Shown here one piece after another: positions 1-41,920 of a stretch of DNA of 41,920 bases; position 1 is the first letter of the stretch, and every line of letters starts with the position of its first letter. A program made the translations under genes and the position numbers. Under the pieces are notes generated by a model. The model was not told where the DNA came from. It worked only from the letters and a program-made list of their open reading frames with translations, and did no database searches. Origin of the DNA: Candidatus Mediterraneibacter excrementavium (GTDB lineage: Bacteria > Bacillota > Clostridia > Lachnospirales > Lachnospiraceae); the NCBI GenBank assembly GCA_019120275.1, contig DWVL01000080.1, positions 1 to 41,920 of the forward strand, written 5' to 3'.

Positions 1-33
1 TACGGGGAACTGCCGTCTCAGCAGTTCCCCGTA
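1..33 (-). terminator. Intrinsic terminator hairpin at the end of amrS
   Basis: A perfect 13-bp inverted repeat (positions 1-13 and 21-33, TACGGGGAACTGC and its complement) has a 7-base loop. The amrS stop codon (18-20) lies in the loop, and the last amrS codons form one arm. The U-tract expected on the minus strand would lie left of position 1, outside the window, so termination is inferred from the stem alone. Confidence 0.65.
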
Positions 34-848
34 TATACATTCTTCAGATATTTCTTTGCCGTATCCTTAAGCCGGTATACGGTTTCCACTTCTGTTGCAT
101 CCCGGTCCGTCATCCGGTATCGCGGGAAAAAGCGTGTCACATGAAGGCTGATCGTTGGATCTACCGAAGCGATCCACTCTGCCTCCCGCTCCATTTCATC
201 CGTCCGGTCATTCTCCCCAGGCACGATCAAGGTGGTCAGTTCCACATGGCAGTCCGCAGCCGCACAAGTGATAAAGCATTTTACAACCTCGAGCTCCCCG
301 CCAAGTTTCCGGTAATATTCCTCTGTAAACCCTTTCAGATCAATGTTCATAGCGTCAATATACGGGAGCAGTTCTTCCAGGACCTGAAGTTCCGCAGTAC
401 CGTTAGTGACCAGCACATTTTTCATGCCCCGCTCACGGATGAGTCTGGCCGTATCCCGCACATACTCATAACCGATCAGCGGTTCATTGTAGGTAAATGC
501 GACCCCGATATTGCCTTCCGGCCTGCACTGATCCGCCAGATCTGCGAGCTCTTCCGGCGTCATCATACGCCATTCTGCCTTCTCTGTCCCGTTCATGGAT
601 ATATCATAGTTCTGACAAAACGGGCAGGACAGATTGCATCCGTAACTGCCTGCAGACAGGATACGGCTTCCCGGGAAGAAATCACGGAGCGGTTTCTTCT
701 CGATGGGATCAAGCGCCAGCGCCGTGATCTTCCCGTAATTATCACAGATGATCCTTCCCTCTTTATTCTTTCTTGCCCTGCATCTGCCATACTGCCCGTC
801 CTGGAGACGGCAGTGATGAAAGCAGACCGGACATACAGCTTCTCTCAC
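18..848 (-). CDS. amrS: AmmeMemoRadiSam system radical SAM enzyme (AmrS)
   Basis: This 276-residue protein is the radical SAM member of the AmmeMemoRadiSam group. The group is widely conserved in bacteria and archaea, and I know of no settled reaction for it. Cys71, Cys75 and Cys78 form the CX3CX2C motif that binds the 4Fe-4S cluster and S-adenosylmethionine. Four more cysteines near the N-terminus (6, 9, 13, 23) look like a metal-binding knuckle. The C-terminal RFFPRYRM segment is typical of the family. The protein ends at an NVYTGNC tail, shorter than longer homologues that carry a further C-terminal cysteine segment. The start is a GTG at 846-848 that overlaps the TGA of the upstream Memo-AMMECR1 gene (GTGA), so the two are translationally coupled. 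The partners of the system are therefore all present in two adjacent genes. Confidence 0.88.
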   Translation of the reverse strand: MREAVCPVCFHHCRLQDGQYGRCRARKNKEGRIICDNYGKITALALDPIEKKPLRDFFPGSRILSAGSYGCNLSCPFCQNYDISMNGTEKAEWRMMTPEELADLADQCRPEGNIGVAFTYNEPLIGYEYVRDTARLIRERGMKNVLVTNGTAELQVLEELLPYIDAMNIDLKGFTEEYYRKLGGELEVVKCFITCAAADCHVELTTLIVPGENDRTDEMEREAEWIASVDPTISLHVTRFFPRYRMTDRDATEVETVYRLKDTAKKYLKNVYTGNC

Positions 849-2233
849 TGATGCCTCACCACCTCAAAACGTTCCAGCACAATGTCATCCGCATCCTCGG
901 GGATGCCGGCTTTCTGTCTGGCAATCGCGATCTGTTCTTCCACCGTGTCCACCCCTTCCAGATTCGGAAGGAGCAGCCCTCTCCGGTATCCGCGGCTTAC
1001 GACCACGCCGTACCGTTTCACATCCAGTTCATCAGGCGAGCTGATCCTTTCGGTATCGCCCAGGACATCTACACTGTACACAAGACTGTCCAGTTCCTCT
1101 CTTTCCACCGCATGAAACCTGGGATCCCGGGTTGCCGCACTGACGGCATTTTCTATGATCTCTCCGGCAATGCTGCCCTGCACAGCGGAAATGGTCCCGA
1201 TGCATCCCCTGAGCCGTCCGTCCTTTTTCAGCGAGACGAAAACACCGGCCCGCCGATCATACATTTCCTGCGGAAGACCGTCCGGCACACGGATCTTTCT
1301 GCTGGTGCGCACATAAGTCTCGATGGTCTCCCGGGCCAGACGTACGTATACATCCTCCGCTTCCTTTCGTTTCGCGGCTTTCTCCTCTTCCCTTTTCCGA
1401 TATGCTTCCAGAAAAAAGCGGTCCGGATCCCGCCCCGTCACCTCATAGGTGCATATCCCGTAACCGACGCCGAAAGTCCCTTCATAGGACAGCCGCTCCG
1501 TCTTCACCGCCAGCCCGTCCAGCGCACCGGCCATGATCGTAAAAGAACGGTGTCCGCACTCCGCAGCTTTCTCGCAGAAACTGTCCGTAAAATCAAAAAG
1601 CTCCCCGAATGCGGCACGGCCCATCACATCCATGATCCGGGCGTCATACTCCGGTCCGTCTTTCTGAAATCCGTACGGTCCGTCTTCTTTCAGCTTATGG
1701 GACAGATCGCCGCTTCCGATGACCGCGATATTCCGGTCCAGAAGTTCCGCCGCCTTCCGGATGCACTGTCCCAGTTCATAATGTACGGACAGGGGCAGAC
1801 CGGACAGGCCGATCCGGACCAGCCGGTAATCTCTGTCATACTGATCCAGAAACCAGAGCGGCACCATGGTCCCGTGATCCAGATAAGGATCCCGCTCGCC
1901 CAGCATGCCGGCCGGGATATCTCTCGCTTCCGCCTCCTGCTCCAGAAGTCCCGTGAACTCTGTATCATATTCCGCCCGGAACTTTACCTGGGACGCACGG
2001 AAACGGGCAAAATTTCCCGTCGTTCCTTTTCCCGGGGAAATGTGAAAATAATCTGCATACATCACGGAATGAGGCGAGATCACCACCACTGTATCTGGTT
2101 TCCACTGCGCGATCTTCCGGGCCGCCTGATGATAAGCATCCACGGTCGCCTGTATTTTCCCTTCCTCTCCGCGGCCGATCTCAGGCACGATCAGCGGCGG
2201 ATGGGGAACCATCACAGCACCTTTCACTGACAT
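845..2233 (-). CDS. AmmeMemoRadiSam proteins B and A fused (Memo-AMMECR1)
   Basis: This 462-residue protein joins two families often encoded separately. Residues 1-270 are a Memo/AmrB domain, with the class III extradiol dioxygenase-like fold; candidate pocket residues are His55 (SPHS), His120 (DHGT) and His179 (SGDLSHK). Residues 295-462 are an AMMECR1/AmrA domain with the hallmark LRGCIGT at 341-347 and a LLLPNLEGVDT segment. A charged linker (about 275-295, rich in E, K and R) separates them. The ATG at 2231-2233 follows a strong AAGGAGG site. An extended -10 promoter lies just upstream, and the stop overlaps the amrS start. Partnership with AmrS is supported by the operon; the biochemical role is unknown to me. 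The family assignment is firm. Confidence 0.88.
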   Translation of the reverse strand: MSVKGAVMVPHPPLIVPEIGRGEEGKIQATVDAYHQAARKIAQWKPDTVVVISPHSVMYADYFHISPGKGTTGNFARFRASQVKFRAEYDTEFTGLLEQEAEARDIPAGMLGERDPYLDHGTMVPLWFLDQYDRDYRLVRIGLSGLPLSVHYELGQCIRKAAELLDRNIAVIGSGDLSHKLKEDGPYGFQKDGPEYDARIMDVMGRAAFGELFDFTDSFCEKAAECGHRSFTIMAGALDGLAVKTERLSYEGTFGVGYGICTYEVTGRDPDRFFLEAYRKREEEKAAKRKEAEDVYVRLARETIETYVRTSRKIRVPDGLPQEMYDRRAGVFVSLKKDGRLRGCIGTISAVQGSIAGEIIENAVSAATRDPRFHAVEREELDSLVYSVDVLGDTERISSPDELDVKRYGVVVSRGYRRGLLLPNLEGVDTVEEQIAIARQKAGIPEDADDIVLERFEVVRHQ

Positions 2234-2269
2234 TTTCCTTTCCTCCTTTCCATCCTTTTGTTAATCTTT

Positions 2270-2278
2270 AGTATACCA
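2270..2278 (-). promoter_or_regulatory. Extended -10 promoter of the amr pair
   Basis: The minus strand reads TGGTATACT, an extended -10 element (TGn plus TATACT at 2270-2275), about 37 bases before the fused Memo-AMMECR1 start. The -35 region 17 bases upstream is a poor match (TTTCAC), which is common with extended -10 promoters. It lies downstream of the putP terminator, so amr has its own transcript. Confidence 0.5.
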
Positions 2279-2301
2279 CTGACGCTTCCCCTGTGAAATA
2301 C

Positions 2302-2330
2302 AAAACAGCAGCCGTGACGACTGCTGTTTT
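2302..2330 (-). terminator. Intrinsic terminator of the putP-like gene
   Basis: A 10-bp perfect stem (AAAACAGCAG at 2302-2311, CTGCTGTTTT at 2321-2330) has a 9-base loop. On the minus strand it is followed by TTTTGTATTT. It sits 17 bases after the stop of the symporter gene. Confidence 0.85.
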
Positions 2331-2347
2331 GATCACATATTCAGTTT

Positions 2348-3907
2348 TTATTTTCTTCCCATCATCTGTACTTCTTCGAACTCCCGCTCGATCTCCTGTG
2401 ACGGCTTCGGTGATGCCAGTGACACCACCACGATGCACAGGCTGGAGAAGATAAATGCCGGCAAGAGTTCGTAGATATCCCAGATGCCGCCCAGCGGACG
2501 CACCAGCAGGTTCCATACGAATACCATGCCCGCGCCGCCCAGCATACCGGCGATGGCGCCGGCTCTGGTCGTTCTCTTCCAGAACAGGCTGAAGAGCATC
2601 AGCGGTCCGAATGTGGCGCCGAATCCGGCCCAGGCAAAGCTTACGATCGTAAAGATGACGCTGTTCTCATCCAGGGCGATGATCATTGCCACTACCGCGA
2701 TCAGCAGCAGGGTGATCCTGGAAATATTCAGTACTTCCCGGTCAGACGCCTTCTTTCTGAACAGTCCCTGATAAATATTCTTGGCAAAGGCTGACGCCGC
2801 GATCAGCAGGTAGGAATCCGAGGAACTGATCGTCGCTGCCAGGATGCCCGCCATCACAAAACCAGCGATCAGCGGCGGCAGAAGGTTCGTTGACAGAAGG
2901 ATAAATACATTCTCCGCATCCGAAGAAGTGGTCAGCGCCGTCGGATAAAGGGCGCGTCCCATCACACCAATGAACACTGCAATGGTCAGTGAGATCAGTA
3001 CCCACACCGTTGCAATACGCCGGGACCGGGTCAGCTCGTCTTCATGACGGATCGCCATGAAGCGCAGAAGCACCTGGGGAACACCAAAGTACCCGAGTCC
3101 CCATGCCAGCATGGATACCACGGAGATCAGTCCGTACGGCGCAGCTTCTCCGAACAGCGGAACGCCGTCCGCTGCCTGCTGTACCCCGTCAACTGTCTGC
3201 GGGGTCGCCATGCCGAAGAACTCCAGGAATCCCGGAATATCCTTTACATTGTCGATGACTGCGCCCAGGCCGCCTGCCGCGTAGGTGCCCACCAGCACGA
3301 TCACGCCGAGAGCCACGATCATCACGATCGCCTGCATAAAGTCCGATGCGCTCTCCGCCAGGAATCCGCCGATGATCGTGTAGATCAGAACAAATACCGC
3401 GCCCACGATCATCATTGGAATGTAAGGCAGGCCGAACAACGTAGAAAAAAGCTTGCCGCATGTCACCAGACAGCTGGCCGCATATACCGTAAAGAAGATC
3501 AGGATGAACACGGCCGCAATGGTCATGATCACTTTTTTCTTCTCATGGAACCGGTTTGAAAAGTATTCCGGCAGGGTGATCGCATTGCCGGCCTTCTCAC
3601 TGTACCGGCGGAGCCGTTTGGACACGATCAGCCAGTTGATGTATGTACCGGCTGCCAGCCCGATGGCTGTCCAGGCTGCGTCCGCGATTCCGCACCAGTA
3701 TGCCACACCCGGCAGTCCCATGAGGAGCCAGCCGGACATATCGGAGGCCTCCGCGCTCATGGCCGTCACCCAGGGACCGAGGCTGCGGCCGCCCAGGAAA
3801 TAGGCATCTGAACTTGCGTTGGCCTTTCTTGCAAATGTTACACCTATAATAATAACCGCCGCCATATAGATGATCATAGCGGTCAGTATCTGTAAAGTAT
3901 CTCCCAT
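2348..3907 (-). CDS. putP: Sodium/solute symporter, PutP (proline) type
   Basis: This 519-residue protein of the sodium:solute symporter family has about 13 membrane segments. It begins with a periplasm-to-membrane helix (LTAMIIYMAAVIIIGVTFA) followed by the family motif around SDAYFLGGRSLGPWVTAMSA and DMSGWLLMGLPG. The length and these motifs match the Na+/L-proline symporter PutP, which imports proline with Na+. Substrate assignment rests on family resemblance, and a related substrate is possible. The C-terminal EIEREFEEVQMMGRK is cytosolic. The gene stands alone between its own promoter (3943-3971) and terminator (2302-2330). The ATG at 3905-3907 has an AAAGGAA site about 9 bases upstream. 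Confidence 0.87.
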   Translation of the reverse strand: MGDTLQILTAMIIYMAAVIIIGVTFARKANASSDAYFLGGRSLGPWVTAMSAEASDMSGWLLMGLPGVAYWCGIADAAWTAIGLAAGTYINWLIVSKRLRRYSEKAGNAITLPEYFSNRFHEKKKVIMTIAAVFILIFFTVYAASCLVTCGKLFSTLFGLPYIPMMIVGAVFVLIYTIIGGFLAESASDFMQAIVMIVALGVIVLVGTYAAGGLGAVIDNVKDIPGFLEFFGMATPQTVDGVQQAADGVPLFGEAAPYGLISVVSMLAWGLGYFGVPQVLLRFMAIRHEDELTRSRRIATVWVLISLTIAVFIGVMGRALYPTALTTSSDAENVFILLSTNLLPPLIAGFVMAGILAATISSSDSYLLIAASAFAKNIYQGLFRKKASDREVLNISRITLLLIAVVAMIIALDENSVIFTIVSFAWAGFGATFGPLMLFSLFWKRTTRAGAIAGMLGGAGMVFVWNLLVRPLGGIWDIYELLPAFIFSSLCIVVVSLASPKPSQEIEREFEEVQMMGRK

Positions 3908-3942
3908 TCCATATATTCCTTTCTATGCACAATATGGAACTA

Positions 3943-3971
3943 ATTATAAACAAACTATAAACTTTTGGCAA
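3943..3971 (-). promoter_or_regulatory. Promoter of the putP-like gene
   Basis: The minus strand has a -35 TTGCCA (3966-3971), a 17-base spacer and a consensus -10 TATAAT (3943-3948), about 36 bases before the start codon. An inverted repeat GGCAAT-N5-ATTGCC at 3967-3983 overlaps the -35 and could be an operator. Confidence 0.75.
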
Positions 3972-4013
3972 TCCCAAATTGCCCCGGACTGAATATTTAT
4001 ACTCATTTTCCGG

Positions 4014-4571
4014 CTAATCCGTCTCATCCCAGATCAGCATCAGGATCATCTGGGCGGTCTCCACCATATTGGTCCCGTTGTCCATGCTCCGTTTCTGGAT
4101 ATACCGGTAGGCCGCTTCTTCTGTCAGGTGATTCCGCTCCATCAGGAGATACTTGGCGTTGCGGATGTAATTCTCATCCCGCTCATTCCGCGCCGGCGGT
4201 TTCTTTTTCTTCTCCTTTTTATACCGGCGGTCCGCCTGGGCGAGGAGCATTTCCACCGTATTGATAAGATCATGGATCTTCAGCGGCATGGTCAGCGCCA
4301 TCACATCCCCGCCCGCGTCGCTCACCGCACTCCCGGATCCGAGCAGGAGAAGCTCATAGAACCGGGGCATGTATTCCAGCAGTTCACTGTAATGCATGTC
4401 CGGAAGCCTTGCGGCGCAGATGATCAGCCCCCGGTTCTCATTGTTCGCCTCCATCAGCGCCGCAGCCCCTGTACCGCAGGGCACCACATTGTCATATCCA
4501 TGGCTTAAGAGCACCCGGCGCACCCGTTTCGCGTCTTCAATTTTCGGTAATGCCACAATGATCACGCTCAA
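4014..4571 (-). CDS. ANTAR-domain RNA-binding antitermination regulator (NitR-like)
   Basis: This 185-residue protein has a receiver-like N-terminal domain (about 1-115), a basic linker (KKEKKKKPP, about 118-127) and a C-terminal ANTAR domain. The ANTAR hallmark segments are IRNAKYLLMERNHLTEEAAYRYI and ETAQMIL. ANTAR proteins bind paired RNA hairpins and prevent transcription termination. The receiver is degenerate: the usual acidic pair after the first strand is replaced (IVALPKIED), and the phospho-acceptor Asp is an Ala in IICAARLPDM. Control by phosphorylation is therefore unlikely. It follows glnA by 51 bases. A clostridial glnA-linked ANTAR regulator, NitR, has been described to my recollection. 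The start is a TTG (4569-4571) with a GGGAGCAGG sequence before it; a GTG two codons in is an alternative. A likely target is the gltB leader. Confidence 0.85.
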   Translation of the reverse strand: MSVIIVALPKIEDAKRVRRVLLSHGYDNVVPCGTGAAALMEANNENRGLIICAARLPDMHYSELLEYMPRFYELLLLGSGSAVSDAGGDVMALTMPLKIHDLINTVEMLLAQADRRYKKEKKKKPPARNERDENYIRNAKYLLMERNHLTEEAAYRYIQKRSMDNGTNMVETAQMILMLIWDETD

Positions 4572-4622
4572 TCCTGCTCCCGCCCTTTCTTCCAGCTGCC
4601 AGATGGCTCAGCAGTCCGCGCG

Positions 4623-5954
4623 TCAGATCCGGTACAGGTACTGGCCCAGTTCCCACTCTGACACCTGTCTGCTGTAATTTTCCCACTCTTCACACTTTCT
4701 CTTTGCATAATGTTCTGTATAGAGAGATCCCAGTGTCTGTCCGATCCACGGATCCTGTTCCATTTTATTTAAAGCCTCGTCCAGGTTCTTCGGCAGGCTG
4801 CGGATCCCCTGCTCCTGCTTCTCTTCTCCGGACAGCTTCCGCAGATCTTTTTCCAGTTCCGGAGAAAGTTCCAGTCCCGCTTCGATCCCCTGAAGGCCTG
4901 CCGCCAGGCAGAGGGCGAATACGAGATACGGATTGGCGGACGGATCCGGGCTTCTCAATTCGATGGTCTGCTCCCGGCGGCTGTTCCTGCACACTTTCAC
5001 AAGGGCGGTCCGCTGGGTGGACGACCAGGTGATATCCGACGGCGCCTCAAAGCCCGGGACCAGTCGTTTATAGGAATTGACCAGCGGGTTAAAGAAGGCG
5101 GTCATGCCTTCGATGTGGGCAAAAATCCCGGCGATGAACGCACGTCCCTCCCGGCTTAAGTTCAGCGGATCCGACGCATCCGCAAACACATTTTTCCCGT
5201 CTTTATAAAGAGCCATATTGATATGCATGCCGGATCCGTTCACATCCGCCTTCGGCTTCGGCATAAATGTGGCGTGAAGTCCGTGGCGCTTTGCCACCGT
5301 GCGCACTGCCACTTTGAATGTCATGAATTTATCCGCCGTCTCCAGCACATCCGACATGGTAAAGTCGATCTCATGCTGGGCGGGCGCGATCTCGTGATGG
5401 GAGGACGCCACGTCATAGCCCATATCCTCCATCGTAAGTACGATATCCCTTCTGGCGTTTTCGCCCAGATCCACGGGACTTAAGTCCATGTATCCCGCCT
5501 GCTCGTGGGTGGTCGTCGTGGGCCGGCCGTTGTCATCCGTGTGGAAGAGGAAGAACTCGCACTCCGGGTTCACCTGGAAGGTGTATCCTTTGGCCGCTGC
5601 CAGTTCTTTCGCCTGCTTCAGGATATACCGGGGACTTTCTTTATAAGGCGTCCCGTCCGCCCGGTACACGTCGCAGATCAGGCGCGCCACTTTGCCCTGC
5701 TGGGGGCGCCAGGGAAGGATGCCGAACGTATCCAGAACAGGGTAGAGATACAGGTCGTCCTCTCCGTTCCGGTAAAATCCTTCCATAGAAGACACGTCGA
5801 TCATACATTCGTTATTCAGTGCTTTTTCAAGCCTGCTGAACGTGATCGCCGTATTTTTCATCGTCCCGAAGATATCCGTGAACTGCAGACGGATGAATTC
5901 CACATCCTCCTCTTCTGCGATGCGCAGGATATCCTCTCTCGTATAATTTGCCAT
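4623..5954 (-). CDS. glnA: Glutamine synthetase, type I
   Basis: This 443-residue protein has the normal length for a Gram-positive GSI-alpha enzyme. It makes glutamine from glutamate, ammonia and ATP. Visible signatures are the N-terminal FTDIFGTMKN, the ATP-site NGSGMHINMAL, NPLVNSYKRLVPGFEAP, the RSP(D) segment of the active site and NPYLVFALCLAAGL. No adenylylation-loop tyrosine motif of the proteobacterial beta type is evident. That fits control by feedback and transcription instead. The gene lies between gltD and the ANTAR regulator, so GS and GOGAT are encoded as one assimilation cycle. It has its own promoter starting in the gltD stop codon, with two palindromes over it. The ATG at 5952-5954 follows AAAAAGGAG. 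Confidence 0.95.
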   Translation of the reverse strand: MANYTREDILRIAEEEDVEFIRLQFTDIFGTMKNTAITFSRLEKALNNECMIDVSSMEGFYRNGEDDLYLYPVLDTFGILPWRPQQGKVARLICDVYRADGTPYKESPRYILKQAKELAAAKGYTFQVNPECEFFLFHTDDNGRPTTTTHEQAGYMDLSPVDLGENARRDIVLTMEDMGYDVASSHHEIAPAQHEIDFTMSDVLETADKFMTFKVAVRTVAKRHGLHATFMPKPKADVNGSGMHINMALYKDGKNVFADASDPLNLSREGRAFIAGIFAHIEGMTAFFNPLVNSYKRLVPGFEAPSDITWSSTQRTALVKVCRNSRREQTIELRSPDPSANPYLVFALCLAAGLQGIEAGLELSPELEKDLRKLSGEEKQEQGIRSLPKNLDEALNKMEQDPWIGQTLGSLYTEHYAKRKCEEWENYSRQVSEWELGQYLYRI

Positions 5955-5976
5955 AACTGTCCGCTCCTTTTTAATC

Positions 5977-6021
5977 TGATATTATTTCATATCATTTTTC
6001 CTGATATTCCTTTTATATCAG
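5977..6021 (-). promoter_or_regulatory. Two tandem palindromes over the glnA promoter
   Basis: Two inverted repeats with the same arms lie in the 82-base gltD-glnA gap: TGATAT-N6-ATATCA at 5977-5994 and TGATAT-N7-ATATCA at 6002-6020 (flanked by C and G to give 7-bp arms at 6001-6021). The first-transcribed copy covers the -10 of the glnA promoter, and the second lies about 10-28 bases into the transcript. This is the usual layout for a repressor operator. As RNA both would fold, but neither has a U-tract. The binding protein is not known. Confidence 0.55.
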
Positions 6022-6040
6022 TCAAAAAACGCTCTGTCAA
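6012..6040 (-). promoter_or_regulatory. Promoter of glnA
   Basis: The minus strand has a perfect -35 TTGACA (6035-6040), a 17-base spacer and TATAAA (6012-6017) preceded by TG one base earlier (extended -10). The -35 contains the TGA stop of gltD. glnA can thus be transcribed separately from gltBD. Confidence 0.8.
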
Positions 6041-7512
6041 TATCCCATCAGATCCCGGTCGACGGCCCGTGCCGCATTCCGTCCTTCTGCGATGGCCCAC
6101 ACCACCAGTGACTGTCCCCGGTGCATGTCGCCCGCGGTAAAGACGCGGGGTACCGTTGTTTCGTAAGCCCCGGACTTTGTCTTCACATTGGTCCGCGGAT
6201 CGGTCTCTGTCTGAAATGCATCCGTCACATACTTCTGGCTGCCCAGGAATCCGGCGGCAATGAGGACAAGCTGCGCGTCCACGGTCTTCTCCGTCCCTTC
6301 CACCGGGGACATGATCATCCGGCCGGACTTTTTATCCTGCTTCGGCTCCAGGCTTATGATCTTCGCTTTCTGCACATTTCCTTTTCCGTCCTTCAGGAAT
6401 TCCGTCACCGTGGTCTGATAGATCCGCGGATCCTTTCCGAACAGGGCGATGGCCTCTTCCTGTCCGTAATCGGTCTTCAGGACTTTCGGCCACTCCGGCC
6501 AGGGATTGCCCGGCATACGGCTCTTTGGCGGTTCCGGCATCATCTCCAGCTGGGTCACGGACTTCGCGCCCAGCCGGATGGCGGTCGCCACACAGTCATT
6601 GCCCGTGTCGCCGCCGCCGATCACCAGCACATGGCGGCCTTTTGGTGAAACGAAGCTCTTATCTTTCAGGTCTGAATCCAGCAGGCTCTTTGTCACGGAT
6701 TTCAGATAGTCCACCGCGAAGAAGATATTGCCCGCATCCCGGCCCGGGACAGAGATATCCCTCGGATTGGATGCGCCGCAGGCCAGGATCACCCGGTCGT
6801 AATCCCGCAGCAGATCCTTCGCCGGAATGTCTTTCCCCACGTCTGCATTTGCCCGGAAGACCACGCCTTCCTCTTCCATCAGACGGATCCGCCGGTCGAT
6901 GATGCTTTTCTCCAGCTTCATGTTCGGGATCCCGTACCGGAGCAGGCCGCCGAACCGGTCGCTGCGCTCAAACACGGTCACCGTGTGGCCCATCCGGTTC
7001 AGTTCCTGTGCGGCTGCAAGTCCGGAAGGACCGCTTCCCACGACGGCGATCCGCTTGCCGGTCCTGACGGACGGGACATGGGGCTTCACCCAGTCCTTCG
7101 CCCAGGCCGTCTCGATGATGGCCTGTTCATTGGCCTTCACCGCCACCGGCTTCCCGTTCAGGCCGCAGGTGCAGGCCGCCTCGCAGAGGGCCGGGCACAC
7201 CCGGCATGTGAACTCCGGGAAACTGTGCGTCTTCGAAAGGCGCTCATAGGCCTGACGCCATTTCCCGCGGAAGACCAGATCATTGGTCTCCGGCACCAGA
7301 TTGTGGAGGGGACATCCGGAAGCCATGCCCGCGATCATCATCCCGGACTGACAGAAAGGAACACCGCACTCCATGCACCGCGCGCCCTGGATCCGCTGTT
7401 CTTCAAGAGACAGCGGCTTTTTGAATTCATGGAAATCCCGGATCCGTTCACCGGGTTCCCGGATCTGCGCGTCTTTTCTTTCATATTCTAAAAATCCCGT
7501 CGGCTTTCCCAT
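6037..7512 (-). CDS. gltD: Glutamate synthase small subunit
   Basis: This 491-residue protein is the NADPH-oxidising, FAD-containing beta subunit of glutamate synthase, which feeds electrons to GltB. The N-terminal part holds two cysteine clusters for 4Fe-4S centres: Cys46, 49, 54 and 67, and Cys103, 106, 110 and 114. An FAD-binding GSGPSG follows at 159-164, and an NADPH-binding GGGDTGNDCVATA appears further on. A GDMHRGQSLVVWAI segment near the C-terminus is typical of the family. The start ATG (7510-7512) shares a base with the gltB stop (TGATG), so the subunits are translationally coupled. Confidence 0.95.
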   Translation of the reverse strand: MGKPTGFLEYERKDAQIREPGERIRDFHEFKKPLSLEEQRIQGARCMECGVPFCQSGMMIAGMASGCPLHNLVPETNDLVFRGKWRQAYERLSKTHSFPEFTCRVCPALCEAACTCGLNGKPVAVKANEQAIIETAWAKDWVKPHVPSVRTGKRIAVVGSGPSGLAAAQELNRMGHTVTVFERSDRFGGLLRYGIPNMKLEKSIIDRRIRLMEEEGVVFRANADVGKDIPAKDLLRDYDRVILACGASNPRDISVPGRDAGNIFFAVDYLKSVTKSLLDSDLKDKSFVSPKGRHVLVIGGGDTGNDCVATAIRLGAKSVTQLEMMPEPPKSRMPGNPWPEWPKVLKTDYGQEEAIALFGKDPRIYQTTVTEFLKDGKGNVQKAKIISLEPKQDKKSGRMIMSPVEGTEKTVDAQLVLIAAGFLGSQKYVTDAFQTETDPRTNVKTKSGAYETTVPRVFTAGDMHRGQSLVVWAIAEGRNAARAVDRDLMGY

Positions 7513-10500
7513 CAGTCATTTCCCTCCTGTTTCTTCTGGAATACTTCTGCAAATGCTTCCATCTGCGCCTGCTCGGAACTCATGCCCTTCTCCTCAAGCT
7601 TCATGCTCAGGTTCGTCATCCGCCTGTAATCATAGGGGATGATCTTCTTGAATTTCGGCAGATATTCCTCAAAATGATCCAGCACTTCCTGCCCCTTGCG
7701 GGAACCGGTGCGCTCTACATGTTCCTCGATCAGGCTCTTCAGTTCATGGATATCGATCCGGCTTTCCATCTTTTCGATGGAGATCATCTCTTTGTTCAGA
7801 TTCCTGTAAAGGGTATTTCCCTCATCCAGCACGTAGGCGATACCGCCGCTCATACCGGCCGCAAAGTTCTTGCCGGTGCTTCCCAGGACAACGACCCTTC
7901 CGCCGGTCATATACTCGCATCCGTGTTCGCCCACGCCTTCGACGACCGCCCTGGCTCCGGAATTTCTTACAGCAAAACGTTCACCCGCCGTACCACAGAA
8001 AAATGCTTTTCCGCTGGTCGCCCCGTAAAGCGCCACATTGCCCGCAATGATATTCTTCCCGGCATCCGCCGCACGTTCCTTCGGCGGACGGACAGCCAGC
8101 ACGCCGCCCGAAAGTCCCTTTCCGAAATAGTCATTCGCATCTCCTTCCAGAGACAGGGTCAGTCCCTGCGGGATAAATGCGCCGAAGCTCTGTCCTCCTG
8201 CACCTCTGCAGTTCACAGTCAGCGTATCTTCCGGAAGTCCATGCTTATGCTGCCGCGTCAGTTCCGCGCCCAGCAAGGTGCCGAAGGTCCGGTCCGTATT
8301 GCCGACATCCACACTGACAGAGGCTTTTTCGCCTTTTTCCAGTGCTCTTCCAAGTTTCTTCAGCAGCACCTTTTCATCCAGAGTCTTTTCCAGTTTAAAA
8401 TCATAGGCATCTTTCGGATCGAACGTAACTTTCTGCTCTCCCTCAAACGGATTATCGAGGACTGCACTCAGATCCAGCCTGCACGCACGCGGACTGTGTG
8501 CATTTTCTTTCTGCACCAGCAGATCAGTCCTGCCAACCATCTCATCCAGTGTACGGATGCCGAGACGGGCCATATATTCCCGCAGTTCCTCCGCGATAAA
8601 CCGCATAAAGTTCACCACATATTCCGGTTTGCCCGCAAAGCGTTTCCGAAGTTCCGGATTCTGAGTTGCCACACCCACCGGACAGGTATCCAGGTTGCAG
8701 ACGCGCATCATGACGCACCCCATAGTCACAAGGGGTGCAGTGGCAAATCCGAATTCCTCGGCGCCGAGGAGCGCGGCGATGGCCACATCCCGGCCGCTCA
8801 TCAGCTTCCCGTCCGTCTCGATCATCACCCTGCTTCTCAACCCGTTCTTCAACAGTGTCTGATGAGTCTCCGCAAGGCCCAGCTCCCAGGGAAGGCCCGC
8901 GTTGTGGATGGAGCTCTCCGGCGCCGCGCCGGTTCCGCCGTCATAGCCGGAGATCAGGATCACCTGGGCGCCCGCTTTGGCCACACCTGCCGCCACGGTC
9001 CCCACGCCGGCTTCAGACACCAGCTTCACTGAGATCCGCGCATATTTATTGGCATTTTTCAGGTCATAGATGAGCTGCGCCAGATCCTCGATGGAATAGA
9101 TGTCATGGTGCGGCGGCGGAGAGATCAGGCTCACGCCGGGCGTGGAGTGTCTGGTCTTCGCGATCCAGGGGTATACCTTCCTTGCCGGAAGATGTCCGCC
9201 TTCTCCAGGCTTCGCGCCCTGGGCCATCTTGATCTGGATCTCGGAAGCGCTGACCAGATACCGGCTGGTCACGCCGAAACGCCCGCTTGCCACCTGTTTG
9301 ATAGCCGAACAGCGGTCATGTTCCGTTCCCGCCGAATCCAGACGTTCCTCGCTCTCACCGCCCTCTCCGGTATTGGATTTCCCATGGAGCATATTCATGG
9401 CAAGAGCCAGCGTCTCATGAGCTTCCTGTGAAATGGATCCGTAGGACATCGCTCCCGTTTTGAAACGCCGGACGATGCTGTCCACACTCTCTACATCATC
9501 GAGCGGAATGCCTTTCTCCGGATAGCGGAATTCCAGCAGAGAGCGTAAATTTCCGCTGCGCTCCGCGTCCACCATGGCCGTATATTCCTTAAACATGCCG
9601 TAATCCCCCGTCCGGGTTGATTTCTGCAGCATGTGGATGGTTGCCGGATTGTAGCGGTGCTCTTCACCGCCGCTCCTTGCTTTATGTTTGCCGAGGCTGT
9701 CCAGTGTCAGGTCCGTATCCCTGCCCAGCGGGTCAAACGCCGCAGAGTGCAGGGCGTCCGCATTGCGTGCGATATCATCCAGTGTGATGCCTCCCACCCG
9801 GCTGACTGTCCCGGCGAAATACCGGTCGATCACCTCTTTTGAGATCCCCACCGCCTCAAAGATCTTGGAACCCTGGTAGGACTGGATCGTAGAGATGCCC
9901 ATCTTAGAGGCGATCTTCACAATGCCGTGAAGAACCGCATGAGTATAATCGTCCACCGCCGCGTAATAATCCTTATCAAGCAGTCCCTCTTCGATCAGCT
10001 CCCGGATGGACTCCAGCGCCAGGTACGGGTTCACCGCACAGGCCCCGTATCCGAGCAGCGCAGCAAAATGATGGACTTCCCTTGGCTCTCCGGACTCCAG
10101 GATGAGGGACATGGACGTCTGTTTCTTCGTCTCCACCAGATACTGATGGACCGCCGATACCGCCAGAAGGGACGGGATCGGAACATGATTCTCGTCCACG
10201 CCCCGGTCGGACAGGATCAGGATATTGGCCCCGTCCCGGTATGCCTTGTCCACCTCTACACACAGATGCTCCAGGGCGCGCTCCAGTTTCGCGCTCTTAT
10301 AGTAAATGATCGGAACAACCGCCACGCGGAACCCGTCCCGGTGAAGATTTTTGATCTTCAGCATATCCGTATTCGTCAGGATCGGATTCTTGATCTTCAG
10401 CACCTGGCAGTTTTCCGCCTTTTCTTCAATCAGATTTCCATTTCTGCCCACATAGACGGAAGTTCCGGTAACGATCTCTTCACGGATCGCATCAATAGGC

Positions 10501-12062
10501 GGATTGGTCACCTGGGCGAAGAGCTGCTTAAAATAATCAAACAGTGGCCCGTGCTTTTCGGATAATACGGCCAGCGGCGTATCCACACCCATGGCTGCTG
10601 TTCCTTCCGCTCCGTTTAACGCCATCTCATAAATCGATTTCCGATATTCTTCATATGTATATCCGAACGCTTTCTGCAGCTGTTTCTGCTGCTTTTCCGT
10701 GTACTGCTCCACACTCCTGTTGGGGATCTTCAGATCCTTTAATTCCAGCAGGCAGCTGTCCAGCCATTCTCCATAGGGTTGTGCGCCCGCGTAGGCTTCC
10801 TTCAGTTCCCGGTCATCAATGATCCGTCCCTTTGTCGTATCCACCAGCAGCATCTTGCCCGGATGAAGGCGTTCTTTTAAGAGGATCTCTTCTTCCGGGA
10901 CCTGAAGCACACCCACTTCGGACGCCAGGATCACGTCGCCGTTTTTCATTACATAATATCTGGACGGGCGCAGGCCGTTCCGGTCCAGTACCGCCCCCAG
11001 CACGTCCCCGTCTGAAAATACGATGGCTGCCGGACCATCCCATGGTTCCATCATAGTCGCATAATACTGATAGAAATCCCGGATCTCCTGGGAAAGCGTT
11101 TCGTTGTTCGCCCATGGCTCCGGAATAGTGATCATCACCGCCAGGGGCAGGTCCATCCCGCTCATCACCAGGAATTCAAGGGTATTGTCCAGCATGGCCG
11201 AGTCGGATCCCTCCCGGTTCACCACCGGAAGGATCTTGTGGAGCTGGCCTTTCAGATGGCTGGAAGCCATATTCTCCTCCCGGGCGCGCATCTTATCCGC
11301 ATTGCCCCGGATCGTATTGATCTCGCCGTTATGGACGATGAGCCGGTTGGGATGCGCCCGCTCCCAGCTTGGATTGGTATTGGTGCTGAACCGGGAATGG
11401 ACGGTAGCCATGGCCGATTCATAATCCGGATCCTGGAGATCCGCAAAAAAGGCCCGAAGCTGTCCCACCAGGAACATACCCTTATAGACAATCGTCCGGC
11501 TGGACATGGAGACAACGTAAGTATTGTCGCTGCTCTGTTCAAACACTCTTCTGGCGATGTACAGCCGGCGGTCAAAATCCAGCCCCTTCTCCACATTCTC
11601 CGGCTTCTTTATAAATGCCTGAACGATGCAGGGCATGCAGGACCTTGCCTTCTGCCCGAGGACTTCCGGGAAAACCGGCACCTCACGCCAGCCGAGGAAT
11701 TCCATTCCTTCCTTCTCCACAATAATCTCGAACATCTTGCGAGCCTGGTTCTGTTTCAGTTCGTCCCGGGGCAGGAAGAGCTGGGCCACGCCGTACTCCC
11801 GTTCGCCGCCGATCAGGATTCCTTCTTTTTTACAGACCTTTGAGAAAAATTTATGGGAGATCTGCAGCATGATGCCCACACCGTCCCCGGTCTTTCCTTC
11901 CGCATCTTTTCCTGCGCGGTGCTCCAGGTTCTCTACGATATGAAGCGCACGTTCCACGGTGAGATGGCTTTTTCTTCCATCTTTATTTACTACCGCGCCA
12001 ATGCCGCAATTGTCATGTTCAAAAGCCGGGGAGTACAGTCCCCTTATCTCCTGATCTTTCAT
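7512..12062 (-). CDS. gltB: Glutamate synthase large subunit
   Basis: This protein of about 1516 residues transfers the amide of glutamine to 2-oxoglutarate, giving two glutamates. The N-terminal nucleophile amidotransferase domain has its catalytic Cys at residue 19 (EHDNCGIGAV), implying removal of an 18-residue propeptide. A central linker, an FMN-binding synthase domain (KPGEGGHLP, SPPPHHDIYSIEDLAQLI, GGTGAAP) and a C-terminal GXGXG beta-helix follow. The 3Fe-4S cysteines are seen in CVMMRVCNLDTC. The reading frame is open further upstream to 12176. However, an AGGAGG site at 12073-12078 and the family N-terminus favour the ATG at 12060-12062, or the ATG two codons before it at 12068. The leader carries an attenuator (12125-12165). 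The gene starts the gltBD-glnA-ANTAR run. Confidence 0.95.
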   Translation of the reverse strand: MKDQEIRGLYSPAFEHDNCGIGAVVNKDGRKSHLTVERALHIVENLEHRAGKDAEGKTGDGVGIMLQISHKFFSKVCKKEGILIGGEREYGVAQLFLPRDELKQNQARKMFEIIVEKEGMEFLGWREVPVFPEVLGQKARSCMPCIVQAFIKKPENVEKGLDFDRRLYIARRVFEQSSDNTYVVSMSSRTIVYKGMFLVGQLRAFFADLQDPDYESAMATVHSRFSTNTNPSWERAHPNRLIVHNGEINTIRGNADKMRAREENMASSHLKGQLHKILPVVNREGSDSAMLDNTLEFLVMSGMDLPLAVMITIPEPWANNETLSQEIRDFYQYYATMMEPWDGPAAIVFSDGDVLGAVLDRNGLRPSRYYVMKNGDVILASEVGVLQVPEEEILLKERLHPGKMLLVDTTKGRIIDDRELKEAYAGAQPYGEWLDSCLLELKDLKIPNRSVEQYTEKQQKQLQKAFGYTYEEYRKSIYEMALNGAEGTAAMGVDTPLAVLSEKHGPLFDYFKQLFAQVTNPPIDAIREEIVTGTSVYVGRNGNLIEEKAENCQVLKIKNPILTNTDMLKIKNLHRDGFRVAVVPIIYYKSAKLERALEHLCVEVDKAYRDGANILILSDRGVDENHVPIPSLLAVSAVHQYLVETKKQTSMSLILESGEPREVHHFAALLGYGACAVNPYLALESIRELIEEGLLDKDYYAAVDDYTHAVLHGIVKIASKMGISTIQSYQGSKIFEAVGISKEVIDRYFAGTVSRVGGITLDDIARNADALHSAAFDPLGRDTDLTLDSLGKHKARSGGEEHRYNPATIHMLQKSTRTGDYGMFKEYTAMVDAERSGNLRSLLEFRYPEKGIPLDDVESVDSIVRRFKTGAMSYGSISQEAHETLALAMNMLHGKSNTGEGGESEERLDSAGTEHDRCSAIKQVASGRFGVTSRYLVSASEIQIKMAQGAKPGEGGHLPARKVYPWIAKTRHSTPGVSLISPPPHHDIYSIEDLAQLIYDLKNANKYARISVKLVSEAGVGTVAAGVAKAGAQVILISGYDGGTGAAPESSIHNAGLPWELGLAETHQTLLKNGLRSRVMIETDGKLMSGRDVAIAALLGAEEFGFATAPLVTMGCVMMRVCNLDTCPVGVATQNPELRKRFAGKPEYVVNFMRFIAEELREYMARLGIRTLDEMVGRTDLLVQKENAHSPRACRLDLSAVLDNPFEGEQKVTFDPKDAYDFKLEKTLDEKVLLKKLGRALEKGEKASVSVDVGNTDRTFGTLLGAELTRQHKHGLPEDTLTVNCRGAGGQSFGAFIPQGLTLSLEGDANDYFGKGLSGGVLAVRPPKERAADAGKNIIAGNVALYGATSGKAFFCGTAGERFAVRNSGARAVVEGVGEHGCEYMTGGRVVVLGSTGKNFAAGMSGGIAYVLDEGNTLYRNLNKEMISIEKMESRIDIHELKSLIEEHVERTGSRKGQEVLDHFEEYLPKFKKIIPYDYRRMTNLSMKLEEKGMSSEQAQMEAFAEVFQKKQEGND

Positions 12063-12124
12063 AATCATCACTCCTCCTGTATCTGCCGGTTCTATCTTAT
12101 CAGTCCGGATGAGCCGGCCGATAA

Positions 12125-12165
12125 AATAAAAAAAGTCAGAATCTCCCCTTTCGGAAAATTCTGAC
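12125..12165 (-). terminator. Leader terminator (attenuator) between the gltB promoter and gltB
   Basis: On the minus strand GTCAGAAT (12158-12165) pairs with ATTCTGAC (12135-12142). The inner bases (TTTCC, GAAA loop, GGGGA) also pair, and the stem runs straight into TTTTTTTATTTT (down to about 12123). It lies about 25 bases after the predicted transcript start and about 60 before gltB, so it would stop transcription before the gene unless relieved. Confidence 0.8.
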
Positions 12166-12175
12166 ATCCTTGTCA
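12162..12175 (-). promoter_or_regulatory. Hairpin with a six-base AAGGAU loop, alternative to the gltB leader terminator
   Basis: The minus-strand TGAC-AAGGAT-GTCA at 12162-12175 can fold with a hexaloop whose first base is A and fourth is G, the pattern bound by ANTAR antiterminators. Its 3' arm GTCA is also the base of the terminator 5' arm, so the two structures exclude each other. Only one such hairpin is clear, whereas the classic ANTAR target has two. The loop could also tighten to AGGA by an extra A-U pair. Confidence 0.45.
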
Positions 12176-12195
12176 CAGTTTTTCAATTTCAGTTT

Positions 12196-12224
12196 ACTAT
12201 ACCCGAATTTCATCGGTTTGTAAA
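12196..12224 (-). promoter_or_regulatory. Promoter of the gltB operon
   Basis: The minus strand has -35 TTTACA (12219-12224), a 17-base spacer and -10 TATAGT (12196-12201). Transcription should start near 12189, giving a leader of about 125 bases that contains the attenuator. Confidence 0.75.
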
Positions 12225-12252
12225 CCCTGAAAATGAAATTTCCAAAAAATGA

Positions 12253-12282
12253 TTGACAATCAGCCGGAACCGGGAATATACT
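12253..12282 (+). promoter_or_regulatory. Promoter of purF-asnB
   Basis: A perfect -35 TTGACA (12253-12258) is followed by an 18-base spacer and -10 TATACT (12277-12282). The -35 lies inside the small palindrome GATTGACAATC (12251-12261). It is divergent from, and about 30 bases away from, the gltB -35. Confidence 0.75.
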
Positions 12283-12301
12283 ATGGAGCATGAAAAGCAA
12301 A

Positions 12302-12343
12302 GGCGCTTTGGGATGACCCCAGAGCGCCCTTTTTTATTTTTTT
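12302..12343 (+). terminator. Leader terminator (attenuator) before purF
   Basis: GGCGCTTTGGG (12302-12312) pairs with CCCAGAGCGCC (12318-12328) over 11 bp with one G-U pair, and is followed by a long T-tract (12330-12343). It lies between the purF promoter and the purF start, so it must be passed for expression. A weaker hairpin CAAAG-GCG-CTTTG (12298-12310) uses part of the same 5' arm and could be an antiterminator. Confidence 0.75.
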
Positions 12344-12373
12344 ATATCTGCCGAAAAAGGAGTATACAGCTAT

Positions 12374-13762
12374 ATGGATCTTATACAACAGGACAAAATA
12401 AAGGAAGCATGCGGAATCTTCGGCATCTACGATACGGGCGGCGGTGCGGCGGCTCATTCCATCTACATGGGACTTAACGCGCTCCAACACCGCGGCCAGG
12501 AATCCTGCGGCATCGCAGTCAGCGATACAAACGGCCCCAAGGGAAATATCCAGTGCCGCCGCGGAATGGGACTGGTAAATGAAGTCTTTCATGAAGAAGA
12601 CCTGGAGAAACTTCCCGGCAATCTCGGAATCGGACATGTCCGCTACTCCACCACCGGCGCGCCGGAATTGAAGAATGCCCAACCTCTGGTCATGAATTAC
12701 ATCAAGGGTACGCTCGCCCTGGCGCATAACGGCAATCTGGTCAATACCGGAGTTCTCCGGAAAAACCTGGAACAGACCGGAGCTCTCTTCCATACAGATA
12801 CGGATTCCGAGGTCATCGCTTACTGTATCGCCCGGGAACGGATCCATACAAAAACTGTGGAGGAAGCTGTTCTGAATACGGCCCGCATGATCCGGGGCGC
12901 CTATGCCCTGGTCATCGCCAGTCCGCGGAAACTGACCGCCATCCGCGACCCGCTCGGCATCAAACCGCTCTGCCTGGGAAAGAAAGGATCCGCTTATGTC
13001 ATTGCCTCCGAGGACTGTGCGTTGCGAACCGCCGGAGCGGAATTTCTTCGCGACATCCGCCCTGGCGAAATGGTCACGGTCACAGAGAACGAGGTCATTT
13101 CCAACACAGAACTTTGCCGGGAAGAACAGGCGCACTGCATCTTTGAATACATTTACTTTGCACGGCTGGACAGCACCCTGGACGGAGTCAACATCTACGA
13201 TGCACGGATCCGCGCCGGGGCAGCACTGGCACAGTCATTCCCGGCCGATGCTGATCTGGTGTGCGGCGTGCCGGACTCCGGCATCCCTGCAGCGAAAGGA
13301 TATTCCGAAGCGTCCGGCATTCCGTTCGGACTGGCCTTTTACAAAAACAGCTATGTGGGCAGGACATTTATCAAGCCTACCCAGGAAGAACGGGTAAACA
13401 GCGTTCAGCTGAAACTGTCTGTCCTGAAATCCGTGGTAAACGGGAAACGTCTGGTGCTGGTGGACGACTCCATCGTGCGGGGTACGACCATCTCCCGCCT
13501 GATCCGGATGCTGAAGGAAGCCGGCGCCAAAAGCGTCCATGTACGCATCAGCTCCCCGCCCTTCCTCCATCCCTGCTACTTCGGGACGGACGTCCCGTCG
13601 AACCGGCAGCTCATCGCCTCTTCCCATTCAACGGAGGAGATCCGGGAAATGATCGGCGCGGACTCCCTCGCCTATATGCGGATCGAAGACCTGCAGGCCA
13701 TGGCCGGAGCACTGCCGCTGTGCAGGGCCTGCTTCGACGGCCATTATCCGATAAAGATCTGA
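12374..13762 (+). CDS. purF: Amidophosphoribosyltransferase
   Basis: This 462-residue enzyme catalyses the first committed step of purine synthesis: PRPP plus glutamine to 5-phosphoribosylamine. The nucleophile is Cys13 (KEACGIFG), so a 12-residue propeptide is removed as in the Bacillus-type enzyme. The PRPP-binding motif LVLVDDSIVRGTT lies near residues 360-372. Cysteines in AHCIFEY, HPCYFG and LCRACFDG match the four ligands of the 4Fe-4S cluster of the Bacillus-type class. The ATG follows AAAAAGGAG. The gene is preceded by an attenuator and followed after 60 bases by asnB, without an obvious terminator between. It stands apart from other pur genes and next to the glutamine cycle, suggesting nitrogen-linked control. 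Confidence 0.95.
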   Translation: MDLIQQDKIKEACGIFGIYDTGGGAAAHSIYMGLNALQHRGQESCGIAVSDTNGPKGNIQCRRGMGLVNEVFHEEDLEKLPGNLGIGHVRYSTTGAPELKNAQPLVMNYIKGTLALAHNGNLVNTGVLRKNLEQTGALFHTDTDSEVIAYCIARERIHTKTVEEAVLNTARMIRGAYALVIASPRKLTAIRDPLGIKPLCLGKKGSAYVIASEDCALRTAGAEFLRDIRPGEMVTVTENEVISNTELCREEQAHCIFEYIYFARLDSTLDGVNIYDARIRAGAALAQSFPADADLVCGVPDSGIPAAKGYSEASGIPFGLAFYKNSYVGRTFIKPTQEERVNSVQLKLSVLKSVVNGKRLVLVDDSIVRGTTISRLIRMLKEAGAKSVHVRISSPPFLHPCYFGTDVPSNRQLIASSHSTEEIREMIGADSLAYMRIEDLQAMAGALPLCRACFDGHYPIKI

Positions 13763-13822
13763 GAAAAGGGACAGTCCCGGTCTCAGCTCATCCATATAAA
13801 AAACAGAAAGAAGGTATCATCT

Positions 13823-15406
13823 ATGTGTACGATCATGTGTTACTGCTCGCCCGGAGCAGATTACGGCCGCTTTGCCGGCGGACTTTCAAGAACCATTTCC
13901 CGCGGACCCGACGCATCAAGGATCACTGACACCGGCGCCGGGCTCATGGGTTTCCAGCGTCTGTCCATCATGGGCCTTACAGAAGAAGGCATGCAGCCCT
14001 TTACCCTGCACGGAAACTTCCTTGTCTGCAACGGCGAGATCTACGGCTTCCGCCCGGTAAAGGACGAGCTGATCCGGAAGGGGTATACATTTGCCAGCGA
14101 CAGTGACTGCGAGATCCTGCTGCCCCTCTATGAAGAGATGGGTACAGATATGTTTGCCCGGCTGGATGCGGAATTCGCCCTGGTCCTCTATGACGCCAAA
14201 GCGGGATCCTGGATCGCCGCAAGGGATCCCATCGGCATCCGCCCGCTCTTCTACGGCTACGACCGGGACAGCAATATCCTCTTTGCCAGTGAAGCCAAGA
14301 ACCTGGAAGGCCTGGTAGACGAGATCTTTCCATTCCCGCCCGGACATTATTATAAAGACGGGGAATTCATCTGCTATCGGGATATTACGGCCGTTTCGGA
14401 AGTCTGTCACGACGACCTGGATACAATCTGCCGCAACATTCACGACCGCCTCATCGCCGGCGTAAAAAAGCGACTGGATTCCGACGCACCCATGGGATTT
14501 CTCTTAAGCGGCGGCCTGGATTCCTCCCTCGTGTGCGCCATCGCCGCTTCTGTTTTTGAGAAACCGATCCGCACCTTTGCCATCGGCATGGAGACCGACG
14601 CCATCGACCTGAAATACGCCCGCGAAGCCGCTGAATATATCGGTAGCGAGCACACGGAAGTCTTCATCACCCGGGACCAGGTGATCGAAGCCCTGCCTGA
14701 AGTCATCAAAGCGCTCGGCACCTATGACATCACCACCATCCGTGCTTCCATGGGCATGTATCTGCTCTGCAAAGCGATCCACGAAACAACGGACGTCCGC
14801 GTCCTGCTGACCGGGGAGATCTCGGATGAACTGTTCGGTTATAAATATACGGATTTCGCCCCGTCCCCGGAGGAATTCCAGAAAGAATCCGTGAAACGGG
14901 TAAAAGAACTGTACATGTACGATGTACTCCGCGCAGACCGCTGCATCAGCGTCCACTCCATGGAGGCCCGGGTGCCCTTCGGCGACCTTGACTTCGTCTC
15001 CTATGTAATGGCTGTTGATCCGGCGAAAAAAATGAACACTTACAACAAAGGGAAATATCTGCTGCGCCGGGCATTTGAAAAAGATGCCATCCTTCCGCAT
15101 TCCATCCTGATGCGGGAGAAAGCCGCCTTCTCCGACGCGGTCGGCCACTCCATGGTGGACGATCTGAAAGAATATGCAGAGTCCGTCTACACCGACGGAG
15201 AATTCACAGAAAAAGCGGCACGCTACAGCTATGCCGCTCCGTTTACAAAAGAATCCCTCCTGTACCGGGAGATCTTCGAATCCTTCTATCCCGGCCAGGC
15301 CCACATGATCAAAGATTTCTGGATGCCAAATAAAGAATGGGAAGGATGCGATGTAAGCGATCCCTCCGCCCGGGTCCTGTCAAACTACGGGGCCAGCGGG
15401 GTTTAA
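13823..15406 (+). CDS. asnB: Asparagine synthase (glutamine-hydrolysing)
   Basis: This 527-residue, two-domain enzyme makes asparagine from aspartate, ATP and glutamine. Cys2 is the amidotransferase nucleophile after Met removal (MCTIMCYC). The glutaminase domain runs to about residue 200. The synthetase domain carries the PP-loop SGGLDSS at 229-235 and later the LLTGEISDELFGYKY and SMEARVPFGD segments of the family. It is slightly shorter than the E. coli enzyme, with a complete C-terminal end. An AAGG site lies 8-9 bases before the ATG. It is probably co-transcribed with purF and ends at a bidirectional hairpin at 15429-15455. Confidence 0.93.
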   Translation: MCTIMCYCSPGADYGRFAGGLSRTISRGPDASRITDTGAGLMGFQRLSIMGLTEEGMQPFTLHGNFLVCNGEIYGFRPVKDELIRKGYTFASDSDCEILLPLYEEMGTDMFARLDAEFALVLYDAKAGSWIAARDPIGIRPLFYGYDRDSNILFASEAKNLEGLVDEIFPFPPGHYYKDGEFICYRDITAVSEVCHDDLDTICRNIHDRLIAGVKKRLDSDAPMGFLLSGGLDSSLVCAIAASVFEKPIRTFAIGMETDAIDLKYAREAAEYIGSEHTEVFITRDQVIEALPEVIKALGTYDITTIRASMGMYLLCKAIHETTDVRVLLTGEISDELFGYKYTDFAPSPEEFQKESVKRVKELYMYDVLRADRCISVHSMEARVPFGDLDFVSYVMAVDPAKKMNTYNKGKYLLRRAFEKDAILPHSILMREKAAFSDAVGHSMVDDLKEYAESVYTDGEFTEKAARYSYAAPFTKESLLYREIFESFYPGQAHMIKDFWMPNKEWEGCDVSDPSARVLSNYGASGV

Positions 15407-15428
15407 TATATACCTTTTTCTCTCTATT

Positions 15429-15455
15429 GCCCGGCAGGTGTTTTTTCTGCCGGGC
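15429..15455. terminator. Terminator hairpin between convergent asnB and the ABC-2 permease gene
   Basis: A perfect 9-bp GC-rich stem (GCCCGGCAG at 15429-15437, CTGCCGGGC at 15447-15455) has a T-rich 9-base loop. It follows the asnB stop by 22 bases and lies just after the stop of the opposing gene. The T-tract on the plus strand is weak (TTATCT), so it is probably bidirectional but not a textbook terminator. Confidence 0.65.
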
Positions 15456-15459
15456 TTAT

Positions 15460-16677
15460 CTAATTCCTGACTTCAGATTTTCTGTACACCAGATAAACCA
15501 CCGGCTGCAGCAGCAGGCTGACCGCAGCATACACCGGGATGATCAAAGTCGCCACGCTCATAACCTTCCCGCCGATCTCCACCAGATCAAAATCCTTTAT
15601 ATGCAGATACACTTCCATCAGCTGATCCGGAAAGAAAGAACAGATCTGCGGCAGGGTAATGATCCGGCTCAGGAACGGGAACGCGCAGAGAATGATAAAC
15701 GGCACGACCACTGCGGCTGCAGTGGAACGGGTCACTGCCGAACAAAGCATGGCCAGCGCACCTGCAAACAGCGTACCCACATAACCGGCGCCCACGATCA
15801 GGAGATAGGCCTGAAAATACGTAATATTGTAAACACTTCTCCACAACGTCAACTGGATCGGGCATCCGGCGCCCTGGAATCCGGTCACGCCCAGAACGAT
15901 CATGGTATACAGAAAGATAAACACGACGTAAAATACAGTTGTGATCAGAAATCCCGCTCCGATCTTGGCTCCTGCCGCCCTGCTCCTCCCAAATTTTGCA
16001 GAGAAGAAAATAGCGTCCGCCTTTGTCTGAAATTCATCCGAAAAAATCCCGGAGATAAAAAATCCGATAAACAGAGCCAGGATCAGGATAAATGTGGAAA
16101 TATCCTGAAGGAGCACATCCCATCCTGTAACAGACTCATAATAAAACGGCGTTTCCAGATCTTCAAAATGACTGATCAGGTATTCTTTCTCAGCCTCGCT
16201 GAAATACTCTTCCCCGGAATCCAGAAATCCCTTCAACTGGCTGATCCGCCGCTCATAGACAGTCCCTGCTTCATCCGGGGAGACGCTGTCAACAGCATAA
16301 TAATCATAATCCCGCCAACCACTGAACGCTTCATTAATCACATTTCGGATTTCTTCAAACCCCTGCTTTTTAGCAAATGCTTTATTTTGTTCCTGAATAT
16401 CCGTGGAATTGGCCTCCGTCGATGCATTGACTGCGTTATTCTCTTCCACTGCTTTTTTCAGCACCTCTTCTGTCAGATAACCGGACCATGGTTCCCGGAC
16501 CGCTCTCAGATTTGCCGCGGCCGTGATTCCGGTTGTACTGTTTCCATTCTCATCCACATACTCCACTTTATTGACAGCAAGGATGCTTGTAATTCCCAGA
16601 ACGATCAGAAGCAGCAGCGCTGCAAACCGGTTTTTGAATCTTGAAAATATTTTCCGGATCTCAAATAACAGCATCAT
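15460..16677 (-). CDS. ABC-2 type transporter permease
   Basis: This membrane subunit of about 405 residues is the partner of the ABC ATPase upstream. One membrane helix near the N-terminus (FAALLLLIVLGITSILAV) is followed by a long outward-facing region of about 150 residues rich in acidic and polar amino acids. Five further helices follow, including FILILALFIGFFISGIF. This one-helix / large loop / five-helix layout is typical of ABC-2 exporter subunits. The start chosen is the ATG at 16675-16677 (another follows at once); it overlaps the ATPase stop by 17 bases. The longer in-frame start at 16716 lies well inside the ATPase gene. The substrate cannot be told from sequence; linkage to an ECF sigma factor suggests an envelope or antimicrobial-stress role. 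Confidence 0.78.
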   Translation of the reverse strand: MMLLFEIRKIFSRFKNRFAALLLLIVLGITSILAVNKVEYVDENGNSTTGITAAANLRAVREPWSGYLTEEVLKKAVEENNAVNASTEANSTDIQEQNKAFAKKQGFEEIRNVINEAFSGWRDYDYYAVDSVSPDEAGTVYERRISQLKGFLDSGEEYFSEAEKEYLISHFEDLETPFYYESVTGWDVLLQDISTFILILALFIGFFISGIFSDEFQTKADAIFFSAKFGRSRAAGAKIGAGFLITTVFYVVFIFLYTMIVLGVTGFQGAGCPIQLTLWRSVYNITYFQAYLLIVGAGYVGTLFAGALAMLCSAVTRSTAAAVVVPFIILCAFPFLSRIITLPQICSFFPDQLMEVYLHIKDFDLVEIGGKVMSVATLIIPVYAAVSLLLQPVVYLVYRKSEVRN

Positions 16678-17548
16678 TTTCACCAGCCTTTTCTCCAAAA
16701 TAGAATAAAAATACATCCTCCAGATTCGGTTCTTCCATCACCGCATCCGCAGTCGGACGATTCTTCGCTATGATGCGAAGCTGTGCGCCGTGCGGTTCTG
16801 ACCTGATATTGGAAACCTTGTATCTCTGCATCAGTTTCGGTACATCCGCCTTATCAGCAAAACATTTCCATACCCGGTCTGTCATAGTTCCGGTCAGCTC
16901 TTCTGCCGTCCCCTGACTGAGGATCTTTCCGTCTTTCATCAGCCAGATCTCATTCGCAATATACTCCACATCCGATACGATGTGGGTGGAAAGAAGGACC
17001 AGCCGTTCTTCCGACAGTTCGCTTATCAGGTTGCGAAACCGGATCCTTTCATTCGGATCCAGCCCGGCTGTCGGTTCATCCAGGATCAGGATCCTGGGAT
17101 CATTCAGCATCGCCTGGGCAATCCCTGCACGGCGTCTCATCCCGCCGGAAAGTTTCTTCATCTTTCGGCCGGCAGCCTTTGAAAGTCCGACTTTACCGAT
17201 CAGTTCACTGACGCGCTTTTTCGCCACGACCGGACGGATCCCCTTGATGGACGCGATATAAAGCAGATAATCCCGCACTGAAAATTCCGGATAAAATCCG
17301 AAATCCTGCGGCAGATATCCAAGCAGCTTCCGATAATCCGCACCCATTTTAAATATATCTTTCCCATTGCAGGTAATCGTCCCTTCCGTAGGCGTAAGAA
17401 GGGTGCAGAGCATCCGCATCAGCGTTGTCTTTCCTGCACCGTTGATCCCAAGAAGCCCGTAGACACCGTTCGTCATGGTCAGGTCAATATGATCGACTGC
17501 CGTAAAACTGCCGAATCGTCTGGTCAGTTCCGTCATTTTCAATTCCAT
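16661..17548 (-). CDS. ABC transporter ATP-binding protein
   Basis: This ATPase of about 295 residues has Walker A GINGAGKTT, an ABC signature LSGGMRRRAGIAQAML, Walker B ILILDEPTAGLDP and a switch His (STHIVSDVE). The best resemblance is to ATPases of ABC-2 exporters. The C-terminal 70 residues form the variable region seen in drug and lantibiotic exporters. An ATG at 17546-17548 sits 8 bases after GGAGG; a GTG one codon earlier is the alternative. It forms one transcript with the sigma factor, the 255-residue membrane protein and the permease. Confidence 0.88.
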   Translation of the reverse strand: MELKMTELTRRFGSFTAVDHIDLTMTNGVYGLLGINGAGKTTLMRMLCTLLTPTEGTITCNGKDIFKMGADYRKLLGYLPQDFGFYPEFSVRDYLLYIASIKGIRPVVAKKRVSELIGKVGLSKAAGRKMKKLSGGMRRRAGIAQAMLNDPRILILDEPTAGLDPNERIRFRNLISELSEERLVLLSTHIVSDVEYIANEIWLMKDGKILSQGTAEELTGTMTDRVWKCFADKADVPKLMQRYKVSNIRSEPHGAQLRIIAKNRPTADAVMEEPNLEDVFLFYFGEKAGENDAVI

Positions 17549-17570
17549 CACTATATCCTCCAGAATATTG

Positions 17571-18338
17571 TTATATTGTCTCTGTCATGTCCATGCTGCT
17601 CTCCCAGATCTGTCCGCACTGCCAGAGCGTACGATAGATGCAGAATCCAAGGAACAGGACAGCGGCTCCGAAAAGCGCCGCCCAGACCGGCAGAGATATG
17701 GCAGTATAGATCTGCTCATCAAGCAGGATAAACCACCACAGTGCGCTCCAGATCACACACAGCCCGACCGCTGCCGATTCACTGAACCCCTGTTTCCCGG
17801 ACAGGACTGCAAAACAGATCCCTGCAGTCACGGTCAGAGGGAACAGGAACTGTATCAGCAGATCCGCAAAAGAAATCTGCATTGAGAACGAGACCATCGT
17901 ACAGAATACGGTAAGCATCACCGTATCTGCGATCCCGAACAGCAGCATCCTTGCAGCATAGATCTGGCGCAGCGAATAATAGGCTGCCGACTCGATCTCC
18001 ATGCTCCGGCTGGTCTGGTTTTTCCACAGTTCCGGTATGATCAGGATGATAAACAGCGCAGCGCCGACCCCGAAACTGCGCATACTGTAAAAAATATCCT
18101 CTGCTGCCGGAAGAACTGCCCACAGCGCAGCAAGCACAAAAATCTGCAGCATCCACCACCGTTTCCGGATCAGACGGAACTGATCATACAGAAACAGATG
18201 ATAGGGAAGCGTCCATTTTTCCTCTTCTCGGATAAATCCAGCTCTGGATGCCTCGATCGTTTTCCGGATATCCTTTTCATCCGGTACTATATTTATCTCT
18301 TCTTTTAATTTACTAATCCGTTCGTCCAGATCCATCAT
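17571..18338 (-). CDS. Membrane protein in the ECF sigma / ABC-2 operon, function unknown
   Basis: I do not recognise a family for this 255-residue protein. A soluble N-terminal segment of about 70 residues, starting MMDLDERISKLKEEI and probably helical, is followed by six hydrophobic stretches that look like membrane helices (for example FGVGAALFIILIIPELW and VGLCVIWSALWWFILL). The start ATG (18336-18338) follows AAGGAGGG and overlaps the sigma factor gene by 26 bases, so the two are translationally coupled. That position is where an anti-sigma factor is usually encoded, and a cytosolic N-terminal domain with a membrane part fits that. It could instead be a further membrane subunit of the transporter. 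Confidence 0.7.
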   Translation of the reverse strand: MMDLDERISKLKEEINIVPDEKDIRKTIEASRAGFIREEEKWTLPYHLFLYDQFRLIRKRWWMLQIFVLAALWAVLPAAEDIFYSMRSFGVGAALFIILIIPELWKNQTSRSMEIESAAYYSLRQIYAARMLLFGIADTVMLTVFCTMVSFSMQISFADLLIQFLFPLTVTAGICFAVLSGKQGFSESAAVGLCVIWSALWWFILLDEQIYTAISLPVWAALFGAAVLFLGFCIYRTLWQCGQIWESSMDMTETI

Positions 18339-18864
18339 TCCCGCCCTCCTTCAATATTTCCTGTAGTCCGGCTTTTGCCTGGCGCAGCCGGTATTTGACC
18401 AGCGGAAGCCCGATCTTCAGACAGCGCGCGATCTCGGTAAGCTTCAATTCCTGAAAATAAAAGAGATCGATCACTTCTCTGTATTCCTGCGGAAGCTGAT
18501 CCAGCGCCCACAAAAGAGCCACGCGATCTGTAACCGCGCCTTCCGGCCCTGGAACCGGCGGACTGTTCGCCGCCAGGAACTCATCATCCGACGGTTCCGC
18601 CTTCTTTTTGGCAAAATAATTTTTACACAGATTGCCGGCAATCGTATAAAGATAATTTCTGGTCTTTCCCTGCCAGTGATAGTCGGACAGCCTCGTGAAA
18701 AAGCGGACAAAAGTCTCCTGTGTAAGATCTCTGGCGTCTTCCGTATCCGGGCAGTGATAAGCACAGTATTTCAGAATGTCCCCGTAATATTTACGGACAA
18801 AGCTGTCAAACGCTTCATCATCGCCCTGTTTCATTTTCCGGATCAAAATAAAATCAACATCCAC
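18313..18864 (-). CDS. ECF-type RNA polymerase sigma factor
   Basis: This 183-residue sigma-70 family protein has regions 2 and 4 only. Region 2 is seen in DEAFDSFVRKYYGDILKYC and the core-binding DARDLTQETFVRFF. Region 4 is seen in LPQEYREVIDLFYFQELKLTEIARCLKIGLPLVKYRLRQAKAGL, a helix-turn-helix that would read the -35. The start is a GTG (18862-18864) five bases after AAGGAGG. A possible -10 (TATACT, 18916-18921) lies upstream, but its -35 is poor. It probably controls its own operon, with membrane protein, ATPase and permease, in response to an envelope signal. Confidence 0.87.
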   Translation of the reverse strand: MDVDFILIRKMKQGDDEAFDSFVRKYYGDILKYCAYHCPDTEDARDLTQETFVRFFTRLSDYHWQGKTRNYLYTIAGNLCKNYFAKKKAEPSDDEFLAANSPPVPGPEGAVTDRVALLWALDQLPQEYREVIDLFYFQELKLTEIARCLKIGLPLVKYRLRQAKAGLQEILKEGGNDGSGRTD

Positions 18865-18954
18865 TGGAGCCTCCTTTCCCGCTTATCAAGTTCAAAACGT
18901 TTATCCCTTTCACATAGTATAACAATCCGGAATAAGAAAAAGATAGTTGGCTTC

Positions 18955-19992
18955 TCAGATTTTCTGATTTCCCGTAGACCAGACATGCTTTTCCTTTGCC
19001 TGCTCTGCTGTATTCTGCGCCATAACGCCCACCAATGCGTGGGGCACATACGGTTCTTCCAGATAGTCGATCTCTTCCTTTGTCAGGCACAGATCAGCCG
19101 CTTTTGCCATCCCCTCCACATGGGAAAGCTTCGTGGCGCCCACAATGGGAGCGGTCACCTTTGTAAGCAGCCATGCAAGGGAGATCTCTGTCATGGATAC
19201 GCCGCGCTTCTCGGCCAGTTCCGCCACCCGCGCTATGATCACGCCATCTTCATTGGCTGTGCCGTTGTATTTCAGCTTTGCATAGTCGTCCTCCTGGAGT
19301 CTTTTTGACGTTTCTCCCGGTTTTTTGGACAGCCGGCCGCCGGCCAGGGCGCTGTACGGCGTCATGGCGATATTGTCTTCCCGGCAGAGCTTTGCCATTT
19401 CCCGCTCTTCTTCACGGAAGATGAGATTGTAATGCCCCTGTATGGATATGAATTTCGCAAAGCCTTCCCGCTCCGCCAGCGCATTGGCCTTTGCCAACTG
19501 ATACGCAAAACAGTTGGAAATGCCGATATATCTTGCCTTTCCTTCTTTCACCACATTATTTAAGCCTTCCATGATGTCATACAACGGCGTTGCGTAATCC
19601 CACATATGATAAATATACAGATCCACATGATCCATCCCGAGATTTTCCAGGCTCTTGTTGATCATCCGCTCAATATGCTCCTGCGCCGGAACGCCCTGTT
19701 CAATCTCTTCCGGCGTTCGGGGAAGGAATTTGGTTGCGACTACCACTTCATCCCGCTTTGCGTAATCCTGCAGCGCCCTTCCAAGATACTGCTCGCTTGT
19801 GCCGCTCTGGTATCCGATGGCAGTGTCATAAAAATTGATCCCGGATTCCAGGCCTTTGCGGATGATCTCACGGGTATGCTCCTCATCAATGGTCCACGTG
19901 TGCTGCCCGTTCTTTGCGTCTCCAAAACCCATACATCCCATACAGATGCGGGATACATTCAATTCTGAATTTCCTAATCTTGCGTATCTCAT
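18955..19992 (-). CDS. Aldo/keto reductase
   Basis: This 345-residue NADPH-dependent oxidoreductase has the (beta/alpha)8 aldo/keto reductase fold. The catalytic tetrad can be placed as Asp and Tyr in FYDTAIGYQSG, Lys in VVATKF and His in YIYHMWDY. The C-terminal cofactor region includes IVGATKLSHVE. The substrate is unknown. The start ATG (19990-19992) overlaps the stop of the upstream acetyltransferase by one base and is served by an AGAGGAGG site inside that gene. The two are clearly co-transcribed, and a LysR regulator lies just upstream. Confidence 0.88.
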   Translation of the reverse strand: MRYARLGNSELNVSRICMGCMGFGDAKNGQHTWTIDEEHTREIIRKGLESGINFYDTAIGYQSGTSEQYLGRALQDYAKRDEVVVATKFLPRTPEEIEQGVPAQEHIERMINKSLENLGMDHVDLYIYHMWDYATPLYDIMEGLNNVVKEGKARYIGISNCFAYQLAKANALAEREGFAKFISIQGHYNLIFREEEREMAKLCREDNIAMTPYSALAGGRLSKKPGETSKRLQEDDYAKLKYNGTANEDGVIIARVAELAEKRGVSMTEISLAWLLTKVTAPIVGATKLSHVEGMAKAADLCLTKEEIDYLEEPYVPHALVGVMAQNTAEQAKEKHVWSTGNQKI

Positions 19993-20582
19993 TATAAATT
20001 TGCCTCCTCTAAATAACGATGTACATGACAGGGATTTCCAAAAGCGACTGCTTTCTCAGGTATTGATTTTGTTACTACGCTTCCGGCTCCGATCACTGCA
20101 TAATCTCCGATCGTCACGCCTGGAAGGATCACCGTTCCCCCGCCGATCCACACGTATTTACCGATATGCACCGGTTCTGTTCTTGTTTTGATCGCAACCG
20201 CCCTGTCTGCCTGAAACCAGAAGCGTTCTGTCCACTTTGTTTCATGAACGGCCGTGTATATTTTTACGTCAGGCCCCAGCAGCGTGCTCTCCCCTATTGT
20301 GATCTCCCCGGTATCCAACAGCGTACAATTCAGATTTATAAAAGCGTTATCTCCAAGATAAATATTTGTTCCATAATCGATGTAAAAAGGCTGGTTTATC
20401 CGGCAGTTTTCTCCGAAACTGCCCAGCATGGTCCGAAGCAGCATCTCCCTTTCTTCTGCTTCTGAAGCCGGGATGTCATTATATTTCTTCATCAGTTCTT
20501 TCGCCTTATTATGAGCGGTACGGATCTGAGCATCCCGCGTATCATAAAACTCCCCTGACTGTTTCTTTTCTAATTCCGTCAT
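19992..20582 (-). CDS. Sugar O-acetyltransferase, maltose/galactoside acetyltransferase type
   Basis: This acetyl-CoA-dependent acetyltransferase of about 196 residues belongs to the LacA/Maa family. Left-handed beta-helix hexapeptide repeats run through YIDYGTNIYLGDNAFINLNC to VHIGKYVWIGGGTVILPGVTIGDYAVIGAGSVV; the family's catalytic His is in YTAVHETK. The start at 20580-20582 (MTELEKKQSGEFYD) matches the family N-terminus and has GAGG upstream. An in-frame ATG at 20627 is excluded because it lies in the -10 box of the promoter. It likely acetylates sugars or glycosides; the exact acceptor is not visible. Confidence 0.87.
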   Translation of the reverse strand: MTELEKKQSGEFYDTRDAQIRTAHNKAKELMKKYNDIPASEAEEREMLLRTMLGSFGENCRINQPFYIDYGTNIYLGDNAFINLNCTLLDTGEITIGESTLLGPDVKIYTAVHETKWTERFWFQADRAVAIKTRTEPVHIGKYVWIGGGTVILPGVTIGDYAVIGAGSVVTKSIPEKAVAFGNPCHVHRYLEEANL

Positions 20583-20625
20583 GTCCTTTGACCTCTTTCT
20601 ATGTAAAATATCTTCTGTTGCTCCC

Positions 20626-20655
20626 ATTATAAATTTCTTCTGTTCCCCCTGTCTA
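20626..20655 (-). promoter_or_regulatory. Promoter of the acetyltransferase-aldo/keto reductase pair
   Basis: The minus strand has -35 TAGACA (20650-20655), an 18-base spacer and consensus -10 TATAAT (20626-20631). The predicted start near 20619 leaves a short leader before the ATG at 20582. Confidence 0.65.
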
Positions 20656-20696
20656 ATACCTGTCTTCTATGCAAAATGATACGTTCTCCGTATATT

Positions 20697-20744
20697 AAAA
20701 ACAGCTGTAGCACCAGCGTTATAACTGATGCCACAGCCATTTTT
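20697..20744 (-). terminator. Intrinsic terminator of the LysR gene
   Basis: On the minus strand AAAAATGGCTGTGGCATCAG (20725-20744) pairs over about 20 bp, with several G-U pairs, with the segment at 20697-20717. The stem ends in TTTTTAATAT. It begins inside the LysR stop codon and separates LysR from the acetyltransferase operon. Confidence 0.75.
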
Positions 20745-21615
20745 AATGTTCCTGTATCGTCTGTACAAAAAGGGAGGCCGCCTGAGAAAACAGATGGTTC
20801 TTCTTCCACAGGATCACACTTCTTGTCGTATGCTCCGGAAGGACCTGACGAAAGCAGAGATCAGGATCAGCATGTATGGATAAGGCGCCGTCCAGACAGA
20901 CCGCACAGCCCATCCCGGCCTCTACCAGCAATGCGGCGTTGGAAAGAAGATTGTAACAGGCCGGAATGTTCAGATGCCTTTCCTCGCACTGCATCCAGTG
21001 AAGGACCTCGTTTTTGGCATTCTCTCTTCCCGGCATGATCAGCGGATACTGCCTGATTTCCTCCACGGTTATAGTTTCTTTTCCTGCAAGTTCGTGATCC
21101 TTCCTTAAAAGGAGTCCCCAGGTTTCTTTATGGGGGAGCCTCACATATTCGAATTTTGCGGTATCGACCGGTTCCAGTACAAGTCCCAGGTCAAGCAGGC
21201 CACGTTCAAGCATTTCTTTAATATTATCCGCCATTCCGTTATAAAGATCAAACTGGACATCCGGGTATTTCTCACGGAATTCTTTCATGTAAGCGGCCAG
21301 CGCCCGGCATCCTACCGCTTCTGCCGCGCCGATCCGGATGGTTCCGCAGACGACGTCTTTCCTGTCTTTAAATGTATGTTCCAGCTTGTTCGACAGCTCT
21401 ACGATCATTTCCGCCTGCTGTTTAAACAGAAATCCTTCGTCTGTTAAAGTCACAGAACGCTTCCCCCGGATCAGCAAAGCCGTTCCCAGTTCGTCTTCCA
21501 GCTCCATTAGCTGGCGGCTTAAAGTCGGCTGGGTAACATGAAGGATATCTGCAGCCCTTGTAATGTTTCCTTCATCCGCTACTGTCAAAAAATATTTCAG
21601 CACACGCAATTCCAT
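20743..21615 (-). CDS. LysR-family transcriptional regulator
   Basis: This 290-residue regulator has the usual layout. An N-terminal winged helix-turn-helix (MELRVLKYFLTVADEGNITRAADILHVTQPTLSRQLMELE) is followed by a ligand-binding domain from about residue 90. The start chosen (ATG 21613-21615) has GGAGG at 8 bases and the canonical family N-terminus; the longer frame to 21648 lacks both. It lies immediately upstream of, and on the same strand as, the acetyltransferase and aldo/keto reductase genes, which are the likely targets. LysR proteins more often sit divergent from their targets, so this is an inference. Confidence 0.87.
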   Translation of the reverse strand: MELRVLKYFLTVADEGNITRAADILHVTQPTLSRQLMELEDELGTALLIRGKRSVTLTDEGFLFKQQAEMIVELSNKLEHTFKDRKDVVCGTIRIGAAEAVGCRALAAYMKEFREKYPDVQFDLYNGMADNIKEMLERGLLDLGLVLEPVDTAKFEYVRLPHKETWGLLLRKDHELAGKETITVEEIRQYPLIMPGRENAKNEVLHWMQCEERHLNIPACYNLLSNAALLVEAGMGCAVCLDGALSIHADPDLCFRQVLPEHTTRSVILWKKNHLFSQAASLFVQTIQEH

Positions 21616-21685
21616 ATCAATCGCCTCCAATCGCATCTTCCTGATCAAGCGGAAGTATTTTCATATCTTTTCTCTGAATAAAATC

Positions 21686-22021
21686 CTATTTTACAATCCA
21701 TTGTCCTGATCTACGACCACCAACACGTTCAATCATTCCATCTTCCTGCATCATTTTCATAAGACGCTTTACTTTTCGTTCGGAACAATCAATCATTAGA
21801 GCAATCTGTGACTGTGTTATATGAGGATTTTTCTTTATCATAAATAATATTTTTTCTTCCAAAGTGCCATTTAAAGTGCCATCCAAAGTGCCATTTTGTC
21901 CTTTTGGAACTTTAGCATCCATTAGGGGAGTAAATTTCACCATTATATCTTCTAAATGAACCGTATATTCCGGCATTGGAACACCGTGTTTTTTGCAGGC
22001 TTCACATATTATATCACTATC
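21686..22021 (-). pseudogene. 3' remnant of a COG2865-type (AlbA-2/ATPase) regulator gene
   Basis: An ATG-initiated frame (21974-21976) would give 96 residues. However, the codons upstream of the ATG also read as family sequence (DIICEACKKHGVPMPEYTVH), back to an in-frame TGA at 22022-22024. The whole matches the C-terminal end of the large HTH/Schlafen-like regulators of COG2865: the MPEYTVHLEDIMVKFTPL strand, then a winged helix ending ERVGGRRSGQWIVK. The N-terminal DNA-binding and ATPase parts are absent. A short threefold repeat (GTLDGTLNGTLE) lies between them. The fragment is AT-rich compared with its neighbours. It is a truncated gene, perhaps left after horizontal transfer; expression of the small wHTH protein cannot be excluded. 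Confidence 0.65.
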
Positions 22022-22063
22022 TCAGTGCTAAGAATAGACGAAGCAAATAAATTCCGGAATGCC

Positions 22064-22092
22064 TTGTCCCCTCCCCGTCGCAGAGTTATAAT
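22064..22092 (+). promoter_or_regulatory. Promoter of the cytidylate-kinase-like gene
   Basis: A -35 TTGTCC (22064-22069), a 17-base spacer and consensus -10 TATAAT (22087-22092) lie about 50 bases before the ATG. Confidence 0.7.
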
Positions 22093-22142
22093 AAAAGCAG
22101 ATAAAAACACGTATCTTTTTTCATAGCAAAGGAGGGATCAAT

Positions 22143-22760
22143 ATGTCAGAATACAAAATCATTACGATCAGCCGGCAGTTTGGAAGCGGCGGCCATGAGA
22201 TCGGTGAAAAGCTGGCTGCCCGCCTGGGGATCCCGCTCTATGACAGTCAGCTCATCAGCATGGCGGCGGATGAGCTGGGATATACAAAAGAAAGTGTTGA
22301 GCGGGCGGATGAATCTTCCCTGGACTCTTTTATGGCAGCCTACATTGTCACCCCCATGAGTTACACGAATTTCATTTCCACGGCTTCCTATATGCCGTCC
22401 CTTGATGTAAAGGTGTTCCGGAAACAGTCCGAGATCATCCAGCTCCTTGCGCAGAAAGGCCCGTGCGTGATCGTAGGCCGCTGCGCCGACTACATCCTCA
22501 GAGATAAGGCAGATCTTATCAACGTCTTTATCTGTGCGGAAAAAGAAGACCGGATCCGGCGCATCGCCGGGCGCTACGGCCTGACAGAGAAGAAAGCGGC
22601 CGAACGGATCCGGAAAACAGATCGGGATCGGAAGTTCTACTATGAAACACACACCGGACTGGAGTGGGGAAGCATCTACTCCCATCAGGCGCTTTTAAAT
22701 GCCAGCCTGCTCGGGATCGATAAGATCGTGGACCTTCTGGAAACGGTATACCGTGCATGA
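22143..22760 (+). CDS. Cytidylate kinase-like family protein
   Basis: This 205-residue P-loop protein belongs to the cytidylate-kinase-like family, common in Lachnospiraceae. The N-terminus KIITISRQFGSGGHEIGEKLAARLGIPLYD is diagnostic. The P-loop lacks the usual GK(S/T), reading GSGGHEIG, so nucleotide use may differ from true CMP kinase. IVGRCADYIL and an RIRRIAGRYGLTEKKAAERIRKTDRDR lid-like segment follow. The physiological substrate is unknown. The ATG follows AAAGGAGG. The gene is monocistronic, with its own promoter and a terminator at 22784-22820. Confidence 0.85.
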   Translation: MSEYKIITISRQFGSGGHEIGEKLAARLGIPLYDSQLISMAADELGYTKESVERADESSLDSFMAAYIVTPMSYTNFISTASYMPSLDVKVFRKQSEIIQLLAQKGPCVIVGRCADYILRDKADLINVFICAEKEDRIRRIAGRYGLTEKKAAERIRKTDRDRKFYYETHTGLEWGSIYSHQALLNASLLGIDKIVDLLETVYRA

Positions 22761-22783
22761 TCGATGCGATAGTGCATAAAATC

Positions 22784-22820
22784 GAGAGGCGGATCACTCG
22801 TGGATCCGCCCCTCTTTTTT
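22784..22820. terminator. Bidirectional terminator between the kinase-like gene and the MFS gene
   Basis: GAGAGGCGGATC (22784-22795) pairs with GATCCGCCCCTC (22803-22814), with one A-C mismatch, and is followed on the plus strand by TTTTTT (22815-22820). The stem includes the last codons and stop (22794-22796) of the opposing MFS gene. On the minus strand it is followed by GATTTTAT. Confidence 0.82.
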
Positions 22821-23969
22821 AATCCTGCGATATGCAATTTCCAGCATGGAGATATTCAGAAAAGCAAATACAGCGAGATACAGCGGCATGATCCATATGC
22901 CGACTGCCTCCTGCAGTTTTCCGAACAGCATCGGCATGAACATGCTGCCCACATATGCGGAAGCCATCTGCAGTCCGATCACAGCCGCACTGTATTTTCT
23001 TCCGAAATTCGCCGGAGCCATATGCTGGATCGCCGGGTAGACCGGCCCCATGCCCGTTCCCGTGATTAGGAATCCGACAGCGGCAGCTATATAACCCTGC
23101 AGCGGCAGCGCTATAAGTATGATTCCCACAAATTCAAGTGCGATCCCGAGCCGGATCAGCATCCGGTCGCCAAGCCGGTTGGAGATAAAACCGGAGATCA
23201 GCCTCCCCAGCATAAGTCCTCCAAAGATCAGCGACCCGAAGGAAGCGATAAGTCCTTCGCTCATCCCGGTTTTTGTTCCGGCAAAATAACTCGACGTCCA
23301 GAGAAAACCTGTCATTTCTCCGGCACAATAAGCAAAGAAGGCGATTAGTGTAAGGATCACTCCGTGGACTTTTACCGCCTCTCTGATCCCTGCGGTTTCT
23401 TCCACATCCTGAGCCTCTCCGTTTTCCGCGTTTTTCCAGAGCGGCAGGGAAAGGATACAGATCACAAGGATCCCGATCTGGATATACGCTGTCCAGCGGT
23501 ATCCTTCATTCCAGTGCGCATATTTCAGCGCAAGGCCCATGATATTCGGACTGATGACCGCACCCAGTCCATAAAAACAATGCAGGAAATTCATTACCGA
23601 TGACGAATAATTATTTGCCACATAATGGTTGAGCGAAGCATCGATCGAACCGGCGCCCAGACCGTATGGGACAGCGAATAAAAAGAGCATCCAGTACTGT
23701 TCCGAAAAAGAAAATCCGATCAGTCCCAGAATGGTCAATCCGATCGAAACAACGACGATCCATTTCGTGTGGATCGTCCGGATCAGTCTCGGCCCCATCA
23801 GCGCGGAGATGATCGTCATGCACGAGATCATCATGGAAACATACCCGGCATAGGATGACGGGACCTGAAATGCAGTCTGCATGGTCGGCCATCCGGAACC
23901 CAGCAGGGAATCCGGCAGTCCGAGGCTTATAAACGCAAGATAGATAACAGCTAAAAGCAGTGAACCCAT
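22794..23969 (-). CDS. MFS transporter (fucose permease-like group)
   Basis: This 391-residue protein has about 12 membrane helices. The N-terminus YLAFISLGLPDSLLGSGWPTM and the motif GLGAGSIDASLNHYV resemble the FucP/COG0738 branch of the major facilitator superfamily. The loop between helices 6 and 7 (KNAENGEAQDVEETAGIREAVKVHG) divides the two halves. The substrate is unknown; sugars are usual for this branch. The ATG (23967-23969) has an AGAGG site. It has its own promoter overlapping the end of the upstream transporter gene, so it is not part of the T-box operon by necessity. Confidence 0.82.
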   Translation of the reverse strand: MGSLLLAVIYLAFISLGLPDSLLGSGWPTMQTAFQVPSSYAGYVSMMISCMTIISALMGPRLIRTIHTKWIVVVSIGLTILGLIGFSFSEQYWMLFLFAVPYGLGAGSIDASLNHYVANNYSSSVMNFLHCFYGLGAVISPNIMGLALKYAHWNEGYRWTAYIQIGILVICILSLPLWKNAENGEAQDVEETAGIREAVKVHGVILTLIAFFAYCAGEMTGFLWTSSYFAGTKTGMSEGLIASFGSLIFGGLMLGRLISGFISNRLGDRMLIRLGIALEFVGIILIALPLQGYIAAAVGFLITGTGMGPVYPAIQHMAPANFGRKYSAAVIGLQMASAYVGSMFMPMLFGKLQEAVGIWIMPLYLAVFAFLNISMLEIAYRRIKKEGRIHE

Positions 23970-24023
23970 GTTTCTTTCCTCTCTTCACTATGTATGTATC
24001 AGGGTGCTTACTGACTGAAATAC

Positions 24024-24052
24024 ATCATAGCAAATCAGGATAATTTAATCAA
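24024..24052 (-). promoter_or_regulatory. Promoter of the MFS gene
   Basis: The minus strand has -35 TTGATT (24047-24052), a 17-base spacer and -10 TATGAT (24024-24029). The -35 lies within the last codons of the YkvI-type gene. Confidence 0.6.
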
Positions 24053-25216
24053 TCCTCTTTCTTCATCCAGGCGTGACGGAACTTTTGCAGGTTTTGTATC
24101 AAATCTGGTAACGATCATATGCACGATATACGGGATCAGGATCACCGGGATTGCCAGATATGCGATCAGGCTGTATGCCTTCTGTATAAGGGTCAGGAGA
24201 CCGAACTGTGCGATGCCAAAATCTACGATGCAGCATATAAGCGCCGCAAGGATCTCTTTCTTTCCGATCTTCAGCTTCGTTGTCTTTGCTTCTGTTTTCT
24301 CACCGCAGATCCGCGTTACCATGGCTGCGACCATATTCACCGCGGTAGACACTGCGCCGAGGATGATAAGCAGGGAGATCAGGGGCGTCATAAAAGATGC
24401 GCCCACGCCTTTCCGGACCATCAGAAGTGTCGGCACGCTGGCATCCGCCATTCCCGGATCTGTATATACTGTCATCAGACCCAGCACGACCATCACCATC
24501 ATCAGCGCGTTCACGATCACTCCCGCGCCCATGCTCTTTGCGGCATCCGCCGGCTTCTCAAAAGATCGCGCATGCTGGACAAATACGGCAATGTTCGACA
24601 ACTGGAATGTTCCGTACAGGAATGCAGAATACAAAGCGCTGCCAACCGGAAGCTCCGCTGCCGTCATCTGTTCCGCCGCTTCTGTGATATTTCCCATTCC
24701 CGCGGCAATATTGGGGATATAAACGATCAACAGTCCGGCGATAATACAGACAGACAGGACCGAAGCAACTTTCCTCACCAGATCCGTCCCGAATATAGCT
24801 ACAACGAATATGAACACGCCGATCAGGAACGTACAGAGCAGATACGGCAATCCGGTCAGCGTACTCAGCGTGGCGCCTCCTGTGGCAAAGGCGACTGCCG
24901 GCGCCACGCACATCACACAGATATACAGCACTTCAAACAGGTTGGAAAATACCGGCGCAAATCTTCCGTAAAAAGCGTTGTTATAAGAACGGTAATCATA
25001 TACCTCGTGCTTTCTTGCAAAACGGAGACTGTATGCAAAAAATATTCCATTGTACAGCATTGCCAGGACCGGCATGATCAGACATGCAGCGCCATATCTT
25101 ACGAAATAACTGTAGATCTGGGCTCCGGAGGCAAACCCGCCGCCAAAATGCGTTGTGAACCATACAAAAGACACCCCCAGAATGATCGCTGTATTCCTAT
25201 TCTTCTTCATCCGCAT
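24035..25216 (-). CDS. YkvI-family membrane protein, probable amino-acid transporter
   Basis: This 393-residue integral membrane protein has about ten helices and is typical of the YkvI family (COG3949), which shares the LeuT fold of amino-acid and Na+ symporters. The start WFTTHFGGGFASGAQIYSYF holds the broken first helix with its GGGFASG substrate and ion site. The function of the family is not established to my knowledge. The ATG at 25214-25216 overlaps the end of the alcohol dehydrogenase gene by 20 bases, so the two form one T-box-controlled unit. If the T-box answers to tryptophan, this is a candidate tryptophan (or precursor) importer. Confidence 0.82.
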   Translation of the reverse strand: MRMKKNRNTAIILGVSFVWFTTHFGGGFASGAQIYSYFVRYGAACLIMPVLAMLYNGIFFAYSLRFARKHEVYDYRSYNNAFYGRFAPVFSNLFEVLYICVMCVAPAVAFATGGATLSTLTGLPYLLCTFLIGVFIFVVAIFGTDLVRKVASVLSVCIIAGLLIVYIPNIAAGMGNITEAAEQMTAAELPVGSALYSAFLYGTFQLSNIAVFVQHARSFEKPADAAKSMGAGVIVNALMMVMVVLGLMTVYTDPGMADASVPTLLMVRKGVGASFMTPLISLLIILGAVSTAVNMVAAMVTRICGEKTEAKTTKLKIGKKEILAALICCIVDFGIAQFGLLTLIQKAYSLIAYLAIPVILIPYIVHMIVTRFDTKPAKVPSRLDEERGLIKLS

Positions 25217-26309
25217 CTCTTCTCACCCTTTCTTTCAGTCTGTCCATGGCGTCAGCCAGCATCTCTTCTGTTACTCTGTATGGATAATGCGCTACATCCG
25301 ACATATCCGGAATGCGCTTCATACATTCTTCCCACTGTTCATCCGTGATCTCAATCTGTTCCAGCGAAACCGGAAGACCCAGCGCCCGGTTCAGCCGGTA
25401 GATCTGTTCAAATTCTTCATCCTGCCCGTCAACCAGAAGCGCCAGCAGGACGCCGAATCCCACCACTTCTCCGTGAAGGTGCCGCTCCTCAATGACCGGA
25501 TACGCCGTCATTGCATAGAAGACCGCATGCGCCAGTCCGCTGTTATAGTCCGGCGTATAATCTTTCGTAAGGAAAATGGATGCGATCCCTGTGGTCACGA
25601 CGATGGCCAGAACGACCTGCTCCACATCATAGGTGCAGAGACCTTTTCGGTGGTCGTCCAGTGCTTTCGGCCCGTATTCCAGCAGCGGATCCCGGCACAT
25701 CCGGCTCACCAGAACGCCAAGAGCCGTAAAATGTTCCAGCCGTTCCTCTCTTGATGAGATCATGGCTTCATAGTACTTCGCATATGTATCGCCTATTCCG
25801 GCCCACATATACCGGACCGGCGCTTTGGCGATGATCTCTGTATCAATAAAGGCATGCATCACCGGTCTGATGAAAAAATGCGGTTTCAGAAATGTTCCGT
25901 CTTCATTGTACATGATGGAAACAGACGTGCAGGCTGAGCAGTTGGATGCGATCGTCGGAAAAGCAAAGACCGGCTTGTCATCCGTAATGCACAGGCATTT
26001 TACTGTATCAAGCGCCTTTCCGCCACCCACGCCGAACACCATATCCGCCTCCTGATAGAGCGGCATGCCGCGAAGTTTTTCCACCGTGGCATAGGTACAG
26101 TTTTCGCCGTAGTACTCTTTCCCGATAATTTCAAGATCCGTCTGCTCCACATAGAACCGGATCTTATCATAAGCGGCGTCAAGCGCCTTTTTCCCGCCGA
26201 TCACGAGAACCTTCTTTCCGTACGATCCGCACACCGGTCCGATCTTGTCGTAAATGTGATCTCCGATCGAATAGTTAGGAAGATGTACTTCATAATTTTC
26301 AAGTTTCAT
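25197..26309 (-). CDS. Iron-containing alcohol dehydrogenase / glycerol dehydrogenase-like protein
   Basis: This 370-residue protein belongs to the iron-containing alcohol dehydrogenase / dehydroquinate synthase-like superfamily, nearest the glycerol dehydrogenase branch. The nucleotide-binding motif GVGGGKALDT is at 93-102. Likely metal ligands are Asp174 (GIGDTYAKYYEA), His261 (GLAHAVFYAM) and a His in HLHGEVVGFG (277 or 279). The start chosen at 26307-26309 has AAGGAG 8 bases upstream; an in-frame extension to 26369 runs into the terminator of the leader. It is the first gene after the T-box and overlaps the YkvI-type gene. The superfamily also contains dehydroquinate synthases, so an aromatic-pathway substrate is possible. 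Confidence 0.85.
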   Translation of the reverse strand: MKLENYEVHLPNYSIGDHIYDKIGPVCGSYGKKVLVIGGKKALDAAYDKIRFYVEQTDLEIIGKEYYGENCTYATVEKLRGMPLYQEADMVFGVGGGKALDTVKCLCITDDKPVFAFPTIASNCSACTSVSIMYNEDGTFLKPHFFIRPVMHAFIDTEIIAKAPVRYMWAGIGDTYAKYYEAMISSREERLEHFTALGVLVSRMCRDPLLEYGPKALDDHRKGLCTYDVEQVVLAIVVTTGIASIFLTKDYTPDYNSGLAHAVFYAMTAYPVIEERHLHGEVVGFGVLLALLVDGQDEEFEQIYRLNRALGLPVSLEQIEITDEQWEECMKRIPDMSDVAHYPYRVTEEMLADAMDRLKERVRRDADEEE

Positions 26310-26341
26310 AGCTGTTTCTCCTTTCCATTCCGGGATCCGGA

Positions 26342-26626
26342 CAAAATAAAAAGCCCTCGTCCCATACAATAATCCTGCAGGGACAAGAGCTGTAGATCAA
26401 ATTAACTCCTGCGGTGCCACCCGGCTTGATGCGGTGATCCGCATCCACTCATGCATACTGACATATGCTTTCTTTGGTAACGGAGTATGTTCTCCGGCTC
26501 GCCTACTTCACATTTCAACTCGCCCTCAGAAGCCCATTCACCCCAAGTCCGTCATACCGCAATCCCACCGCCTGCGGCTCTCTGTGAAGCGTCCAGTGAA
26601 GCTACTTGCTCTTCCTCAATGGTTTT
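26342..26626 (-). promoter_or_regulatory. T-box leader, specifier UGG (tryptophan)
   Basis: On the minus strand the leader has a Stem I with the AGTA loop strand (26603-26606), the CAGAGAGCC distal element, and GAA followed by TGG at 26534-26536. That TGG is the usual specifier place. The T-box core GGGTGGCACCGC is at 26411-26422, followed by a terminator. The base after UGG in the T-box bulge is C, which pairs with a G discriminator, as in bacterial tRNA-Trp; most T-boxes have U. Both observations agree on tryptophan. Uncharged tRNA would stabilise the antiterminator and allow transcription of the dehydrogenase and transporter genes. Identification of a T-box is firm; the specifier is read by eye. 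Confidence 0.88.
26352..26391 (-). terminator. T-box regulated terminator
   Basis: On the minus strand AGCTCTTGTCCC (26380-26391) pairs with GGGACGAGGGCT (26352-26363) over 12 bp with two or three G-U pairs, followed by TTTTATTTTG. It lies 43 bases before the dehydrogenase start, and its 5' arm is the part an antiterminator would capture. Confidence 0.88.
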
Positions 26627-26631
26627 GGTAC

Positions 26632-26660
26632 ACTTTATCACGTTATTACTGGAATGTCAA
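26632..26660 (-). promoter_or_regulatory. Promoter of the T-box operon
   Basis: The minus strand has a perfect -35 TTGACA (26655-26660), a 17-base spacer and -10 TAAAGT (26632-26637) with an upstream TG. It places the transcript start near 26625. Confidence 0.72.
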
Positions 26661-26736
26661 ACATTTTTATGTGTCGTCTGTATCCTGTATGCCAGACAAT
26701 ACATTTCAGGCATTGATCATGATAATATCCAGGTAT

Positions 26737-26765
26737 TAGACATGATGCTCAAATACGCCTATAAT
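26737..26765 (+). promoter_or_regulatory. Promoter of the CMD-domain gene, with an inverted repeat
   Basis: A -35 TAGACA (26737-26742), a 17-base spacer and consensus -10 TATAAT (26760-26765) precede the gene. An inverted repeat GCCTAT-N17-ATAGGC (26757-26785) begins in the -10 and may be an operator. Confidence 0.68.
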
Positions 26766-26818
26766 ATAAACAGTCAGAGATAGGCTCTTATTTTTTACAT
26801 CCTGAAAGGAGTAGACAG

Positions 26819-27529
26819 ATGAATAAAAAAGAACTCGATATGAACGATTATCATCAGACAGATCCGGAATTTGCAGAACGTTTTGAACACTTTGCTTTTG
26901 ATGAAGTGGTGAATGAAGAAGGACAGCAGCTCGACGATATCACCCGCCACATGGCTGTCACAGCCACGCTTCTCGGCTGCCAGGGACTCGATGAATTCCG
27001 CACGGAAGTCCCCCGCGCGCTGGATGACGGTGTGACGCCGGTGATGATTAAGGAGATTATCTATCAGGCTGTGGATTATCTTGGGATCGGCCGCGTGCGC
27101 CCTTTCCTCGATGCAGTCAATGATATCCTGAAGCGCCGCGGCATCGCGCTTCCGCTGGAAGGCCAGGCCACGACCACCATGGAAGACCGCCTGGAAAAAG
27201 GTGCGCAGGCACAGGCCGATATCTTCGGAGAACATATGAAAGAAGCATGGAAATCCGGGCATATCAACCGGTGGCTTGCGGACAACTGCTTCGGGGACTA
27301 CTACACCCGCACCGGACTTGACCTGAAGCAGCGCGAGATGATCACCTTCTGCTTCCTGTCCGCTCAGGGCGGATGCGAACCACAGCTCATCGCCCACGCG
27401 AAAGGAAATATGAACCTGGGAAATGATAAAGATTTTCTTACCAGAGTCGTCTCCCAGTGCCTGCCTTATATCGGGTACCCCAGAAGCCTGAATGCCATAA
27501 CATGCATTAATAAAGCAGCAGAAGAATAG
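26819..27529 (+). CDS. Carboxymuconolactone decarboxylase (CMD/AhpD-like) family protein, two domains
   Basis: This 236-residue protein has two CMD-like helical domains in tandem: about 20-115 (DDITRHMAVTATLLGCQG, GVTPVMIKEIIYQAVDYLG) and about 125-232 (LDLKQREMITFCFLSAQGG, HAKGNMNLG). The AhpD-type CXXC redox pair is absent from both, so a peroxidase-reductase role is not supported. GCEPQLIAHAKGN in the second domain is the better-kept active-site segment. The family in gut Clostridia includes enzymes of unknown substrate. An AAAGGAG site precedes the ATG. The gene is single, divergent from the T-box operon. Confidence 0.85.
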   Translation: MNKKELDMNDYHQTDPEFAERFEHFAFDEVVNEEGQQLDDITRHMAVTATLLGCQGLDEFRTEVPRALDDGVTPVMIKEIIYQAVDYLGIGRVRPFLDAVNDILKRRGIALPLEGQATTTMEDRLEKGAQAQADIFGEHMKEAWKSGHINRWLADNCFGDYYTRTGLDLKQREMITFCFLSAQGGCEPQLIAHAKGNMNLGNDKDFLTRVVSQCLPYIGYPRSLNAITCINKAAEE

Positions 27530-27551
27530 GATGACAAATACACATACAGGA

Positions 27552-27577
27552 GGGCGGCATCAACCATGATGCCGTCC
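27552..27577. terminator. Probable terminator hairpin between convergent genes
   Basis: An 11-bp stem (GGGCGGCATCA at 27552-27562, TGATGCCGTCC at 27567-27577) has a 4-base loop and lies 22 bases after the CMD gene stop. No good T-tract follows on either strand. Its position between convergent genes is the main argument. Confidence 0.5.
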
Positions 27578-27660
27578 CTGCTCCTTCGCTATATGTTTAT
27601 TCCTTTTGCAGGTTTTTTGCTGATCTGCTGCGGGCCATACTGTAACTCATCCTTAATTTT

Positions 27661-30099
27661 TCACATCCGCGTGATCTGCTTCACATATTTCTTATTCTGC
27701 CGCCGGTTGCGGAAGAATCCTGCGATGGTATGTCCCAGTCCCCGGAACAGATGTCCGTTGACCATGGTCACGATGCCTTCGACCATCTCCATGCTCACCA
27801 TACCGCCGGTCATCTTGGCGATAGCCCGGAACGGCATGTTGTAGATAAAGAGGATATTCAGATCCGGCTTGCCGGCATCCTCGCTCTTCTTTTTCATCTG
27901 TGTCAGCTTCTTATATATGAACCGCGCGACCGGACTCTTCGCGTAATACATCTGGCAGATCGCGTCATTGACCGTCAGATCGCCGCTCCACTTCCCGTCC
28001 GGAATCGGACAACCCAGAAGTTCCTGGAATTCCGCATCCTCTACCTTGCTGATCAGGCCGGAATAATAGGACGGCATGCGGTTCGTATAATACGGATACG
28101 ACTCTGTTGTTCCTTCCACATCTGTCTGCGCGCTCAGCCGGATATCCAGACAGCTTGCGCCGATCATGATGGTGTAAGTCCCGCCTTCCACCTCCCATTT
28201 ATTTGTCCGCACATTCCAGTAACGGAATGTCTTATCGTCGAAGGGGATGCGTATCTTTCTGCTCTCCCCTGCTTTCAGGAACACCTTACAAAAGCCTTTC
28301 AGCTCCTTCTCCGGGCGGAAGACTTTCGCATCTTTCCTGCCCACATACATCTGAGCTGTCTCCGCGCCGTCCATGCTTCCTGTATTTTTCAGGGTAAATT
28401 CCGCTCCCTGTGCATCTACGGTCAGGCCGCTGTATGTGAACTCTGTGTAGGAAAGTCCGAAGCCGAACGGATAAGCCACTCTCACTTTTGCCGTGTCATA
28501 GTAACGGTAACCGACATACAGCGCTTCCCTGTATTCGGAATTCCGCTGTTCTGCCGGATAATACCGGAACGCCGGCGTATCTTCATAACGGAGCGGATAA
28601 GTTTCATTCAGCCTTCCGGACGGATTGACCTTTCCGGTGATGATATCCAGCATGGCGCCGGCTCCCGCCTGCCCGCACAGATAACCATGGAGCAGCGCCC
28701 TCAGGTTGGTCTGCCAGGGCATCTCGACTGCGGCGCCTGCACTCAGGATGCCGACGATCTTCTCATTGACTCTCGCCATAGCCTCCAGCAGCGAGATCTG
28801 ATTCTGGGGGATCCTCATATGCGTGCGGTCCACACCCTCGGACTCACTCATCTCATCCAGACCGAAACAGTACAGCACCACATCCGCAGATCTGGCCAGA
28901 TCCACCGCTTCCTTCTCCAACACACTGTCCGCTTCCCCGGAGCGTTTATATCCCCTGGCCATGCCTGCGACTGTCAGGTCATACTCGCCGATCAGTTCCG
29001 ACATCTTGTCCAGCCTGATCGTATTTACCATGGAAGAGCCTGCGCCCTGATACCGGGGATCAAATGCAAAATCACCGATCAGCGCCACCCGTGTCCCGGG
29101 TTTCAGCGGCAGGATCTTCCCCTGGTTTTTAAGAAGCACTGCACTCTCCGCTGAAGCTCTCCGCGCCAGGGCATGATGTGCATCTTTGTCAAAGTCGCCC
29201 GCATCTCCCGCGGCCGGCTGAGACGCATTTTTATCCACCAGCGTCAGCGCCGCCTCCAGCAGCCGGTCCACACATTCATCCACTGCCGCCTCTTTCAGTC
29301 TGCCCTCTTTCACCGCCCGGACGATCTGCCTTGCAGAATCCATGCCCGGCGTCGGCATCTCCAGATCCGATCCGGCCTCCACGCCTTTGACATGGTCATT
29401 GGATCCGCCCCAGTCAGTGATCACAAGTCCGTCGTATCCCCACTCTCCCCGAAGGATATCCCGGAGCAGATGGCTGCTTTCGTTTGAATAAGTGCCGTTT
29501 ACCTGATTATAACTGGTCATCAGTGCACGGGCATCACCCTCTTTGACTGCGATCTCAAATCCGGTCAGATAGATCTCTCTTAACGTCCGTTCATCCACCA
29601 CCGCATTCATGGCCATTCTCCGGAGTTCCTGGCTGTTCACTGCGAAATGTTTCGGGCAGGCGTACACGCCTTTGCTCTGGATGCCGCGTACATATCCCGC
29701 CGCCATCTTTCCCGCCAGATAAGGATCCTCGGAAAAATACTCAAAGTTTCTGCCGCACAGCGGGCTTCTTTTAATATTAAGTCCGGGCCCCAGCACCACG
29801 TGAACCCCCTGGGCTTTTGCTTCCTCGCCCAGTGCCTCACCGATCTGCTCCCCCAGCGACGGATCCCAGCTGTTCGCCATGGTCGCCGCCGTCGGGAAAC
29901 AGGTTGCCGGCAGGGAGGGGTTCAGGCCCAGATGGTCACCCGCCCCGGCCTGCTTGCGGATGCCGTGAGGCCCGTCCGAACAGTAGACGGACGGGATCCC
30001 AAGGCGGTCAAAGTTCCATGTCTGCCACTCGCCTTTTCCGGAAAGAAGGGCAGCTTTCTCTTCCAGTGTCATCTTACCGATCAGTTCTCTGTGTTTCAT
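27661..30099 (-). CDS. Glycoside hydrolase family 3 beta-glucosidase-like enzyme
   Basis: This 812-residue protein has no signal peptide, so it acts inside the cell on imported oligosaccharides. The family 3 N-terminal barrel has LGPGLNIKRSPLCGRNFEYFSEDP, the KH pair at 150-151 and the nucleophile Asp229 in GLVITDWGG. The alpha/beta sandwich and a fibronectin III-like domain (GLSYTEFTY onward) follow. The last 120 residues or so form an extra C-terminal region with hydrophobic stretches (FRAIAKMTGGMVSMEMVEGIVTMV), also seen in other Lachnospiraceae GH3 proteins. The exact glycoside (beta-glucoside, xyloside) cannot be fixed from sequence. The ATG at 30097-30099 has a GAGG site. The upstream 30100-30257 has no convincing promoter but holds a GATCCGGG direct repeat (30126-30133, 30158-30165) around a small hairpin. 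Confidence 0.9.
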   Translation of the reverse strand: MKHRELIGKMTLEEKAALLSGKGEWQTWNFDRLGIPSVYCSDGPHGIRKQAGAGDHLGLNPSLPATCFPTAATMANSWDPSLGEQIGEALGEEAKAQGVHVVLGPGLNIKRSPLCGRNFEYFSEDPYLAGKMAAGYVRGIQSKGVYACPKHFAVNSQELRRMAMNAVVDERTLREIYLTGFEIAVKEGDARALMTSYNQVNGTYSNESSHLLRDILRGEWGYDGLVITDWGGSNDHVKGVEAGSDLEMPTPGMDSARQIVRAVKEGRLKEAAVDECVDRLLEAALTLVDKNASQPAAGDAGDFDKDAHHALARRASAESAVLLKNQGKILPLKPGTRVALIGDFAFDPRYQGAGSSMVNTIRLDKMSELIGEYDLTVAGMARGYKRSGEADSVLEKEAVDLARSADVVLYCFGLDEMSESEGVDRTHMRIPQNQISLLEAMARVNEKIVGILSAGAAVEMPWQTNLRALLHGYLCGQAGAGAMLDIITGKVNPSGRLNETYPLRYEDTPAFRYYPAEQRNSEYREALYVGYRYYDTAKVRVAYPFGFGLSYTEFTYSGLTVDAQGAEFTLKNTGSMDGAETAQMYVGRKDAKVFRPEKELKGFCKVFLKAGESRKIRIPFDDKTFRYWNVRTNKWEVEGGTYTIMIGASCLDIRLSAQTDVEGTTESYPYYTNRMPSYYSGLISKVEDAEFQELLGCPIPDGKWSGDLTVNDAICQMYYAKSPVARFIYKKLTQMKKKSEDAGKPDLNILFIYNMPFRAIAKMTGGMVSMEMVEGIVTMVNGHLFRGLGHTIAGFFRNRRQNKKYVKQITRM

Positions 30100-30257
30100 C
30101 GCGCATACCTCTTTTTCTTACTGATGATCCGGGACTCACCCGCCAGTTTCTGCGCGGGATCCGGGTCTGTTTTAACTGATATGATACATCTCCGGATCCA
30201 TGAACCGTCATTTTTTCCGTATTCTGTCATCCTGCGTACGCAATCAGGATCTAATGC

Positions 30258-30286
30258 TTGACATAATCTTTTTTTATGATTATGGT
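30258..30286 (+). promoter_or_regulatory. Promoter of the rubredoxin/ferredoxin operon with an operator-like inverted repeat
   Basis: A perfect -35 TTGACA (30258-30263), a 17-base spacer and a -10 TATGGT (30281-30286) precede the genes. A perfect 7-bp inverted repeat CATAATC-N9-GATTATG (30262-30284) fills the spacer between the two boxes, a typical repressor site. Confidence 0.65.
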
Positions 30287-30320
30287 GGATTTAACTTAAT
30301 AAAAAAGGAGGTAAAAATTT

Positions 30321-31001
30321 ATGAAATATGTCTGCTCAATCTGCGGATATGTTTACGATGATTCTGCAGAAGGAATACCATTTTCTGAACTGTCTGATTC
30401 ATGGGTCTGCCCTCTGTGTGGTGCGGCAAAATCTCTCTTCAGTCCCCAAAAAACGACCGCAGGCTCTATCACTCCGGCCCGCACCGATCCAACGGAAGCA
30501 GCACCTGCCCGCACAACTGCTGCGCACAGCACAGAGGAAATGCATCGGCTTACCGCCGGAGAACTTTCCGCTCTGTGTTCGAATCTTGCCCGGGGATGCG
30601 AGAAACAGTACAAAAATGAAGAAGCCGGTCTGTTTCGCGAGATTGCCGCTTACTTCGCGGCGGTTACACCGGACGAGCCCGATGGGGATCTCACTCATCT
30701 TCTCTCTCTGTTTGAGAATGATCTGACCACTGGCTATCCTGCAGTCCAGAGCGCCGCACAGACAGCCGGCGACCGCGGAACGCAGCGCGTATGCGTGTGG
30801 GGACAGAAAGTGACCGTGATCCTCAATTCCCTGGTACAGCGTTACCAACGGGAGGGAAGCGCATTTCTCAGAAACACGCAGATCTGGGTCTGCTCGGTAT
30901 GCGGATTTGCCTATGTAGGCAATACGCCGCCCGAACTCTGCCCGGTATGCAAAGTTCCCGCCTGGAAATTCGATAAAATAGAAGGGAGGAATTCCGCATG
31001 A
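30321..31001 (+). CDS. Double rubredoxin-domain protein with a helical middle region
   Basis: This 226-residue protein has three parts. Residues 1-40 form a rubredoxin with Fe ligands Cys5, Cys8, Cys30 and Cys33 (CSICGY, CPLCGA). A Thr/Ala/Pro-rich linker (40-70) leads to a helical region (about 75-185) that resembles a rubrerythrin-type bundle but lacks clear diiron EXXH motifs. A second, shorter rubredoxin-like knuckle at 189-217 has Cys191, Cys194, Cys207 and Cys210 ([21 protein letters not shown]), as at the C-terminus of rubrerythrins. It is probably an electron carrier or oxidative-stress protein. AAGGAGG lies 9 bases before the ATG. It overlaps the next gene by 4 bases (ATGA). Confidence 0.85.
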
Positions 31002-31501
31002 AAACAAGGATTGCCGTACGAAATCTTCGCCTGTGTACGAAAGACTGCCTGTGCCTGTATGTCTGTCCGACAGGCGCTACGGACACAGAAGACAGTATCA
31101 TTGACATCAGCAAATGCACCGGCTGCGGCGACTGTGCCGATGCCTGTCCCGGCGGTGCGATCTCCATGGTCCCGCTTGAATATCCGCCTCAGCAGAAAAA
31201 AGAAGATTCTGTTCTCACAGAATCTTATCGGATGATAAAGAATAAAGCGACACAGGAAAAAACAGCCGCGCAGATCGCCGCATCCACAGATGATGATGCC
31301 CTTTACCGGCTCATGACCGCTGTGGCAAGATCGGTCCGGCTGGTAAACGAAGACCTGCTCCGCGAATCAGGATATATGCTCCCCCAGAGCGGCAACACCC
31401 ACGCGCTGCTGCATGAATGGGCGGAGAATCCGCCGGCAGATGATTTCCCGGTAGAGGCAGCCCGGAAACTGCTGGAACTGATCCCGGACAATGATGCTTA
31501 G
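30998..31501 (+). CDS. 4Fe-4S ferredoxin-type protein
   Basis: This 167-residue protein has two 4Fe-4S binding sites near the N-terminus: an unusual first set Cys13, Cys17, Cys19 and Cys23 ([12 protein letters not shown]), and a canonical second set Cys40, Cys43, Cys46 and Cys50 ([12 protein letters not shown]). The remaining 110 residues are soluble and helical, of no family I recognise. The start overlaps the stop of the double rubredoxin gene (ATGA), so the products are made together and probably pass electrons to each other. The following hairpin at 31525 ends the operon. Confidence 0.87.
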
Positions 31502-31524
31502 AATGAACCGATACTGATACACAT

Positions 31525-31569
31525 AATTGAGCCAGGCGGTGCAGGACTAGCGCGCCGCCTGTCTCAATT
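31525..31569. terminator. Bidirectional terminator between the ferredoxin and siroheme-type genes
   Basis: AATTGAG-C-CAGGCGG (31525-31539) pairs with CCGCCTG-T-CTCAATT (31555-31569) over 14 bp with one mismatch and a 15-base loop. It sits between two convergent genes and would serve both. The T-tracts are short. Confidence 0.75.
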
Positions 31570-31608
31570 TGATTTCCCAAGCAGGATATTCTCCATTCAC
31601 CATTCCGG

Positions 31609-32082
31609 TCAGTAAAGTGAATCTTTCTCCGCTTTGCAGGCTTTCTCGATCCGCCTGCGCGTCTCTTTTACCCCTGCGTGGTCGCTGCCGTCTCCGCTGA
31701 TCCCGATCACTGCGTCATCTGTCATGACCACAGACGGAAAATAGAAGTCGCAGAGGCTTCTGTCATCCGCCACGTTGACCATGATCCCGGCGCTCCGGCA
31801 GTCCTCCCGGATCCTGCGGTTCACCGCCCGGTCATCCGTCGCAGCCAGCACGATCTGCATCCCGTCTATGTCACTGCTTCGGTATTCTCTGTACTTTGAG
31901 GTGATCTTTTTCTCTTTTTCAAGACGTTTCATCTCTTCACAGAATTCCGGCGCGGTCACCTGGATATCCGCCCCAAATCGGAGCAGCGTCCGCACGCGCC
32001 GCAGGGCGATGGCGCCGCCGCCCGCGACCAGGATCTTCTTCCCGGTCAGATCGATGAACATCGGAAAATATGCTTTCTCCAT
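31609..32082 (-). CDS. Precorrin-2 dehydrogenase / siroheme synthase-type NAD-binding protein
   Basis: This 157-residue protein matches the N-terminal part of CysG and Met8: a Rossmann domain with GKKILVAGGGAIALRRV at the start, then the NVADDRSLCDFYFPSVV strand that holds the family's acidic active-site residue region and VIGISGDGSDHAGVK. It would oxidise precorrin-2 to sirohydrochlorin with NAD+, giving the precursor of siroheme and anaerobic B12. It lacks the longer C-terminal helical part found in 200-residue versions. The ATG is at 32080-32082. It is the last gene of the cobU-cbiC run. Confidence 0.78.
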   Translation of the reverse strand: MEKAYFPMFIDLTGKKILVAGGGAIALRRVRTLLRFGADIQVTAPEFCEEMKRLEKEKKITSKYREYRSSDIDGMQIVLAATDDRAVNRRIREDCRSAGIMVNVADDRSLCDFYFPSVVMTDDAVIGISGDGSDHAGVKETRRRIEKACKAEKDSLY

Positions 32083-32127
32083 TTTATGTCACCCTTTCCA
32101 CATCCATAATGATAAACCGTCCGGCGG

Positions 32128-32763
32128 TCACAGCATATACAGAAGCGCATTGCAGATGCATGCCGCGATATTGCTGCCGCCTTTTCTTCCCCTGGCCACA
32201 ATATGCGGGATATCCTGAAGCGTCAGGATCAGTTCCTTCGACTGGACCACATTGACAAATCCCACCGGCACGGCGATGATGAGCTCCGGACGGATCTTCC
32301 CCTCCCGGATCAGTTCATAAAGCCGTACCAGCGCTGTCGGCGCATTTCCGACTGCAAAGATCAGCTTCCGGTCTCCGTACAGATCTGCTGCCTTATCCAT
32401 GCAGGCCGCCGCCCGCGTCGTTCCGTTCTCCTTTGCTGTCCGCGCCACATCTTCGTCAGACATGAAGCAGAGCACTTCCCCGCCGTACTGTGCCAGCCGT
32501 TTCTTATTGATCCCGGCTTTTGCCATCTGGGTGTCCGTCACGATGGACGCGCCGTCCCGGATCGCCGCCAGCGCTTTCTCCACCGCCTGGCCGGAAAAGA
32601 CCAGATTGTCCGCATAGTCAAAATCCGCGCTTGTGTGGATGCATCGCTTAACGATCGGTTCCGTCCCCGGCGTCAGGATCTTATCGCCAAGTTCTTCCGT
32701 AATGATCTCAAAACTTCTCTTTTCAATATCCGCAGGCTTCACCTGTTCCAGTTCATTCAGCAT
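32128..32763 (-). CDS. cbiC: Precorrin-8X methylmutase (cobalt-precorrin-8 type)
   Basis: This 211-residue enzyme moves the methyl group from C11 to C12 of the corrin ring, giving cobyrinate-type product. Catalytic His43 is in CIHTSADFDYA. GKIRPELIIAVPVGFVNVVQSKELI and RGRKGGSNIAAC are family signatures. The length is normal. AAGGAG lies 10 bases before the ATG (32761-32763). Since the organism is anaerobic, the cobalt (CbiC) version is expected. Confidence 0.92.
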   Translation of the reverse strand: MLNELEQVKPADIEKRSFEIITEELGDKILTPGTEPIVKRCIHTSADFDYADNLVFSGQAVEKALAAIRDGASIVTDTQMAKAGINKKRLAQYGGEVLCFMSDEDVARTAKENGTTRAAACMDKAADLYGDRKLIFAVGNAPTALVRLYELIREGKIRPELIIAVPVGFVNVVQSKELILTLQDIPHIVARGRKGGSNIAACICNALLYML

Positions 32764-32778
32764 ATCTGATACGCTCCT

Positions 32779-33801
32779 TTATTTTATTCTCATCCCGATC
32801 CCGCAGACCATGCGGTATACTTCATCCGCATGTTCCGCAAGCACTGTGCAGATCCGGCCGGCCGCTTCCCGGTATTCCCGCTCGAAGGCATCGACCGGCA
32901 CCAGCCCGCACCCGGTCTCGTCACAGATGATGATCCGCTTCTCCTCCTGCTGCTCCTCACCCTGTTCAAGAAGCATACGGACCAGTTCTTCCTGCGTCTT
33001 TCCCGCCTGCAGCCACCGGCGGATAAACAGATGAAAATGATCCATCACACGGCAGGAACGGATCTCGTCCATTCCACATACCGCGCCGTCTGTCCATTCT
33101 GTAAACTTATATTTTTCTTTTGCATATTCAAGCTTTCCCTGAAATGCCCCGCCTGTGATCAAAACCATTCCTGCATCCGCTCCTTCATCTGCCGCCCAGA
33201 CTGTCTTCCCGACCTCCTCGCCCTTTACACAGACCGGCCGGCCGAAGACGACTTCCGTCACCCGGTCCGCCATCTGTGCAAGCGCGCGGTTGACCGCGTC
33301 CAGATTTTTCTTATACTGCGCCATCTCGTCCGAATCCGGCACGCTCTCCCGGAACACGTCGTTTGTAACAACCACGAGATGTGCGCACCGCTCCCGCAGC
33401 ATCCGCACGCCCTCCGTGATGCGCTCCACCGTATGGACGCCTGCGCCGCCGGGTTCGTACATCTCATTGGCCGTCAGGTTGGAGACACATTCCAGCAGCA
33501 CACAGGCGCCGGAAAGATCCTCTGATCCCGCCGGCGCAGCCCCTTCTGTTTCAGCGCCGGAAAGCTTCCCCGGCAGGTCCACATACCATTCCAGCGTGAC
33601 AAATCCTTTTCCAGCACGTTGCTGCCGGTGTTTCCCGATTTTCTTCTCCGTCTCCCGACCGTACGGGATCATATCCGCGATATAGTACAGCGGGATTTCT
33701 GTATTTTGCTCTTCGCACAGTCTCCGGTGGAGCGTACAGATCCGTTCCTCTGCATAAGCGGATTTTCCGCTGCCGCTTCCGCCTGTTACAAGTTCCATCA
33801 T
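32779..33801 (-). CDS. cobU: CobU-type adenosylcobinamide kinase/guanylyltransferase with a second, degenerate CobU-like domain
   Basis: This 340-residue protein is about twice the normal CobU length. Residues 1-195 look complete: P-loop GGSGSGKS (7-14), the guanylylated His58 in KHRQQR and NDVFRESVPDSDEMAQYKKNLDAVN. Residues 211-340 start again with a P-loop-like TGGAFQGKLEYA but lack Ser/Thr after Lys and the HRxxR motif. They end with CDETGCGLVPVDAFEREYREAAGRICTVLAEHADEVYRMVCGIGMRIK, which is the true CobU C-terminus. It activates the cobinamide side chain and adds GDP in the last steps of B12 synthesis. The ATG overlaps the thrE-like stop (ATGA). Confidence 0.82.
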   Translation of the reverse strand: MMELVTGGSGSGKSAYAEERICTLHRRLCEEQNTEIPLYYIADMIPYGRETEKKIGKHRQQRAGKGFVTLEWYVDLPGKLSGAETEGAAPAGSEDLSGACVLLECVSNLTANEMYEPGGAGVHTVERITEGVRMLRERCAHLVVVTNDVFRESVPDSDEMAQYKKNLDAVNRALAQMADRVTEVVFGRPVCVKGEEVGKTVWAADEGADAGMVLITGGAFQGKLEYAKEKYKFTEWTDGAVCGMDEIRSCRVMDHFHLFIRRWLQAGKTQEELVRMLLEQGEEQQEEKRIIICDETGCGLVPVDAFEREYREAAGRICTVLAEHADEVYRMVCGIGMRIK

Positions 33802-34253
33802 CGTCCGCTCACCCCCGGCCTGCTGATCTCCTTACGCGGCCGCAGCCGGAACAGCGCGTCCATGATAAAGATTGCCAGTGCGATCACGCCTGCGATCTCC
33901 AGCGTCTGTACCAGATAATAAGCCGCATGGGTCCGGTCGTCCGCAATGATGTAATACACCGTCCGGTACATCCCGGCGCCCGGCACCGTTGGCAGGATCC
34001 CCGCGATGAGGAACACCGTGACCGGCGCCTTGAAGATCCTTGCAAAAATGTGCGCCATCAGGGAAATGGCCAGAGCTGAAAGAAAGCTGGCCGTCACCAC
34101 ATCCAGGCCGCACTGCGAACTGAAGAAATAGACGCCTCCTCCGCAGGCTCCGGCAATGCCGGCCTGAAGCACATATTTCCGCGGGGTCTCCACCAGCACC
34201 GCGAAACCGATAATGGCAATAAAGCTTCCGAAAACCGCCAGTATAAGATCCAT
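33798..34253 (-). CDS. ThrE-type threonine/serine exporter, C-terminal half (ThrE-2 domain)
   Basis: This 151-residue membrane protein has four or five helices (AVFGSFIAIIGFAVLV, FLSALAISLMAHIFARIF, TVFLIAGILPTVPGAGMYRTVYYI). The PTVPGAGMYRTVYY motif is typical of the ThrE-2 family. In Corynebacterium ThrE one polypeptide covers both halves; here they are two genes, as in many Firmicutes. The ATG overlaps the stop of the N-terminal half (ATGA). It overlaps cobU in the same way downstream. Confidence 0.87.
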   Translation of the reverse strand: MDLILAVFGSFIAIIGFAVLVETPRKYVLQAGIAGACGGGVYFFSSQCGLDVVTASFLSALAISLMAHIFARIFKAPVTVFLIAGILPTVPGAGMYRTVYYIIADDRTHAAYYLVQTLEIAGVIALAIFIMDALFRLRPRKEISRPGVSGR

Positions 34254-35026
34254 CACAGCAGCACACCTCCCTGCCACAGGATATTTACGGAGGCAATGCC
34301 TGCGCCAACGCCGATTGCCACAGCAGCAGCCGTCACGAACGCTTCCAGCGCCCTCGCCCCTCCGGAAATGTAATCGCCCCGGAGCGTATCCCGGATGGCG
34401 TTGGTGATCGCCACGCCGGGCACCATCGGCATGATGCTGCTGATGATGACCGTATCCATATTTACAACCGGCTCCGTTACCTTCAGTACGGCCGCCGCAG
34501 CCGCGACGCCTGCCGCGCACAGCACGTTGAGGACAAATCCGCCCAGCCGGATCCGTTTCCCGATGGTCATCAGGACCGCCAGGATCACGCCTGCGGCTGC
34601 GGCGGAGATAAACTCCGCTAATCCGCCGCCGAACAACGGGGCAAAGCCGGCCGGCACCATGACGGTGGCTAGATTATACATCCACGTTGTGTATTGTTTT
34701 CCTTTGATATTTTTCAGTTTCTTCCTGGCTTCTTCAGCAGACAATTCGCCCGTGCAGTATTTTCTCGAGATCTCATTGACCTCAACGATCCGGTGCATAT
34801 TGGTTCCCCGGTCATATACGCGCCGCATGACGGTGACAGTGTCCTCCCCGGGGCGGCTGACCGTTACCATGATGCTCGTCAGCATGACGAGCGCCTCCGC
34901 TTCGGCCGTACCGGTAGTACTCAGGATATGCTTCATCGTATCTTCCACACGGTACGTCTCCGCGCCGCTTCGCAGCATGATCTCGCCCGCCAGGACCGCC
35001 ATCTCTACGATTGATTTGTCATCCAT
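34253..35026 (-). CDS. ThrE-type threonine/serine exporter, N-terminal half
   Basis: This 257-residue protein has a soluble first half (about 1-115, with GAETYRVEDTMKHIL and RVYDRGTNMHRIVEVNEISR) and five membrane helices. IISSIMPMVPGVAITNAIRDTLRGDYISG is the typical family motif. It pairs with the 151-residue half to export Thr/Ser or a related solute. The ATG at 35024-35026 follows GGGAG. It lies 15 bases downstream of the lipoprotein gene. Confidence 0.88.
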   Translation of the reverse strand: MDDKSIVEMAVLAGEIMLRSGAETYRVEDTMKHILSTTGTAEAEALVMLTSIMVTVSRPGEDTVTVMRRVYDRGTNMHRIVEVNEISRKYCTGELSAEEARKKLKNIKGKQYTTWMYNLATVMVPAGFAPLFGGGLAEFISAAAAGVILAVLMTIGKRIRLGGFVLNVLCAAGVAAAAAVLKVTEPVVNMDTVIISSIMPMVPGVAITNAIRDTLRGDYISGGARALEAFVTAAAVAIGVGAGIASVNILWQGGVLL

Positions 35027-35041
35027 CTCTTTTCTCCCTTT

Positions 35042-36658
35042 TTATCCGATATCCGCATACCGGTATTCCAGTGACCCGCTGGCCGGGATCTGACGGATCC
35101 CCGTCACCTCCGGGTTCACCAGGTTCACGCTCTTCATGGCATAGAGGGGGATAATGTAAAACTGTTCTCCCACCGCCAGCTGCTCCGCCCGGTGCATCAG
35201 ATCCGCCCGTGCCGCCGGATCAGACTCCGAACCGGACTGCGCCACCAGCTCATCATACTGCGGGTCACGGATGCCGCTGCAGTTATAGGTACTGTTGGAC
35301 ATGAGCATGGACAGATAGGTATAAGGATCGGCAAAATCCGCCGTCCAGTTCATCCGGCAGAGATCAAAGTCCCCCGCATGCCGAGATGAATAATTAGCCT
35401 GCAGTTCCTGGGCTTCCAGACGGATCGTGATGCCCAGATTGTTCTTCAGCTGCTCCTGGACCACCTGGGCGGTGACGGAATCCATCTCAAGCGTCGGATA
35501 TTTGTACGTCAGCTCCGGGAATCCCTCCCCGTCCGGATAGCCGGCCTCCGCCAGCAGCTCCCGGGCGCGCTCCACATTTTCCTCAAAAGGCTGCTCCGCC
35601 TCGTCCACAAAGTATCTGCCCGTATTCCGGTCCTTCATATATTTTGCCACCAGATTATAAGCAGGTTCCGTATCGCTGCCCACGATGGTGCACAGGTCTT
35701 CCCGGTTAATGGCCAGATTGACGGCTTCCCGGACACGGACGTCATCAAGCGGCTCCACATTCAGGTTCATATAAATGTACCGCGTGGCGATCAGGTCTGT
35801 GACAAACAGGTCTTTCTGCCCCTCGTACATCTCCATGACCGTCGAAGAAAGAGACGTGGCTACATCCACCTCGCCGGCTTCATAGGCATTTGCCATGGCC
35901 TGAGTATCGTCAAAAAAGCGATAGGTGATCCGATCAAGATTTACCGCATCCGCATTCCAGTAGTATTCATTCTTCTCCAGGATAAAATACTGGTCCGGCA
36001 CATACTCCGCCAGACGGAACGGCCCATTTGCGAGGCTGGTCCCGGGATCCCGGTCCCATCCGCTCTCCGCGGAGTCCGCATACTTTGCACAGGATGGCGT
36101 ATAAACGGGCAGTCTCAAAAGATCCAGAAAGTAAACACAGGGTTCAGCCAGATGAATGACCAGAGTGTAATCGTCGGGCGTCTCCACGCCCAGACTGTCC
36201 GGTTCTGCCTCTCCATTGTAGATGGCTTCCGCATTCTCAATGGGGAACAGATAATTCGCATAGCCGCTCCCGGATGCCGGATCAAGGGCGCGGGTGATGG
36301 TATTCAGGAAATCCGCAGCCGTCACGGGTGTACCGTCGGACCACAATGCATCCTCGCGCAGATGGAAGGTCCATTCCGTAGAATCCTCATTTACCTCATA
36401 GCTCTCGGCCGCCCGGTAATCGATCTCTCCCTCTTCATCAAAGGTCAGCAGCTCATCCAGCGCGCTCACTGAATAGGCGAGGTAAGTAAGGGCGATGGAC
36501 CCTGCCGGATCCATGGAGCCTGTATCGCTGCTGACTGCCACCGTGATGGCCTTCCCCCCAGCATTCTCCGGGGCCGGGTCCGCCGTCACGCATCCCGGCA
36601 GCGCACAGGAGCAGGCCAGGGCCAATATTAAAATTACTGCTGTAATCCGTTTCTTCAT
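35042..36658 (-). CDS. ABC transporter substrate-binding lipoprotein (dipeptide/nickel family)
   Basis: This 538-residue protein has a lipoprotein signal (MKKRITAVILILALACSCALPGC, lipobox LPGC, lipidated Cys23) and the family 5 extracellular solute-binding fold: GSMDPAGSIALTYLAYSVSALDELL, WTFHLREDALWSDGTPVTAADF and RVREAVNLAINREDL. The family binds peptides, nickel chelates or other large solutes. I see no feature that fixes the ligand. It precedes ThrE and corrinoid genes, so a metal chelate or corrinoid-related ligand is worth considering. AAAGGA lies 9 bases before the ATG. Confidence 0.88.
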   Translation of the reverse strand: MKKRITAVILILALACSCALPGCVTADPAPENAGGKAITVAVSSDTGSMDPAGSIALTYLAYSVSALDELLTFDEEGEIDYRAAESYEVNEDSTEWTFHLREDALWSDGTPVTAADFLNTITRALDPASGSGYANYLFPIENAEAIYNGEAEPDSLGVETPDDYTLVIHLAEPCVYFLDLLRLPVYTPSCAKYADSAESGWDRDPGTSLANGPFRLAEYVPDQYFILEKNEYYWNADAVNLDRITYRFFDDTQAMANAYEAGEVDVATSLSSTVMEMYEGQKDLFVTDLIATRYIYMNLNVEPLDDVRVREAVNLAINREDLCTIVGSDTEPAYNLVAKYMKDRNTGRYFVDEAEQPFEENVERARELLAEAGYPDGEGFPELTYKYPTLEMDSVTAQVVQEQLKNNLGITIRLEAQELQANYSSRHAGDFDLCRMNWTADFADPYTYLSMLMSNSTYNCSGIRDPQYDELVAQSGSESDPAARADLMHRAEQLAVGEQFYIIPLYAMKSVNLVNPEVTGIRQIPASGSLEYRYADIG

Positions 36659-36675
36659 CTTATCGTATCCTTTTC

Positions 36676-38505
36676 TTATATCTGGGACGTCATCCGGTAC
36701 GCACTGCTGCGGCGTCCGCTGTGCTCATCTGAATAAAGGAAGCAGGACACGCCCCTGTCTCCAAATACATACTGCTCCGGCCTCTCCCGCCGGCAGCACT
36801 CCAGGGCATAACCGCAGCGTCCCGCGAACGGGCAGCATCCCCCGGCCGCATCAGGCAGATCTGTTCCGGCAGCCTCTTTTACCGGACCGGATTTTATCTT
36901 CTTCGCCCGGACCGGATCGGGCTCCGGGACCGCCTCTAAAAGCAGCTTCGTATACGGATGCCAGGGATCGGAGCAGACCTTTTTCGTCCTTCCCGTCTCC
37001 ACGATCTGTCCGCCGTACATCACGGCGATTCGGTCGCTGATCCTGCGCACCACGTGCATGTCATGGGAAATGAACAGGCAGGCGAATCCGATCTTTCTCT
37101 GGACCCGGAAGATCAGTTCCAGGATCTGCTCCCGCGTGGTCGCATCCAGCGAGGAAATCGCTTCATCACAGACCAGCACTTCGGGCTCTGTGATCAGCGC
37201 CCGGGCAATACCGATGCGCTGCCGCTGCCCGCCGGAAAAGGCATGGGGATACCGGTCTGCATCGTCGTAAGACAGTCCGGTCAGGGCAAGGATCTTCCGG
37301 ATCCGCTCCTCTTTTTCCTGTTCTGTCAGAGGATGCCTGTCCGCTCTTCCATCTACCGCGCCACGCCCGGCAAGTCCCGCCGCCGCGTCCAGCGCCTCAG
37401 AGAGCGCCTGGCGCACGGTCAGGCAGGGATTCAGCGATGCATAGGGATCCTGGAACACCATCTGGACTTTTCCGCCAAATGAATCCATCCTCCGTCCCCG
37501 CTGCGGGATCCGCCCTCTGTAATAAAGCTGACCCGCATCTTCCCGGAGCATTCCGGTCAGGATCCGGGCCGCCGTCGTCTTGCCGCTCCCGCTCTCCCCG
37601 ACCAGGGCCAGGATCTCACTTTTTCGGATCTCCAGAGACACATCTCGGACGCCTTCATCCGCATCAAATATTTTCGTCACATGCGTCATCCGGATCAGCG
37701 TCTCTTCCCCGCTCTCCGGATCATCCGCATTTCTTTTTTCCTTCTCCCGCAGCCTGCCGCCTTTCGCATCCTTAAGAAGCTGCTTCGTATATTCTTCCGA
37801 CGGGTCATAGAAAATATCCTCTGCCGTTCCCTCTTCTATGATCCTGCCGCCGTGCATCACATACACGTTCCGGCACATGGCCGCCGTCACGCCCATATCG
37901 TGGCTGACCAGCAGGAGGGCCGTCCCGGTCTCCCGCACGATCCGGCGCAGAAGCTGCAGGATCTGTGCCTGCACCACCGCATCCAGCGCCGTGGTCGGCT
38001 CATCCGCGATGATCAGGTCCGGCTCGCAGGCCAGGGCGATGGCCAGCACCACCCGCTGGCGCATTCCGCCGGACAGTTCAAAGGGATACTGCCGCATCCG
38101 GAGTGCGGGATTGCGGATCCCGACTGTCTCCAGCAGTTCTTCTGCCCGGGCCGCCGCCTCTTTCCTGCCGCAGCCTTTCCGCATCCGGACGGTCTCCGTG
38201 ATCTGCCGCCCGATCTTCACGGACGGGTTCAGGCAGCTTAATGAATCCTGAAAGATCATGGCGATATTCCGCCCCGGTGCGGGCGCCTTCCCGTTCACCG
38301 TGATCTGCCCGTACTGCACGGATGCGCGTCCGTCCAGCAGCCCCATCACCGCCAGCATAGCCGTGCTTTTCCCGGAACCGGACTGGCCGACGATCCCGGT
38401 GATGCCGCCTTCTTCTACTGTAAAACTGATATCCTTCACGATCTCTGATGCGCCTTCCGTCCCCGGGTACTGCACGCTCAGGTTCTTTACTTCCAGCACA
38501 TTCAT
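36676..38505 (-). CDS. Fused double ATPase of a dipeptide/nickel-type ABC importer (DppD-DppF)
   Basis: This 609-residue protein holds two ABC ATPases in one chain. The first has Walker A GQSGSGKST, signature LSGGMRQRV, and Walker B LIIADEPTTALD. The second (from about residue 265) has GESGSGKTT, FSGGQRQRIG and VLVCDEAISSLD. A C-terminal cysteine-rich segment (GGCCPFAGRCGYALECCRRE) matches the oligopeptide/dipeptide transporter C-terminal domain, which may bind Fe-S. The ATG overlaps the dppC-like stop (ATGA). It powers import with the two permeases. Confidence 0.9.
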   Translation of the reverse strand: MNVLEVKNLSVQYPGTEGASEIVKDISFTVEEGGITGIVGQSGSGKSTAMLAVMGLLDGRASVQYGQITVNGKAPAPGRNIAMIFQDSLSCLNPSVKIGRQITETVRMRKGCGRKEAAARAEELLETVGIRNPALRMRQYPFELSGGMRQRVVLAIALACEPDLIIADEPTTALDAVVQAQILQLLRRIVRETGTALLLVSHDMGVTAAMCRNVYVMHGGRIIEEGTAEDIFYDPSEEYTKQLLKDAKGGRLREKEKRNADDPESGEETLIRMTHVTKIFDADEGVRDVSLEIRKSEILALVGESGSGKTTAARILTGMLREDAGQLYYRGRIPQRGRRMDSFGGKVQMVFQDPYASLNPCLTVRQALSEALDAAAGLAGRGAVDGRADRHPLTEQEKEERIRKILALTGLSYDDADRYPHAFSGGQRQRIGIARALITEPEVLVCDEAISSLDATTREQILELIFRVQRKIGFACLFISHDMHVVRRISDRIAVMYGGQIVETGRTKKVCSDPWHPYTKLLLEAVPEPDPVRAKKIKSGPVKEAAGTDLPDAAGGCCPFAGRCGYALECCRRERPEQYVFGDRGVSCFLYSDEHSGRRSSAYRMTSQI

Positions 38506-39368
38506 CGGTCTTCTCTTCCTCTCATGGTCTCCATCCGTCCTCCCGCCTTCTGCTCAGCCGCCGTCCCCGCCATATTCAGGGCGAGCAGCATCACGCAGAG
38601 CACCAAAAGGGGAAAGACCATCTGATACGGATAAAGCATCATCTGGCTCCTCGCCTCCTGGATGATCGTTCCCAGGCTGGCCGCCGGCGCCTCGATCCCC
38701 ACGCCAAGGAAGCTCAAGAACGCTTCCGTGAAGATCGCCTGGGGCACGAGAAAGATCAGGTTCACGATGATCGTCCCCGCCGCATTCGGCAGCAGATGCC
38801 GCAACAGGATGCGCATCGGACGAATCCCTTCCATCCGGGCCGCGTAAGCATATTCCATTTCTTTGAGTTTCAGGATCTCTCCCCGGACCATCCGCGCCAT
38901 GCCGATCCATCCTGCCACGCAGAGCCCCAGGATCATGCTTCCGATCCCCGCACCCATGACCAGGGTGAGCAGGATCACATAGAGCATGGACGGAATGGCG
39001 GAAATAATATCCGCGATCCGCATCAGGATCAGATCCGTACGCCGGCCCGCGAAACCGGACACCGCGCCATAGAACACACCGACGGCGCCATTTATCAGTG
39101 CGCTGGCGATCCCCACGGTCAGGCTGATGCCGGCGCCGTACCACACTCTCGTAAACAGATCCCGTCCGAACCGGTCCGTCCCGAACCAGTGGAGCAGGGA
39201 AACGTCCTGGTTCCGGATCTGCGCATCCTGCGCGGAATACGACCAGGGACTGACAAGCGGCACCGTCACCGCCAGCAGGATCCAGACTGCGAGTACGATG
39301 CATCCGGCCGCCGCCATCCGACTGCCGCCCATGTATGTTTTCCACTGCTGTCTGATCCGCTTCAGCAT
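38502..39368 (-). CDS. ABC importer permease, DppC/OppC type
   Basis: This 288-residue permease has one N-terminal helix (MAAAGCIVLAVWILLAVTVPLV) and about five further helices. The HWFGTDRFGRDLFTRVWYGAGISLTVGIA segment and ARMVRGEILKLKEMEYAYAARMEG with the EAA-type loop are classic for the DppC family. AGGAGG is 7 bases before the ATG. It lies 19 bases after dppB. Confidence 0.9.
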   Translation of the reverse strand: MLKRIRQQWKTYMGGSRMAAAGCIVLAVWILLAVTVPLVSPWSYSAQDAQIRNQDVSLLHWFGTDRFGRDLFTRVWYGAGISLTVGIASALINGAVGVFYGAVSGFAGRRTDLILMRIADIISAIPSMLYVILLTLVMGAGIGSMILGLCVAGWIGMARMVRGEILKLKEMEYAYAARMEGIRPMRILLRHLLPNAAGTIIVNLIFLVPQAIFTEAFLSFLGVGIEAPAASLGTIIQEARSQMMLYPYQMVFPLLVLCVMLLALNMAGTAAEQKAGGRMETMRGREDR

Positions 39369-39387
39369 GACGTGCCCTCCTTTCCGT

Positions 39388-40320
39388 TTATGCGCGCTCC
39401 TCCCGGTATGCCCTCCGGGTCTTCGGATCCAGCCACGCGCACAGCAGGTCCGTAATAAGATTTACAAGGATCACTACCGCTCCCATGAAGACCGTAAGCC
39501 CCAGGATGAGCGTGTAATCCCGGTTCGTGATCGATCCGACGAACTCCCGCCCGAGTCCGGGTATGGTAAAAATGCTCTCCACCACAAAGCTTCCCGTCAG
39601 CAGGGAGGCAGACGCCGGGCCGATGTAATTGATGACCGGAAGATACGCATTTTTCAGCGCATGTGTAAATATGACCTGCCGCCTGCCAAGTCCCTTGGCC
39701 CTGGCAAACAGCACATAATCTTTCGTAAGCTCCGTCTCCAGCGTACTGCTGACCAGCCGCGAGACCATGGCCGCCGGATACAGCGAGAGCGCCGCCACCG
39801 GCAGGATGTAATGGACCGGGCTTAAAAGTCCGGACGCCGGGAGAAGCTTTAATTTCACACTGAATACAAGCATCAGCAGGATGGCCGCCGCGAAACCGGG
39901 GATTCCCGCCGCGATCATGCCGCCGGCTGAGATCACCTGTTTCACGCTTCTCCGTCCCGACACGGCGCTCAGGATCCCAAGGCCGGTTCCCAGGATCAGA
40001 GAAACGATCAGCGCAGCGGCGCCTACAGAAGCCGTGACCGGCCACGCCCGCGCGATGACTTCCGTCACACGGACGGCCGGATCCTGATAGGAAATTCCGA
40101 GATCCCCGTGCAGCACACCGCCGATATAGGAAAGATACTGTGTAAAGAGCGGCTCATTCAGGCCATACTCCTGCTCGATGGCCTCCACCACCGACTCCGA
40201 CACCCCGCCCCTCTGGAACGGACTTCCCGGGATGATGCGGACCAGGAAAAACGTAACCGTAATAAGGACAAAAAGAGAGAGGAGCCCCGTCAGTATACGC
40301 CTGCATGTATATCGGGCCAT
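39388..40320 (-). CDS. ABC importer permease, DppB/OppB type
   Basis: This 310-residue permease has six predicted helices. It starts with MARYTCRRILTGLLSLFVLITVTFFLVRIIPGSPF, the canonical first helix of DppB/OppB. It holds ELTKDYVLFARAKGLGRRQVIFTHALKNA, the loop that contacts the ATPase. It is the first gene of the run that ends at 31609. The ATG at 40318-40320 has a GAGAGGAT site, and a promoter lies 45 bases upstream. Confidence 0.9.
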   Translation of the reverse strand: MARYTCRRILTGLLSLFVLITVTFFLVRIIPGSPFQRGGVSESVVEAIEQEYGLNEPLFTQYLSYIGGVLHGDLGISYQDPAVRVTEVIARAWPVTASVGAAALIVSLILGTGLGILSAVSGRRSVKQVISAGGMIAAGIPGFAAAILLMLVFSVKLKLLPASGLLSPVHYILPVAALSLYPAAMVSRLVSSTLETELTKDYVLFARAKGLGRRQVIFTHALKNAYLPVINYIGPASASLLTGSFVVESIFTIPGLGREFVGSITNRDYTLILGLTVFMGAVVILVNLITDLLCAWLDPKTRRAYREERA

Positions 40321-40364
40321 ATCCTCTCACCGCCTTTCTTTGAAACCTGATTGCCCATTTAATA

Positions 40365-40393
40365 AATATAGCATATTGTCATGGTCATGTCAT
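40365..40393 (-). promoter_or_regulatory. Promoter of the importer/thrE/corrinoid run
   Basis: The minus strand has -35 ATGACA (40388-40393), a 17-base spacer and extended -10 TGCTATATT with TATATT at 40365-40370. No cobalamin riboswitch fits in the roughly 45-base leader. Confidence 0.65.
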
Positions 40394-40409
40394 TAAAAAG
40401 CATAAAGAA

Positions 40410-40438
40410 ACGGAGCCTCCTTTCACCGGAGACTCCGT
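40410..40438 (-). terminator. Terminator of the DUF4179 gene
   Basis: ACGGAGCCTCC (40410-40420) pairs with GGAGACTCCGT (40428-40438), one mismatch, 7-base loop. On the minus strand it is followed by TTTCTTTAT. It lies just after the stop of the DUF4179 gene. Confidence 0.75.
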
Positions 40439-40444
40439 CGTTCA

Positions 40445-41503
40445 TTAATCTAGTTGAATAACCGTATCTGTGATCGCATATTTCTTAATAACATTTTCAT
40501 CCGTTGTATTTTCGCCCTTTTCCCTCATCTCCGCGTAATCCACAACATATATCCGTAAACTTCCTTTCATATCCGCCCTGTTAAACTTGTAAAATGCCTG
40601 TGTATCACCGGCTATGCCATTACATGCCAGAGGCACATCTGACAGGTCACTGAAACAGACGACATCATAGTCTATATATTTCCTGTCGCTGTAGATATCC
40701 GGATATGAGGTATAAACGCTGACTAAAAACGGTGAAACTGTAATCTTGTCAATCGTATGTCCCCTGTTTTCAACATCCGGATACAATACCGACAGATCTG
40801 TCCGATTCACCTCCACAGGGATCGAAAATCTCCAGTTCCCAGCTATGGCACAATCCCGGTTTACTTCTCTGTCCGACAGGATCCTGACCTCGTCAATGCA
40901 TATATCTGCCGTAAATTTTTCCGGGAAAGCTTCTTTCTCCTGCAGATATGATGATGCGCCGACATAATTGTGGTCATCTGTAAATTGTCCGTAAACGTAC
41001 TGTCCATTTCCGATATCATCCAGGCTGACAGGCACGCTGTCGCCGTCAGTAATTGTAATTGTTATTGTCTGGTCCAGTTCTATCTGATTCCCCATATACG
41101 TCGTATCTGCGAGATCAGAAAAGCTTTCGCAACTATTGATATTATAACTGATAAATAAATTCTCTCCGTCACAGTATATTTCTGTTATTGTAATCCCTAT
41201 CCCGTTGCTTTGCACTGTCTCATTGATATTTGTGACGTAAGGTGTAAATTGTCCCTTCACGATCAGGTTCTCATTAACATAGTCAAAAACATTTGCAATA
41301 AACGGAATACTGCGCGCCCATGCAGGCTGCCCTATTATGAGGCTTGTAAACATTACAAATACAGCTGCCGCAGAGGACGCAAATATACGGTTATATCTCT
41401 GTCTTTTCCTTCTGTACATCTCTGCATCACATATGGAATTCTGTACAACGGCATTCAGATCATCCGGTATTTCAATATTTGATAATATATCGTCAATCCT
41501 CAA
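40445..41503 (-). CDS. DUF4179-domain anti-sigma-like membrane protein
   Basis: This 352-residue protein has a short cytosolic N-terminus (1-38), one membrane helix (about 39-59, FASSAAAVFVMFTSLIIG) and a long outer part. The outer part begins with the DUF4179 region, including VNENLIVKGQFTPYVTNINETVQSNGIGITITEIYCDGENLFISY. Such proteins are encoded next to ECF sigma factors in Firmicutes and are thought to be their membrane anti-sigma partners. The start is a TTG (41501-41503) six bases after AAGGAGG, overlapping the sigma stop by 11 bases. The gene is more AT-rich than most of the window. Confidence 0.8.
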   Translation of the reverse strand: MRIDDILSNIEIPDDLNAVVQNSICDAEMYRRKRQRYNRIFASSAAAVFVMFTSLIIGQPAWARSIPFIANVFDYVNENLIVKGQFTPYVTNINETVQSNGIGITITEIYCDGENLFISYNINSCESFSDLADTTYMGNQIELDQTITITITDGDSVPVSLDDIGNGQYVYGQFTDDHNYVGASSYLQEKEAFPEKFTADICIDEVRILSDREVNRDCAIAGNWRFSIPVEVNRTDLSVLYPDVENRGHTIDKITVSPFLVSVYTSYPDIYSDRKYIDYDVVCFSDLSDVPLACNGIAGDTQAFYKFNRADMKGSLRIYVVDYAEMREKGENTTDENVIKKYAITDTVIQLD

Positions 41504-41920
41504 AATAATCCTCCTTCAACAATTCTTTCAATTCTTTCTTTCCTCTGGAAAGATATGTTTTTACAGTGTTTTCTGAAGCCCCCATTATCAGAGATATCTC
41601 TTTGACCGGCTTATCGTAAAAATATTTCAGTACAATACATTCACGATATGCCTTTCGAAGTTTCTTTAATGCTCTGTTCAAATCGATTTTCATCTCCGGA
41701 GAGCCGGCCCTCTCATCCGGAATTTCACTGAGTTCTCCGGAATAATCATATTTTTTCTGCTTTCGCCTGTACTGCAGTGCCTGGTTTACAACAATGCTGT
41801 TCATCCACGGCAGAAATTTCTCGGGATGCCTCAGATGCTTTATTTTGATAAATCCCTGAAAAACGCTTTCCTGGACCACATCCATTGCATCATGCGCATT
41901 CCCTGTATACAGGTAGGCAA
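41493..41920 (-). CDS. ECF sigma-70 family factor, N-terminus outside the window
   Basis: The last 141 residues are visible. The reading frame is open to the window edge, and AYLYTGNAHDAMDVVQESVFQG is normal region 2 sequence, so the ATG at 41885 is internal and not the start. Region 4 is LRKAYRECIVLKYFYDKPVKEISLIMGASENTVKTYLSRGKKELKELL. It is translationally coupled to the DUF4179 protein. Confidence 0.85.
   Translation of the reverse strand, partial: AYLYTGNAHDAMDVVQESVFQGFIKIKHLRHPEKFLPWMNSIVVNQALQYRRKQKKYDYSGELSEIPDERAGSPEMKIDLNRALKKLRKAYRECIVLKYFYDKPVKEISLIMGASENTVKTYLSRGKKELKELLKEDYFED

Follow-up and report, generated by a model that had tools for sequence, protein, structure and literature searches.

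What links an iron-type dehydrogenase and a YkvI-like membrane protein to a leader RNA that appears to read tryptophan? The question is raised by a 41,920-nucleotide stretch of a Candidatus Mediterraneibacter excrementavium contig, referred to below as the window, in which the leader and both genes lie on the minus strand.

The leader, running from Stem I as far as the antiterminator's 3' arm, occupies positions 26376-26628 and matches the Rfam T-box model RF00230 over its full length (model positions 1-219 of 219) with 86.6 bits and an E-value of 2.4e-19. The score falls just short of Rfam's curated threshold, 93 bits, and a default Rfam scan of the window therefore reports no T-box. A genome-wide search with RF00230 recovers the element at an E-value of 1.8e-19, and finds twelve T-boxes in the genome, six of them above the cut-off. 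The original prediction of a Trp-type T-box thus stands as a complete model match, though one below the curated threshold. The Rfam covariance alignment puts the specifier UGG at 26534-26536, in the specifier loop of Stem I and preceded by GAA, the same place as originally read, with GAA-UGG-G lying between two Stem I helices. RNAalifold recovers both helices (columns 93-97/178-182 and 107-111/165-169) from 30 aligned leaders, with changes on both sides in nine of ten pairs, and AUGG is invariant in all 30.

The T-box bulge reads UGGC (26416-26419), the partner of a tRNA 3' end GCCA. The tRNA-Trp of the same genome has anticodon CCA and, as read from the sequence after the acceptor stem, G73, in agreement with the earlier claim that the bulge suits a G discriminator. 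Across the 67 rows that hold both sites (65 distinct leaders), the bulge is UGGC in 56 and UGGU in 11; the latter rows, taken alone, would also suit a discriminator A. The specifier is UGG in every row. Reading the specifier as AUG (Met) or GGG (Gly) would break the register of the Rfam alignment and call for a bulge base able to pair with A or U, against the observed C or U in the proportions just given and G73 in the genome's own tRNA-Trp. The same genome has another T-box with UGG, similar in sequence, upstream of a TrpB-like gene. Judged from sequence, the leader is almost certainly a tryptophan-specific T-box.

The antiterminator consists of a GGGUGGCACCGC core and an arm common to the intrinsic terminator, a hairpin at 26352-26391 (-25 kcal/mol, z -6.04) whose 5' arm is the antiterminator 3' arm. 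In the 30-leader RNAalifold alignment the terminator pairs persist through changes on both sides; a simple terminator scan does not include this hairpin among its calls. Folded singly, neither the antiterminator stretch (z -0.41) nor the supplied part of Stem I (z 0.59) does better than shuffled sequences. Just upstream of the leader is a promoter-like site, TTGACA-17-TAAAGT (26632-26660, 10 of 12 matches), and many of the 30 leaders in the alignment carry boxes like it; as a class, promoter-like sites show no enrichment in our scan (7 found, 5.5 expected). Antitermination by uncharged tRNA is the established T-box mechanism, and the anatomy found here would fit it: the UGG specifier would pair with uncharged tRNA-Trp, and the UGGC bulge with the GCCA end of that tRNA, stabilizing the antiterminator so that the operon is transcribed when charged tRNA-Trp is short.

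Which genes are kept under this control was read from the 80 best dehydrogenase relatives retained (loci L074-L153). A T-box occurs at 62 of these loci; at 15 none was recognised, and three more are cut. The partner of the dehydrogenase is a YkvI-like protein at 70 loci, a TrpXYZ-like importer at four, and neither at six. The order T-box, dehydrogenase, YkvI is found at 47 loci; T-box, YkvI, dehydrogenase at six; T-box, TrpX, TrpY, dehydrogenase at four; and T-box, dehydrogenase with no YkvI or TrpXY inside 4.5 kb at five. Whether orthologous pairs share the Trp T-box was a check proposed with the original prediction; of the 70 loci with the pair, 53 do. The dehydrogenase is the constant partner in the Trp-controlled loci, with two unrelated importer types swapping beside it. 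Since some T-box loci carry the dehydrogenase with no importer, and since its partners swap, the enzyme appears to belong to the tryptophan response by itself. The loci L045-L048, which join the dehydrogenase to TrpXYZ, are without a T-box. The one TrpX-like protein tested (L163:6738-7778) scores 258.2 bits against the NCBIfam equivalog NF041285, below its cut-off of 390. A Trp-rich leader peptide was sought at 14 loci without a full T-box; the few short frames with at least two Trp codons (L133, L135, L137, L139 and L091) never have these codons adjacent and were unconvincing by eye.

The gene for the YkvI-like protein (24035-25216, 393 residues) overlaps the dehydrogenase gene by 20 bases, and lies outside the interval covered by the original prediction. 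We assign the protein tentatively to the YkvI family, COG3949. It matches no Pfam or NCBIfam model at an E-value of 0.001, and its relatives on plasmids, at 23-27% identity, carry no useful name. Its predicted structure (pLDDT 84.8) models as an APC/LeuT-fold transporter. Foldseek lists YcsG first, and its matches include BasC, AdiC, ApcT and LAT1 (E-values from 5.9e-6 to 9.0e-6, TM scores of 0.59-0.66, best chain of each), a LAT1 structure with tryptophan, the auxin carrier LAX3, and others. The likeness is at the level of fold only: among the best 50 matches listed, the highest TM score is 0.67 and identity is 11-17%, and the same 50 include metal (Nramp), cytosine, choline, betaine and potassium carriers. 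Two observations lend indirect support to a part for YkvI in tryptophan-related import: its exchange with a TrpXYZ-like importer and its fold match to amino-acid transporters. A gene for an MFS transporter (PF07690, 22794-23969, minus strand) lies downstream, follows YkvI only in L074 and L075 among the 80 loci, and is perhaps co-transcribed with the operon in this lineage.

The replacement of YkvI by a TrpXYZ-like importer near the same dehydrogenase would suit a division of labor: YkvI would bring in tryptophan as such, and the dehydrogenase would perform some side task, in redox balance or on another metabolite, of benefit during tryptophan shortage. We consider this unlikely on balance, as the five T-box loci with the dehydrogenase and no YkvI or TrpXY nearby make the enzyme look like more than a passenger. 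In the reading we prefer, the dehydrogenase itself would serve the supply of tryptophan, and its active site bears on that reading.

The dehydrogenase (25197-26309, 370 residues) is recognized by Pfam model PF00465, the iron-type alcohol dehydrogenase (Fe-ADH) family, with 63.7 bits against a cut-off of 31.3. Its residues D174, H261 and H279, which we take to be the metal ligands of the family, align with those of GldA and E. coli HcxA, and the metal site is kept. Much about the protein resembles glycerol dehydrogenase: the best NCBIfam model is that of GldA (202.5 bits, cut-off 336), and the best fold matches of the predicted structure (pLDDT 93.2) are GldA, at 24-27% identity, with a TM score of 0.87 to 5zxl and of 0.84 to 6csj. 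A glycerol dehydrogenase, or one for another polyol or an aldehyde, recruited under a Trp T-box is nevertheless a rather improbable identity for the enzyme, because the Asp of the GldA motif TDAP is replaced by Cys in 87 of the 87 Trp-clade loci read, the window among them. Of nine GldA-like sequences read from the same order, eight retain TDAP (no motif was found in the ninth), and in our tree the GldA-like sequences and E. coli GldA form a clade separate from the Trp clade.

Cys at this site is also found in E. coli HcxA, named hydroxycarboxylate dehydrogenase A in RefSeq, and 6csj, a GldA with acquired D-lactate dehydrogenase activity, has Asn there. The comparison points to a 2-hydroxyacid or 2-oxoacid substrate for the window enzyme. 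A mutant form of the Bacillus coagulans glycerol dehydrogenase works on pyruvate with NADH (PMC4222570). The match of the window protein to the HcxA equivalog PRK10586 is 154.5 bits, below the cut-off of 429, and HcxA is not its direct sister: the tree places HcxA outside the window clade, on a very long branch (2.43), which means that the shared Cys may be convergent. Among 23 more distant relatives, 12 adjoin ilvE (five), etfA (five) or ilvD (two), contexts that suit 2-oxo and 2-hydroxy acids; at the other 11, where some of the stretches are short, none of ilvE, etfA, ilvD, etfB or acyl-CoA dehydrogenase was found.

Fe-ADH and dehydroquinate synthase belong to the same superfamily. The original prediction placed the enzyme, as a relative of dehydroquinate synthase, in aromatic metabolism; control by an aromatic amino acid would suit a shikimate- or dehydroquinate-like step in aromatic biosynthesis. 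We now regard such a step as very unlikely. No dehydroquinate synthase family appears at an E-value of 0.001 in Pfam or NCBIfam, and no chain of that enzyme is among the 17 matches of a PDB sequence search, all named glycerol, glycerol-1-phosphate or iron-containing alcohol dehydrogenases, or among the best 50 fold matches listed. The best matches by sequence and by fold are glycerol dehydrogenases, the active site suggests a 2-hydroxyacid or 2-oxoacid, and UGG is the sole specifier in the 65 distinct leaders compared, Tyr and Phe codons being absent.

The reading that we prefer, with confidence a little short of even, is that the Trp T-box operon encodes an indolelactate-oxidizing 2-hydroxyacid dehydrogenase and an importer of tryptophan or indolelactate; the substrate, the direction and the transport are what we infer. 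The dehydrogenase, of the NAD(H)-linked 2-hydroxyacid type, would take indolelactate, the hydroxy acid that corresponds to tryptophan, and oxidize it to indolepyruvate; a cellular aminotransferase would turn indolepyruvate into tryptophan; and the YkvI-like protein would import tryptophan, indolelactate, or both. No aminotransferase gene was seen by eye beside Trp-clade dehydrogenases in the neighborhoods listed. A more tentative extension, possible but somewhat less probable than that assignment, is that gut Clostridia short of tryptophan salvage the indolelactate secreted by their neighbors through this importer and Fe-ADH, and in doing so remove a host-signalling indole. Against the preferred reading, the GldA model outscores the HcxA model, both being far below cut-off. 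Hydroxyacid dehydrogenases of this kind are reversible, which would also allow reduction of indolepyruvate to indolelactate with the transporter exporting the product. A gut Lactobacillus produces indolelactate (PMC10949743), but this direction is highly improbable here, as an operon switched on by uncharged tRNA-Trp would then use up a precursor of tryptophan in starving cells.

In the window's own genome (86% complete) TrpA was not found and the sole TrpC match is below cut-off; the two nearest relatives (L074 and L075) are likewise without TrpA. Auxotrophy is not the general reason for the operon. Among 50 of the 80 loci, hand-picked for spread, TrpA is present in 37 carrier genomes, and auxotrophs are thus not the only bacteria with the operon.

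Several known systems share parts of this arrangement. With the tryptophan class of RF00230 the leader shares the full Stem I-to-terminator architecture, the UGG specifier, the UGGN bulge facing G73 of tRNA-Trp, and the terminator design; it differs in controlling a dehydrogenase and a YkvI-type transporter, and the main text of a T-box survey (PMC2494555) contains neither "dehydrogenase" nor "ykvI". In Streptococcus suis, a Trp T-box with UGG precedes the tryptophan importer trpXYZ (PMC9382623, in whose main text "dehydrogenase" is absent). A Trp T-box over an importer is common to both, and a TrpXYZ-like importer accompanies this dehydrogenase in related loci, whereas the window has one APC-fold protein as the importer. 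E. coli hcxA (ybdH) is regulated by MetJ together with a methionine aminotransferase gene (PMC3228920). In the hcxA-mtnE (ybdH-ybdL) pair, too, the Fe-ADH has Cys where GldA has Asp, an amino-acid pool exerts the control and the context is one of salvage, but the pair has methionine, the repressor MetJ and an adjacent aminotransferase in place of tryptophan, a T-box and a transporter. The two dehydrogenases are far apart in sequence, and we regard hcxA under MetJ as a functional parallel, by analogy, of an Fe-ADH under amino-acid control. GldA 5zxl and the D-lactate dehydrogenase mutant 6csj share the fold and metal ligands of the window enzyme at 25-26% identity, and differ at the TDAP Asp, which is Cys here and Asn in 6csj.

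We found no report of a T-box paired with Fe-ADH and YkvI in the literature searched, which was covered in part, and an earlier report may exist. The T-box offers a way into the physiology of two families that are poorly described, this Fe-ADH and the YkvI-type proteins. If the indolelactate reading is true, it would account for the association of a single dehydrogenase with two unrelated importers, and Lachnospiraceae and their neighbors would recover tryptophan by cross-feeding from a host-active microbial indole. Related bacteria with a Trp T-box over this dehydrogenase, usually paired with an importer, may rebuild tryptophan from indolelactate.

Matching the Rfam T-box model RF00230 to the window gives a full-length leader at 26376-26628 on the minus strand (86.6 bits, E 2.4e-19), upstream of genes for an iron-type dehydrogenase (25197-26309) and a YkvI-like protein (24035-25216). 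The curated cut-off for this model is 93 bits, and a default Rfam scan of the window is therefore empty. A genome-wide search places the leader (E 1.8e-19) among 12 T-boxes in its own genome, six of them above cut-off. Its terminator hairpin, absent from the output of a simple terminator scan, reaches -25 kcal/mol on folding, a stability matched by none of 200 shuffles. Single-sequence folding showed nothing special in the antiterminator stretch or in Stem I at 26539-26625, its 3' end left out: 55 of 200 shuffles equalled the first (z -0.41) and 140 of 200 the second (z 0.59). Folding 30 leaders comparatively tests the structure better: of 48 predicted pairs, 32 show double-sided changes with pairing kept in at least one sequence, and both helices surrounding the specifier loop are recovered. 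The whole-length match and this fold confirm the original prediction of a T-box ahead of the dehydrogenase. The T-box is real, an unexceptional example of an already known class.

The prediction had also read the leader as tryptophan-specific, from a UGG specifier after GAA and a UGGC bulge suiting tRNA-Trp. The specifier-loop strand is GAA-UGG-G in the Rfam alignment. Leaders for comparison were drawn from 75 nhmmer matches, after dropping eight (a remnant in locus L091, four on the reverse strand, and three to other own-genome T-boxes); those behind the profile were chosen by antiterminator motif, so it is biased toward such leaders and unbiased as to specifier. All 67 rows holding both sites (65 distinct leaders) carry UGG, with a bulge of UGGC in 56 and UGGU in 11. 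One dropped own-genome T-box, L010, by eye a methionyl-tRNA synthetase leader, has TAG in the specifier column. The tRNA-Trp of the genome has anticodon CCA and G73. The leader reads tryptophan, as proposed.

We scanned genome contigs for relatives of the dehydrogenase, kept the best 80 of 356, and recorded genes within 4.5 kb. The question whether orthologous pairs share the Trp T-box is answered by 47 loci with the order T-box, dehydrogenase, YkvI and six with T-box, YkvI, dehydrogenase. The T-box precedes TrpX, TrpY and the dehydrogenase in four loci, and in five the dehydrogenase with neither YkvI nor TrpXY within 4.5 kb. A full T-box went unrecognised in 15 of the 80: ten loci with YkvI before the dehydrogenase, four with the reverse order, and one with YkvI and a two-piece dehydrogenase. 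Three more lost the leader region at a contig start (two with YkvI, one with neither importer). YkvI thus lies near the dehydrogenase in 70 loci, the TrpXY pair in four, and neither in six; what stays constant is the dehydrogenase. The nearest named relatives among the best 80, own-genome records possibly left out, are Candidatus Mediterraneibacter guildfordensis and quadrami (98% identity at protein level), which places the genome probably in the Lachnospiraceae, the family of that genus. Of 295 genomes drawn from the same order, 65 carry a relative at E 1e-30, and only seven, own genome counted, one with at least 48% identity. Rfam searches of 15 loci from this draw (L044-L058) found a T-box in L044 and L049, and none at E 0.01 in L045-L048, which pair the dehydrogenase with TrpXYZ, or in L050-L058. 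The literature searched, with the main T-box surveys outside its scope, yielded no report of a Trp T-box paired with this dehydrogenase. The observation of a Trp T-box operon is confirmed and extended.

Among the 80, Rfam likewise found no T-box at E 0.01 in 13 of the loci lacking a full one (L131-L137, L139, L144, L146, L106, L119, and L147, which is cut); the others lacking it, L091, L122, L153, L081 and L092, lay outside that search. L091:5821-5910 is a remnant retaining the terminator region, with bulge GTGAT instead of GTGGC and Stem I unrecognised. By eye, a short hairpin stands directly before the first gene in L119, L133, L136, L137 and L146, followed by a T run in L119 and L146; such hairpins are possibly another attenuator. 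Genes for tRNA-Trp lie 5' of YkvI-dehydrogenase operons without T-box at L133:4092-4163, L133:470-541 and L137:238-309, the nearer one in L133 about 300 bases ahead of YkvI. In Faecalicatena contorta ET51 (L153:5941-6938) the dehydrogenase occurs as two overlapping pieces.

A second Trp T-box in the genome (contig C49:20011-20267) leads a TrpB-like gene and resembles the window T-box over most of its length. The TrpB-like gene at L160:9545-10927 (minus strand, 460 aa) scores above the PRK12391 and TIGR01415 cut-offs, and passages of PMC2494555 describe a T-box ahead of a trpB-like gene in Dehalococcoides. In the own genome, 86% complete, TrpA was not found and TrpC matched only under cut-off; indole salvage is a possible role for the T-box-led gene. 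Elsewhere in the genome, an above-cut-off T-box (C77:1447-1709) precedes what by eye looks like a CstA-type transporter. Divergent from the window operon and adjoining it is a carboxymuconolactone decarboxylase family gene (26819-27529, plus strand) with a TAGACA-17-TATAAT site ahead of it.

The YkvI-like protein matched no Pfam or NCBIfam model. Its AlphaFold model (pLDDT 84.8) matches LeuT-fold carriers, with YcsG first, then BasC, AdiC, ApcT and LAT1 among the matches listed; the 50 listed also hold chains of LAX3, Nramp, CodB, BetP, CHT1 and KimA. The model supports a transporter and hints at an amino-acid transporter. The TrpX-like protein beside the L163 dehydrogenase scores 258 bits, under the TrpX cut-off of 390, so its ligand may differ from that of TrpX.

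The dehydrogenase has the fold of glycerol dehydrogenase GldA (TM 0.87) and retains the Asp-His-His site. The Asp of the GldA TDAP motif is replaced by Cys in all 87 close-relative loci read, window counted, and in 21 of 23 loci further off, where the search motif failed to match the remaining two; among nine GldA-like sequences from the same order, eight retain TDAP and the ninth has no detected motif. E. coli HcxA (ybdH), named hydroxycarboxylate dehydrogenase A in RefSeq, likewise has Cys at this site, and its gene adjoins a methionine transaminase gene. Passages of PMC3228920 describe common MetJ control of the two genes, and present ybdH as a putative alcohol dehydrogenase whose function is unknown. 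Chain 6csj, which by its title is a double mutant of a polyol dehydrogenase that acquired D-lactate dehydrogenase activity, has Asn where the window enzyme has Cys. We take it to be the same Bacillus coagulans mutant as the one described next, with changes D121N and F245S. Passages of PMC4222570 describe a B. coagulans glycerol dehydrogenase that, when mutated, behaves as a D-lactate dehydrogenase.

Neighbours at the 23 distant loci, each family checked on one or two examples, include ilvE (5), etfA (5) and ilvD (2), with none of these in 11. At L184:6516-10859 (minus strand) and L185-L187 a distant relative adjoins etfA, etfB and an acyl-CoA dehydrogenase gene; for the L184 etfA and acyl-CoA dehydrogenase products the best NCBIfam models are acryloyl-CoA reductase subunits, under cut-off, and such loci perhaps encode lactate or 2-hydroxyacid reduction. 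Several results speak against a role in indolelactate use: the window enzyme scores nearer the GldA model than HcxA, HcxA forms a long branch not grouped with it in the tree, and no aminotransferase was spotted by eye beside its close relatives among loci with neighbours listed. TrpA is present in 37 of 50 carrier genomes examined, most of which, judged by TrpA, are not tryptophan auxotrophs, and 15 of the 80 loci show no full T-box. The active-site Cys and the distant neighbours fit a 2-hydroxy/2-oxoacid dehydrogenase, and under a T-box reading only tryptophan its natural substrate would then be indolelactate or indolepyruvate.
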